This document shows, piece by piece, positions 1 to 47,914 of a DNA stretch of 47,914 nt. The DNA comes from Rhodospirillales bacterium (GTDB lineage Bacteria > Pseudomonadota > Alphaproteobacteria > Rhodospirillales > JAPHRK01). Below the pieces are notes generated by a model, which searched no databases, was not told where the DNA came from, and saw nothing but the letters and a program-made list of their open reading frames with translations. Made by a program: the position numbers and the translations under genes. The DNA lies in NCBI GenBank assembly GCA_026196105.1, contig JAPHRK010000028.1, forward strand, positions 1 to 47,914, in the 5' to 3' direction. Within the stretch, counting starts at the first letter, position 1. Every line of letters begins with the position of its first letter.

Positions 1-18
1 ATAAAACAAGTCATTCAT
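1..18 (-). CDS. Transposase start, IS5-like (partial)
   Basis: Six codons (M-N-D-L-F-Y in the matching right-hand copy; five to six here) are visible before the window ends. An AAGGAG ribosome binding site lies nine bases upstream of the ATG. IS5-family transposases of alphaproteobacteria typically begin M-S/N-D-L-F-W/Y, which is the only protein-level support. Nothing downstream can be seen. Confidence 0.5.
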
Positions 19-94
19 TGAGAGAATCTCCTTTGCCTCAATGAATCACAGATTAGCTCAATTGGGAATCTTAAAATTTAATGGGTCCTGAGCC
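1..94 (-). mobile_element. Left IS5-like insertion sequence, 5' end only
   Basis: The element is cut by the window edge. Its outer end reads GGCTCAGGACCC on the minus strand and sits next to the dinucleotide TA (95-96). Bases 1-96 match the reverse complement of 47818-47913 exactly, so a second copy lies at the other edge in inverted orientation. Inside there is a ribosome binding site and the start of a transposase gene reading out of the window. The end sequence, TA flank and MNDLFY start fit IS5-family elements of the IS427 type common in alphaproteobacteria; that family call is from memory. The element cuts the gene at 97-499. Confidence 0.7.
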
Positions 95-499
95 TAAACG
101 TCGCTCCTCAAATTTTTCAATGCGCTGTTCAAATGTTAGTTTACGATCTTCTGCAAATCGAGGTATTGCAGAATCAAACCCATGACTAGTTAATGATGTT
201 TCTATTTCTAAGATTTGTCGCAAAATTAAACGCAAAAACGCATGTGATAAACTACGCAACGATTTTTCAGTATTAGGCATTAGCCCAAGATAATCATTAA
301 AAACGGTATTATTTGGCTCAATGACAATAGAACCGCGCTGTAAATCTGTACGCATTGCTGCATAACTTTTATAGCTACATCCGCGTGCGGCTGCCTCTAT
401 CCGTTTAGAGGCTTTTATATTTGGGTGGGACTTTCGAAGCTCAGTTTTTAGTAAAGGAATATCTGAAATTTTTAATTCAAGATGCACAACGGCCTCCAT
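71..499 (-). pseudogene. Unknown protein gene, 3' end replaced by the insertion sequence
   Basis: The reading frame gives 142 residues. About the first 134 are native, and the last eight (ending G-P-I-K-F) are read from the insertion sequence, so the gene is truncated. The N-terminal 60 residues contain a hydrophilic segment with K-A-S-K-R-I-E-A-A-A-R-G and S-Y-K-S-Y-A-A-M-R, a pattern I have seen in uncharacterised plasmid or accessory proteins of alphaproteobacteria but cannot name. No signal peptide, membrane segment or catalytic motif is visible. No good ribosome binding site precedes the ATG. Function unknown. Confidence 0.5.
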
Positions 500-689
500 T
501 CTAGGCTGCTGGTTACCATTTAAACCGCAACCACAAATGTAAGGCTGGGTACAAAAAACATCTTCTCTTCAGCATTTTGACTTGGTAACAGGTCGGGAAC
601 TGAAATCCTTATCGTTCAAGTATTCCTCAAAACCATTTCAAAAGTCAATATTTTCATCACGATGGCGATTCACTAACTAGACAACAAAT

Positions 690-724
690 TTGCCTGCAAT
701 ACATATTTGGTGCATAATCACACC
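690..724 (+). promoter_or_regulatory. Promoter and operator of parDE
   Basis: TTGCCT (690-695) and CATAAT (713-718) are spaced by 17 bases and fit a sigma-70 promoter. An inverted repeat GGTG (709-712) and CACC (721-724) straddles the -10 element, where a ParD antitoxin would be expected to bind to autoregulate the operon. The rest of 500-689 shows no gene or clear structure. Confidence 0.5.
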
Positions 725-747
725 ATCATTACACCGGAGAATCTATC

Positions 748-1005
748 ATGACCCGTCAGAGTATTTCTTTCACCGACCCCAACACCGAATGGCTCAAGTT
801 GAAGGTTGAGGTTGAGGGGGAGTATCGGAGTAATAGTGAAGTTGTTAATGACCTGATCCGCAAAGAGCGTGCCAAGGAGCAAGCTGAAATTGTTGCAATC
901 CGGGCAGCGCTTGTTGAGGGGGAGCAAAGTGGGATAAGCGAGCAAACACCTGACGAAATTATAGCTGCCGTGATTGAGCGAAAGCGCGGCAATGGGGAAG
1001 TATAA
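748..1005 (+). CDS. parD: ParD-type ribbon-helix-helix antitoxin
   Basis: 85 residues. The N-terminal half (about 3-45) is a ribbon-helix-helix DNA-binding domain with the pattern Q-S-I-S-F-T then G-E-Y-R-S-N-S-E-V-V-N-D-L-I-R, typical of CopG/ParD antitoxins. The C-terminal half is a charged helix expected to wrap the toxin. A GGAGA ribosome binding site lies before the ATG. The downstream toxin gene overlaps its 3' end by 14 bases, the usual TA layout. As in the family, it should neutralise ParE and repress its own promoter, which has an inverted repeat over the -10 box. Confidence 0.88.
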   Translation: MTRQSISFTDPNTEWLKLKVEVEGEYRSNSEVVNDLIRKERAKEQAEIVAIRAALVEGEQSGISEQTPDEIIAAVIERKRGNGEV

Positions 1006-1279
1006 GTTAACAAAAGCCGCCGCTCTAGATTTTGAAAGAATTTTCGAATTTGGTATTGATACCTTCGGTATTGATCAGGCCCTTAAGTATCAAAATGAAC
1101 TCAAACAACAATTTGATATATTGAGCGATCAGCCAAAACTTTATCCCTTGGTTGAGCATATCCACAAAAGTTTCAGACGCAGTGTCTGCGGCTCACATTC
1201 GATCTATTACCGAATTGAACAAAAGAGGGTTATCATCGTTCGCATTTTAGGCCAGCAAAACCCAGAAAGAGCCTTCTAA
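992..1279 (+). CDS. parE: ParE toxin of the RelE/ParE superfamily
   Basis: 95 residues from the ATG at 992, chosen over a TTG at 974 because the resulting M-G-K-Y-K-L-T start fits ParE proteins and their length. The fold signature is visible: A-A-L-D-F-E-R-I-F near the start, Y-P-L-V-E after the helices, then R-R-S-V-C-G-S-H-S-I-Y-Y-R-I and a final V-I-I-V-R-I-L-G with Q-N-P. ParE family members poison DNA gyrase. It overlaps parD and is presumably held inactive by it. Confidence 0.88.
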   Translation: MGKYKLTKAAALDFERIFEFGIDTFGIDQALKYQNELKQQFDILSDQPKLYPLVEHIHKSFRRSVCGSHSIYYRIEQKRVIIVRILGQQNPERAF

Positions 1280-1338
1280 CTCATAGAATTCCGGTGACAG
1301 TTTACTCAATTAGTGCCTCGCCAAAAGGTTAAGGGGAG

Positions 1339-1638
1339 TTAACTACCTACAAAGTTCTTCTTCATATCACGATAAAAATTCTCATGGGGGCCTATATTCA
1401 GTAACTCAAGGACAACAGAACCATCTTCGTAACTGTAGCCGAGTAGGGTTTGTTGGTTGGTCATTCTGAATTTTAGGACTCTTAAGAAACTGAGGTCGCC
1501 TTTTTTTTGCTCACCGAGGGTGGGGTTTTCCATCAATTTTTTGATGGCGGCATCGAGGTCTGCTTTTTGGTTTTTGTGGAGCTTTTTGACAGCTTTTTTG
1601 AAGGTTCGGGTTTGCAGGACCTTTTGGATTTTAACCAA
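1339..1638 (-). CDS. RelE/ParE-family toxin
   Basis: About 99 residues from a TTG at 1638, which has GAGG nine bases upstream and overlaps the antitoxin stop by eight bases. An ATG at 1701 would extend it to 120 residues but would lie deep inside the antitoxin gene. The core has F-K-K-A-V-K-K-L, then L-D-A-A-I-K-K-L-M-E-N-P-T-L-G, a F-L-R-V-L-K-F-R strand and L-L-G-Y-S-Y-E-D, ending G-P-H-E-N-F-Y-R-D, the usual RelE-like ribonuclease or ParE-like layout. The substrate cannot be told from sequence. It is convergent with parE, 59 bases away. Confidence 0.78.
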   Translation of the reverse strand: MVKIQKVLQTRTFKKAVKKLHKNQKADLDAAIKKLMENPTLGEQKKGDLSFLRVLKFRMTNQQTLLGYSYEDGSVVLELLNIGPHENFYRDMKKNFVGS

Positions 1639-1852
1639 ACTTATATTCCTCAAGGTCGCCAGCTTCTTTTTCGGCTTGGGCGATGAGGGCTTCCTGAACA
1701 AAGCTATAGGGAAGGTCGGGATTGGCTTCCATGATTTTGCCTATTTTGGCCCAATGTTCAATTTGCTTGGCGGTAGAGCGCGATTGAGCGGAACCAATAA
1801 TTTTTGCCCGCGCCACCAACTCACTATCCAATCTTAAACTCGCTGTCGACAT
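1631..1852 (-). CDS. ParD-like antitoxin
   Basis: 73 residues. It has the pattern of the ParD_like antitoxin family (PF11903 by memory): an R-L-D-S-E-L-V strand, R-S-T-A-K-Q-I-E-H-W-A-K-I-G-K helix and a short acidic tail. A GAGG ribosome binding site precedes the ATG. The gene comes first in a two-gene operon with the toxin at 1339-1638. It is divergent from thrS and may repress its own promoter in 1853-1910. Family members bind and neutralise a RelE/ParE toxin. Confidence 0.8.
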   Translation of the reverse strand: MSTASLRLDSELVARAKIIGSAQSRSTAKQIEHWAKIGKIMEANPDLPYSFVQEALIAQAEKEAGDLEEYKFG

Positions 1853-1915
1853 ATCACCTCACTCATTATTTGCCACATTTGTAGCAGAATACCACAAACT
1901 ATACAACAAAGGATC

Positions 1916-1995
1916 AAAGGAACAGTGTTCCTTTGCGGGTTTGGGCAGAGCCCAAATTGACGGCGTGGATGTCCGGGTATGACGGGAATATTTTG
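1916..1995. repeat. Tandem palindromes (REP-like element) upstream of thrS
   Basis: Two perfect short inverted repeats sit side by side: AAAGGAAC and GTTCCTTT around AGT (1916-1934), then TTTGGGC and GCCCAAA around AGA (1940-1956). A degenerate GTCCGGGTATGACGGG stretch follows (about 1970-1985). Such palindromes recur between genes in alphaproteobacteria, so a REP-type repeat is the likeliest reading. If transcribed, it would form two stable hairpins in the thrS leader. No other feature is seen in 1853-2104. Confidence 0.5.
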
Positions 1996-2104
1996 GATAC
2001 TCGTTTTACAAGACCCACAAAGTCCCTACATATTCTTGACTTCCCTCCCAATCAGAGTACATTTCGCGGCTGTTTTTAATAGTTGAATTTTCAGGCTCAA
2101 ACTT

Positions 2105-4024
2105 ATGGTAGCGATTTCTCTTCCGGACGGTAGTGTCCGCAATTTTGATGGTCCTGTTAGTGGTATGGATATTGCCGCTGATATCGGTCCTGGTCTTGCT
2201 AAAGCCGCGCTTGCGGTAAAGGTTAATGGCGAGCTTTGGGATGCAACACGGACTATTGAGACTGATAGCGAAGTGGCGATTGTGACGGCCAAGGATGATG
2301 AAGATGCCCTGGAGCTAATCCGACATGACGCAGCCCACGTGATGGCCCAAGCTGTGCAGGAGTTATTTCCAGGTACGCAGGTCACCATTGGCCCGGCGAT
2401 TGAAAACGGCTTCTATTATGATTTCGCCCGTGACGAGCCTTTTCAGCTCGAAGACTTGGAGAAGATCGAAAAGCGCATGGCGGAGATCGTCGACCGGAAC
2501 CTACCGATTGAACGGGAAGTTTGGAATCGGGATGAATTGATCGCCAAGTTTAAGTCTATGGGCGAGCACTATAAAGCTGAAATCATTGAAGGTATTCCGG
2601 CGGGTGAAGAGGTTACGGTCTATCGCCAAGGGGATTGGTTTGATATGTGTCGGGGACCGCATTTGCCGTCCACGGGCAAACTTGGCAAGCATTTCAAGTT
2701 GATGAAACTCGCTGGCGCTTACTGGCGCGGTGATTCTAAAAATGAAATGCTGCAACGGATTTACGGCACCGCCTGGGCGGACAAGAAACAACTTAAAGCT
2801 TACCTCCACATGCTGGAGGAAGCCGAAAAGCGCGACCACCGTCGTTTGGGCAAAGAGATGGAACTTTTCCACCTGCAAGATGTGGCTCAGGGTTCTGTGT
2901 TTTGGCATCCCAAGGGCTGGACTTTCTACCGCGCCATTCAGGATTACATGCGCCGCCAGTTAGAGCGCGCTGATTATGTTGAGGTCAACACGCCGCAAAT
3001 GGTGGACCGCACCTTGTGGGAAGCTTCTGGTCACTGGGAGAAGTTCCGCGAGAACATGTTTATTGCTGAATCTGAAGAGCGGATTTTGGCGATTAAGCCG
3101 ATGAATTGCCCATGTCACGTTCAAATCTTCAAGCAAGGCATCACCAGTTATCGTGATTTGCCTCTGCGCATGGCTGAATTTGGCAGTTGCGCTCGTAATG
3201 AGCCCTCTGGCGCTTTGCATGGCTTAATGCGGGTGCGAGCCTTTGTTCAGGATGATGCGCACATCTTCTGTCAGGAAGATCAAATTGAGTCTGAAACCAA
3301 AGAGTTCATTGCGCTGCTGTCAAAAATTTACAAAGACTTTGGCTTTGAAGAGTTTGTCGTCAAGTTCTCTGACCGCCCAGAAGTCCGGGCTGGATCAGAT
3401 GAAACCTGGGACAAGGCTGAAAACGCTTTGATGGAAGCATCCAAGGCTGCCGGGGTGGAAATGACCCTTAATCCAGGCGAAGGCGCTTTTTACGGCCCCA
3501 AACTTGAGTTTGTTTTGCGCGATGCCATTGGTCGTGATTGGCAATGTGGCACCTTGCAGGTTGATTTTGTGCTGCCGGAACGTCTTGATGCTCAGTATGT
3601 GGGTGAAGACGGTGAACGCCACCGCCCCGTGATGTTACATCGGGCGATTCTCGGATCATTCGAGCGCTTTATCGGCATTTTGATTGAAAACTATGCTGGG
3701 CGCTTCCCCCTGTGGCTGGCCCCGGTCCAAGCAGTTGTTGCCACCATTACCAATGATAGTGATGACTATGCTCTGGAAGTCGTCAGCGCCTTGAAAGCTG
3801 CGGGTTTACGCGTTGAAAGTGACTTACGTAGCGCCAAGATCAACTACAAAATTCGCGAGCATAGCCACAATAAAGTGCCGGCAATTTTGGTGGTTGGGGG
3901 ACGTGAAGCCGAGGAACGTAAGGTCGCTATTCGTCGTTTAGGCGGAAAAAACCAAGAAATTCTTGCGCTTGACGAGGCAATTGCTAGACTTACGGCAGAA
4001 GCAACCCCTCCTGACCTGAGTTAG
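2105..4024 (+). CDS. thrS: Threonyl-tRNA synthetase
   Basis: 639 residues, close to the 642 of the E. coli enzyme. It charges tRNA-Thr with threonine in the cytoplasm. Domains in order: TGS (about 1-62), the editing domain with the H-x-x-x-H motif at 74-78, the class II catalytic core with C-P-C-H zinc-site residues near residue 337, and the C-terminal anticodon-binding domain (from about residue 535). The ATG at 2105 fits the family N-terminus, although the ribosome binding site is weak. It lies upstream of infC, as in many bacteria. Hairpin-forming palindromes precede it. Confidence 0.97.
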
Positions 4025-4168
4025 GGCTAGGATTAGGGACTTCTTAAGGGTAATTAATGTATTTATAGCCAACGAAACACCTATCTAGAACTTTTCCCAA
4101 AAGGAAGAGAGCTAAAGGTGTTGGTTTTGTATTTGTTTAAAGAATAGAACGACAATAGGAGAAGCAGC

Positions 4169-4714
4169 ATAGCCAGAAGACCCAACATGACGCCGCCGAC
4201 CAAATCCGGCCCGCGCGTCAACGAAATGATCGACGTTCCCCAAATCCGTCTGGTTGGACCAGAAGGGGAAATGGTCGGAGTTGTTAGTGTCAAAGAAGGA
4301 ATAGACTTGGCCATTGAGTCTGGACTAGACCTTGTTGAGGTTTCTCCTAATGCTGATCCACCTGTTTGTAAGGTTCTGGACTACGGAAAATATAAGTACG
4401 AGCTCCAGAAAAAGAAAAACGAGGCCAAGAAGAAGCAAAAAGTCATTGAGGTCAAAGAGATCAAGATGCGCCCTGGCATCGACCAGCATGATTATCAGGT
4501 AAAAATGCGCGCGGTAACGAAGTTCTTAGAGGGCGGTGACAAAGTTAAACTCACTATCCGCTTCCGTGGACGTGAGCTAAGCCGTCAAGAGCTTGGCATG
4601 GACCTTCTTAGGAAAGTCGAAGCCGAACTGGGTGATCTCATCAAGGTGGAGCAATACCCCAAGATGGAAGGCCGCCAAATGATCATGGTCGTCGCCTCTT
4701 CTAAAATGGCTTAA
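4169..4714 (+). CDS. infC: Translation initiation factor IF-3, with an AUA start
   Basis: 181 residues if started at the ATA at 4169, matching the roughly 180 of other IF-3 proteins. AGGAG (4157-4161) is seven bases before this ATA, an ideal distance, while the first in-frame ATG (4187) has no comparable site. Starting at ATA adds I/M-A-R-R-P-N, and A-R-R-P at the start is what I recall in alphaproteobacterial IF-3. E. coli infC starts at AUU and IF-3 represses its own translation by rejecting such codons, so the same control is expected. The N-domain runs to about 80, followed by a lysine-rich linker and the C-domain. A terminator follows at once; rpmI and rplT are not adjacent. Confidence 0.93.
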
Positions 4715-4746
4715 CGCACTTACACGACATTCATAGAATTAACGTT

Positions 4747-4779
4747 ATGGCCGGATTTTTCCGGCCATTTCTGTTTTTT
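4747..4779 (+). terminator. Intrinsic terminator of infC
   Basis: ATGGCCGG (4747-4754) pairs perfectly with CCGGCCAT (4761-4768) around a six-base loop and is followed by TTTCTGTTTTTT. It lies 33 bases past the infC stop. Confidence 0.9.
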
Positions 4780-4783
4780 GGCC

Positions 4784-5398
4784 CTATTTTTCAAGGGCTC
4801 TCTGGAAAGCCGGGCGCGCTTTGATCTTTTCATAATATTTGCGAGTATTGGGCTTAAACCCCTCGCCAAGGCCAACAAATTCTGCGGCGAGATAAAGGGC
4901 ATACCCCACACAAATATCAGCGATGGTGAAACGATCAGCACAGAGGAATTCTCGCTCAGCCGTCGCGTCTTCGACACAGCGCAAACGGGCGTGGAACCAC
5001 TGGGAGTAATCCTCTACGGCTTGCGGAAGGCGGCGTTCTTCTTTCTCAAAGCGTCCATAGCGCAATACAATTGTTTGGGGAAATGTCAGGGTAGCGTCAC
5101 TACGGTGGAGCCAGTTGAGGTAAATACCGTAATCTTTATCACCGGGTTTTAAGCCCAAGGGAGTTGGTCCATAAGTATCGACCAGATACTGGCTAATCCC
5201 GGCAGATTCCGACATTTCTACATCTCCATCAATCATGTAGGGAACCGTGCCGAGAGAGCTTATTTCCAAATAACCTTCATGGCGGATACGCGGCGGAAAA
5301 GGTATAGTCTCCAATTCGTAGTCCAAGCCCATTTCTTCCAAGGTCCAAAGGGGGCGCAAGGAACGTGCATCTTTGCAGTGGTAGAGCTTGACGGTCAT
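4784..5398 (-). CDS. Glutathione S-transferase family protein
   Basis: 204 residues from the ATG at 5398, preceded by GAGG; an upstream ATG at 5434 would add twelve residues that do not fit the fold. The N-terminal thioredoxin-like domain has L-Y-H-C then S-L-R-P-L-W-T-L-E-E, with the G-T-V-P-Y cis-proline motif and the S-E-S-A-G glutathione-contact motif, followed by the all-helical C-terminal domain with F-T-I-A-D-I-C-V-G-Y-A. The catalytic residue is probably the serine in R-S-L-R-P. The substrate is unknown. It is convergent with infC and lies downstream of the Lon-like protease gene on the same strand. Confidence 0.88.
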   Translation of the reverse strand: MTVKLYHCKDARSLRPLWTLEEMGLDYELETIPFPPRIRHEGYLEISSLGTVPYMIDGDVEMSESAGISQYLVDTYGPTPLGLKPGDKDYGIYLNWLHRSDATLTFPQTIVLRYGRFEKEERRLPQAVEDYSQWFHARLRCVEDATAEREFLCADRFTIADICVGYALYLAAEFVGLGEGFKPNTRKYYEKIKARPAFQRALEK

Positions 5399-5473
5399 CG
5401 GTGGGATTTCCTCATGAATTGTAAGATGCGCCATAAAAGCGGTTTATTTTACTTTTGGGAAGACTTTTCTTCT

Positions 5474-7885
5474 TTAAGGTTTGGGCGCGGGTGTTAACCC
5501 TCTTGCTGCAGCGATAGCAGATTTGGAAAAAGCAATTAATCTCGCCACCACGGAACGATTGATACTGCCAATAGGATAGCTTCCATTTCCATTAGGTTCG
5601 CCTGCGGGAATACCCGTGAGAATCTCGATGCCTTGGTCGATGGTTTCCACAGGATAGACATGGAATTGTCCTTTTTCAGCGGCTTCCACCACGTCACGGC
5701 GCAGCATTAGGTGTTTGACGTTCGCTGCTGGGATAAGAACGCCTTGGTCACCCGTAAGGCCTCGGGTGCGGCAAACATCGAAAAAGCCCTCAATCTTCTC
5801 ATTTACCCCCCCGATAGCCTGAACCCGTCCACTTTGATCAACAGAACCGGTTACAGCCAAGGACTGTTTCAGCGGGACATCAGCGAGGGCAGAAAGCAAG
5901 GCGTAGAGTTCAGCAGATGAAGCGCTATCACCTTCTACCTCACCGTAGGATTGCTCAAACACCAGCGTTGCTGACAATGAGAGAGGAATATCTCGAGCAA
6001 AACGAGCACTAAGGTAAGAGGTTAAAATCAGCACCCCTTTGCTGTGTATGCGCCCCCCCAAATCAGCTTGGCGCTCAATATCAACGATCTCCCCTCTCCC
6101 AATGCGCACCCGACAACTGATCCGACTGGGGCGACCAAAGGCAAAATGATCAAGTTGGCAAACGGCTAACCCATTGAGTTCCCCGACCTTTTCACCCTCG
6201 CTGTCGATCACAATGGTCCCGCGCAAAATTTCTTCGTGAATGCGTTCTCGGATCCGGTCAGAGCGATATTCTTTAGCATCAATGGCAGCCTGAATATCCT
6301 TTGCCACCATCACTTTATGGTCTGCTTGCCCGGCCAGATAATCTGCTTCCCGGATAAGATCGGCAATATCCCCCATATGGGATGAGAGCTTTTCAGCATC
6401 ATCAGCACAGCGCGAACTATGTTCAATCACCCGCGCCACCGCTTCACGGTCTAGGGGCCGCAAACTCTTATCTTTGGCTAAAGTCCCGATCAAGCGGGCA
6501 TAAAGCAGGGTGTTTTGATCGTTGCGGTCCATACGGTTATCAAAATCAGCCGCAACTTTGAAAAGTTCTCCAAAATCTGGATCATAACGGCTGAGCATAT
6601 AGTAAAGGCTGGGGTCACCCGTAAGCAGAATTTTGATGGTTAGCGGAATTGGCTCAGGCTCAAGAGTTACCGTACTGACCATGGCATAGGATTGCCCAGG
6701 TGATTCAATACGGATGGTTTGGGCCCTTAAAGCCCGTTTTAAGGCATCCCAAGCAAAGGGGTGGCTGAGAAGGTTTTTGGCATCTAAGATCAGGTAACCG
6801 CCATTTGCTTGATGCAAAACTCCCGGCTTGATCAAGTTAAAATCAGTCACCAAGCTCCCATATTGGGAAAGGTGCTCTACGCGACCAATAAGATTGATCA
6901 TACTGGGGTTGTCTTCATAAAGAACGGGGGCCCCTTCTTCAGCCTTAGCTAAAGGGCCATTATCAACCATAACATTAACCCGGTACTGACGGAACATGCT
7001 CTCTGGTGGTTTACCTTCTTTTCCTGCATTTCCGTCAGGGAGAAATTCATGGGCATTTTCAAGAATATCTTCTTCAACCTCATCTAAATATGTCAGAACC
7101 TGTTCCAGGCCTTCATAGTTTTTGGCAAGTTCTTCAATGAGATGACCAACAGCTTGGCGAGTCATCTCCCGGTGTAGGGCACGGACCTTGGCGTGGTATT
7201 CATTTTGCCAGCGAGGTACATTTTGCAAAATAACCTCTAGCTCTTTTTCAAGGGTTTCGATTTTTTCTTTCCGCTGGTCCTGTTCTTCTTTTGGCAAGGT
7301 TTTATAGGTTTCAGTACTAATCACCTCCCCTTCTTTTGTGGGGACAAGACCTAGGCCTTTTGGAGTCTTCAACAGGGTGATATTATTTTTCTCGGCTTTT
7401 TTCTGGAATTCGCCAAAAACTTTTTCGTTTTGATGCTTAAGCTCCTCATCAAGAGCATTTTTGCGATGCTGAAAGTCATCACTTTCAAAGGCTGCCGGGA
7501 TAGCAAGGCGCAACTCATCAATAAGCTCTGACATATGACGAGCAAAAGGACAGGCACGACCTGGAGGGAGTGAAAGAGCGAGGGGTTTATGACTTTGGCT
7601 GAAGTTGTTAACGTAACACCAGTCATTGGGCACTGGTTCATGACGAGAAGCCGCCCCAACTTGATCTTTTAGTAAGGTAAACTTGCCAGCACCTTCTGGG
7701 CCAAGAGCAAAGAGGTTGTACCCATCTTGATGAATCCCAATAGCAAATTTTACCGCCTCTACGGCACGGCCTTGGCCGATAACACCTTCAATATCCTCAA
7801 GTTCTTGCGTTGTCTTAAAAGGTAAAGAACTAGAGTCGCAAACGCTATAAAGAGCTTCTGGGGGTAGGGGCTTAAAGCGTGTCAT
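5474..7885 (-). CDS. Lon-like ATP-dependent protease (AAA plus S16 domains)
   Basis: 803 residues from the ATG at 7885, preceded by AGGGAGA; an ATG at 7966 would extend into the upstream terminator. The Walker A motif G-P-E-G-A-G-K is at about 62-68. A long coiled-coil, charged insert runs from about 150 to 290, followed by the rest of the AAA module and the S16 peptidase domain with the catalytic Ser654 (E-G-D-S-A-S) and Lys697 (V-N-E-K). It is longer than E. coli YcbZ (about 586) and lacks the substrate-binding LAN domain of classical Lon, fitting the Lon-C/YcbZ-like group. The target proteins are unknown. Confidence 0.9.
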   Translation of the reverse strand: MTRFKPLPPEALYSVCDSSSLPFKTTQELEDIEGVIGQGRAVEAVKFAIGIHQDGYNLFALGPEGAGKFTLLKDQVGAASRHEPVPNDWCYVNNFSQSHKPLALSLPPGRACPFARHMSELIDELRLAIPAAFESDDFQHRKNALDEELKHQNEKVFGEFQKKAEKNNITLLKTPKGLGLVPTKEGEVISTETYKTLPKEEQDQRKEKIETLEKELEVILQNVPRWQNEYHAKVRALHREMTRQAVGHLIEELAKNYEGLEQVLTYLDEVEEDILENAHEFLPDGNAGKEGKPPESMFRQYRVNVMVDNGPLAKAEEGAPVLYEDNPSMINLIGRVEHLSQYGSLVTDFNLIKPGVLHQANGGYLILDAKNLLSHPFAWDALKRALRAQTIRIESPGQSYAMVSTVTLEPEPIPLTIKILLTGDPSLYYMLSRYDPDFGELFKVAADFDNRMDRNDQNTLLYARLIGTLAKDKSLRPLDREAVARVIEHSSRCADDAEKLSSHMGDIADLIREADYLAGQADHKVMVAKDIQAAIDAKEYRSDRIRERIHEEILRGTIVIDSEGEKVGELNGLAVCQLDHFAFGRPSRISCRVRIGRGEIVDIERQADLGGRIHSKGVLILTSYLSARFARDIPLSLSATLVFEQSYGEVEGDSASSAELYALLSALADVPLKQSLAVTGSVDQSGRVQAIGGVNEKIEGFFDVCRTRGLTGDQGVLIPAANVKHLMLRRDVVEAAEKGQFHVYPVETIDQGIEILTGIPAGEPNGNGSYPIGSINRSVVARLIAFSKSAIAAARGLTPAPKP

Positions 7886-7948
7886 AATTCTCTCCCTTGC
7901 AGGTGAGCTTATGACATCTATTTTCCTCCTCTTATAGAAAAAGAGCAA

Positions 7949-7976
7949 CAAAAAAAGGCAGCCCAAAAGCTGCCTT
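7949..7976 (-). terminator. Intrinsic terminator after the SDR gene
   Basis: On the minus strand AAGGCAGC and GCTGCCTT (7955-7962 with 7969-7976) form a perfect eight-base stem with a six-base loop, followed by a run of T. It lies between the dehydrogenase stop (8006) and the protease start (7885). Confidence 0.9.
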
Positions 7977-8005
7977 TCTTAACAAGAACCCAGTAGGGAA
8001 ATTAA

Positions 8006-8767
8006 TTACTTAGGGGCCATCCGGATAGAGCCATCAAGACGGATGGTTTCGCCGTTAAGCATTTGGTTTTCAGCCATGTGAACAACCAGACCTGCAAACT
8101 CTGAAGGGTCGCCTAACCGTGAAGGAAAGGGAACAGAAGCTGCCAAAGAATCTTGAGCTTCTTGAGGAAGTGCCGCCATCATCGGGGTCATGAACAGACC
8201 TGGTGCGATGGTATTAAAGCGAATGCCGAAACGAGCAAACTCACGAGCCAGAGGAAGGGTCATGGAATGAACACCACCCTTGGAAGCGGCATAAGCAGCT
8301 TGCCCGATTTGACCGTCAAAAGCAGCCGCAGAAGCCGTGTTAACAATAATACCGCGCTCACCGCTGTCCATTTCATCCATGCCTTGCATATCGGCAGCAG
8401 CCAAACGGCAAATATTAAAGGTACCAATGAGGTTGATACTGATCACTTGGGTGTATTTGCGAAGATCAACGGGACCGTCTTTGCCAACGGTACGCATAGG
8501 GGTGCCGACACCAGCACAGTTAACGACAATACGCGACGGACCATGAGCATCACGGGCTTTAGCAAATGCAGCTTCAGCACTTTCAGCGCTGGAAACATCA
8601 ACTTTACAGAAAACACCGCCAATATCCTTGGCAACCATTTCACCGCGTTCTTCGTTCATATCGAAGATGGCAACCTTAGCACCTTTAGCAGCTAAAGCCC
8701 GTGCTGTACCCTCACCCAAACCGGATGCACCACCGGTTACAATCGCTGCATGTCCTTTGACGTCCAT
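8006..8767 (-). CDS. 3-hydroxyacyl-CoA dehydrogenase, SDR family (HSD17B10-like)
   Basis: 253 residues. Short-chain dehydrogenase with T-G-G-A-S-G-L-G (11-18) for NAD(H), N-C-A-G near 84, the catalytic serine in N-T-A-S-A-A-A-F, and Y-A-A-S-K (tyrosine and lysine of the active site). The overall pattern, ending V-H-M-A-E-N-Q-M-L-N-G-E-T-I-R-L-D-G, matches type-2 3-hydroxyacyl-CoA dehydrogenases that act in isoleucine and short-chain acyl-CoA breakdown. AGGGA precedes the ATG. A LiuR-like palindrome 14 bases upstream supports a role in branched-chain amino acid degradation. It is single-gene with its own terminator. Confidence 0.88.
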   Translation of the reverse strand: MDVKGHAAIVTGGASGLGEGTARALAAKGAKVAIFDMNEERGEMVAKDIGGVFCKVDVSSAESAEAAFAKARDAHGPSRIVVNCAGVGTPMRTVGKDGPVDLRKYTQVISINLIGTFNICRLAAADMQGMDEMDSGERGIIVNTASAAAFDGQIGQAAYAASKGGVHSMTLPLAREFARFGIRFNTIAPGLFMTPMMAALPQEAQDSLAASVPFPSRLGDPSEFAGLVVHMAENQMLNGETIRLDGSIRMAPK

Positions 8768-8780
8768 AATATTTTCCCTT

Positions 8781-8798
8781 GTTGACGTTAACGTAAAC
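8781..8798 (-). promoter_or_regulatory. LiuR-like palindromic operator
   Basis: GTTGACGTTAACGTAAAC is an 18-base palindrome with one mismatched pair (core ACGTTAACGT is perfect). It resembles the TTTACGT-type sites bound by LiuR, the MerR-family regulator of branched-chain amino acid and acyl-CoA degradation, as I remember it. It lies 14-31 bases before the SDR start, where a regulator would overlap the promoter. Confidence 0.55.
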
Positions 8799-8915
8799 TG
8801 GCAGTTGTTGTATCAGATCGTTTTTGTCAATGCGACCCTAAAAAGCCGTTTTTTTGCTGCTATGCCCAGAAACAATAGGGGTATCAGCTATGGTTACACT
8901 TACTAATAAACTACC

Positions 8916-9809
8916 TTAAAGTGGCTTTTGATTGCTTTTTTCTAAAAGGTCCTGTCCGGCAAGGGCTTCTCGGCGGGCAATATAGACCACACTTGTCATA
9001 ACAACGGCTCCGCCAATCCATGTCCACATATCGGGTAGCTCATTGAAAACCAAAAACCCGACAAGGGCCGTAAACAACAGGCGCGCAAAATCAAAAGGGA
9101 GTACGGCTGTGGCTTCAGCCGCCGCAAAAGCCCTGGTCATACATTGTTGAATCCCAAACCCAACAACCCCACTCATCGCTAACCAGGATAACAATTCCCA
9201 CGACGGCGTAGTCCAAACAAAAAGCATGGGGATAAGGCACATGGGAGTCATTAAAAGGGCATTGATCAAGACAATGGCGTTTGATGACTCAGTGCGCGAT
9301 AATCCCTTAATCGTTAACATTGAGCCCGCAATACAAACAGCAGCCCCCAAAGCTAGAAGTGCAGGTGCATCAAAATCCTGAATGCCTGGACGCAATATTA
9401 TCATTGCCCCGATAAACCCAATAATAGTCGCAACGATCCGCCTTGCCCTTAAGGTTTCACCTAGAAAAAATGCTGCCCCAACTGTGGCAAAAAGAGGGGT
9501 AGTGAAGGTCAGGGCTGTTACATCGGCAATGGGCATCAACGAAAAGGCTGTAAAGATCATCAGCATGGCTGCTGTACCAAACAGGGCCCGAAAGATGTGA
9601 AGAGTATGCTGCTGGACCTTAATTTTCTTCAACTCTTTGCGCTTCCAGACCAGCATAATGACCAAGATGCCAAGGGTCCTGAAGAAGGCAACCTGGATCG
9701 GGTCAATTTCGTGAGAAATTTGCCGAACCATAGCGCTTAATATGGCAAAAAAGACACTACCAAGGATCATCCACAAGGCACCACGAAGGGCGGGAGGTAA
9801 ATTAGTCAT
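8916..9809 (-). CDS. EamA/DMT-superfamily transporter
   Basis: 297 residues with about ten hydrophobic segments arranged as two five-helix repeats, the EamA layout of drug/metabolite transporters. The first repeat ends near residue 140 (F-I-G-A-M-I-I-L-R-P-G), and the second ends with W-T-W-I-G-G-A-V-V-M. Family members move amino acids, purines or other small metabolites across the inner membrane; the substrate is not predictable here. The gene is divergent from aacS, with 84 bases between the two starts. Confidence 0.88.
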   Translation of the reverse strand: MTNLPPALRGALWMILGSVFFAILSAMVRQISHEIDPIQVAFFRTLGILVIMLVWKRKELKKIKVQQHTLHIFRALFGTAAMLMIFTAFSLMPIADVTALTFTTPLFATVGAAFFLGETLRARRIVATIIGFIGAMIILRPGIQDFDAPALLALGAAVCIAGSMLTIKGLSRTESSNAIVLINALLMTPMCLIPMLFVWTTPSWELLSWLAMSGVVGFGIQQCMTRAFAAAEATAVLPFDFARLLFTALVGFLVFNELPDMWTWIGGAVVMTSVVYIARREALAGQDLLEKSNQKPL

Positions 9810-9837
9810 AATTGTCTTATTGGAACCCTTTGCGAAT

Positions 9838-9859
9838 TATGCTTTAGACGTTTAGCATA
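9838..9859. promoter_or_regulatory. Inverted repeat between divergent eamA and aacS
   Basis: TATGCT (9838-9843) and AGCATA (9854-9859) are perfect arms with ten bases between them, midway between two divergent genes. This is a plausible regulator site, but the binding protein is unknown. Confidence 0.35.
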
Positions 9860-9893
9860 CCGCCAGAAATCAAGATTGAACAGGAGAGACAAC

Positions 9894-11846
9894 GTGGCCC
9901 CCCCTCTTTGGACGCCCTCAGCCGAACGCATTGCCAACTCAAACATGGCCGAATTTATGGAAGCCGTGGAAAAAGATTGGAACGTTACGATTGAGAGCTA
10001 TAACGATTTACATAACTTCTCCATTCAGGAAAATGAGAAATTTTGGCAATCTTTGCGCGATTACGCAGGCTTAGCTGCTAGCACTTGGGGGGATGTGGTT
10101 CTTGAAGATGGTGACAAAATGCCGGGGGCTAAGTTTTTCCCTCAGGCAAAATTAAATTTTGCTGAAAACTATCTCAAACGTCGTGATGATGGTGAGGCCA
10201 TTATCTTTTGGGGTGAAGATAAAGTCCGGCGCCGCCTGACTTTTAATGAGCTTTACGACACTGTTTCTAGATTAGCTCAAGCTCTTAGGGACATGGGGGT
10301 CACTACTGGAGACCGCGTTGGCGCTTATATGCCCAATATGCCTGAAGCCATTATTGGTATGCTCGCCACGACTTCCATCGGGGCAATCTGGTCTTCATGT
10401 TCGCCAGACTTTGGGGTTCAAGGCGTAGTCGACCGCTTTGCCCAAATCGAGCCCAAGGTGGTGATTTCCGCCGAAGGGTATTTTTATAACGGTAAGTCTC
10501 ATGATTCCCTTGGAAAACTAAAGGATATTTTAGCGCAACTCCCCAGTGTTGAGAAAGCGATCATCGTTCCCTATACCCGCGAAGCTCCTTCATTGAAGGA
10601 CCTGCCTAAAGCGGTTATGTGGGAGGATTTCATCGGTGACATTCAGCCGGGCAATATTGTTTTTGAACAACTCCCCTTCGATCATCCGGTCTATATCCTT
10701 TACTCCTCAGGCACCACAGGGGTGCCGAAATGTATTGTTCATGGCGCCGGCGGTCTTTTGCTGCAGCATGCCAAAGAGCATATCCTTCATTGCGGAATTA
10801 AACCCAATGACCGGGTATTTTATTTCACTACATGCGGCTGGATGATGTGGAATTGGCTTGTGAGCTCCCTGTTGGCTCAAGCAACCTTGCTGCTTTATGA
10901 TGGGTCGCCCTTCTACCCTGATGGCAACGTAACTTTTGATTATGCTGAGCAAGAAAAAATGACCTTTTTTGGCACCTCAGCAAAGTTCATTGATGCGGTC
11001 AATAAAGGGGGCTTGGAGCCAGGGAAAAACCATGATCTTTCCTCAGTGCAAACCATGGCCTCGACGGGGTCACCCCTGTCACCGGAAAGTTTTCGTTTTG
11101 TCTATGACAAGATTAAAAGCGATATCCACCTGGCGTCCATTTCTGGTGGAACCGACATTGCCGCCTGTTTCGTACTCGGCAACCCCTTAGCACCGGTTTA
11201 TATTGGTGAAATCCAAGCTCGGGCTCTGGCGATGGACGTGGATGTTTTTGATGATGAAGGGAAATCTCTCCATCAGGAAAAAGGTGACTTAGTTTGTAAG
11301 AAGCCTTTCCCATCTATGCCTGTAAAGTTTTGGAATGACCCAGATGGGGCCAAGTACAAATCCGCTTATTTTGAACAATTTCCAAATGTCTGGTGTCATG
11401 GAGATTGGGTTGAGTTGACCGAGCGGGGCGGCATGGTGATTTATGGTCGCTCTGACGCCACCCTTAACCCGGGCGGGGTTCGTATCGGCACCGCCGAGAT
11501 TTATCGCCAAGTTGAATCCATGGATGAGGTGGTTGAAGGCATTGTCATTGGTCAGGAGTGGGACCACGACACCCGGGTTGTTTTGTTTGTTATCCTTCGC
11601 GAAGATATCACCTTAGATGACAACCTGATTAAGAAAATTCAAACCCGAGTTCGCCAGAACTGCACGCCACGTCATGTCCCTGCCAAGGTGCTACAAGTCA
11701 TGGATATTCCCCGGACCAAATCCGGCAAAATAACCGAGCTAGCTGTACGAGATGTGGTCCATGGACGGACGATTAAGAACCAAGAAGCCCTTGCCAATCC
11801 AGAAGCGTTAGCCCAATTCACTGGCCGTAGCGAACTGGAAGGTTAA
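9894..11846 (+). CDS. Acetoacetyl-CoA synthetase
   Basis: 650 residues, the usual length of acetoacetate-CoA ligase. It activates acetoacetate with ATP and CoA, linking ketone bodies, leucine breakdown and PHB turnover to acetyl-CoA. Adenylation motifs seen: Y-S-S-G-T-T-G-V-P-K-C-I-V-H-G (AMP-binding), S-I-S-G-G-T-D-I-A, Y-G-R-S-D-A-T-L-N-P-G-G-V-R-I-G-T-A-E-I-Y, and the catalytic lysine in R-T-K-S-G-K near the C-terminus. The GTG at 9894 is the start because AGGAGA lies seven bases before it; a TTG at 9876 overlaps that site. asnB starts 12 bases downstream. Confidence 0.95.
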   Translation: MAPPLWTPSAERIANSNMAEFMEAVEKDWNVTIESYNDLHNFSIQENEKFWQSLRDYAGLAASTWGDVVLEDGDKMPGAKFFPQAKLNFAENYLKRRDDGEAIIFWGEDKVRRRLTFNELYDTVSRLAQALRDMGVTTGDRVGAYMPNMPEAIIGMLATTSIGAIWSSCSPDFGVQGVVDRFAQIEPKVVISAEGYFYNGKSHDSLGKLKDILAQLPSVEKAIIVPYTREAPSLKDLPKAVMWEDFIGDIQPGNIVFEQLPFDHPVYILYSSGTTGVPKCIVHGAGGLLLQHAKEHILHCGIKPNDRVFYFTTCGWMMWNWLVSSLLAQATLLLYDGSPFYPDGNVTFDYAEQEKMTFFGTSAKFIDAVNKGGLEPGKNHDLSSVQTMASTGSPLSPESFRFVYDKIKSDIHLASISGGTDIAACFVLGNPLAPVYIGEIQARALAMDVDVFDDEGKSLHQEKGDLVCKKPFPSMPVKFWNDPDGAKYKSAYFEQFPNVWCHGDWVELTERGGMVIYGRSDATLNPGGVRIGTAEIYRQVESMDEVVEGIVIGQEWDHDTRVVLFVILREDITLDDNLIKKIQTRVRQNCTPRHVPAKVLQVMDIPRTKSGKITELAVRDVVHGRTIKNQEALANPEALAQFTGRSELEG

Positions 11847-11858
11847 GGCGACTAATTT

Positions 11859-13781
11859 ATGTGCGGAATTGCCGGGATTTTTTCACCTCAGGGCCTCGGC
11901 CCAACTGACGAAGTAGAACGTCGCCTTCAACAAATGGCGGCGACGTTACGTCATCGGGGGCCAGATGGTAATGGGGCCTGGAGTGATGGCATTGCCGGAC
12001 TAGCTCACACCCGTCTTGCCATCATCGACCTAAGTGACTCTGCGGCTCAGCCTATGGCATCACAGGATGGGCGCTACCACATCACCTATAACGGTGAGGT
12101 CTATAACTTCCCAGTTTTACGCCAAGAGCTGGAAGGGCTTGGACATAAGTTTGTCTCTCACAGTGATACAGAAGTTATTTTGCAGGGCTACCGTCAATGG
12201 GGGGAAGATGTAGTTTCTCGTCTTGATGGTATGTTTGCTTTTGCCATTTGGGACCGCAATGAACGGCAACTTTTTTTAGCTCGTGACCGTATAGGCAAAA
12301 AACCACTTTATTATCTTGAGGATGAAGGTCGGTTTATTTTTGGATCAGAAATTAAGGCTATTCTAGCCTGGCCGGGAATTTCTCGCCAACCGAACCTTGA
12401 AGCCATCCACCATTACTTGACCTATCAATATGTTTCCGCCCCTGATACCGCTTTTGCAGGAATTAAACGAGTGCCGCCCGGCCATTGCATGAGCGTAGAT
12501 TCTCATGGAAACACCAAGAGCTGGCGTTATTGGACTTTGCCAACACCTGATAAGGCTAAAAACCGCCCCGAGGTCGAACTAAAAGAAGAAATTCTTGCTC
12601 ACATGGATCGTGCGGTGAAAGCTCGGTTGATTTCTGACGTGCCATTAGGAGCTTTTCTCTCTGGCGGAATTGATTCAGCCGGGATTGTCGCTTCAATGGC
12701 CCGACAAACCGATAAACCTGTGAAGACTTTCACTATTGGGTTTGAAGAAAAAGCTTATGATGAGCGCCCTTATGCTCAGGCCTTAGCAGATCAGTATGGC
12801 ACCGAACATCATGAGTTTGTCGTCGAACCCAACGCCATGGAGATTTTGCCCAAGCTCGTTTGGCATTATGGAGAGCCTTTTGCAGATTCATCAGCCATCC
12901 CCACTTATTATGTCTCCCAGATGACCCGAGAACATGTCACGGTGGCCTTAAATGGTGACGGGGGAGATGAAAGTTGGCTGGGATATCCTCGCTACACTGG
13001 TTGTCGTGTTGGGGGTTATGCCGATAAGCTGCCAGGGTTTTTAAAGAGTTTACTCCCCCTGATTGGCAACAAGTTACCTTTTGAAACCAGTGATCAAAGA
13101 ATATTACGATATATTCAGCGCTTCCTAAAAGCTGGAGGGCAATCTGGGGCAGAGCGTTATGTTCAATTCCTGGCCTTCTTCTCTGACCAAGAAAAAACCG
13201 GGCTTTATGGTGAGGCCTTCCAAGGTCAACTAGCCTCTTCGTCGGTGAATATTTTGGATTCTTGGTTTCAAGGCAGGGGGGCAAGTGAAGCCCTCGCTGC
13301 CCATGCGGATATCCACACCTATCTGCCGGATGATTTGTTGGTCAAAGTAGACGTAGCAAGCATGGCGAACAGCCTTGAAGCCCGGTCACCCTTCCTAGAC
13401 CACCATTTCATGGAGTTCGCTGCTACGATCCCGGCAAGCCAGAAGATGAAAGGGTTGAATACCAAAACTCTTCTCAAAGAGGCGCTGAGCGACCGATTAC
13501 CTTCCCAGTTGGTTAACAGGCCCAAAGCTGGCTTCCAAGTCCCTGTTAAACAGTGGTTGCGGCATGACCTTAAAGACCTGATGAGGGAGACCCTGTTGTC
13601 ACAAAAAGCGAAGGAAAGAGGGCTGTTTAATCAAGAGGCAGTATCTCTCTTGATTAAACAGCATGTAAGCGGGGCCAAAGCCAACCATAACAAGCTTTGG
13701 GTTCTCCTGATGCTCGAATTATGGTTTACCATGTGGATTGACCCTCCAGCAGATCAATCTCCGGGGTTGGAACTGAGCTAA
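11859..13781 (+). CDS. asnB: Asparagine synthetase-like glutamine amidotransferase
   Basis: 640 residues. An N-terminal class II glutaminase domain begins at catalytic Cys2 (M-C-G-I-A-G), with R-H-R-G-P-D-G and Y-N-G-E-V-Y-N motifs, and a C-terminal synthetase domain has the ATP pyrophosphatase loop S-G-G-I-D-S. Either free asparagine is made, or, as the neighbours suggest, a sugar acid or lipid-linked substrate is amidated. Related paralogs sit in exopolysaccharide and O-antigen clusters. An O-antigen ligase-like gene follows after 63 bases. Which reaction applies is not settled by sequence. Confidence 0.9.
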   Translation: MCGIAGIFSPQGLGPTDEVERRLQQMAATLRHRGPDGNGAWSDGIAGLAHTRLAIIDLSDSAAQPMASQDGRYHITYNGEVYNFPVLRQELEGLGHKFVSHSDTEVILQGYRQWGEDVVSRLDGMFAFAIWDRNERQLFLARDRIGKKPLYYLEDEGRFIFGSEIKAILAWPGISRQPNLEAIHHYLTYQYVSAPDTAFAGIKRVPPGHCMSVDSHGNTKSWRYWTLPTPDKAKNRPEVELKEEILAHMDRAVKARLISDVPLGAFLSGGIDSAGIVASMARQTDKPVKTFTIGFEEKAYDERPYAQALADQYGTEHHEFVVEPNAMEILPKLVWHYGEPFADSSAIPTYYVSQMTREHVTVALNGDGGDESWLGYPRYTGCRVGGYADKLPGFLKSLLPLIGNKLPFETSDQRILRYIQRFLKAGGQSGAERYVQFLAFFSDQEKTGLYGEAFQGQLASSSVNILDSWFQGRGASEALAAHADIHTYLPDDLLVKVDVASMANSLEARSPFLDHHFMEFAATIPASQKMKGLNTKTLLKEALSDRLPSQLVNRPKAGFQVPVKQWLRHDLKDLMRETLLSQKAKERGLFNQEAVSLLIKQHVSGAKANHNKLWVLLMLELWFTMWIDPPADQSPGLELS

Positions 13782-13844
13782 CAATCCTGTAAATCTCTTA
13801 AATTACCTACTGAAACCCCTATTGAAAACTGAGGAACCCCAAGA

Positions 13845-15044
13845 ATGAGCCGTCTCCGCGCATATCATAGTTTGGCGGCAGCAGCTTTATTATTTGGCCC
13901 AATCGGGTTTTTGGTTCCCCTAGGGATTGCCCCACTATTGGCTCTTTCCGCCTTATTAGCCATTATATTCAAACGCCTAGATGAAAAGTCATGGCCTTAT
14001 TTTGAAAAAGAGCATCTTTATTTTATTGGGGCTTTTATCTTATGGGGAGGCCTATCAAGTCTATGGGCAATCGTGCCGCAAGATGCTTTAAAGCAAACCT
14101 TCATATTAACTTTAGTTTTCTTCGCTGGGTTGGTGTTATTTGACGTAGGTCGGAACATGGTTTCTTCGGAGAAGAAAGCTATTGGCAATAGCTTCTTCAT
14201 AGGCTTTGCGGTTACTTTGTTTCTTATTGCATTTGAGTATTTCACCAACGGTTTATTTGCCCAAAATATACGTGGGGCTTCTCCAAGCCAGCCCTTATAC
14301 ATTTACACTCGATCTGCCTCTATCCTTGCGTTACTCCCTTGGCTCTTACTTTTATTAAGTGGGAATTTTAATTTTGTAATAAGCAAATGGATTTTCTTTA
14401 TAGCTGGGATTCTATGCATTGCAGTTTTTGAAAATGAGACGGCAATAGTAGCTATTCTTATTGGTACCTTTATCTATATTCTTGCCCGCTTTACGCCCTA
14501 TAAATATTCAAAATATTTAGGAATCCTGACCCTTATATGTGTCCTCATTGCTCCTGTTTTCCCAAAAACAATTATGAGTCACGACTTTTTATCACAAGCT
14601 CTTAATCCGACCAATGGTTTAGCCTTTTATTCCTTAAAACATCGCTTTGACATTTGGGGATTCACGGCAGATAAAATTATCGAAAAGCCGCTGGTTGGGT
14701 GGGGACTTAATTCTGCAAGGTCGATACCAGGGGGGCAAGAAAGTATTGATAAGGTAAGCCACGGACAACTTATGCCCCTGCACCCTCACAACGGGGTTTT
14801 ACAAATTTGGCTAGAGCTTGGTGTTGTAGGGGCTCTATTTTTAGCTGGATTGCTTTGGTATTTGCTGAAAGAAATAAGAGATGCAGCCCTGTCCAAAGAA
14901 AGCAAGGCAGTTATGGCGGCAAGTCTTGTAACAGGATTAATAATTTTCAGTTCAAGCTATGGCATCTGGCAGGGATGGTGGATGTGCACCCTTATCTTTA
15001 CAGGCCTGTTTATGTATTGCTTAGCACCTCGGATAGAGGATTAA
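13845..15044 (+). CDS. O-antigen ligase/polymerase-family membrane protein
   Basis: 399 residues, strongly hydrophobic, with about ten to twelve membrane helices and one large periplasmic loop (about 240-320). That loop has the Wzy_C-type pattern: R-F-D-I-W-G-F near 272, P-L-V-G-W-G-L-N-S-A-R near 288 and the H-P-H-N-G-V-L-Q-I-W-L-E-L-G-V-V-G motif, which contains the conserved histidines. The family joins or polymerises lipid-linked glycans on the outer face of the inner membrane. The codon use is more AT-rich than in asnB, as is common for glycan genes. ydcF follows after six bases. Confidence 0.88.
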   Translation: MSRLRAYHSLAAAALLFGPIGFLVPLGIAPLLALSALLAIIFKRLDEKSWPYFEKEHLYFIGAFILWGGLSSLWAIVPQDALKQTFILTLVFFAGLVLFDVGRNMVSSEKKAIGNSFFIGFAVTLFLIAFEYFTNGLFAQNIRGASPSQPLYIYTRSASILALLPWLLLLLSGNFNFVISKWIFFIAGILCIAVFENETAIVAILIGTFIYILARFTPYKYSKYLGILTLICVLIAPVFPKTIMSHDFLSQALNPTNGLAFYSLKHRFDIWGFTADKIIEKPLVGWGLNSARSIPGGQESIDKVSHGQLMPLHPHNGVLQIWLELGVVGALFLAGLLWYLLKEIRDAALSKESKAVMAASLVTGLIIFSSSYGIWQGWWMCTLIFTGLFMYCLAPRIED

Positions 15045-15050
15045 ATATCA

Positions 15051-15827
15051 ATGGAGTTCATAAAGAGTTTTCTCAAAACAATTATTGAACTGCCCCTTCT
15101 TATATATATCCCTCTCATCATTGGGTTGATAACCTATGGCAAATTTATTTGGTCAAAAAGAGTTGTTACTCTTGGTGCAGCATTACTTATTTTATTTAGC
15201 GTTCCCCTCGTTCCAAAATTTATTTCTAAACCCCTTTTCACACTGGTGCCTCTTGCAACAAAAAAATCTGATGTCGATCTCATTATTGTTCCAACAGCAG
15301 GTGTTGTTCTTAATCCCATGGGTGAATGGCAGCCAAGCTTTATGTCCATGCACAGGGTTATTGAAGGGGTAAAAACACGAGATCGTTTTAAACGCCCCTT
15401 ACTTGTGATTGGAGGTACGCCAATTGCTGGTGAAGCAACTGAAGCCGATACAATTATCAAATATATGAACCTGGAAAACCTGGGAATTCTAATTAACAAA
15501 AACGTCAAAAATTCTTATGAAACGGCGCAGGCTGTCCAGCAAATGTCGATTAATGGAAAACCCGTTAAATCGGTCATGGTGGTGACCTCAAAAGAACATA
15601 TTCTGCGCATGTCTCTCACCCTTCAATCAGCAGGGTTAAAGGTGGTTGCCTTGCCTGTGGCGACATCACGGGGTTGGGAAGATTATAAATTTCCTAGAGA
15701 TTATTACCCCAATTTAAGAGGGCTTCAACTTGCTAACTATGCCCTCAAAGAATACGTGGGAATTATTTGGTATCTTCTTAGTGGACAGATTAAATTTCAA
15801 GCCTTGTTTCAGGAACAGGCACAATGA
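15051..15827 (+). CDS. YdcF/DUF218-family membrane-anchored protein
   Basis: 258 residues. Two N-terminal membrane segments (about 12-28 and 38-55) are followed by a DUF218 domain: D-V-D-L-I-I-V-P-T-A-G-V, L-L-V-I-G-G-T-P, E-A-D-T, the S-Y-E-T-A motif and V-V-T-S-K-E-H-I-L-R-M. Family members (SanA, ElyC, YdcF) act in envelope or undecaprenyl-linked glycan metabolism, with chemistry still unclear. Its stop overlaps the next start (ATGA), so the two are translationally coupled. It belongs to the envelope operon. Confidence 0.85.
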   Translation: MEFIKSFLKTIIELPLLIYIPLIIGLITYGKFIWSKRVVTLGAALLILFSVPLVPKFISKPLFTLVPLATKKSDVDLIIVPTAGVVLNPMGEWQPSFMSMHRVIEGVKTRDRFKRPLLVIGGTPIAGEATEADTIIKYMNLENLGILINKNVKNSYETAQAVQQMSINGKPVKSVMVVTSKEHILRMSLTLQSAGLKVVALPVATSRGWEDYKFPRDYYPNLRGLQLANYALKEYVGIIWYLLSGQIKFQALFQEQAQ

Positions 15828-17008
15828 CACGATTTCTTATCAGTCTTTCTCTTTTGGGAATGCTCTATGGTCTTGGCAATCTGGTTTATTATTGGGACCC
15901 AACAAGGGTACTAATAAAAAAACTAACCGCCAAAACTACTTATCGCTATGAGAAAATAGACCCTAAATATCTTGAAACTGATCCTAAGACCTTCCTCAAT
16001 TTTCCTGATCAAAAAGAACTAACCACGAAAAGAAAGGCCCTGCAGCAAGTTGTTTATGGACTATCTCCTCAGTTTGACATAACGACAATCCAAGTTAAGA
16101 AAAATTTGGATAAAGAAAAACCCGATTGTTACAAAATTTGGCTCGGTACGCACTTAAATTGCAAAGCCGCTGAATATAAAGATTGGCCTAATCTTGCTGG
16201 CATCGATCGCCTTGGTATCCCCATTGTTTCCAATGAACAGATTCCATTTGAAAGGAAGGAGCTGACAATAAATTATACTGCTTTTGTCGGATACTTTCGC
16301 CCCCAAACAAGCAATGGTCGCCTTATTCTGATTCACCAAGGGTATGCAGGCGTTTATCACGAACAGCATCGCCATATCAAAAACCTGATTAAGCTAGGCT
16401 ATTCAGTCATGGCTTTTAATTTGTATGGCTATGGGCTTTATGAACGCTCCCAAGGTTTTCCTCTAGGAGCTCTACCTGCCATCCCCAATCCGCAGCGCCT
16501 TTTCTTCAACCAAGTAAAGCTCGCTCTTAATTATGCCCTAGATCAACAGGCATACAAATCTGTTGATATGGTTGGCTTATCAGCAGGAGCATGGGTTACC
16601 AGCGTTTTTGCCGCCCTTGATACCCGTATCAGGGCTAGCTATCCTGTGTCGGGGGTCTTTCCAGTTTATCTACGCGAACCCAATGAAAAACCAGCTCCTC
16701 AACTTTACCCACCCCTGTTAAAGGCCGCATCTTATCTGGAAATGTTTGTCCTCGCTTCGAGCGGCAAAGGACGGAGGCAAATGCAGGTATTTAACCGCTA
16801 TGATCGTTGTTGCTATCGAAACCTGAAAGGTAAACTCTATGAGGGATCCGTTAAAGAGATCCTCGCACAATTAGGGCAATCGGCTGATAATTTTACTGTC
16901 CTTATCGATGAAACCCATGCTCGTCATAAAATCTCAGCCTATGGGATGAAAGCTATTTTGGCAGATATGACAAAGAATAATCTCATGGAAGAAGGGGCTG
17001 TGAAATGA
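15824..17008 (+). CDS. Predicted periplasmic alpha/beta hydrolase
   Basis: 394 residues. An N-terminal hydrophobic segment (about 3-23) looks like an uncleaved anchor or signal. The domain is an alpha/beta hydrolase: nucleophile elbow G-L-S-A-G-A-W with Ser253, an oxyanion-type H-Q-G-Y at 171-174, and a late H-A-R-H-K at 365-369 holding the likely catalytic histidine. Cysteines at 102/113 and 329/330 suggest disulfides and an extracytoplasmic site. I do not recognise a named family. It overlaps ydcF and the next small gene by four bases each, so it acts with them, possibly trimming an acyl or ester group on the envelope glycan. Confidence 0.75.
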   Translation: MTRFLISLSLLGMLYGLGNLVYYWDPTRVLIKKLTAKTTYRYEKIDPKYLETDPKTFLNFPDQKELTTKRKALQQVVYGLSPQFDITTIQVKKNLDKEKPDCYKIWLGTHLNCKAAEYKDWPNLAGIDRLGIPIVSNEQIPFERKELTINYTAFVGYFRPQTSNGRLILIHQGYAGVYHEQHRHIKNLIKLGYSVMAFNLYGYGLYERSQGFPLGALPAIPNPQRLFFNQVKLALNYALDQQAYKSVDMVGLSAGAWVTSVFAALDTRIRASYPVSGVFPVYLREPNEKPAPQLYPPLLKAASYLEMFVLASSGKGRRQMQVFNRYDRCCYRNLKGKLYEGSVKEILAQLGQSADNFTVLIDETHARHKISAYGMKAILADMTKNNLMEEGAVK

Positions 17009-17202
17009 AAACCATTTTAGGGCGCCTCTATCTTGCTCTCCTTATTCTCCTTCTTCTGCTCCCCCCCTTCTTCTGGTGGCGAGGAGGCATGTGGAACCAC
17101 GGAGAACTCCCCACCCATGGGATGCAGAACGCTACCGCAGGGGCTGGCGTCGCTTTGTTGCTTTATATTTTAGCTAAATGGCTGCGCTCAAAACAAAATT
17201 GA
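17005..17202 (+). CDS. Small two-helix membrane protein
   Basis: 65 residues with two hydrophobic segments (about 8-25 and 45-58) and a short tryptophan- and histidine-rich loop (W-W-R-G-G-M-W-N-H-G) between them. It overlaps the hydrolase gene by four bases, which argues it is real and translationally coupled. Function is unknown; a subunit or scaffold of the envelope machinery encoded upstream is one reading. It is convergent with moeB. Confidence 0.65.
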   Translation: MKTILGRLYLALLILLLLLPPFFWWRGGMWNHGELPTHGMQNATAGAGVALLLYILAKWLRSKQN

Positions 17203-17206
17203 GTAA

Positions 17207-18001
17207 TTACTCATGGATGGAAAGATCGGTGATCTCTTTATTTTCACCACAAAGAGGGCAGCCTTTATCCCGCTTGACCTTAATTTTCCTGAAAGTTGCG
17301 CTTAGGCCCTCATAGATGAGAATTTGGCCAGCCATAGACTCCCCGATATCAAGGATTTCCTTAATCACTTCTGTGGCCTGCAATGACCCCATGGTACCAC
17401 ACAGTGCCCCCAGAACACCTGCCTCGGCACAGGTTGGGATTTGACCCGGCGGTGGAGGTTCACGGAAGAGGCAGCGGTAGCAGGGCTTGTCTGCACCTTC
17501 TTCATGGGCCTTAAAAGTATAAAGCTGACCATCAAAGCGCAGAATGGCTGCAGAAACCAAAGGCACTTTAGAGAAGTAGCAAGCATCATTAATTAAAAAT
17601 CGGGTCGGAAAGTTGTCGGTGCCATCAGCAACCACATCATACTGACTAATGATTTGAGCGGCATTTTTAACCGTCAGTTTTTCCTGATAAGTAATGACCT
17701 TAATCTCAGGATTAATCTCGGCAATAGCTGCTTTGGCGCTTTCTACCTTCGGTTGGTCAACTCGAGCGGTGGTATGGGCGATTTGGCGCTGTAGATTACT
17801 TAGGTCAACCACATCAGCATCAATAACCCCAATGGTACCAACACCCGCAGCAGCTAAATAAAGCAGCATGGGGGAGCCTAAGCCCCCAGCGCCAACAACC
17901 AGCACTTTAGATCCCAGCATCTTCGCCTGACCCTCACCGCCAACATCTTTAAGCAAGATATGACGGGCATAGCGCTCGATTTGTTCTTCCGAAAAATCCA
18001 T
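17207..18001 (-). CDS. moeB: MoeB/ThiF-family adenylyltransferase
   Basis: 264 residues. It adenylates the C-terminal glycine of a ubiquitin-like sulfur carrier (MoaD or ThiS type). The Rossmann motif G-A-G-G-L-G-S is at 37-43. The R-x-x-Q motif is visible (L-Q-R-Q), and zinc ligands are C-Y-R-C near 175 and C-P-L-C near 250. A conserved cysteine lies in G-Q-I-P-T-C. There is no C-terminal rhodanese domain. The start overlaps the cysK stop by one base (TAATG), so the two are coupled, which points to sulfur metabolism rather than to molybdopterin alone. Confidence 0.88.
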   Translation of the reverse strand: MDFSEEQIERYARHILLKDVGGEGQAKMLGSKVLVVGAGGLGSPMLLYLAAAGVGTIGVIDADVVDLSNLQRQIAHTTARVDQPKVESAKAAIAEINPEIKVITYQEKLTVKNAAQIISQYDVVADGTDNFPTRFLINDACYFSKVPLVSAAILRFDGQLYTFKAHEEGADKPCYRCLFREPPPPGQIPTCAEAGVLGALCGTMGSLQATEVIKEILDIGESMAGQILIYEGLSATFRKIKVKRDKGCPLCGENKEITDLSIHE

Positions 18002-18966
18002 TAGGCTTGGGTCAGTCCTTCAAACAAAGCCGTTGAGGTATAGCGTTCGGCAAAGGAAGGCAGAATAACCACAATGGTTTTGCCTTCCATCTCAGGACGC
18101 TGACCGACTTCCAAAGCAGCAGCAATGGCGGCTCCGGACGAAATACCACAAGGCAGACCTTCAAGATTGGCGGCCTTACGTGCCGTAGCAAAAGCCGTTT
18201 CATTGCCAATTTTAATCACTTCGTCGATCAAATCTGTATCCAAAACACCCGGCACAAACCCAGCGCCAATACCTTGAATTTTGTGAGGACCAGGGACACC
18301 ACCGGAAAGAATAGGGCTGTCTTCAGGTTCTACAGCAATCATTTGTACACTAGATTTTTTTGCCTTAAGCCCTTTGCCAACACCTGTTAAGGTACCGCCT
18401 GTCCCTACACCACTGATCACCGCATCAACAGTACCGTCGGTATCATTCCAAATTTCAACGGCAGTTGTACTCTCATGAATACTTGGGTTGGCAGGGTTGT
18501 TAAATTGTTGCAACAAAACAGCACCGTCAGTTTCATCAACGAGTTGCTGAGCTCTGTCCACAGCCCCCTTCATGCCTTTAGAAGCTGGAGTGAGATCAAT
18601 TTCAGCGCCTAAAAGCAGGAGCATTTTTCGGCGTTCCATGGACATGCTCTCAGGCATAGTCAGGATCAGACGATAGCCTTTCGCGGCACAGACAAAAGCC
18701 AAGGCAATGCCTGTATTGCCCGATGTCGGCTCCACCAAAACTGATCCCGGCTTGAGTTTTCCAGCGGCTTCGGCTGCGTTGATCATAGCGAGACCAATTC
18801 GATCTTTCACGGAAGCAAGCGGGTTAAAGAATTCGCATTTACCAACAATATTGGCTTTGCACCCGGCCTCTTTAGCCAAACGATTCAGGCGAACCAACGG
18901 GGTGGCTCCCACTGTATCCACAATACTATCGTATATTTTTCCTCGAAATTCCGAAGAACTCGCCAT
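18001..18966 (-). CDS. cysK: Cysteine synthase A (O-acetylserine sulfhydrylase)
   Basis: 321 residues from the ATG at 18966; an ATG at 19059 would add 31 residues reading across a palindrome and is not favoured. PLP-dependent type II fold: Lys54 in A-S-V-K-D-R binds the cofactor, T-S-G-N-T-G (substrate loop), and G-T-G-G-T-L-T-G. It makes cysteine from O-acetylserine and sulfide. It is followed directly by moeB and preceded by an Rrf2 regulator gene, with an operator-like palindrome between. Confidence 0.95.
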
Positions 18967-19032
18967 ATTTCCATCTCCGCGTTGTATTAAGTTTCTATTT
19001 AATTCAAACTTGCCTATTTCCCATAAAAGATC

Positions 19033-19049
19033 AATCACGAATCGTGATT
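19033..19049. promoter_or_regulatory. Perfect palindrome upstream of cysK
   Basis: AATCACGAATCGTGATT is a perfect eight-base inverted repeat around a single A, 67-83 bases before the cysK start and downstream of the Rrf2 gene. A single-base loop is too tight for a good RNA hairpin, so a DNA operator, perhaps for the neighbouring Rrf2 regulator, is the better reading. Confidence 0.5.
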
Positions 19050-19101
19050 TTTTGATCATTCTTTAGGGTTTAGAGCTGAGCCAGCGACTTTACGAAAACA
19101 T

Positions 19102-19557
19102 TTAAATGGTAAAGTCGAGATTTTCGTGACCTTCGCTGGCAATATCGGCTTTTTGCGCCCGAGTACAAAGATCATCAATAGAGATGACGTCTAGGCGAGA
19201 CATAACATCTTCCTGAAGTTCGGCCCAAAGGGGCGAAACCACCCTTAAACCCAACTCAGAATGTGAAATATCTTTGGTCGGTTCTTCTCCAGTTTCCATT
19301 TTGCGAACAACACGCACCACATCACCCACGCTAATGCGGCGTCTTTCTCTTGCCAATCGATATCCCCCTCTTGGTCCCCGAACCCCAATGAGGAGGTCTT
19401 CACGAACCAACTGTTGCAACGCTTGCTCTAAATAGCGCCGTGGAATCCCTTGCCGCCGGGTTATCTCGCGGCTTTGAACGGGTTCACCACCAGCGTGGTA
19501 GGCGATATCTAGAACCGCCTCAATTGCGAACAACATTTTTTTAGATAGGCGTAACAT
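19102..19557 (-). CDS. Rrf2-family transcriptional regulator lacking Fe-S cysteines
   Basis: 151 residues. It begins with the Rrf2 winged-helix pattern M-L-R-L-S-K-K-M-L-F-A-I-E-A-V-L-D-I-A, then G-I-P-R-R-Y-L-E-Q-A-L-Q-Q-L and G-P-R-G-G-Y-R-L-A-R. The three clustered cysteines that hold the cluster in IscR and NsrR are absent (only one cysteine, late in the chain). That resembles CymR, the cysteine-sensing Rrf2 member. Its position next to cysK makes control of cysteine synthesis likely. It is upstream of cysK and downstream of dut on the same strand. Confidence 0.87.
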   Translation of the reverse strand: MLRLSKKMLFAIEAVLDIAYHAGGEPVQSREITRRQGIPRRYLEQALQQLVREDLLIGVRGPRGGYRLARERRRISVGDVVRVVRKMETGEEPTKDISHSELGLRVVSPLWAELQEDVMSRLDVISIDDLCTRAQKADIASEGHENLDFTI

Positions 19558-19592
19558 GTCGAGTTAACCCCCTTTAACTTTAATCCCTGTTT

Positions 19593-20042
19593 TCAAGTAC
19601 CTGTAGAGCCAAACCCTCCTTGGCCCCGTTCGGTTTCTGGCAATTCATTAGTTTCTACCCATTGGGCAGTTGTCACGGGAGCGACGACCATTTGTGCGAT
19701 CCTTGTCCCCCGATTAATTGAAAAAGCTAGTTTGCTTAAGTTCGTTAAGATAACTTTTACTTCACCCCGATAGTCCGCATCAATGGTGCCAGGACTATTG
19801 AGAACGGTGATCCCATGTTTGGCTGCTAAGCCAGACCGAGGCCTTACTTGAGCTTCAAAACCTACGGGAAGTGCCATAGAAATTCCCGTAGGAATCATCT
19901 TGGTTTCCCCAGGCATAAGCTCTTCTGGACTTTCGATCGCGGCAAGCAAGTCCATTCCTGCACTATGCTCGGTAGCGTAGGCCGGAAGAGGGAGATCTTT
20001 TCCATGAGGCAATTTGGTGACAGAAACAGAAACTTTCGTCAT
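19593..20042 (-). CDS. dut: dUTP diphosphatase
   Basis: 149 residues, typical of trimeric dUTPases. It hydrolyses dUTP to dUMP, keeping uracil out of DNA and supplying the dTMP precursor. Motifs: A-G-M-D-L (motif 1), P-R-S-G-L-A (motif 2), [11 protein letters not shown] (motif 3, with the catalytic aspartate), R-I-A-Q (motif 4) and R-G-x-G-G-F-G-S-T-G (motif 5) near the C-terminus. Its start overlaps the coaBC stop by four bases, a common coaBC-dut operon. Confidence 0.96.
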
Positions 20043-21247
20043 TCTTTTCCCCCCAAGAATTGGGCAATCTGCAAAGAAAGTTTATTGGCTACTTCGTCTT
20101 TACTCATACGCGGCCAGGTTTCAGTTCCATCACCATCAATCATATGAACAAGATTTGAATCTCCGCCAAAAGTCCCGGTTTCTGGAGATACGTCATTAGC
20201 CACGATCCAATCACACCCTTTACGTTGGCGTTTAGCAACGGCGTGCTCAATAACTTTTTCCGTTTCCGCCGCAAAACCCACAACCAGCGAAGGACGCCCC
20301 ACACTCATTTGGCTTATGGTGGCGAGGACATCGGGATTTTGGACCATGGAGAGGGCTAAGGTATCTTCTGAACCTTCCTTTTTAAGCTTCTGACCTGCTT
20401 GGTTTTCCACTCGCCAGTCTGCAACTGCCGCCGCACATATAACGCCATCAGCAGGGAGGGAGGTTTCACAAGCCTGCAACATCTCAACAGCGGTGGTAAT
20501 TTTGCGCATTTCCACTCCAGCTGGATCAGGCAGGTTCGTCGGCCCACTCACTAAAATCGTTTCAGCCCCAAGCCGTGCTAAAGCGCTGGCAATGGCGTGA
20601 CCTTGTTTCCCTGAAGAATGGTTGGCGATGTAACGAACTGGGTCAATGGGCTCGTGTGTCGGACCGCTGGTGACAATAATTTTTTTGCCTGCCAGTGGTG
20701 TTTCATTGCCAAAGTGATTTTCAATGGCAGCAAGAATATCAGTTGGTTCAGCTAAGCGCCCCATGCCGAATTCATTGCAAGCCATCGCCCCTTCAGTCGG
20801 GCCAACCATGGAAACCCCACGAGATTTCAAAGTAGCAACATTAGCCTGAGTTGCCAAATGTTCCCACATGCGCACATTCATTGCTGGTGCAACCATTACA
20901 GGTTTATCTGTTGCCAATAAACAGGTTGTTGCTAAGTCACTCGCAAACCCGTTGGCCATTTGCGCCAGGATATTGGCTGTCGCCGGGGCCACCACCACAA
21001 GATCAGCGCTTCGGGACAGCTCGATATGCCCCATTTCACTTTCATCGGTTAGAGAGAATACGTTTTGAAAAACCTTCTCTCCGGTAAGGGCCGCCACAGA
21101 CATGGGCGTGACAAACTGCTCCCCACCTTTGGTCAGAATACAACGAACGGATGCATCGCGTTTTTTTAAGGCCCTGATAAGTTCAAGGCTCTTATAAGCG
21201 GCGATTCCACCGGTGATAATTAATAGAATTCTCTTCCCTGCAAGCAC
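20039..21247 (-). CDS. coaBC: Phosphopantothenoylcysteine synthetase/decarboxylase
   Basis: 402 residues. Bifunctional coenzyme A enzyme: the N-terminal CoaC flavoprotein decarboxylase (about 1-185) has T-G-G-I-A-A-Y-K, the A-P-A-M-N motif and A-C-N-E-F-G-M-G-R; the C-terminal CoaB synthetase has [13 protein letters not shown] and N-H-S-S-G-K, and G-F-A-A-E-T. Start is a GTG at 21247 with GGGGAAG eight bases upstream. It is the first gene of the coaBC-dut pair. Confidence 0.95.
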
Positions 21248-21351
21248 TTGTAGAGCTTCCCCATTTAACGAGAATTTGGTGTGATAACCTAAACAGCAAT
21301 GAAATCATATTCAAGTACAATCGACGATTATATTAGATTTTTATGAAATAG

Positions 21352-22248
21352 CTATATTTCGGGCTCAATCGATTGCTGATGAATACATTTTGCCATAACT
21401 TTAGCTGCAGGAGTCAAAGGAAAATCCTTGGGCCAGGCAAGAACCGTTGTCCGTTTAAGGCTCGGGCATTCAATTTTTCGGGCTGTGAGACGCCCTGCCT
21501 CAACGTCTTCCTGGCAAGCAACATTAGCAAGGATGCTATAGGCTAATCCACGGCGCACGAGTTCTAAAATGACTGAGAGAGAGTCTACCTCTATCACAAT
21601 ATTGGGTGATAAATCTCTTTTAACCGCCGCACGGTCAATAACGGTCCGCAAACCATGAGGGCGCCCAGGAAGAACAAGGGGGAGCCCACATGCTTTATCA
21701 AAGGTAACTTTCTCGCCAAGAGCTTCCCCCTGGCCGGGGCAAGAAAGGAGAACCAATTCTTCTGTAGAAAGGGGTTCATAACCAATACGTGGGCTTACAG
21801 ACTCTTCATACAAAATGCCCAAATCAACCCGCCCATCAAGGAGTTGCTCCTGGAGGGTACCACTCATCAATTGGATAACCCGCAATTTTACATCAGGGTA
21901 CTCAGTTCGATAACGCTCAATCAAAGGCCCCGCCATAGTTCGACCCGAACTTGGAGGGAGGCCAATACAAAGTTCACCCGAAATCTTACCCTTCTGCGCT
22001 GCTAAATCAGAGTTAAACCGTTCTAGCTCACTTAGTACCGCCGAGGCCCGACGTTCCAACAACTCTCCTGCTGAGGTAATTTCCACCCCTCGACCCGTCC
22101 GCACAAACAGAGGTTCACCAATTTCTGCTTCCAAAAGTTTAATCTGACGGCTCAAAGCTGGTTGAGACAGGTGCAGTCTTTCAGCAGCTTTGCTGAAGCT
22201 ATTTAGTTCTGACACATGAAGAAAACCACGTAACTGTTTGAGGTCCAT
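21352..22248 (-). CDS. LysR-family transcriptional regulator
   Basis: 298 residues from the ATG at 22248 (M-D-L-K-Q-L-R-G-F), the typical LysR start; an ATG at 22332 would run through the operator. The winged helix-turn-helix (about 1-62) has S-F-S-K-A-A-E-R-L-H-L-S-Q-P-A-L-S-R-Q-I-K-L-L-E. A periplasmic-binding-like effector domain follows. It is divergent from the EamA transporter at 22374, and a T-N11-A palindrome lies between them, so control of that transporter is likely. The effector is unknown. Confidence 0.92.
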   Translation of the reverse strand: MDLKQLRGFLHVSELNSFSKAAERLHLSQPALSRQIKLLEAEIGEPLFVRTGRGVEITSAGELLERRASAVLSELERFNSDLAAQKGKISGELCIGLPPSSGRTMAGPLIERYRTEYPDVKLRVIQLMSGTLQEQLLDGRVDLGILYEESVSPRIGYEPLSTEELVLLSCPGQGEALGEKVTFDKACGLPLVLPGRPHGLRTVIDRAAVKRDLSPNIVIEVDSLSVILELVRRGLAYSILANVACQEDVEAGRLTARKIECPSLKRTTVLAWPKDFPLTPAAKVMAKCIHQQSIEPEI

Positions 22249-22278
22249 AAAAACTACCCAGGAATAAGAGAATTTCAT

Positions 22279-22299
22279 GATATCAGAAAAACTGATATC
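22279..22299. promoter_or_regulatory. LysR-type operator (T-N11-A box)
   Basis: GATATCAG (22279-22286) and CTGATATC (22292-22299) are perfect arms around AAAAA. The inner bases fit the LysR T-N11-A rule. The site lies between a lysR gene and the gene it faces, 75 bases before the transporter start. Confidence 0.7.
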
Positions 22300-22373
22300 T
22301 GTTAGATAAAACTTCGAATAGTTAAATAACATAAGGACCTGTATAACCTCACTAACATTTTGGAGATTATTTC

Positions 22374-23288
22374 ATGCCCCTTTATAAGGCCGATCCAGCC
22401 TTGGTTTTTGTATTCTTAGCTACATGTGCTCTTGCCTTTAAAGGGGTGCTAACCAAGCTCGCCTACACTGACGGCCTCGACGTTAACTCCCTCCTGTTAA
22501 TTCGGTTCGGCTTGGCAGCTCCCCTTTTTTGGGTTGGCGTGCGTTATTTAACCGGGGGCTGGACAGGAAACATGCGCCTGCGTGACTGGCGGGATTGTTT
22601 TATCTTAGGGTGTCTTTTTTTCATGGCAACCTATAGCGATTTCATGGCCCTGTCCCTGATTGATGTTAGCCTTTCACGCCTAATTCTTTTCACTTTCCCA
22701 GCCCAGATTGTCATTTTCACCTCAATCCGCGATCGCCGCCCTCCTTCCGGGCGGCAGATGTTTTCATTTCTGATTACCTATAGTGGATTGGTTTTTATCA
22801 TCGCCCCTGACGGGTTTGAAAATTTACCCGTCAATGACATTAAGGGAATTTATTGGGCTATGATCAGCGCTACAAGCTATGCGGCATATCTTATGGCAAG
22901 TCAGAGGGTCATGAAGCGAATCGGTTCAGCTAGATTTACCGCAGCTTCTGGCTCCATGACCTTAGGGCTCATGTTGGTGGCTATTTCCTTTACGGGTGGA
23001 TTTGAGGCTTTGGAGTTTACCACTGCCGGGTTCGGCTGGGGGGCTCTAATCGCCATTGCTTGTACGGTTATTCCCTTCTTTCTTTTGTTTGAAGGGATTG
23101 CGCGTAGTAATGCATCCAAAGCCAGTATGATTTCTCTCTTAGGGCCCGTTATTACCATCTTTTTTGCCTGGATTGTTTTAGGCGAATACCTGACCCCAAC
23201 ACAACTTTTCGGCTGTGTTTTGGCGATGATCGGTATTGGGTCTATAGAAGGGGTATTAAAAGTCCCAAAAAAGGGGATGGCTGCCTAA
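22374..23288 (+). CDS. EamA/DMT-superfamily transporter, LysR-linked
   Basis: 304 residues with about ten membrane helices in two EamA repeats; the second repeat ends with the conserved L-G-E-Y-L-T-P-T-Q-L-F-G-C pattern. A GGAG site precedes the ATG. The gene is divergent from a LysR regulator with a good operator between, a common arrangement for regulated exporters. The substrate is unknown. It is not closely similar to the transporter at 8916-9809. Confidence 0.88.
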   Translation: MPLYKADPALVFVFLATCALAFKGVLTKLAYTDGLDVNSLLLIRFGLAAPLFWVGVRYLTGGWTGNMRLRDWRDCFILGCLFFMATYSDFMALSLIDVSLSRLILFTFPAQIVIFTSIRDRRPPSGRQMFSFLITYSGLVFIIAPDGFENLPVNDIKGIYWAMISATSYAAYLMASQRVMKRIGSARFTAASGSMTLGLMLVAISFTGGFEALEFTTAGFGWGALIAIACTVIPFFLLFEGIARSNASKASMISLLGPVITIFFAWIVLGEYLTPTQLFGCVLAMIGIGSIEGVLKVPKKGMAA

Positions 23289-23294
23289 CCCGTT

Positions 23295-24041
23295 TTAAGG
23301 CTGCCATTCAATGTAGGGGGCTAAAACGGGAGCAAGGAGTTCATTATATTCACCTCGCTCTTTTAAAGCCTTGATACCATTCGTGAAATAGGCATCAATT
23401 TCCTGCCCTTTTTTCCCTTTGGGAAGGATCACCTTCACGTCAAAGTTTTTGTAAAGCTGGCGTTTAATATTCTTTAGTCCTAAATCCCGGATAAAAGGAT
23501 CAATTTCGTTTTGGGCAAAAATAAACCCATCAATCCTTCCTGCATCTACCATTTGAATGGCGCAGGATAAACAAGATAACCCTTCTGTTGGAAAGGGAAA
23601 AAAGCTGGTATGGGCTAAATCCGTTCCAATACTGTATTTTCCTAAATCACCCACTTCAACAGGTGAATTTTTATTTGTGTAGAGCACAAAAGACACCTGG
23701 AACAAAGTCGCTGTTGAAAAGGCATAGGGGAGTTTTTCAAGGTCCTCACCAGGAACCTCAATTAAGGGAATGTGATAATCGGCATTGCCCATTACCAAAT
23801 TACGCACAGAACGCTTAAAAGGCACGACATCTATTTGAGTTTGAGATTTAGTCAGGCGATCAAGCGCTTTAATCAGCTCAACATAGGCCCCTGTTAAATT
23901 GCCATTTTTATCTTCTTCAGCCGACTGGGGCATGTTGGCGAGGGACGCTTTATAGGATTTAGTTTGAGCCAGTGCATCGTGGCTTATTAAGACAAGCGAA
24001 ATTACAAACCCCATTAAGATGGTATGTAAATTAACGCCCAT
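23295..24041 (-). CDS. Orphan periplasmic solute-binding protein (SBP family 3 type)
   Basis: About 248 residues from the ATG at 24041; an ATG at 24062 is also possible. The N-terminus carries a signal peptide (M-G-V-N-L-H-T-I-L then a hydrophobic run ending A-L-A-Q). The mature part has the two-lobe amino-acid-binding layout, with D-A-G-R-I-D-G-F-I in lobe two and V-I-L-P-K-G-K-K-G. Cysteines in S-C-L-S-C are unusual. No permease or ATPase is adjacent. It is convergent with the EamA gene. A sensor or scavenging role is possible. Confidence 0.8.
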   Translation of the reverse strand: MGVNLHTILMGFVISLVLISHDALAQTKSYKASLANMPQSAEEDKNGNLTGAYVELIKALDRLTKSQTQIDVVPFKRSVRNLVMGNADYHIPLIEVPGEDLEKLPYAFSTATLFQVSFVLYTNKNSPVEVGDLGKYSIGTDLAHTSFFPFPTEGLSCLSCAIQMVDAGRIDGFIFAQNEIDPFIRDLGLKNIKRQLYKNFDVKVILPKGKKGQEIDAYFTNGIKALKERGEYNELLAPVLAPYIEWQP

Positions 24042-24111
24042 TTTTCTTGTTCCCAAACCCATAACCCCAAGTATATACCAAGTAAACAAACGTCAGCAAA
24101 CTGTATCAATG

Positions 24112-24146
24112 AAAAAAAGGGACTGCTCCATAGAACAGTCCCTTTT
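24112..24146 (-). terminator. Intrinsic terminator of the leu operon
   Basis: On the minus strand AAAAGGGACTG and CAGTCCCTTTT (24136-24146 with 24115-24125) form an eleven-base stem followed by more T residues. It lies about 25 bases past the leuB stop. Confidence 0.9.
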
Positions 24147-24168
24147 AAAAATAATATAGATGCAAGTT

Positions 24169-25278
24169 TTAGGCGAGTTTGTCCATTTCTCTTAAGAGGG
24201 AATCACCCATAACTGAGGTCGATACCTTAGCTTTACCTTTTTGCATAATATCTGCAGTACGAATGCCCCCGTTTAGTACGGCTTGAGCTGCATTTTCTAT
24301 TAGGTCGGCTTCTGCTCCCATATCGAAGCTGTAACGCAAGCACATGGCGAAGGACAGAATACTGGCCAGAGGATTGGCCATGCCTTGTCCAGCAATGTCT
24401 GGGGCTGAGCCATGGACTGGCTCGTACAGGGCTTTGGCTTTCCCATTAGCATCTTTGGCACCAAGGCTGGCTGAAGGCAGCATGCCTAAAGAACCTGTGA
24501 GCATAGCCGCACAATCAGACAGGATATCACCAAACAGATTGTCAGTAACGATCACGTCAAATTGCTTAGGGTTACGGACCAACTGCATTGCACAGTTATC
24601 GGCATACATATGTTGTAGCTCAATGTCGCTATAGCCGCCGTTTTTGTGCATGTCGCTAACAACGCCGCGCCAAAAAATACCTGATTCCATCACATTGGCT
24701 TTTTCAACGGAGTGAACCAGCTTATTGCGCTTACGTGCCAAATCAAAAGCAACTTCGGTAACCCGCTCAATTTCAGCTTTGGTATAAGACTGAGTATCGA
24801 TGCAGCGCTCTTGGCCTTCATAGGTTTGCATGCCCCGCGGCTGTCCGAAATAAACACCCGCTGTCAGTTCGCGCACGATCATAATATCAAGACCGGAAAC
24901 AACTTCTTCCCGCAAAGTTGACGCTTCAGCCAAAGCAGGTAGGCAAGTGGCAGGACGCAAGTTGGCGAACAGGTCCATTTCTTTACGAAGGGCCAAAAGA
25001 CCCGCTTCTGGACGGTGTTCCCGAGCCACGTCATCCCATTTAGGGCCGCCAACCGCACCAAGCAGAACTGCATCGGCATCCATGGCTTTTTGCAAAGTTG
25101 TATCATCTAAAGCAGTGCCGTGGGCATCATAAGCGGCTCCACCGACGAGGCCATCTTCCATATCGAAGTTAATCGTCCGGTTTTTAGCAATCCACTCAGC
25201 AACTCGCCTCACTTCGGTCATTACTTCAGGACCAATGCCGTCTCCAGCGAGAATGAGCAGTTTTTTTGTATCAGACAT
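24169..25278 (-). CDS. leuB: 3-isopropylmalate dehydrogenase
   Basis: 369 residues, the usual length. It oxidises and decarboxylates 3-isopropylmalate with NAD in leucine synthesis. Seen: G-D-G-I-G-P-E-V-M near the start, G-A-V-G-G-P-K-W-D, the substrate arginines in [13 protein letters not shown], the [10 protein letters not shown] motif, K-A-N-V and [10 protein letters not shown]. It is the last gene of leuC-leuD-leuB and is followed by a strong terminator. Confidence 0.97.
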
Positions 25279-25302
25279 TCTTTTTCCTTTTTCCTACCGG
25301 AA

Positions 25303-25908
25303 TTACAGCCAAGGCCGTTGTTCTTTTTGTTTAGCTTCAAAAGCCGCGATCTTATCTTCTTTTTGCAAGGTCAAACCAACATCATCTAGGCCCTCAAGCA
25401 AACAATGTTTGCGGAAAGGTTCAATATCGAATTTGATGGTACCACCATCAGGACCACTGATCTCTTGGCTTTCTAAGTCAACGGTGACAGTCGCATTTGC
25501 GCCCCGTTCGGCGTCTTCCATCAATTTATCCACGTCTTCTTGGGGCAGGGCGATGGGCAGGATGCCGTTTTTGAAGCAGTTGTTGTAAAAGATGTCAGCA
25601 AAGCTGGTTGAGATGATGCAGCGGATACCGAAATCAAGCAGGGCCCAAGGGGCATGCTCCCGAGACGAGCCACAGCCGAAGTTATCACCCGCAACCAAGA
25701 TTGAGGCTTTACGGTATTGGTCTTTATTGAGGACAAAATCAGCTACTTCTGAACCATCTTGGTTAAAGCGCATTTCATCGAACAAGTTTTTGCCCAAGCC
25801 GCTGCGCTCAATGGTTTTGAGGAACTGCTTCGGGATGATCATATCCGTATCAACGTTAGTGATCTTCATTGGTGCAGCAACACCGGTAAGTTTTGTGAAT
25901 TTTTCCAT
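25303..25908 (-). CDS. leuD: 3-isopropylmalate dehydratase small subunit
   Basis: 201 residues. Partner of LeuC in converting 2-isopropylmalate to 3-isopropylmalate. The swivel domain shows [13 protein letters not shown] and the [17 protein letters not shown] motif. It lies 14 bases after leuC and 24 bases before leuB on the minus strand, so the three are one operon. Confidence 0.97.
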
Positions 25909-25922
25909 TTTCTGATTCCCCC

Positions 25923-27344
25923 TTAGCCCATTTTCCGTACATCGGTCAGCTTGCCTTTAATGGCAGCCGCAACAGCCATTTCAGGACCTACCAGATGTGT
26001 ACGGCTGAGACGACCTTGGCGGCCTTCGAAATTACGGTTGGATGTAGAAGCGCAACGTTCGCCGGGCTTCAATTTATCATCGTTCATGGCAAGACACATG
26101 GAGCATCCAGGCTCGCGCCATTCAAAGCCAGCTTCTTTAAAGATAATATCCAGACCTTCTTCTTCAGCCTGTTCTTTAACCAGGCCAGACCCGGGAACCA
26201 CCATGGCGCTAACAGTGTCTGCAACTTTATTGCCTTTGGCGATAGAAGCCGCAGCGCGGAGATCTTCAATCCGACCATTCGTACATGAGCCAATAAAGAC
26301 CCGATCAATGCTGATCTCACTTAAAGGCGTTCCGGCTTTAAGGCCCATGTAATCAAGGGCACGCTGCCAGGTAACTTGTTGGGTTTCATCAGCCGCATCA
26401 GCAGGATTAGGAACCAAAGCTGAAATCGGCAAAGCGTTCTCAGGGCTGGTGCCCCAAGTGACAAAAGGCTCTAACTTAGAAGCATCTAAGGTCACTTCTT
26501 CATCAAAGGTTGCGCCCTCGTCGGTTTTAAGAGTTTGCCAATCAGTCAAAGCCACTTCCCAAGCGCCGCCTTTAGGAGCCATGGGACGACCCATAATGTA
26601 ATCAAATGTTGTTTGGTCTGGGGCAATAATACCTGCCCGGGCGCCGCCTTCGATAGACATGTTGCAAACAGTCATGCGGCCTTCCATAGACAAATCTTGG
26701 ATCGCTTTACCAGCATATTCAATCACGCTTCCGGTACCACCAGCCGTTCCGATTTGGCCGATAAGGGCCAGGATCAGGTCTTTGGCTGTGCAGCCCTTGG
26801 GCAGATCACCAACCACATTGATGCGCATGGATTTTGGTTTGGCTTGTAATAAGGTTTGGGTGGCCAGCACATGCTCAACTTCAGAGGTGCCGATACCAAA
26901 AGCAAGGGCGCCAAAAGCGCCGTGGGTGGCAGTGTGAGAATCACCACAAACGATGGTCATACCGGGCAGGGTGAAACCTTGCTCAGGACCCACAATGTGA
27001 ACAATTCCTTGGCGAATATCGTCCATGCCATAATAAGGCACGCCAAACTCTTTGACGTTCTTTTCAAGGGCTTGAATTTGGGTGCGGGATTCATCGTTGG
27101 TAATATTATCAACGCCGCCTTCCCGATCTGCAGCAACGGTGGGGATATTATGATCAGCAAGGGCCAAGGTCGCTTCAGGATGACGAACTTTACGACCCGC
27201 TGTGCGAAGACCTTCAAAAGCCTGGGGACTGGTTACTTCATGAACCATATGGCGATCAATATAGATCAAGCTGGTTCCGTCTTCTTGGGTATCCACAAGG
27301 TGGCGTTCCCAAATTTTGTCAAACAAGGTCGTTGGTTTGCTCAT
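25923..27344 (-). CDS. leuC: 3-isopropylmalate dehydratase large subunit
   Basis: 473 residues from the ATG at 27344 ([10 protein letters not shown]); an ATG at 27416 would add 24 residues reading through a hairpin. Aconitase-type [4Fe-4S] enzyme: cysteine ligands in F-I-G-S-C-T-N-G and in the [11 protein letters not shown] pair near the C-terminus. [12 protein letters not shown] is also present. First gene of the leu operon. A hairpin and a REP-like repeat lie upstream, and no leucine-rich leader peptide was seen. Confidence 0.97.
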
Positions 27345-27375
27345 AATATATAAAGTCCCTAGTTTTCGCACGAAA

Positions 27376-27401
27376 GCCCACGTCTGAAAACAAACGTGGG
27401 C
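27376..27401 (-). terminator. Hairpin upstream of leuC
   Basis: GCCCACGT (27376-27383) and ACGTGGGC (27394-27401) form a perfect eight-base stem, followed on the minus strand by TTTCGT. It could end the rplS transcript or act as a leu leader structure; the T-run is too short to be sure. Confidence 0.45.
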
Positions 27402-27440
27402 CGCAATTTTAAACAACAGCTTCTTTTAGGATAAAATACC

Positions 27441-27494
27441 GTCATTACCGGCTTGACCCGGTAATCCATAGACTCCCGGGATTAAGTCCGGGAG
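27441..27494. repeat. REP-like double palindrome between rplS and leuC
   Basis: Two hairpins lie in tandem: ATTACCGG and CCGGTAAT around CTTGAC (27444-27465), then CTCCCGG and CCGGGAG (27473-27494). The wording GTCATTACCGGCTTGACCCGG followed by an ATCCATAGACTCCCGGG stretch is the style of the dispersed intergenic repeat common in alphaproteobacteria. Confidence 0.65.
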
Positions 27495-27537
27495 GCCATG
27501 ATAATGTGTGGCACTTCTCCAAAAAGAAGCGTCTGTT

Positions 27538-28023
27538 TTATGCTTCGGCTTCTGAAGCCTTAGCGGCGGCCTTAGCAGCAGCTTTTTCGCGGGTTACAGC
27601 ATCGCGTGCTTGCTTAGCGGCACGTGCCACTTGAGCTTCACCAGCAGAAACCTTACCGGAGTGACCGGTGGTTTTTTCAGCGATACGAGCAGATTTACCC
27701 GTACGACCACGCAAGTAGTAAAGCTTGCTGCGGCGAACATCACCACGGCGCACAACTTCAATGTCAGCAACGTTTGGAGAGTAAAGAGGGAATACCCGCT
27801 CTACGCCTTCGCCGAAGGACAATTTGCGAACGGTAAAAGAAGAGTTGAGGCCAGCATTTTTACGGGCCAAGCATACACCTTCATAAACCTGGATACGCTC
27901 ACGATCGCCCTCTTTAACCCGAACGTGAACCTTCAAGGTGTCACCAGCGGCAAATACTGGACGTTGCTTTTCAGCAGTCAGTTTATCCATTTGCTCTTTT
28001 TCGAGCGTTTCGATGATATTCAT
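27538..28023 (-). CDS. rplS: 50S ribosomal protein L19
   Basis: 161 residues. The conserved core (about 1-118) matches L19, with [22 protein letters not shown] and [13 protein letters not shown]. An alanine- and lysine-rich tail of about 40 residues extends past the E. coli protein (115 residues), a common alphaproteobacterial feature. AAGGAAAG precedes the ATG. It ends the rpsP-rimM-trmD-rplS operon. Confidence 0.97.
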
Positions 28024-28085
28024 CAGTCTTTCCTTATCGGTTTAAGATGCTGTGCTTCTTCATTGGAGCGGCCCAGAACCTTTTG

Positions 28086-28808
28086 TTAAATCTCTTTTTT
28101 AATATGCCGGGCCCAAAGGTCCGGACGTCTATTCTTCGTAATCTCTTTGGAGCAGCGCTGCCGCCACTCTTCAATCTTCTTATGATGCCCCGAAAGCAAA
28201 ACTTCCGGGACTTCCCGACCAGCCCATTCCTGGGGGCGGGTATAATGGGGATACTCTAGCAACCCCGTCTCAAAACTCTCTTCTTCAAGCGACTCTTTGT
28301 TTCCTGTAACCCCTGGTACCAACCGTACACAGGCATCAATCAAGGTCACCGCCGCCGCTTCACCGCCGGAGAGAACAAAATCCCCCAAGCTAATCTCTTC
28401 AACCTGACGGGCTTCTAACACCCGCTGGTCAACACCTTCATAGCGCCCGCAAAGGAGGATAACCCCTTTTGTTTCCGCTAATTCCCGCACTTTCGCCTGA
28501 TCAAGCAGGCGACCCCGCGGGGTCAGATATATCAGCGTCGCTTCTGGCCTTTTTGCGCTAGCTTCGGCAATCGCCTTGTCTATCACATCGGGCCGCATCA
28601 CCATGCCAGCGCCACCGCCAAAGGGCGTATCGTCTACAGTGCTATGTTTATCCGTGGCAAAGCCTCGAATATCCATCGTCTCTAGCGCCCATATCCCGTC
28701 CTTTAATCCTCGGCCCGAAAGCGAGGCACCTAGAGGACCTGGAAACATCTCAGGAAAGAGGGTTAGCACTGTCGCCGTCCATAAAGGGTCTGGCTTATCT
28801 GTGCTCAC
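28086..28808 (-). CDS. trmD: tRNA (guanine-N1-)-methyltransferase
   Basis: 240 residues from a GTG that overlaps the rimM stop (GTGA). It makes m1G37 in tRNA, using S-adenosylmethionine. SPOUT knot motifs: [13 protein letters not shown], then [13 protein letters not shown], and P-H-Y-T-R-P. The operon order matches the usual rpsP-rimM-trmD-rplS. Confidence 0.97.
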
Positions 28809-29353
28809 GTCTCTTTCTCGCTCACTTTGTCCCCACCAAGAGACTCGAAAACCCCCTCCGGTGGATCAACCAGTACCCTTTGAGCTGCGATGTCCACAAG
28901 TGGGACAGCCTCTTTGGTAAAAGGTACCATTTCAACCTCTCCATCAGCCAATTCGACTTCTAAGATATCGCCAGCTCCATGGTTAAGCACGGTGCGGATC
29001 GTCCCTAGGTCGTCTCCGTCCATTGATTGGACAGTCAGGCCGATAAGATCGGCGTGGTAGTATTCGTCTTCTTCGGGCTCCGGCAAAGCGCTTCTCAGCA
29101 CATATAGCTTGGTCCCTTTTAACGCCTCTGCTTTGTCTCGGTCATCAACCCCTTCAATAGAGGCAATCAACCGACCCTTGGCAGCCGTTCCGACAACTTT
29201 GACCTTAAAGGTCTTGTTCCCGGTTTCGTCGCTTACCGTTCCATAGGAAGTTATGTCCTTTGGATTAGCGGTAAAGCCGATGAGCTTTATTTGTCCCCGA
29301 ACGCCGTGGGGACCAGAGATGGCTCCCACACATATGCGTTCTTCATTGGACAT
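28805..29353 (-). CDS. rimM: 16S rRNA-processing protein RimM
   Basis: About 182 residues from the ATG at 29353 ([20 protein letters not shown]); a GTG at 29365 could add four residues. The N-terminal RimM domain (G-P-H-G-V-R-G, with the Y-V-L-R-S strand) and the C-terminal PRC-barrel (D-L-I-G-L-T-V, then D-L-G-T) are seen. It helps assemble the 30S head domain with S19. The stop overlaps trmD by four bases. Confidence 0.95.
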
Positions 29354-29378
29354 AAGCTGGCTCACTTAAAAGCAATGC

Positions 29379-29780
29379 TTACTCTGAAGCTTCCTCAGCG
29401 GGAGCTTCTTCTGCAGGTGCAGCAGCGGCGGCAGCAGCTTCGTTAGCTTTTTCTTCAGCTTCACGAAGGCGCTCTTGAGCTTTTGCTTTAGGTTGGTGCT
29501 GTTTGGTTTGAGCTGGAATAGCAGGTTTTTCAACCAAGCCACGCTCAGCCAAGAAACGAGCAACACGATCAGTAGGTTTAGCGCCAACGCCAAGCCAGTA
29601 TTTGACTCGTTCTTCGTCGATCACGATACGCTCTTCGTGATCTTTAGGCAGCATTGGGTTGTGACGACCAATTTTTTCGATGAAACGACCATCACGTGGG
29701 CTACGGATGTCGGCAACAACGATACGGTAGTAAGGACGTTTTTTAGCGCCACTGCGGGAAAGTCTAATTTTAAGAGCCAT
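29379..29780 (-). CDS. rpsP: 30S ribosomal protein S16
   Basis: 133 residues. The S16 core (about 1-80) shows M-A-L-K-I-R-L-S-R[15 protein letters not shown], then [10 protein letters not shown] and [11 protein letters not shown] glutamate- and alanine-rich tail of about 50 residues follows, longer than E. coli S16 (82). First gene of the rpsP-rimM-trmD-rplS operon. Confidence 0.97.
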
Positions 29781-29843
29781 GTCTTTACGCTTCTTTCTTA
29801 AGTACTTCAGTTAATTCGGATAATTCGGTTAAATTTCTATAAT

Positions 29844-31217
29844 CTATTTAAAAGGCAGACCGCCACCAGGCATCATACCCGGTGGCATACCGCCACTGCG
29901 CATAAAGCTCTTCTTGCCCATCTTACCTACTTTTTTCATCACAGCACTCATCTGTTTATGCTGCTTGAGAATCTTGTTGACCTCTTGAACAGTTGTCCCA
30001 GACCCGGCAGCAATTCTCTTGCGCCGTGAAGCCTTGATTAGATTAGGGTTTTGCCGTTCTTTGATGGTCATGGAGAGAATGATCGCTTCTTGGTGACCAA
30101 TCGTCTTATCGTCGATGTTCGCTTCAGAAATCTGCTTCTTCATCTTACCCATGCCGGGCAACATGCCAAGGAGACCGTTCATATCGCCCATCTTTTTAAT
30201 CTGGCGGAGTTGGCCGAGCATATCTTCAAAGTTAAACTGGCCCTTCATCACCTTTTTGGCGAGGGCTTCAGCTTCTTCGGCCTCCATGGTTTCGCCGGCT
30301 TTTTCCACCAGAGAAACCACATCGCCCATACCTAAAATACGACTGGCAATCCGGTCAGCATGGAAGGGCTCAAGGGCATCAATCTTTTCACCGGAGCCCA
30401 TAAACTTGATGGGGCATCCTGTAATGGTTTTCATGGAAAGAGCGGCACCGCCGCGGGCATCACCATCAATACGGGTTAAGACGATCCCGGTAACGCCTAC
30501 TTTTTCATTAAATTCTTTTGCCACCGTGACCGCATCTTGTCCGGTCATGGCATCAGTAACTAAGAGGGTTTCCGTTGGCTTGGCTACATCCCGAATAGCA
30601 GCAACTTCAGCCATCAATTCCATATCAATATGGAGGCGACCCGCTGTATCGAGGATCACCACGTCGTAACCTTCTAAGCGACCGGCTTGCATAGCGCGCT
30701 TAGCAATAGCGACAGGTTTTTCACCCATAATGATCGGCAGAGTAGCAACTTCGGCTTGTTTACCGAGAATTTCTAGCTGTTGTTGCGCCGCAGGGCGATA
30801 AACGTCCAATGAAGCCAGCAAAACTTTCTTCTTCTGCTTATTCTTAAGGCTCAAACCGAGTTTAGCTGAACTGGTTGTTTTACCAGAGCCTTGCAGACCC
30901 ACCATTAAGATGGCAACTGGTGGGGTCGCGGTGAGGTTTATTTCACTGTCATCAGATTCCAAAAGAGCTGTAAGCTCATCTTGAACAATCTTAATGACCA
31001 TCTGGCCAGGGCTAACGCTCTTGATAACGTTTTGACCGACAGCTTTCTCGCCAACGGCAGCGACAAAATCTTTAACCACAGGCAGAGCCACATCTGCTTC
31101 AAGCAAAGCGACACGCACTTCACGCATTGCGGCCTGGACATCTTTCTCCGACAGCGCGCCGCGCTTAGTCAGTTTATCAAAAATGCCGCCGAGGCGGGTT
31201 GAAAGATTATCAAACAT
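29844..31217 (-). CDS. ffh: Signal recognition particle protein Ffh
   Basis: 457 residues from the ATG at 31217 (M-F-D-N-L-S-T-R-L-G); an upstream GTG/TTG extension to 31232 is not favoured. N domain, then the GTPase: G-L-Q-G-S-G-K-T-T (P-loop), D-T-A-G-R, and T-R-I-D-G-D-A-R-G-G. The methionine-rich M domain and tail (G-G-M-P-P-G-M-M-P-G-G-G) bind signal peptides and SRP RNA. Its receptor partner ftsY is also in the window. A promoter-terminator pair lies just upstream and may control it. Confidence 0.97.
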   Translation of the reverse strand: MFDNLSTRLGGIFDKLTKRGALSEKDVQAAMREVRVALLEADVALPVVKDFVAAVGEKAVGQNVIKSVSPGQMVIKIVQDELTALLESDDSEINLTATPPVAILMVGLQGSGKTTSSAKLGLSLKNKQKKKVLLASLDVYRPAAQQQLEILGKQAEVATLPIIMGEKPVAIAKRAMQAGRLEGYDVVILDTAGRLHIDMELMAEVAAIRDVAKPTETLLVTDAMTGQDAVTVAKEFNEKVGVTGIVLTRIDGDARGGAALSMKTITGCPIKFMGSGEKIDALEPFHADRIASRILGMGDVVSLVEKAGETMEAEEAEALAKKVMKGQFNFEDMLGQLRQIKKMGDMNGLLGMLPGMGKMKKQISEANIDDKTIGHQEAIILSMTIKERQNPNLIKASRRKRIAAGSGTTVQEVNKILKQHKQMSAVMKKVGKMGKKSFMRSGGMPPGMMPGGGLPFK

Positions 31218-31272
31218 TAAAGTTGTTACCAACAGTTCTTAAAAGCAGTTACAGCTCAGACAATTTAGAAGC

Positions 31273-31308
31273 AAAAAACGCCAGTGCGCGAACCTTCGCG
31301 GACTGGCG
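31273..31308 (-). terminator. Intrinsic terminator upstream of ffh
   Basis: On the minus strand CGCCAGT and ACTGGCG flank CGCGAA and TTCGCG (one C-C mismatch) to give a long stem with a two-base centre, followed by TTTTTT. It lies between a promoter (31347-31375) and the ffh start (31217), so it ends a short transcript or attenuates ffh. Confidence 0.75.
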
Positions 31309-31340
31309 GCACCCAAGAATTCCTCAGGCGTCATCTAAGC
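31273..31340 (-). ncRNA. Possible small RNA or ffh leader transcript
   Basis: From a predicted start near 31340, seven bases past the -10 box, to the terminator at 31273 gives about 68 bases. It has no SRP RNA core (no GGAAG tetraloop motif), so it is not 4.5S RNA. The segment GACGCC in the leader could pair with GGCGTT of the terminator, an alternative fold that would open the terminator. Whether it is an independent RNA or an attenuated leader cannot be told from sequence. Confidence 0.35.
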
Positions 31341-31346
31341 GTGCGC

Positions 31347-31375
31347 AACATATTGTTTTGCACCAACAGAGTCAA
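31347..31375 (-). promoter_or_regulatory. Sigma-70-like promoter upstream of ffh
   Basis: On the minus strand TTGACT (31375-31370) and TATGTT (31352-31347) are spaced by 17 bases. It drives the leader RNA at 31340-31273 and possibly ffh. In the rest of 31376-31604 no gene is seen. It holds the likely promoter of the XRE gene and short repeats (TTGCAAAG, CTGCAAAG). Confidence 0.5.
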
Positions 31376-31604
31376 GGCCGGAATAACCCTACTTTTATTG
31401 AGATATTTCCAAATTATGAATAGGCTTTTAACAAAAAGTGAGACACCCTTGAAGTCAGCCCCCTTTGGGCCTCACATAGAAGTCATATTTGAAACAAATA
31501 CAATGATAAAAAGACAGTTTCAAAAGAATTACCTTGCAAAGTTGCTGCAAAGAGGCGACTGCAAGTGTTACAACTATTAAGTAGTGGTTACGAAGGAAGT
31601 TAAA

Positions 31605-32033
31605 ATGGCAAGACGTGTAGGAAGAAGTACACCAGATCCGATAGATAAGTACGTAGGATCACGTATTCGTGGTAGGCGGCTTGGCTTGGGTATGAGCCAA
31701 ACGAAGCTTGGCGATGCAATCTCTGTGACTTTTCAACAGATCCAGAAATATGAGAACGGCACCAACCGCGTCGGGGCGAGTAATCTTTTTAGAGTATCTA
31801 AAGTTTTAAATGTAAATGTCGGATATTTCTTCCAAGAAATGCCGGAGGCTGGTGAAAAGGCCGATGGGGATATGGGTTCGCCGGACCAATCTCAGGACAC
31901 TTTAAGTGATGACCCCTTAACCTCAAAAGATGCCATAGAACTCTCTCATAACTATTATGCTATCGAAGACGAACAGGTCCGCAAACGGATTTACCAACTG
32001 GTCAAATCTTTAGCAGAGGCATTTAGAGAGTAA
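31605..32033 (+). CDS. XRE-family transcriptional regulator (alphaproteobacterial type)
   Basis: 142 residues from the ATG at 31605, preceded by AAGGAAG; a GTG at 31584 is less likely. The N-terminal part has the alphaproteobacterial pattern D-P-I-D-K-Y-V-G-S-R-I-R-G-R-R-L-G-L-G-M-S-Q, and the helix-turn-helix continues L-G-D-A-I-S-V-T-F-Q-Q-I-Q-K-Y-E-N-G-T-N-R (about 24-75). The tail is acidic. Relatives are common cell-cycle or housekeeping regulators; the targets here are unknown. A second XRE gene follows. Confidence 0.88.
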   Translation: MARRVGRSTPDPIDKYVGSRIRGRRLGLGMSQTKLGDAISVTFQQIQKYENGTNRVGASNLFRVSKVLNVNVGYFFQEMPEAGEKADGDMGSPDQSQDTLSDDPLTSKDAIELSHNYYAIEDEQVRKRIYQLVKSLAEAFRE

Positions 32034-32072
32034 TCCACCTAAAAAACTACAACCATTGCTCGATAAAGATTA

Positions 32073-32096
32073 AAAAACGAGGTGATTTAATACCTC
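32073..32096. terminator. Terminator-like hairpin between the two XRE genes
   Basis: GAGGT (32079-32083) and ACCTC (32092-32096) form a short stem. On the minus strand it is followed by TTTTTT; on the plus strand by ATTTCTTCT. It may act in either direction; both flanking genes are on the plus strand. Confidence 0.4.
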
Positions 32097-32201
32097 ATTT
32101 CTTCTCTAAATGCTTGGGTGTCAGACAACCTCGTGCTATACCTAGGGTGGATCAGTAAATCACTGTACTATTTATTAGTGTATTGGGTAGGAAATGCCGT
32201 C

Positions 32202-32621
32202 ATGGAAGTCTCAGGAAATCCTGACAATGAAAACTTAGAAAACGGCCTTATCAATGCTCACGTAAGTGAAATGATAAAGAATCGTAGAGAGAAACAGGGC
32301 ATTACTAAAATTGCCCTTGCTCAAGCCCTAGGAATTAGCCCCCGCCAATTAACTAAAATAGAGCGGGGTAAGGCCCGCTTATCTGCCTCTCATATTTTTA
32401 AAGCGGCAACTTATTTGGAAACCACTGTAGAAGCCCTTTTTCAAGGTATTCATGACGAAAATTTCCAATCTTTGCCAGATGATATTCAGCCAACTACCTG
32501 TCAATCAATTCCCCCAGAAGAAGTTGAGCAGTTGCAGCGTTATTTTCTCTCAATTCCTGAAGGCAAAACCCGTAATAATGTTCTGAAAATGATTAAAGCC
32601 ACAGCCCAGGCAAAAATTTGA
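32202..32621 (+). CDS. XRE-family transcriptional regulator
   Basis: 139 residues from the ATG at 32202, preceded by AGGAA nine bases upstream; a GTG at 32118 would add 28 residues of unlikely hydrophobic sequence. The helix-turn-helix (about 20-75) reads I-K-N-R-R-E-K-Q-G-I-T-K-I-A-L-A-Q-A-L-G-I-S-P-R-Q-L-T-K-I-E-R-G. The tail ends with a K-T-R-N-N-V-L-K-M-I helix. It is not closely similar to the upstream XRE protein outside the motif. Function unknown. Confidence 0.82.
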   Translation: MEVSGNPDNENLENGLINAHVSEMIKNRREKQGITKIALAQALGISPRQLTKIERGKARLSASHIFKAATYLETTVEALFQGIHDENFQSLPDDIQPTTCQSIPPEEVEQLQRYFLSIPEGKTRNNVLKMIKATAQAKI

Positions 32622-32658
32622 GTCGACAGGTTAATCTTTAGACCTGCACAATGGGTTT

Positions 32659-33306
32659 ATGGATTTAGACAAGATCAATATGCGTGTATCTGAGCAAGGT
32701 TTCTGCGTTCGCGGAGCCTTTAATATGAAGGACCACGATCAGACAGCCATCTTGATTGGAAACATTGGCGGTGATCTGTGGCCTCATTTTTCACCCCATC
32801 AATCAAAAACCTCACATCCCTTAGACCAATGGACAAAGAAGGTTTTGCAAGAAATTGCCACTGATATTAGGGCTGACGTTTACTTTCCCTTTGAAGGCCC
32901 CCCGTTCCACCCCTTCCAGAAATGGGCCCAACAAGCCGAACAGGTTTTTCCTTCCCCTATTGGCCCTCTTATCCATCCGACTTATGGTCTGTGGCATGCT
33001 TATAGGGCTTTGTTTGTCTTCAAAGACAAACAGCTACTTGAAGAGAAGACAGCAGATCTTGCCTCCCCATGCCTTACTTGTTTAGATAAGCCCTGCCTTC
33101 ACACCTGCCCGGTTTCAGCTTTTAACGAGACTTCAGGTTATGATGTGCCAAAATGTATTGCCCACTTAAAAACTCCCGAGGGGCAAGATTGTATGGCAAA
33201 AGGGTGTATCGCCCGACGAGCCTGCCCTGTTGGGAAAAATTATATTTACCCCCCTCAAATGGCCAAATTTCATATGGAAAAATTTGTTGAAATTAATGGC
33301 AAATAA
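32659..33306 (+). CDS. Small two-cluster Fe-S protein with a CblC/QueG-like N-terminal half
   Basis: 215 residues. The C-terminal part carries eight cysteines (138, 141, 146, 150, 166, 178, 183, 189) in the pattern C-x2-C-x4-C-x3-C-P and C...C-x4-C-x5-C-P, enough for two [4Fe-4S] clusters. The N-terminal half has H-P-L-D-Q-W near 53, F-P-F-E-G-P-P near 76 and I-H-P-T-Y-G-L-W-H-A-Y-R near 105. The last resembles the human cobalamin chaperone MMACHC (I-H-P-R-F-G-G-W-F-A-I-R, from memory). QueG and reductive dehalogenases join the same two modules but are longer. A cofactor reductase or chaperone role is inferred. No gene partner is obvious; bluB is elsewhere in the window. Confidence 0.6.
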   Translation: MDLDKINMRVSEQGFCVRGAFNMKDHDQTAILIGNIGGDLWPHFSPHQSKTSHPLDQWTKKVLQEIATDIRADVYFPFEGPPFHPFQKWAQQAEQVFPSPIGPLIHPTYGLWHAYRALFVFKDKQLLEEKTADLASPCLTCLDKPCLHTCPVSAFNETSGYDVPKCIAHLKTPEGQDCMAKGCIARRACPVGKNYIYPPQMAKFHMEKFVEINGK

Positions 33307-33488
33307 TTAAGGCTATATGGTCTTCAGGCTTTTCAAAAACCCCGATTAATCCCTCCCAGTAATGCAAATAAGCTAGCAGAACTTTAGATGAGAATTCATC
33401 TTTCAGTCGTGCAAGCTATATTTAAGCTATTAAAATCATTATGACTTTTCCTAACCTGGCCTAATTATTCTATTCATTACCACAATTA

Positions 33489-33531
33489 TATTTGACAACC
33501 AATTGTCATTATGACAATGTATTGTCAAATA
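33489..33531. promoter_or_regulatory. Nested palindromic operator of the marR operon
   Basis: Two inverted repeats share one centre at 33510. The inner pair is ATTGTCAT (33502-33509) and ATGACAAT (33511-33518); the outer pair is TATTTGACAA and TTGTCAAATA (33489-33498, 33522-33531). All are variants of a TTGACA/TTGTCA half-site. It lies 13 bases before the marR start and contains the likely -35 box. No gene is seen in 33307-33488. Confidence 0.75.
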
Positions 33532-33543
33532 ATGAGGTCGGAT

Positions 33544-33999
33544 ATGAAACACACATCAAAAGGCAGTGCCTTTACTGAAATCGCTTTAGAAATATTTCGT
33601 TTGAATGGGGCGCTGCTTGCAGCGGGCGACAAGCTTGGGGCTGATCTTGGGATCACAAGTGCGCGCTGGCAGATTATGGGCGCTCTTGGAGAGTCCTCAA
33701 TGACAGTTCCACAAATTGCCAATGAAATGGGCTTAACCCGTCAAGGGGTACAACGCACAGTAAATATTCTGCTTGAGGAAGGAATTGTTGAATTACACGA
33801 TAACCCCAACCACAAACGCGCCAAGTTGGTACGCCTTAGCTCTGAAGGGGCTCACAAGCTTAATGAAATTAGTATGAGGCAGATATCCTGGGCGAACAGC
33901 CTTGCTGATAAATTTACGGAAGATGATCTCCAAACAGCCAACCAAACCATCCATCAACTCAGGCTCATGATCACAAACCTAGACAATGAAAGGGGATAA
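33544..33999 (+). CDS. MarR-family transcriptional regulator
   Basis: 151 residues from the ATG at 33544, preceded by GAGG. The MarR winged helix shows L-G-I-T-S-A-R-W-Q-I-M-G-A-L, M-T-V-P-Q-I-A-N-E-M-G-L-T-R-Q-G-V-Q-R-T-V-N and the wing D-N-P-N-H-K-R-A-K-L-V. It faces a nested palindrome and is followed two bases later by two DUF2269-type membrane proteins, so it probably represses itself and them in response to a ligand. The ligand is not known. Confidence 0.9.
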   Translation: MKHTSKGSAFTEIALEIFRLNGALLAAGDKLGADLGITSARWQIMGALGESSMTVPQIANEMGLTRQGVQRTVNILLEEGIVELHDNPNHKRAKLVRLSSEGAHKLNEISMRQISWANSLADKFTEDDLQTANQTIHQLRLMITNLDNERG

Positions 34000-34001
34000 T
34001 T

Positions 34002-34481
34002 ATGTTTAAATTTTTAAAAGGCGTTCATATCCTGGCACTTTGTATCTTCGTTGGCAGTGTCCCAGCTCACATAGTCCTAGGAGCAGTGGCAGACCCAACG
34101 GGGGATTACCAATCTTTTGCCATTTTTCATCAAGCAAAATATCTCCTGACCTACACTCTGACGACTGCAGGGGTTATTGCAGTAATCTTGTCAGGACTCC
34201 TATTAGCAATCTCAAATAAAGGGATGCTCAAACAAAGATGGTTACAAATTAAACTCGCGCTGGTCGCTTTAATAGCCCTGAATGGAGGGTTAATACTGAC
34301 ACCTCTCGCCGAAAAAATGACCGCCCTTGCAGTTAAGGCTGCTCAAAGTGGAACTCTAGAAACAACCTTTGCAGATTTAGCAGGGCGCGAATCTATCGCT
34401 GGAGCGGCAAACATATTGCTGATTATCACAGTCGTGTTCATCGCTATCTATAAGCCCGCATTTGGTCAGAAAAGGGCTTAG
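34002..34481 (+). CDS. DUF2269-type integral membrane protein
   Basis: 159 residues with four predicted membrane helices (about 5-25, 50-70, 80-100, 135-152). Conserved-looking histidines near the helix ends (H-I-L, A-H-I-V, F-H-Q-A) could bind heme or a metal, as proposed for related CopD-like four-helix proteins; that is inference. It overlaps nothing but starts two bases after marR and ends two bases before the next gene. Function unknown. Confidence 0.72.
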   Translation: MFKFLKGVHILALCIFVGSVPAHIVLGAVADPTGDYQSFAIFHQAKYLLTYTLTTAGVIAVILSGLLLAISNKGMLKQRWLQIKLALVALIALNGGLILTPLAEKMTALAVKAAQSGTLETTFADLAGRESIAGAANILLIITVVFIAIYKPAFGQKRA

Positions 34482-34483
34482 TT

Positions 34484-35071
34484 ATGGACAGTTTTCTTCT
34501 CCTGCGATTCATTCACTTCATAGGCCTTACATTAATAGGAGCTGGCCTGATAGGTGTGTTTATCTGCGATATGCGCTCCCGCCAAACCAAAGAACTCCCG
34601 CTTTTTGGTCAATTGGTTTCTATGATTGCTCTTTTCTATGATGGACTCGTGGTGCCTGGGGCGATATTACTCATAATAAGCGGTACCTGGATGATTGTTG
34701 AGTTCCATGATGGCTGGGAATTCCTTCAAACACCCTGGTTAGCCGGAATGGTCTTCTTGTTTATCTTTGAATTTGTTGAAGGCAATACCATTACCCGTAT
34801 CTACTTTTTACGCCTAAGAAAACTAACCAAAGAAGCTGTTGCCCTTGGCCAGTGGACATCAGGCCTGCGCAAAGCCAGGGGAGAGCAATTGGCCTCTTTC
34901 ACTCATTTTTTAGATATCCCCATTTTGACCGTTATTATCTCATTGGGGGCATTGCGCCCTACTGACTGGACAACATTTTTTATCGGTATCGCCATTGGCC
35001 TTACTGTCGCAACCCTCTTAAATATCATCGTCCCTAAACTTTATCCCTGGAGCGAAGCTGAAAACCAATAG
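34484..35071 (+). CDS. DUF2269-type integral membrane protein
   Basis: 195 residues with about five hydrophobic segments. It starts F-L-L-L-R-F-I-H-F-I-G-L-T-L-I-G-A-G and has F-V-E-G-N-T-I-T-R-I-Y-F-L-R-L, a pattern I associate with DUF2269. It follows the other DUF2269 gene by two bases, so the pair is probably one complex, controlled by the upstream MarR protein. Function unknown. Confidence 0.75.
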   Translation: MDSFLLLRFIHFIGLTLIGAGLIGVFICDMRSRQTKELPLFGQLVSMIALFYDGLVVPGAILLIISGTWMIVEFHDGWEFLQTPWLAGMVFLFIFEFVEGNTITRIYFLRLRKLTKEAVALGQWTSGLRKARGEQLASFTHFLDIPILTVIISLGALRPTDWTTFFIGIAIGLTVATLLNIIVPKLYPWSEAENQ

Positions 35072-35140
35072 GCTCTGATGTTTCCGAGGATACTGATTTT
35101 CACTAGACTCTGGGGTCAAACAGGCCATATAAGGCGGGTT

Positions 35141-35983
35141 ATGGACGCTTTACCTTTTGTGAAAATGCATGGCCTGGGCAACGATTTTGTTGTGCTTGAT
35201 GCCCGTTCAACGCCCTTAGATTTAAGCGCGGAGCAAACGCGCGCCATTGCTAATCGTAAATTAGGTGTCGGCTGCGACCAACTTATTATAATTGAGCCAC
35301 CTCGCAACAACGACGCATATGCTTTTATGCAAATCAGGAATGCTGACGGTGATGAGGTTGAAGCCTGTGGCAATGCGACCCGTTGCATAGCCCATCTTTT
35401 GATGACAGAAACCGGGCAAGAGAGCCTTATTGTTGAAACAGTTGTAGGGTTGCTCGACTGCCATGCTGTAAACGATGGGCAAATCACTGTCGATATGGGG
35501 ATGGCCCGTCTCGACTGGCAGGAAATTCCTCTGGCCCAAGCGATGGGAACAGAGCAAATTAATCTTGAAGTCGGCCCTCTCGCCAACCCCGTTGCTGTTA
35601 ATGTCGGCAACCCTCATGCGGTGTTCTTTGTAGAAGATGTCGAGACTATTGATCTGGTGCAGTTTGGCCCCCAAGTCGAAAACCATCCCACCTTCCCAGA
35701 ACGCACAAATGTAGAAGCCGTTCATCTTCAACAAGACGGAAGCCTGCGCATGCGGGTTTGGGAACGAGGTGTGGGCATCACCCAAGCCTGTGGCACCGGC
35801 GCTTGTGCGGCATTAGTTGCGGCAGCTCGTCGGGGGCTTACGGGGCGCAAAGCCCAAGTCATTCTTGATGGTGGACCTTTGGAAATTGAATGGCTAGAAA
35901 ACGGCCATATCCAAATGACCGGGCCAATTGCCTATAGCTTTGAAGGCACCATTGATCCTTCCCTCTTGACCGACAATGGCTGA
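35141..35983 (+). CDS. dapF: Diaminopimelate epimerase
   Basis: 280 residues from the ATG at 35141; an ATG at 35078 would extend 21 residues without family support. It converts LL- to meso-diaminopimelate for lysine and peptidoglycan. Catalytic cysteines: Cys76 in E-A-C-G-N-A-T-R-C and Cys217 in Q-A-C-G-T-G-A-C. The start M-x-x-F-x-K-M-H-G-L-G-N-D-F is typical. It overlaps mtaB by eight bases. Confidence 0.97.
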   Translation: MDALPFVKMHGLGNDFVVLDARSTPLDLSAEQTRAIANRKLGVGCDQLIIIEPPRNNDAYAFMQIRNADGDEVEACGNATRCIAHLLMTETGQESLIVETVVGLLDCHAVNDGQITVDMGMARLDWQEIPLAQAMGTEQINLEVGPLANPVAVNVGNPHAVFFVEDVETIDLVQFGPQVENHPTFPERTNVEAVHLQQDGSLRMRVWERGVGITQACGTGACAALVAAARRGLTGRKAQVILDGGPLEIEWLENGHIQMTGPIAYSFEGTIDPSLLTDNG

Positions 35984-37217
35984 AGCCAAGGTTGTCACTT
36001 TAGGGTGTCGCCTTAACACCTATGAATCTGAAGTCATACGCGACCACGCCCAGCAAGCTGGGTTGGAAGACACGCTAATCGTCAATACTTGCGCAGTGAC
36101 CAACGAAGCAGAGCGCCAAGCGCGTCAAACCATTCGCCGCCTGCGCCGAGAAAACCCTGAAGCCAAAATCGTTGTAACGGGGTGCGCTGCCCAGATTGAC
36201 CCTGATCGTTTTGCCGCGATGGATGAAGTAGATCGGGTGATCGGTAATAAAGAAAAAATGGAAGCCCAAAGCTTCCTGCCTGAAGAGCACGAACCTGTTG
36301 TCGTTAGTGATATCATGCAAGTTAAAGAAACGGCTCATCACCTGATCGGGGGGTTTGGTGGCCGAGCTCGGGCCTTTGTTCAGGTTCAGCAAGGCTGCGA
36401 CCATCGCTGTACTTTTTGCATTATTCCTTTTGGACGCGGCCCCAACCGCAGCCTGCCCATCGGTGCCGTGGCTGAACAAATAAGTACTTTGGTCAATAAT
36501 GGCTTTAAAGAAGTCGTGCTTAGCGGTGTCGATATCGCCTCTTACGGTCAAGACTTGCCGGGCAAACCCCCTTTAGGCCAAATGGTTCGACGCCTCCTTA
36601 ATTCCGTCCCGGGATTAGAACGTTTACGCCTCTCTTCCCTTGATCCTGCCGCTATTGACCCCGAATTCATGGCTTTGCTCGCTGATGAACCCAGATTGAT
36701 GCCCCATATTCATCTCAGCCTCCAAGCCGGTGATGATATGGTCCTTAAACGCATGAAACGCCGCCATTCCCGTGGGCAGGTTATTGAACTTTGTGATGCA
36801 ATGCGCCAGGCACGCCCCGATGTGGTTTTTGGCGCTGACCTGATCGCCGGGTTCCCGACAGAAACCGATGAGATGTTTGATAATGGCCTAGCCTGTTTTG
36901 AAGAATGCGGCCTGACTTTCACCCACGTCTTCCCTTATTCTCCACGTCCTGGAACTCCAGCAGCTAGTATGCCAGAAGTCCCAAAGGCCGTTCGCAAAGA
37001 GCGCGCTGCCAAAGTTCGGGAGTTTGGTGATAAGGCGCTAAACAGCTTCCTTCACTCTTGCATTGGAGATACGGCAAAGGTACTGGTTGAGCAACAAAGT
37101 AAGGGGCATACAGAACATTATGCTCCAATCCGTCTTTTGACCCCCGCGCCAGAAGGTGAGATCATAAGTGCAAAAGTTACAGCCGCTGAAAACGGCACAT
37201 TGATTGGTGAAATTTAG
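35976..37217 (+). CDS. mtaB: tRNA t6A37 methylthiotransferase MtaB
   Basis: 413 residues. Radical SAM enzyme that makes ms2t6A37 in tRNA. N-terminal domain ligand cysteines are in T-L-G-C-R-L-N, V-N-T-C-A-V-T and V-T-G-C-A-A; the radical SAM motif is C-D-H-R-C-T-F-C; a TRAM-like segment ends the chain. The R-L-N rather than K-x-N wording and the length fit MtaB rather than MiaB. It is in the run dapF-mtaB-ftsY. Confidence 0.94.
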   Translation: MAEAKVVTLGCRLNTYESEVIRDHAQQAGLEDTLIVNTCAVTNEAERQARQTIRRLRRENPEAKIVVTGCAAQIDPDRFAAMDEVDRVIGNKEKMEAQSFLPEEHEPVVVSDIMQVKETAHHLIGGFGGRARAFVQVQQGCDHRCTFCIIPFGRGPNRSLPIGAVAEQISTLVNNGFKEVVLSGVDIASYGQDLPGKPPLGQMVRRLLNSVPGLERLRLSSLDPAAIDPEFMALLADEPRLMPHIHLSLQAGDDMVLKRMKRRHSRGQVIELCDAMRQARPDVVFGADLIAGFPTETDEMFDNGLACFEECGLTFTHVFPYSPRPGTPAASMPEVPKAVRKERAAKVREFGDKALNSFLHSCIGDTAKVLVEQQSKGHTEHYAPIRLLTPAPEGEIISAKVTAAENGTLIGEI

Positions 37218-37229
37218 GGCCTATTGAAT

Positions 37230-38165
37230 ATGAGTGACGAAAAAAAAGGAAACTGGTTAAGCCGCATGAAAGAGGGGCTCAGTCGCTCTTCAACCAAACT
37301 TAAAACTGGCATTACTGACCGTTTCACCAAACGCAAACTTGACGATGAAGCTCTTGAAGAACTTGAAGAACTCCTAATTACGGCAGATTTAGGGGTCGAA
37401 ACCGCCATGCGGCTTTCTGCAGCCATTGCCAAGTCCCGTTTTGGCAAAGAAATGGACTCAGAAGAAATCCGCACTGGCCTCGCCGAAGAGATCACCCCAA
37501 TCCTTGAGCCCATTGCCAAACCCCTTGAAATCAACCCCGCCAACCGCCCCCATGTTGTTTTAGTTTGTGGCGTTAATGGTAGTGGCAAGACCACGACTAT
37601 TGGCAAGATGGCTAAGCAATTCCAGCAGCAAGGCAAAACCGTGATGTTGGCTGCGGCTGACACCTTTCGTGCAGCCGCAGTTGAACAGCTAAAGGTTTGG
37701 GGAGAGCGCAACAGTTGCCCGGTTGTTGCTAAGGAAACAGGCGCAGATGCCGCCGGCCTCGTTTATGACGCCGTTGAGCGCGCTAAACATGAAAATATTG
37801 ATGTTCTGCTCGTTGATACAGCCGGAAGATTACAAAATCGAGCGGACTTGATGGCTGAGTTAGAAAAAATTATTCGAGTAGTTAAAAAAGTCGACGATAC
37901 CGCTCCGCATAACTGCCTGCTTGTCCTTGATGCCACGGTTGGGCAAAACGCCCATAGTCAGGTGGAGATTTTTGGCAAGATCGTCAATGTCACAGGTTTA
38001 ATTCTCACCAAACTTGATGGCACAGCCCGCGGTGGTGTGCTTGTTGCCCTTGCTGATAAGTTCAAACTCCCCGTTCACGCCATTGGCGTCGGTGAAGGTA
38101 TTGATGACCTTCGCCCCTTTGAGGCCAGAGCCTTTTCAAGAAGCTTGCTTGGATTGGATAGCTGA
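37230..38165 (+). CDS. ftsY: Signal recognition particle receptor FtsY
   Basis: 311 residues from the ATG at 37230; a TTG at 37224 is not needed. NG domains only, without the long acidic A domain of E. coli FtsY, as in many alphaproteobacteria. GTPase motifs: G-V-N-G-S-G-K-T-T-T, D-T-F-R-A-A-A-V-E-Q-L, D-T-A-G-R and T-K-L-D-G-T-A-R-G-G. It docks SRP-ribosome complexes at the inner membrane, and Ffh is encoded at 29844-31217. Confidence 0.97.
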   Translation: MSDEKKGNWLSRMKEGLSRSSTKLKTGITDRFTKRKLDDEALEELEELLITADLGVETAMRLSAAIAKSRFGKEMDSEEIRTGLAEEITPILEPIAKPLEINPANRPHVVLVCGVNGSGKTTTIGKMAKQFQQQGKTVMLAAADTFRAAAVEQLKVWGERNSCPVVAKETGADAAGLVYDAVERAKHENIDVLLVDTAGRLQNRADLMAELEKIIRVVKKVDDTAPHNCLLVLDATVGQNAHSQVEIFGKIVNVTGLILTKLDGTARGGVLVALADKFKLPVHAIGVGEGIDDLRPFEARAFSRSLLGLDS

Positions 38166-38236
38166 GCTTCCGCTCTTTAGCGAGCAGTTTGTTACTGTCA
38201 TTCCCGAGAAATATGGAGTTAAAGGAAACGAAATTC

Positions 38237-38461
38237 CTAAATCAGGATATCGAGGTAGTAGCCCCGTTGAACGTCCGTGCGCGGTGGAACGTCCGAGGCC
38301 AAGAGGTGATCCAGTTTTTTAATCGCCCGCTTTTCATGAGCTGATTCTTTATAATCAATGAGAGTCGTCCGTGACTTAACATCTTTTGTCGCCGCAAAAG
38401 TCGCTTTCTGGTTATGGTGTGTGGGAACTGGTAAATTACCAATTTTTGAAGTGTCAACCAT
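38237..38461 (-). CDS. Small protein of unknown function
   Basis: 74 residues, preceded by a weak AGG site. It is charged, with no membrane segment. The ending V-P-P-R-T-D-V-Q-R-G-Y-Y-L-D-I-L-I looks like a conserved tail that I have seen in uncharacterised alphaproteobacterial proteins but cannot name. Another minus-strand frame covers the same bases but has a composition unlike a real protein. It is convergent with ftsY and downstream of the NUDIX gene. Real but unknown is the best call. Confidence 0.5.
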   Translation of the reverse strand: MVDTSKIGNLPVPTHHNQKATFAATKDVKSRTTLIDYKESAHEKRAIKKLDHLLASDVPPRTDVQRGYYLDILI

Positions 38462-38521
38462 GCGCCTACGATGTTAGTTATTTTTTCCGGATTCTGAGTC
38501 TAGCAGCTTAGGGTTAACAAA

Positions 38522-39067
38522 CTATTTCGGCATATCGTGTTTTGGGGTCCAAGCTTTCGACCTTACTGAAATTACTTTTTGATCACGGACTTTATCATAT
38601 TCCCGCAAGGCCCATTTCACACTTGGAAATGCCAAATGGTCCCATGGAATCTCTGCCCAATCGAAGAGCTTAACTTCTTCGCTTTCCATACCTGGAGCAA
38701 ATTCTGGCGACAGCATTTTCGCCCGATAAACAAGGTAGATATGCCCTATATGAGGGATGTCATAAGTCCCAAGCAGGTCAATGGCCTCAATTTTAGCCCT
38801 TGCCTCCTCCCAACTCTCCCGTTCAGCCCCTTGGGCAACGGTTTCATTCATTTCCATAAAACCAGCCGGGAAAGTCCAATAGCCAATCCTGGGCTCAATC
38901 GCTCGTTTACAAAGGAGAACCTTCCCTTCCCACTCAAAAATAGCTCCAACAACAATTTTGGGATTTTGATATTCGATATAACCACAATCAGGGCAGACCA
39001 AGCGTTCTCGGTCATCGCCATCAGGGATTTTTCTAATTGAAGGGCCAGGGAGAGCTTTATTTTCCAT
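38522..39067 (-). CDS. NUDIX hydrolase with a half zinc ribbon
   Basis: 181 residues. The Nudix box is complete: G-x5-E-x7-R-E-x2-E-E in the stretch from G-F-M-E-M to E-S-W-E-E-A, so a nucleoside diphosphate-linked substrate is likely hydrolysed. A ribbon-like segment before it keeps only one C-x-x-C (C-P-D-C-G-Y) followed by Y-Q-N-P-K-I-V-V-G; the usual first C-x-x-C pair is missing and no upstream start would restore it. The substrate is unknown. It lies just upstream of the small unknown gene. Confidence 0.88.
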
Positions 39068-39132
39068 GCCGGGGAGTTTGGCGAGGAAATATTGTCAGGG
39101 CAAGCTGAATCTAGAGCAAATCTCAGTTTGCT

Positions 39133-40557
39133 CTATGCAAATTTCAACAGGAATCGGACGATTTTTTTAGTCCGCTCACTAAAGAGCGACGGCACATAAA
39201 AAGACCCGGCAGCGCGTTTGCTAACTTCACCAAGAGTTGGATAAGGTGCAATCATTGAGGCCATTTGCCCGATTTTCATTTTGTTAGACAGAGCCAGAAC
39301 CCAGGTTTGAATGAGTTCCCCTGCGCGGGGGCCAACAATCGAAGCCCCGAGAATTTTGCCTTTTTTCGTGGTGATGACTTTCACCAGACCATCGGTTTTA
39401 CGCTCAGCCTGAGCCCGATCATTTTCACCAAAGGACCAGCGCAGAATATTAATCTCACGGCCTTGCTGTTTCGCCATTTCTTCCGTTAAGCCCACATGAG
39501 CGAGTTCTGGGGCGGTATAGGTTACCCACGGAACTGTCGAATGATCCGCTTTGGCGGGAAGCCTAAACAAGACATTACGAATAACAATTCCCGCGTGATA
39601 ACCCGCTACATGAGTAAACTGCATACCCCCAGCGACATCACCAATAGCGAATATCTTTTTGTTGCTGGTGCGCAGGCGTGCATCAACCTGGATACCTTTT
39701 GGCGAATAGGTAATTCCGGCAGCTTCCAGGCCTAAATTATTCACATTTGGGCGACGACCTGCGGCAATGAGAAGGTGGGACCCTTCAATAACCTGTTCAA
39801 TGCCGTTTTCTTCAATGGTAATCGCAATTCCAGCATCTTTTTTCGCTATGGAGACAACTTTTATACCTTCTTTTAGCTCAAGTCCGTCTTTTATTAGGCG
39901 CGTACGAACAATATCGACCAATTCAGCATCGTCTTTGGGCATGATGGAGAACATTTCGAGCAAAGTGACCTTGCAGCCTAAATGCCTGTGGGCCTGGGCC
40001 ATTTCAATGCCGATGGGCCCCCCGCCAATAACGATTAAATGTTCAGGCAGGCTCGTTTGTTCAAATATATTTTCATTGGTGAAGAAAGGGACACTATCAA
40101 GACCAGGGATAGGCGGGACGGCTGCTGAGGATCCTGTCGAAATAACAAAGCGTTTAGCTTCTACGATCGTGTCATTCACCTTCACTTGCTTAGGGTTGAT
40201 AAAGCTTGCGGCACCTTCGATAACCTGAACTCCAAGCCCTTCAAAACGTTCGACCGAATCATTGGGAGCAATGGCACCAATAACGTCATGGACATGGGAA
40301 AACACTTTTTTGGCATCGATTTTAGGTTCGTCTGCTAGAACGCCAAATTCTCCCGCTTTTCTAACATTTTCAGCAGCATGACCCGCCGCTAGAAGAGCTT
40401 TGGAAGGCACGCAACCATAGTTGAGACAATCACCACCCATTTTTGCTTTTTCAATCAGGACTGTTGAGGCCCCCATTTGAGAGGCACCAGCGGCGACACT
40501 TAGGCCACCGGACCCGCCTCCGATAACACAAATATCGGTTTTAATCACTTGGCTCAT
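39133..40557 (-). CDS. Mercuric reductase-like pyridine nucleotide-disulfide oxidoreductase
   Basis: 474 residues. FAD-binding G-G-G-S-G-G near 13-18, the redox disulfide Cys44/Cys49 in G-G-D-C-L-N-Y-G-C-V-P-S-K, NAD-binding G-G-G-P-I-G-I-E, and the dimerisation domain. The C-terminal His-Pro-Thr motif of lipoamide dehydrogenase is Y-P-T here, so the usual base is lost; there is no N-terminal metal-binding domain. It groups with uncharacterised MerA/RclA-like enzymes. The TVP38 gene lies 17 bases upstream in the same operon. The substrate is unknown. Confidence 0.88.
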   Translation of the reverse strand: MSQVIKTDICVIGGGSGGLSVAAGASQMGASTVLIEKAKMGGDCLNYGCVPSKALLAAGHAAENVRKAGEFGVLADEPKIDAKKVFSHVHDVIGAIAPNDSVERFEGLGVQVIEGAASFINPKQVKVNDTIVEAKRFVISTGSSAAVPPIPGLDSVPFFTNENIFEQTSLPEHLIVIGGGPIGIEMAQAHRHLGCKVTLLEMFSIMPKDDAELVDIVRTRLIKDGLELKEGIKVVSIAKKDAGIAITIEENGIEQVIEGSHLLIAAGRRPNVNNLGLEAAGITYSPKGIQVDARLRTSNKKIFAIGDVAGGMQFTHVAGYHAGIVIRNVLFRLPAKADHSTVPWVTYTAPELAHVGLTEEMAKQQGREINILRWSFGENDRAQAERKTDGLVKVITTKKGKILGASIVGPRAGELIQTWVLALSNKMKIGQMASMIAPYPTLGEVSKRAAGSFYVPSLFSERTKKIVRFLLKFA

Positions 40558-40574
40558 GGCGTTTCCTTCGAGAA

Positions 40575-41330
40575 TTATTGATTTTTTTCTTTGTATTTTT
40601 TGTAGGCAATAGGAATGACGGCAAGGATAGCCAAGCCGATGATGGGGGTAAGGATTTCTGGTGAAAAGATAATGCCGAGATCAGGGGTTTGGCCTGTGTC
40701 AAAAATTGCCCCTAGGCCGTTACCAACTGAGGCATAAACAAAAGCACCAGGAATGATACCAAAAAATGTCGCGATCATATAGGTGCGCATATTGACGCCC
40801 AGCACACCTGAGACAAGGTTTACCATCCAGAAGGGGAAAAGCGGAACAAGGCGCAAGACCATAAGGTAACTAAAAGCATTTTCATTGAAGCCATCTTCCA
40901 TCTTTTTCAAGGACGCTCCAGCTTTTTCACGGAAGAAATCATGGAAAGAGTAGCGGACTACTAGGAAATTTATTGTCGCCCCGATAGTTGCCCCACTAAC
41001 GGCATAAAGAGTACCTTCGATAGAGCCAAAGAGAAATCCGCTGCTAATGGTCAACCAAATAGCCCCAGGAATTGAAAGACTGGTTGCGATGGCATAAACT
41101 CCAATGAAGACCAAAATTGTCAACAGGTGGTTATTCGTTTTCCAATCGAGCAATTGCTGTCGATTTTCTTTTAAAGCTTCAAAGGTCAGATATTGGTCGT
41201 AGCCGAGAGCAAAGAATAACCCAATGGCTCCAGCAATGGCTAGAAGGGGAGCAAAGCGCCACAATGATGTTGGCTTATTCTCAATTTCTCTGGGGGTGTT
41301 TTGTACCATTATGGCTTCAATTTTTTCCAT
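40575..41330 (-). CDS. TVP38/TMEM64-family (SNARE-associated, DedA-like) membrane protein
   Basis: About 251 residues from the ATG at 41330 (other starts at 41309 and 41345 remain possible). It has about six hydrophobic segments; the family core G-A-T-I-G-A-T-I-N-F-L-V-V-R-Y and R-L-V-P-L-F-P-F-W-M-V-N is clear. TVP38 relatives include lipid scramblase-like proteins. It is encoded directly before a MerA-like oxidoreductase, a pairing found in many bacteria; the joint role is unknown. Confidence 0.87.
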   Translation of the reverse strand: MEKIEAIMVQNTPREIENKPTSLWRFAPLLAIAGAIGLFFALGYDQYLTFEALKENRQQLLDWKTNNHLLTILVFIGVYAIATSLSIPGAIWLTISSGFLFGSIEGTLYAVSGATIGATINFLVVRYSFHDFFREKAGASLKKMEDGFNENAFSYLMVLRLVPLFPFWMVNLVSGVLGVNMRTYMIATFFGIIPGAFVYASVGNGLGAIFDTGQTPDLGIIFSPEILTPIIGLAILAVIPIAYKKYKEKNQ

Positions 41331-41473
41331 TACTAAGCGACTCAACTCTAGTTTCTTTTAAAAGGGCGGTTATAGGTTTCTTTTTGCCAAACCTATATTA
41401 CAAGCCTAAACGCTGAGCACCAGTAACCTTTACGTTATGATAGTGATGACAGGCAATCACAAAACTGTGAGCT

Positions 41474-42286
41474 TTACATCATTGCCCCTGTTGGTAATTG
41501 AAAGCGGTAAATTCCCGGATAATCCCGTTTAAGGGTAGCTCCTCGATGTTTGACATAAGCCAACATGGGTTTGTTTTTTTCTAAAACATGACCATAAAAC
41601 GTATCAATTCCCATTTTTTGGCCTTCATGAGCCGCATGACTAAGCAATGCTGCTCCAATGCCACAGCTGTGATCGCTATCTTGAACAGAAACGGAAAATT
41701 CCCACTGATCACACTCAAGGTTGTCCCGTGCAATATGGACAACGCCAACACATCTTAATTGATCAGCTTCTTGGATAAATCCGATCCAACCTAAATGAAG
41801 GTCACGATCAATACTGGTTTCCCGCTCTAATTCTTTTTCACTCAGATAACGCACAGGACGGAAAAAGCGATTGTATCGGCTTTCAGCAGATGAGTGGTTG
41901 AACAGATCTACGACATAACCTTTGTCTGTCAGAGTCATAGGGCGCACCAACAAAGGCCTGCCTTTTTTAGTGTGGACCGTCTCATAATTTGACAGGGGAA
42001 TAAGTACGGCCTCAACCGAATGTTGACCCTCTCCAAGCTCTTGTTCAGGCAACGCGTCCCGCCCAAGCACTGATGGAGGTTTCCAAAAAGGCTGTGCCGT
42101 TTCAAATTCAGCCAAATTTTGAGCAATGCCTACATCCGCCAAAGTGCGACTATCATATTTCGTCATCACACGACGCGAGGTTGTTCGTTGCCGCCAAATT
42201 TTGAAGGCATTTTTGAGCAACACAAATAAATTACGAACGTTCGTGCTTTTAATTTTATGTAAATATGACGGTAAGGGTGTAAACAT
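41474..42286 (-). CDS. DUF1127-GNAT fusion acetyltransferase
   Basis: 270 residues from the ATG at 42286, with AGGAG eight bases upstream. Residues about 25-70 match DUF1127 (W-R-Q-R, then Y-D-S-R-T-L-A-D-V-G-I and Q-P-F-W-K-P). The C-terminal half is a GNAT acetyltransferase, with the acetyl-CoA loop in S-D-H-S-C-G-I-G-A-A-L-L. The acceptor is unknown. It lies downstream of tetR on the same strand, separated by 27 bases, so it is probably TetR-controlled. Confidence 0.8.
   Translation of the reverse strand: MFTPLPSYLHKIKSTNVRNLFVLLKNAFKIWRQRTTSRRVMTKYDSRTLADVGIAQNLAEFETAQPFWKPPSVLGRDALPEQELGEGQHSVEAVLIPLSNYETVHTKKGRPLLVRPMTLTDKGYVVDLFNHSSAESRYNRFFRPVRYLSEKELERETSIDRDLHLGWIGFIQEADQLRCVGVVHIARDNLECDQWEFSVSVQDSDHSCGIGAALLSHAAHEGQKMGIDTFYGHVLEKNKPMLAYVKHRGATLKRDYPGIYRFQLPTGAMM
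42233..42244. promoter_or_regulatory. Second palindrome (ACGAACGTTCGT) inside the GNAT gene start
   Basis: A perfect 12-base palindrome lies inside the first codons of the GNAT gene, 42 bases past its start. It shares the CGAACG half-site with the palindrome at 42918-42929 but has different spacing. It may be a second TetR site or chance. Confidence 0.3.
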
Positions 42287-42313
42287 CAAAGTCACTCCTG
42301 CCTCAATGAGAGG

Positions 42314-42904
42314 CTATTTCAATGAAGAATTAATCAGGTTATCGAAAGTAGCTCTGGCCATTTCTTTGGCTTTACTATGGTTGAGTACCGCACGGTAACT
42401 CATATAAGCGATGGTCAAGCCTTCGTAAGCATAGGCGAAGCGTTCAATATCCAAGTCTTTTTTGAACGCGCCTTCTTGCACGCATTTTTGCGCCACCCGA
42501 CTAATCACATCAATTCGTTCGGCAATTTTACCCACAATATAGTCTCGCAATGGTCCCGGTTGAGCGTCCAATTCAAAGGCAATAGACATTAAAGGACAAC
42601 CGCGGGAAAGAGTTTCATCACAAACCCATTGGGTATAATTTTCAAACAAAGCTTCCAGGCGAGCTATCCCGCCTTTGACCTTAAGCGCTGGCAAAACAAC
42701 AACTTCGGTAAAGCGTTCCACCAGTTGAACCATAACAGCTAACTGAAGAGATTCTTTTGAACCAAAATGTCCAAAGAGGCCGCTTTTAGACATACCGGTT
42801 CTAGAAGCGAGATTGCCAATACTAAGCGCGCCAACGCCAACCACTGCCGCTTCTTTAATTGCTGCATCCAATATGGCAGCTCGAGTTTGTTCACCTTTGC
42901 TCAT
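42314..42904 (-). CDS. TetR-family transcriptional regulator
   Basis: 196 residues from the ATG at 42904. The N-terminal helix-turn-helix has T-R-A-A-I-L-D-A-A, then L-S-I-G-N-L-A-S-R-T-G-M-S-K-S-G-L-F-G-H-F-G-S-K-E-S-L (about 8-55). The C-terminal ligand domain resembles the TetR_C group with C-P-L-M-S-I-A-F-E-L. A perfect palindrome lies 14-25 bases before the start, so autorepression is likely. The ligand is unknown. Confidence 0.92.
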   Translation of the reverse strand: MSKGEQTRAAILDAAIKEAAVVGVGALSIGNLASRTGMSKSGLFGHFGSKESLQLAVMVQLVERFTEVVVLPALKVKGGIARLEALFENYTQWVCDETLSRGCPLMSIAFELDAQPGPLRDYIVGKIAERIDVISRVAQKCVQEGAFKKDLDIERFAYAYEGLTIAYMSYRAVLNHSKAKEMARATFDNLINSSLK

Positions 42905-42917
42905 ACTCAAACAATAC

Positions 42918-42929
42918 GAACGATCGTTC
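42918..42929. promoter_or_regulatory. TetR operator upstream of tetR
   Basis: GAACGATCGTTC is a perfect 12-base palindrome, 14 bases before the tetR start. TetR-family repressors typically bind such sites over their own promoter. Confidence 0.6.
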
Positions 42930-43043
42930 TTTTTGTCAAGCTTAATGATAATGATGAACTAACCGTTTGATTTTATTTGTGAATGTCACACCCGACCTGA
43001 TCGTGCATTCAGAGTACATGAAAAGAATCGGAACTGACAAACT

Positions 43044-43073
43044 CTGGATTCCCCCTTCTACACAATGACAGTC
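43044..43073. repeat. Degenerate REP-like fragment
   Basis: CTGGATTCCCCC followed by ACAATGACAG resembles the flank of the dispersed repeat seen at 27441-27494 (GTCATTACCGG...). It has decayed and forms no clear hairpin. Nothing else is seen between 42930 and 43100. Confidence 0.3.
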
Positions 43074-43100
43074 AAAGAGGAAGGGGCAAATAAGGACCCT

Positions 43101-43889
43101 TTATCTCGCTTCCTGAATGATTGGATCGCCAACCTTGTAGGAGGAGATAATCTCCTGATAACGGCCTGAGACCTTCATCTCTTTCAAGCCTTCATTAAAA
43201 TCCTGACATACTTTATCGGATTTAAACACCGCTCTAAAATGGCTGGGCTCAAAGAGTGGGTGATGGGTGACCTCTTGATCCGTGGGTACCAAGCTTGAAA
43301 CACTTGGGTCTTTCCTGAACCATTCAAAAATATAACGATCGGCAATCACCACATCCGTACGGCCCCTAAAGAGTAGCTTATTTTGAATGCGCTGGTCGGC
43401 AACCTCTTTGTAATAGGGATTGCTCTCTGCCATTTGCTTGAATTCTTCACCCAAATAATTTTTGGCATTCTGAAAAGCTATAATGCTTCGGTTTTTAAGG
43501 TCTGCAACCGTGTCTATTTTCAAATTGTGGCTTTTAAGGCTGATTGCAAAGTTCCAATAGGTAATATGGCTATCTGAATAACAGCCGGGCAGACCCTTCA
43601 AGCCCGTGGACATAATGCCATCAATATCATTGTGGTTTAACATAACAAGGGTTCGGGCTAGAGGAAAATAAAGGGGCTCCATTTCATAGCCTTTAAAGGC
43701 TAATACCTCTTTGAGAATATCGAACTCAATCCCCCGGGCCTCATCTTTGATAACATAAGGGGGTATCCACAACCCAACAGCGATCTTTAAAGTTTCAGAA
43801 AAGGCAACCGATGGCAACGCCCAGATCAGTATCACGAGCAAAAGCCGATAGAGTTTAGACATTGCTGACCCAGCATACTCTTTCTTCAT
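43101..43889 (-). CDS. Orphan periplasmic solute-binding protein (SBP family 3 type)
   Basis: 262 residues from the ATG at 43889, with AGGA nine bases upstream. A signal peptide is seen (hydrophobic run after M-S-K-L-Y-R ending V-A-F-S). The mature part has the amino-acid-binding layout: G-L-W-I-P-P-Y near 42 and D-I-D-G-I-M-S-T in lobe two. Cysteines in P-G-C-Y-S. No permease or ATPase adjoins. A second orphan of the same class lies at 23295-24041. The ligand is unknown. Confidence 0.8.
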   Translation of the reverse strand: MKKEYAGSAMSKLYRLLLVILIWALPSVAFSETLKIAVGLWIPPYVIKDEARGIEFDILKEVLAFKGYEMEPLYFPLARTLVMLNHNDIDGIMSTGLKGLPGCYSDSHITYWNFAISLKSHNLKIDTVADLKNRSIIAFQNAKNYLGEEFKQMAESNPYYKEVADQRIQNKLLFRGRTDVVIADRYIFEWFRKDPSVSSLVPTDQEVTHHPLFEPSHFRAVFKSDKVCQDFNEGLKEMKVSGRYQEIISSYKVGDPIIQEAR

Positions 43890-44126
43890 TTGGCGCATTC
43901 CTTTTTCTTATTATTTGGTTCAGCACCGTTATTTTTTGAACCGTGGTCTTTTCTTTAACTTCTTTGATATGCGGTTCTCATAGGTTCTTTCAACCAAAAA
44001 AATAATTAAAGATTTTGTTTTACCTTTGTTGTTTAATAAAAAATTCTCCACCCCATTGCCTTTACCCTCTCTTAGTTCCAATATCTAACAAGAGGTTACA
44101 GCATTTATTTGAAGGATTGGCGGTTC

Positions 44127-45242
44127 ATGAGTGGATTTAAAGCCGTTCAGGTAGTTGGGGAAGATTGGGCTCATGTGGCACAATCTATCGTTGATGGTCT
44201 TGGACCTGCAGGACAAAGTAATAACTTGGGTTTTATCTATCTGACTGATTTTTTGGCGGATGATTTAACATCCATTTTAACTTACTTGCGTCAAAGAACC
44301 ACCATCTCTCATTGGGTTGGCAGCATCGCGACAACCATTTGCGGCGTTGGGGGTGAAGTCAGTGACAGCCCTTCAGCAGCCGTTCTTGTCGGCCAATTTC
44401 CTGAACAGGCTTTCAAAGTTTTTCCAGCCCTTGAAACAGATACAGACCAACTTCCTGAAGCCACCAAAGAATGGATGGCCACTGAAAAGCCAACTTTTGG
44501 TATTCTTCATGCTGACCCTAATAACGCCAACCTTCTCGACATTCTCGAAAAACTAGCCGAACAAGAATCCAGTTTTTTCGTTGGAGGAATGACCTCTTCA
44601 GAAACAGAATTTTATCAGGTAGCGGACCGATTGACGGGTAATGGACTTTCTGGGGTTATGTTCACACCTGAAGTTGAGGTTATAACCGGCATGAGCCAAG
44701 GGTGCGCGCCAATTTCCCCCACCCATGTGGTTTCTGACAGTATCGACAATATTATTGTTGGCCTTGATGGACGCCGAGCGCTCGATGTGTTGAAAGACGA
44801 CATCGGCCCAGAACTCGCCTCTGACCTTAGCAAGATCGAAGGCATCGTGATGATGGCAATCTTGGTTGAAGGCTCAGATACAGGGGATTATCTGGTCAGA
44901 GAATTAACCGCCATTGACCCGGTTCGCGGTTGGCTCGCGGTTGGTGAAGACTTAAAGCCCGGCGACCGCATCCTTTTCGTCCGCCGTGACCCCGAAACCG
45001 CCCTTGATGATTTAGAAAAAACCCTCCGCAAAATGGCCGCGCGTCTTGACGGTGAACCCAAAGGGGGAATTTATATTTCCTGTGTTGGTCGAGGGGTCAG
45101 CATGTTTGGGGCTGAGGGGCGCGAGTTGCAAGTGATCAAAGAGGTTTTCGGCAACATACCCCTCGCAGGTTTCCACTCTGCAGGGGAAATCTCCAACAAC
45201 CGATTCTACGCTTATACGGGTGTTTTAACCCTTTTTACTTAA
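44127..45242 (+). CDS. FIST-domain sensor protein
   Basis: 371 residues from the ATG at 44127 (TTG at 44109 is weaker). An N-terminal FIST domain and a FIST C domain fill the protein, with G-S-I-A-T-T-I-C-G-V-G-G in the first and G-R-G-V-S-M-F-G-A-E-G-R-E-L near the end. FIST domains bind small ligands such as amino acids and usually sit in signalling proteins; here no kinase or cyclase domain is attached. An aldo/keto reductase follows after 30 bases. The region 43890-44126 shows only weak inverted repeats (GGTTCA and TGAACC). Confidence 0.82.
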   Translation: MSGFKAVQVVGEDWAHVAQSIVDGLGPAGQSNNLGFIYLTDFLADDLTSILTYLRQRTTISHWVGSIATTICGVGGEVSDSPSAAVLVGQFPEQAFKVFPALETDTDQLPEATKEWMATEKPTFGILHADPNNANLLDILEKLAEQESSFFVGGMTSSETEFYQVADRLTGNGLSGVMFTPEVEVITGMSQGCAPISPTHVVSDSIDNIIVGLDGRRALDVLKDDIGPELASDLSKIEGIVMMAILVEGSDTGDYLVRELTAIDPVRGWLAVGEDLKPGDRILFVRRDPETALDDLEKTLRKMAARLDGEPKGGIYISCVGRGVSMFGAEGRELQVIKEVFGNIPLAGFHSAGEISNNRFYAYTGVLTLFT

Positions 45243-45272
45243 ATTTATCCAAGAACATTACAAGAGCATTAA

Positions 45273-46316
45273 ATGAAATACGTAAAACTAGGTCGTACAG
45301 ACCTTAAAGTCAGCCGTCTGTGCATGGGCACCATGACCATGGGAAAACAAAATACGGAAGCAGAGGGTCATGAGCAGTTAGATTACGCCCTAGATCTAGG
45401 CATCAATTTTGTCGATACGGCTGAGATGTACCCCATTGCCCCGAGTGAGCAAACCTATGGTGATACTGAACGGATTATCGGCACCTGGATGAAGGCACGA
45501 GACTCCCGCGATAAAATTGTTCTGGCAACCAAGATCGTGGGTTCAGCCCCAACGTTTAAATATATCCGTGATGGCAAGCTCATGCTGGATCGCAAAAACA
45601 TTGAAACCGCCATTGATGACAGCCTTAAGCGCCTGCAAACTGACTATGTCGACCTTTATCAAATCCATTGGCCTGATCGCTCTTTTAATGGATTTGGTCG
45701 TCGGGGGTTTTCTAAACCAGATGATGAAGTTTACACCCCCCTAGAAGAAACTTTAGAGGTCATGGGAGACCTGATCAAAGCCGGGAAAATTCGTCATTTC
45801 GGGGTATCGAACGAAAGCCCTTGGGGGCTGATGAAATATTTGCAAATCGCCGAGGCCAAAGGCCTCCCCCGTCCTACTTCAATCCAAAATTGGTATAACT
45901 TAATTGGGCGTGGCTTTGAAACCGGTTTGGCCGAAGTGTCCTTGCGTGAAGACGTCGGGCTTTTGGCCTATTCACCTCTAGGTGCCGGCACCTTAACCGG
46001 CAAATACCTCAACGGCGCCAAACCAGACGGGCGAAGGCTGACTATGTGGCCAGACCGCTACCCTCGCTTAAAAGGCCCATTGGTCGAAAAAGGTGTTGCG
46101 TCATACGTGTCTCTCGCGCAAGAAAATGGTCTTGATCCGGCCCAAATGTCCTTGGCCTACATCCTCACCAAGCCCTTCCTGACCAGTGCAATCATCGGAG
46201 CCACCTCAATGGAAAACCTCAAAACCAACATTGATGCCGCTGATCTAACCTTGTCTGAAGATGTTTTAAAAGCTATTGAGAAAATTCAAAGGGCCAACCC
46301 AGACCCGGCACCTTAA
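45273..46316 (+). CDS. Aldo/keto reductase
   Basis: 347 residues. The (beta/alpha)8 barrel active-site tetrad is visible: Asp in F-V-D-T-A-E, Tyr in E-M-Y-P, Lys in L-A-T-K-I and His in Q-I-H-W-P-D. The tail I-I-G-A-T-S-M-E-N-L is typical of Tas-like NADP(H)-dependent reductases. It reduces aldehydes or ketones, with the substrate unknown. It begins 30 bases after the FIST gene. Confidence 0.92.
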   Translation: MKYVKLGRTDLKVSRLCMGTMTMGKQNTEAEGHEQLDYALDLGINFVDTAEMYPIAPSEQTYGDTERIIGTWMKARDSRDKIVLATKIVGSAPTFKYIRDGKLMLDRKNIETAIDDSLKRLQTDYVDLYQIHWPDRSFNGFGRRGFSKPDDEVYTPLEETLEVMGDLIKAGKIRHFGVSNESPWGLMKYLQIAEAKGLPRPTSIQNWYNLIGRGFETGLAEVSLREDVGLLAYSPLGAGTLTGKYLNGAKPDGRRLTMWPDRYPRLKGPLVEKGVASYVSLAQENGLDPAQMSLAYILTKPFLTSAIIGATSMENLKTNIDAADLTLSEDVLKAIEKIQRANPDPAP

Positions 46317-46340
46317 AACCTGAGCGGAGGAATAACAGTC

Positions 46341-46886
46341 ATGCGTACTTTTGTCGGTTTAGCCCTCCCCCAACCGGTTCGTGACCGCCTCGCCCTACTT
46401 TGCACCGGGGTGGAAGGGGCCCGGTGGATTTCAAAAGAAAACTTCCACCTCACCCTCCATTTCATTGGCGAGGTTGACCTGGATATGGCTGAGGAAATCA
46501 ACGCCAATCTCAGCCGAATAGATTTCCCGACTTTTGAGCTTTCCCTCAATGGGGTTGGCTTTTTTGGTAAACCTGAAAAACCACGCGCTGTCTGGGTCGG
46601 CACAGAAATAAACCCCTCCCTCAATGATTTACAAGAGCGGATCGGCAATTCTTTGCGTCGCGCTGGTGTGCATTTAGAAGGGCGAAAATTCAAACCCCAT
46701 ATCACCCTGGCGCGCTTCAAACATGTCAAACACCCTGGCCTGGAAGCCTTCATTCAGCGCAACCTCATCTTCCAGATGGACCCCCTGACCATTGATAATT
46801 TTGTTTTGTTCCGCAGCCATTTAGGGCATACAGGGGCCCATTACGAACCACTCGCCGAATATCCCTTGCAGGCGATCAGAAATTAA
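46341..46886 (+). CDS. thpR: RNA 2',3'-cyclic phosphodiesterase (2'-5' RNA ligase family)
   Basis: 181 residues. The two H-x-T-x motifs of the 2H superfamily are present: H36-L-T-L and H120-I-T-L, in an N-terminal/C-terminal repeat. The enzyme opens 2',3'-cyclic phosphates in RNA. It starts 24 bases after the aldo/keto reductase and precedes bluB by 20 bases. Confidence 0.94.
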   Translation: MRTFVGLALPQPVRDRLALLCTGVEGARWISKENFHLTLHFIGEVDLDMAEEINANLSRIDFPTFELSLNGVGFFGKPEKPRAVWVGTEINPSLNDLQERIGNSLRRAGVHLEGRKFKPHITLARFKHVKHPGLEAFIQRNLIFQMDPLTIDNFVLFRSHLGHTGAHYEPLAEYPLQAIRN

Positions 46887-46906
46887 AAACCCGGGGGGGT
46901 ATTGAG

Positions 46907-47551
46907 TTGAGCACGGCACCTGATTTTGACGAAGCGTTCAAGGATAAGCTGGAAGACCTGTTCCGTTGGCGTCGGGATGTGCGCAAATTTAAAACCGATC
47001 CCTTGCCCGTTGACCTGGTTGACAAAATCCTCTCCATCGCCTGTGTTTATTCCCCATCTGTTGGCAACAGCCAGCCCTGGCGCTTTGTGAAGGTTAATGA
47101 CCCCAAACGCCGAGCCGCGGTCAAAGAGAATTTTGAAATCCAAAACCGGGAAGCCCTGGATAATTACCAAGGCGAAAAAGCCAAACTCTATGCCAGCTTA
47201 AAACTTGCGGGGCTTGATCAAGCCCCGGTCCACATCGCCGTTTTTGCCGATACCCAAACCGAGCGCGGCGCAGGCTTGGGCCAATCCACCATGCCCGAAA
47301 CCCTTAAGTACTCCGCCGCCAATGCCATCTATACTTTTTGGCTAGCTGCACGGGCCTACGGCGTCGGCGTCGGCTGGGTCTCCATCGTTGACCCCAAAAT
47401 GGTCGCGGACCTCATGGACACTCCACCTGAATGGGAGTTCATGGGCTACCTCTGCGTCGGCTACCCCGAAGAAGAAAACCAAACCCCCGAACTCGTCCGC
47501 CACGGCTGGCAAGAACGCGGGGAATTAGAAGCCTTTATTTTCGAACGTTAA
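46907..47551 (+). CDS. bluB: 5,6-dimethylbenzimidazole synthase (BluB)
   Basis: 214 residues. Nitroreductase-fold flavoenzyme that breaks down FMN with oxygen to make the lower ligand of cobalamin. Seen: F-R-W-R-R-D-V-R-K-F-K, S-P-S-V-G-N-S-Q-P-W-R-F near 50 (FMN contacts) and Y-G-V-G-V-G-W-V-S-I. Start is a TTG at 46907 with a GGGGGG-rich site upstream; no nearby ATG fits. No cobalamin riboswitch was seen. It implies the organism can complete cobalamin. Confidence 0.93.
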   Translation: MSTAPDFDEAFKDKLEDLFRWRRDVRKFKTDPLPVDLVDKILSIACVYSPSVGNSQPWRFVKVNDPKRRAAVKENFEIQNREALDNYQGEKAKLYASLKLAGLDQAPVHIAVFADTQTERGAGLGQSTMPETLKYSAANAIYTFWLAARAYGVGVGWVSIVDPKMVADLMDTPPEWEFMGYLCVGYPEEENQTPELVRHGWQERGELEAFIFER

Positions 47552-47560
47552 TAAAAACAC

Positions 47561-47639
47561 CCCTCCCCCTTCAAAGGGGAGCCGAAGGGAGTACACTTTT
47601 TCAGATCATGCCACCCAAGTACCCCCTATGAGGGGAGGG
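47561..47639. repeat. Inverted-repeat element between bluB and the TPR remnant
   Basis: CCCTCCCC (47561-47568) and GGGGAGGG (47632-47639) are perfect outer arms around about 63 bases, with an internal CTCCCC/GGGGAG hairpin (47563-47581). It resembles small palindromic intergenic repeats (MITE or REP type). It could also act as a two-way terminator for the convergent genes. Confidence 0.5.
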
Positions 47640-47647
47640 AAAAATGC

Positions 47648-47833
47648 TTATTTCATCTCTTTCCTCAAAAAAGCCAAATTATTCCTATATATCTGCGTAC
47701 TGGGATGATTCTCTCCCAGGGAAGTCACAGAAATGTTTATTGCTCGCTCAAACAAAGGTTCAGCCTCACTGAGGCGGTTAGTGTCTTTGTAAAGCACAGC
47801 CAGATTGCTGAGTTGTCTAGGCTCAGGACCCAT
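47648..47833 (-). pseudogene. TPR-repeat protein, 5' end lost to the insertion sequence
   Basis: The open frame gives 61 residues, of which about the last 56 (up to 47819) are native; the first few residues come from the insertion sequence, with a stop three codons upstream. It has a TPR of the kinesin-light-chain type: L-S-N-L-A-V-L-Y-K-D-T-N-R-L-S-E-A-E-P-L-F-E-R-A, then L-G-E-N-H-P-S-T. The native protein would have been longer upstream, with more repeats. It is now a 3' remnant, likely not made. Confidence 0.75.
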
Positions 47834-47914
47834 TAAATTTTAAGATTCCCAATTGAGCTAATCTGTGATTCATTGAGGCAAAGGAGATTCTCTCAATGAA
47901 TGACTTGTTTTATC
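47820..47914 (+). mobile_element. Right IS5-like insertion sequence, 5' end only
   Basis: This is the inverted partner of the left element, identical over the shared part. It begins GGCTCAGGACCC next to TA (47818-47819) and runs out of the window toward its transposase. It splits the TPR gene. The two copies are about 47.7 kb apart and face each other by their 5' ends. The window most likely ends here because the repeat could not be assembled through. Confidence 0.7.
47896..47914 (+). CDS. Transposase start, IS5-like (partial)
   Basis: ATG at 47896 with AAGGAG (47881-47886) nine bases upstream. The visible codons read M-N-D-L-F-Y, the usual opening of alphaproteobacterial IS5-family transposases. 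The rest lies outside the window. Confidence 0.5.

Follow-up and report, generated by a model that had tools for sequence, protein, structure and literature searches.

What does a 215-residue protein do that joins a half resembling the cobalamin chaperone MMACHC (CblC) to a half carrying eight cysteines? The question is raised by the window, by which we mean the whole stretch of 47,914 nucleotides from a Rhodospirillales bacterium that was analysed here. In it, an intact open reading frame (P0001) runs from ATG to TAA at 32659-33306 on the plus strand, and the one frame that was read on the opposite strand contains ten stops. From the translation, a family alignment and an AlphaFold model, we describe the product as a CblC-like protein with two putative [4Fe-4S] clusters. 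Its N-terminal half, of CblC/nitroreductase type by structure match, spans approximately residues 1-134 (32659-33060, plus strand; the boundary is our reading) and includes the IHPTYGLWHAYR motif at residues 105-116 (32971-33006, plus strand), placed by HMM alignment to 3sby_A. The C-terminal half follows on the same strand with cysteines 1-4 in the pattern C138-x2-C141-x4-C146-x3-C150 (33070-33108; 113 to 115 of 115 members per position) and cysteines 5-8 as C166 ... C178-x4-C183-x5-C189-P (33154-33225; 112 to 113 of 115). A ninth cysteine, C16, lies outside this pattern, and 26 residues separate the last cysteine from the chain end.

The gene belongs to a family that is well spread among related genomes. 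Of 40 genomes taken as relatives, with the window's own counted, 24 contain a homologue, and a class-wide profile scan gave a match at E<=0.001 in 85 of 289 genomes. True members were recognised in 68 of these 289 (best E <1e-30, own genome counted), together with one divergent member in genome G137; the remaining 16 genomes, with weaker matches, were left out of the family count. A phylum scan returned matches at E <1e-20 in 51 of 299 genomes, 14 of which form one family of another class, where carriers number 14 of 42. A scan of genome contigs with the single protein found one locus only, and the weak second profile match in the window's own genome is a NapG-type ferredoxin.

Among 159 family reading frames in the surveyed loci, 115 are distinct and make up our conservation set. 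An earlier note on this DNA had singled out the reading frame, the motif and the eight cysteines of the C-terminal half, and all three stood: every cysteine of the eight is present in 111 of the 115 relatives, and the motif arginine, Arg116, is kept in 115 of 115, while Gln87, aligned with Gln131 of MMACHC, is kept in 87 only. As homologues recur across genomes and retain both the eight cysteines and Arg116, the motif and the cysteine pattern are not chance. The four exceptions to the eight-cysteine rule are a member whose C-terminus is out of frame (L102), a truncated one (L144), one with frame breaks near the C-terminus (L158) and the divergent member of G137 (L123, G137:C65). The truncated frame lies in a locus (L144, G009:C1) that holds two family copies ~3 kb apart, the first of which is cut short.

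In two-cluster ferredoxins, cysteines 1, 2, 3 and 8 bind one cluster and cysteines 4-7 the other. By the same scheme, the ferredoxin half of the window protein would hold two [4Fe-4S] clusters, with cluster I on cysteines 1, 2, 3 and 8 and cluster II on cysteines 4, 5, 6 and 7. L123, a single sequence, lacks exactly cysteines 4-7 and keeps 1, 2, 3 and 8, a loss that fits the proposed assignment because cysteines 4-7 serve one cluster in two-cluster ferredoxins; it is possibly a one-cluster form. It is also the best match to the Pfam MMACHC model (PF16690) among the members scanned (E 3.1e-4).

The predicted structure bears out the suggestion of a CblC/nitroreductase-type fold. The AlphaFold model of the window protein, built with 21 sequences, has a mean pLDDT of 92.3 and a pTM of 0.87, and its top Foldseek matches in the PDB are MMACHC (E 2e-5), QueG (1e-4) and PceA (8.5e-4). 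VIA-align likewise places MMACHC first over the full length (Z 14.0, 183 residues at 3.8 Å and 17% identity, model residues 1-215 on chain residues 7-233), followed by QueG (Z 10.3) and then RdhA (8.2 for PDB 8q4h_A, and 7.9 for PceA, RdhA rows under Z 8 being ones that may reflect just a shared arrangement). The first row outside the MMACHC, QueG and RdhA families reaches Z 4.9, and CblD falls below that row at 4.5. A second model, of a cobS-linked member that is 26% identical to the window protein (L139; pLDDT 81.7), gives Z 11.1 for MMACHC and 10.6 for QueG, a tie, then 7.8 for RdhA, 7.5 for CblD and at most 6.1 for FMN nitroreductases. Since the predicted models contain no ligands, it is we who infer the cobalamin and the clusters.

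The motif ties the N-terminal half to MMACHC residue by residue. In the profile alignment to 3sby_A, IHPTYGLWHAYR falls on MMACHC 150-161, so that Arg116 pairs with Arg161, Trp112 with Trp157 and, using the printed chain numbers, Gln87 with Gln131; the arginine of the MMACHC-like motif pointed out in the earlier note is kept in all 115 relatives. The accessible text of PMC10740964 describes Arg161 of MMACHC as anchoring glutathione and as one of the most prominent sites of missense changes in cblC disease. QueG has the consensus Gly-Ser-Trp-Leu-Phe-Leu-Gly-Glu across this stretch, without an arginine, and the profile-profile alignment has a gap there. Because Arg116 matches Arg161 while QueG has no arginine at that place, the motif side looks like CblC, and the putative two-cluster side like QueG and RdhA.

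Family models recognise the protein only in part. No Pfam or NCBIfam model matches the window protein at its cut-off. The top Pfam match is the sub-threshold PF16690 (E 0.0026, 17.8 bits against a gathering cut-off of 27), a model that matches 11 of 21 members at E<=1 and is over its cut-off in none of the 289 class genomes; three sub-threshold PF16690 matches in these genomes all lie inside members of the CblC-like family. The commonest NCBIfam match is TIGR00276 (QueG), found in 19 of 21 members at E<=1 (best 0.00031). Neither TIGR02486 (RdhA, 160-bit cut-off) nor PF14574 (the RACo C-terminal domain of RamA) is listed for the window protein at E<=10. By profile-profile comparison, the family is related to QueG (E 1.3e-7, the alignment spanning residues 90-176 only) as well as to a family of QueG-like SCP2 fusions (E 1.4e-10). 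The latter (L114-L118; e.g., G073:C14, ~440 aa) combines a QueG/CblC-type half and ferredoxin cysteines with a C-terminal SCP2 domain, this tail having been established for L114, one of the five; four of the five are excluded weak matches of the class scan and one comes from the phylum scan. Ferredoxin families match the window protein weakly and within the cysteine region alone, so the clear homology to a characterised ferredoxin family that could have overturned the original proposal was not seen. The label of plain ferredoxin was rejected as falling short, since the N-terminal half shows a complete predicted CblC-type fold and conserves its motif arginine to the same degree as the cysteines. 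We conclude that the known CblC/QueG/RdhA superfamily gains a new family here.

A comparison with the known members of that superfamily shows which parts are shared. The whole chain has the predicted fold of MMACHC, the eukaryotic B12 decyanase, dealkylase and chaperone, and both have the motif IHP-x-[YF]-G-x-W-x-A-x-R with the arginine at position 161. MMACHC uses glutathione or flavin for reduction, whereas the family would have its own electron wiring. By aligned ranges, the eight-cysteine half of the window protein occupies the place of the MMACHC four-helix cap (185-234 in the accessible part of PMC4705923), and MMACHC is described without a ferredoxin domain in the accessible part of PMC4646009. 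The class III cobalamin/[4Fe-4S] proteins, as set out in that part of PMC4646009, place a two-cluster ferredoxin module after a nitroreductase-type cobalamin module, an order that the family matches by predicted fold and cysteines. QueG shows the same order, yet its second cysteine spacing is C-x2-C-x3-CP instead of C-x4-C-x5-CP, its N-terminal half is longer, it lacks Arg116, and its ferredoxin half is followed by a HEAT-repeat domain (PMC4646009, same part) that the family does not have. RdhA also has both modules, but the RdhA chains compared are 413-701 residues long against 215 here, in agreement with the remark in the earlier note that QueG and reductive dehalogenases join the same parts in much longer chains.

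In the window, the gene is placed between rimM-rpsP-ffh and an MtaB-type gene (gene names are our reading); two further loci (L021 and L069) have rimM, rpsP and the MtaB-type gene in common with it. These flanking genes are unrelated to B12. A helix-turn-helix regulator (31584-32033, plus strand), a neighbour only, and a second one (32118-32621, plus strand) precede the gene; the second is separated from the gene start by a 37 bp gap and is possibly cotranscribed with it. This tandem of regulators (31584-32621), on the same strand as the gene, is absent from the listed recurrent neighbours. No riboswitch was found at the gathering threshold in 30000-38000 of the window or in loci L100, L102 and L103, promoter and terminator scans gave values inside the spread of shuffles, and a search against PHROGs left P0001 and P0008 without a match. 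The presence of bluB, which the earlier note had linked to synthesis of the cobalamin lower ligand, was confirmed: this 5,6-dimethylbenzimidazole synthase gene lies at 46907-47551 on the plus strand (TIGR02476, 260.8 bits against a cut-off of 150), but it is a weak argument for the role of the gene, as bluB lies 13.6 kb away.

Surveying the neighbours of relatives, as the earlier note had proposed, added a B12 context. Across 82 loci, a gene from a set of B12-type genes lies within 3 kb of the member in 12, spanning six genome families, and within 200 bp in 9; two further loci have such a gene at 7.8-7.9 kb, and 67 have none of the searched genes in the stretch examined at each locus. Genes adjoining relatives in several lineages are mtgB, mtgC, mtgA-ramA or cobS (mtg names were assigned by us after the accessible text of PMC12478193). 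On pSymB of S. meliloti Ak57, a member annotated 'ferredoxin' lies directly downstream of mtgB, a trimethylamine methyltransferase family gene, alongside genes for an mtgC-type cobalamin-binding protein, DUF1638, an ASKHA (RamA-type) protein and a methyltetrahydrofolate-cobalamin methyltransferase. The arrangement downstream of mtgB recurs on plasmid IV of P. aminovorans, and the mtg genes are also found as in S. meliloti in a Shinella sp., by tblastn in a record without annotation. At the Paracoccus aminovorans locus, a Dyp-type peroxidase and an encapsulin shell gene (L103, 12771-14596) lie ~4 kb from the member gene. In family f173, mtgB is near the member in five loci, within ~100 bp in four.

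L154 reads target-mtgA-ramA on one strand, an apparent operon; L159 reads target-corrinoid protein-methyltransferase-like-DUF1638; and in L156 and L168 the target diverges from mtgC, with DUF1638. Two loci involve cofactor synthesis: in M. petroleiphilum PM1, the member ends a run of cobO-cbiB-aminotransferase-cobyric acid synthase-cobT-cobS-phosphatase-RNA ligase, and in L139 the target follows cobU-cobT-cobS and shares one base with the end of that run, cobS, while cobO, cbiB and cobQ are convergent. At least one NCBIfam model is exceeded at its cut-off by each of cobU, cobT, cobS, cobO, cbiB and cobQ in L139 and by the methyltetrahydrofolate:corrinoid methyltransferase in L154; the RamA-type protein of L154 and the corrinoid proteins of L156 and L159 have strong NCBIfam matches, yet under cut-offs. 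The six loci of family f49 (L077, L078, L086-L089) share a downstream neighbour that we read as a SixA-type phosphatase (6/6), have an argB-like gene upstream in 4/6 and offer no link to B12.

We propose that the protein is a bacterial cobalamin-processing reductase/chaperone, an iron-sulfur counterpart of CblC, and put the probability of this reading at roughly 60%. It rests on the conservation of the sequence and of particular residue positions, on the predicted fold, and on the genes that lie nearby or co-occur in the same genomes. Against it count the 67 loci with none of the searched B12-type genes, the unrelated flanking genes in the window, the carriers that lack RamA or MttB, the non-carriers that have B12-binding_2 proteins, the sub-threshold PF16690 score, the incomplete conservation of Gln87, the low CblD score of the first model and a fitness study that names other proteins for B12 reactivation. 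The N-terminal half would bind cobalamin base-off, and electrons would pass from a low-potential donor through the ferredoxin half to the cobalt of the base-off cobalamin. The protein would thereby strip or reduce Co(III)/Co(II) cobalamin, and the reduced, upper-ligand-free cofactor may then be handed to MtgC-type corrinoid methyltransferase proteins, to MetH, or to the adenosyltransferase serving class II ribonucleotide reductase. Because a CblC fold appears to be combined with an iron-sulfur relay and relatives often lie beside B12 genes, the protein makes a good candidate for a so far overlooked factor that maintains B12 in a reduced, usable state.

The earlier note had wavered between a cobalamin-dependent reductase and a B12 reductase/chaperone; the choice is unsettled, and the shared Arg161 position and the gene neighbours favour the latter. 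As the former, the protein would be a small class III enzyme in which cob(I)alamin and two clusters reduce an organic substrate, as in QueG and RdhA. The two-part architecture and fold shared with these enzymes and the profile-profile homology to QueG and the SCP2 fusion family speak for this. We nevertheless consider it unlikely: the separate substrate domain is absent from a chain that stops 26 residues past its last cysteine, CblC is the best fold match (though tied with QueG for the L139 model), Arg116 is a CblC residue missing from QueG, the neighbours are cofactor and corrinoid-protein genes, and the genome already has a QueG and two RdhA/QueG-like proteins.

The reductase/chaperone reading can be set against the cobalamin repertoire of whole genomes. 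We compared 40 carriers with 40 non-carriers, picked by us from the class scan, using statistics that ignore phylogeny. RamA is present in 30/40 carriers and 3/40 non-carriers (29/38 against 1/22 in genomes >=2.2 Mb, Fisher p 6e-8) and MttB in 28/40 and 3/40 (27/38 against 1/22, p 4e-7). The class II ribonucleotide reductase NrdJ is over its cut-off in 40/40 and 21/40 (38/38 against 16/22, p 0.0015), QueG in 35/40 and 25/40 (34/38 against 20/22, p 1.0) and CobN in 30/40 and 11/40, while the MetH activation domain occurs in 25/40 and 24/40 (24/38 against 21/22, p 0.005). Eight of the 40 carriers lack any CobN match and 10 have none over the cut-off, G111 and G119 among these having a fragment or a weaker relative. 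RamA is missing from 10 carriers and MttB from 12, and the window's genome has neither; it does have QueG (C75), NrdJ (C32 and C76), CobN (C77) and a MetH whose activation domain is divergent (C63). In the second class, where carriers number 14 of 42, a B12-binding_2 protein is present in 24 of the 28 non-carriers, and one of the 14 carriers (G382) is without a match; B12-binding_2 proteins therefore do not need this gene.

Two narrower roles are unsupported by these counts: a strict MetH reactivase, given the even split of the activation domain and the second-class non-carriers with B12-binding_2, and a role in B12 synthesis only, given the 10 carriers without CobN over cut-off and the presence of NrdJ over cut-off in all 40. 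By score, MetH activation domains form two groups, at E ~1e-120 and ~1e-40; that of the window's genome belongs to the weak group and lies within a MetH-type frame of 1155 codons (L180, G000:C63). The two RdhA/QueG-like proteins of this genome, both under the reductive dehalogenase cut-off, are 351 aa (L119, G000:C38) and 327 aa (L120, G000:C7) long. Carrier genome G200 (L122 and other contigs) has 17 TIGR00276 matches, 16 of them under cut-off and some adjacent, an apparent RdhA/QueG-like expansion.

The association with RamA bears on another explanation, in which the protein is a cobalamin-free electron-transfer or scaffold protein whose CblC-type half docks, as proposed for CblD/MMADHC, while its ferredoxin half feeds RamA, MtgC or MetH. 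CblD does match the L139 model at Z 7.5 (against 4.5 for the first model), and co-occurrence with RamA and the apparent L154 operon would suit such a partner. We regard this as rather improbable, since a quarter of carriers (10/40) have no RamA match and since the motif arginine, in the place of MMACHC Arg161, equals the cysteines in conservation, a sign of a ligand pocket and not of a docking face. With RamA missing from the window's genome, the protein cannot require it in that organism, and the evidence agrees better with a general role in cobalamin use than with one tied to RamA. Although TIGR00276 is the commonest NCBIfam match, it is very improbable that the protein is a minimal or alternative epoxyqueuosine reductase, as the window protein scores 15 bits against the 200-bit equivalog cut-off, the alignment to QueG is confined to residues 90-176 and the chain is too short to include the HEAT-repeat domain; replacement of QueG was rejected, QueG being over its cut-off in 35/40 carriers, including the window's genome.

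The family is also distinct from proteins already connected with B12 reactivation. RamA (RACo_C_ter, PF14574), the corrinoid reductive activase, is a distinct protein and a genomic partner that possibly does the same job, corrinoid cobalt reduction; the two occur mostly in the same genomes. The DUF1638 protein of the split methionine synthase (Price et al. 2018), implicated by fitness data in the accessible text of PMC5764234, is likewise a distinct protein and an accessory B12 gene of the same loci. That text, a Phaeobacter fitness study, names a RamA-like protein and DUF1638 for B12 reactivation and not the CblC-like family, which P. inhibens may or may not carry; the accessible text of a 2025 glycine-betaine study (PMC12478193) names RamA and DUF1638 as reactivation genes, again without the family. 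Members have so far been labelled only ferredoxin or hypothetical, and a literature search, from which subscription papers and preprints largely fell outside, returned no description of the family, the accessible texts of PMC8123684 and PMC11439496 included.

Payne et al. (PMC4646009, accessible part) raise the possibility of further B12- and [4Fe-4S]-dependent families yet to be characterised, and note that a distinct cobalamin-binding motif for finding them is lacking. The CblC-like family, present in 68 of the 289 class genomes sampled, is a concrete candidate for one of these. More tentatively, and we think it doubtful, the family may be the bacterial iron-sulfur form of CblC from which eukaryotic MMACHC descends, the ferredoxin half having given way to the four-helix cap and glutathione having become the electron donor; if so, L123, in which the cluster II ligands alone are lost, would show how such decay starts. 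Two questions become testable, namely the means of cobalamin reduction in these bacteria and the origin of MMACHC. If the proposed function is true, the family would provide a cobalamin reductase/chaperone for aerobic B12-using bacteria, including rhizobia with glycine-betaine demethylation genes, and would be a bacterial counterpart of the human protein whose defects cause cblC disease.
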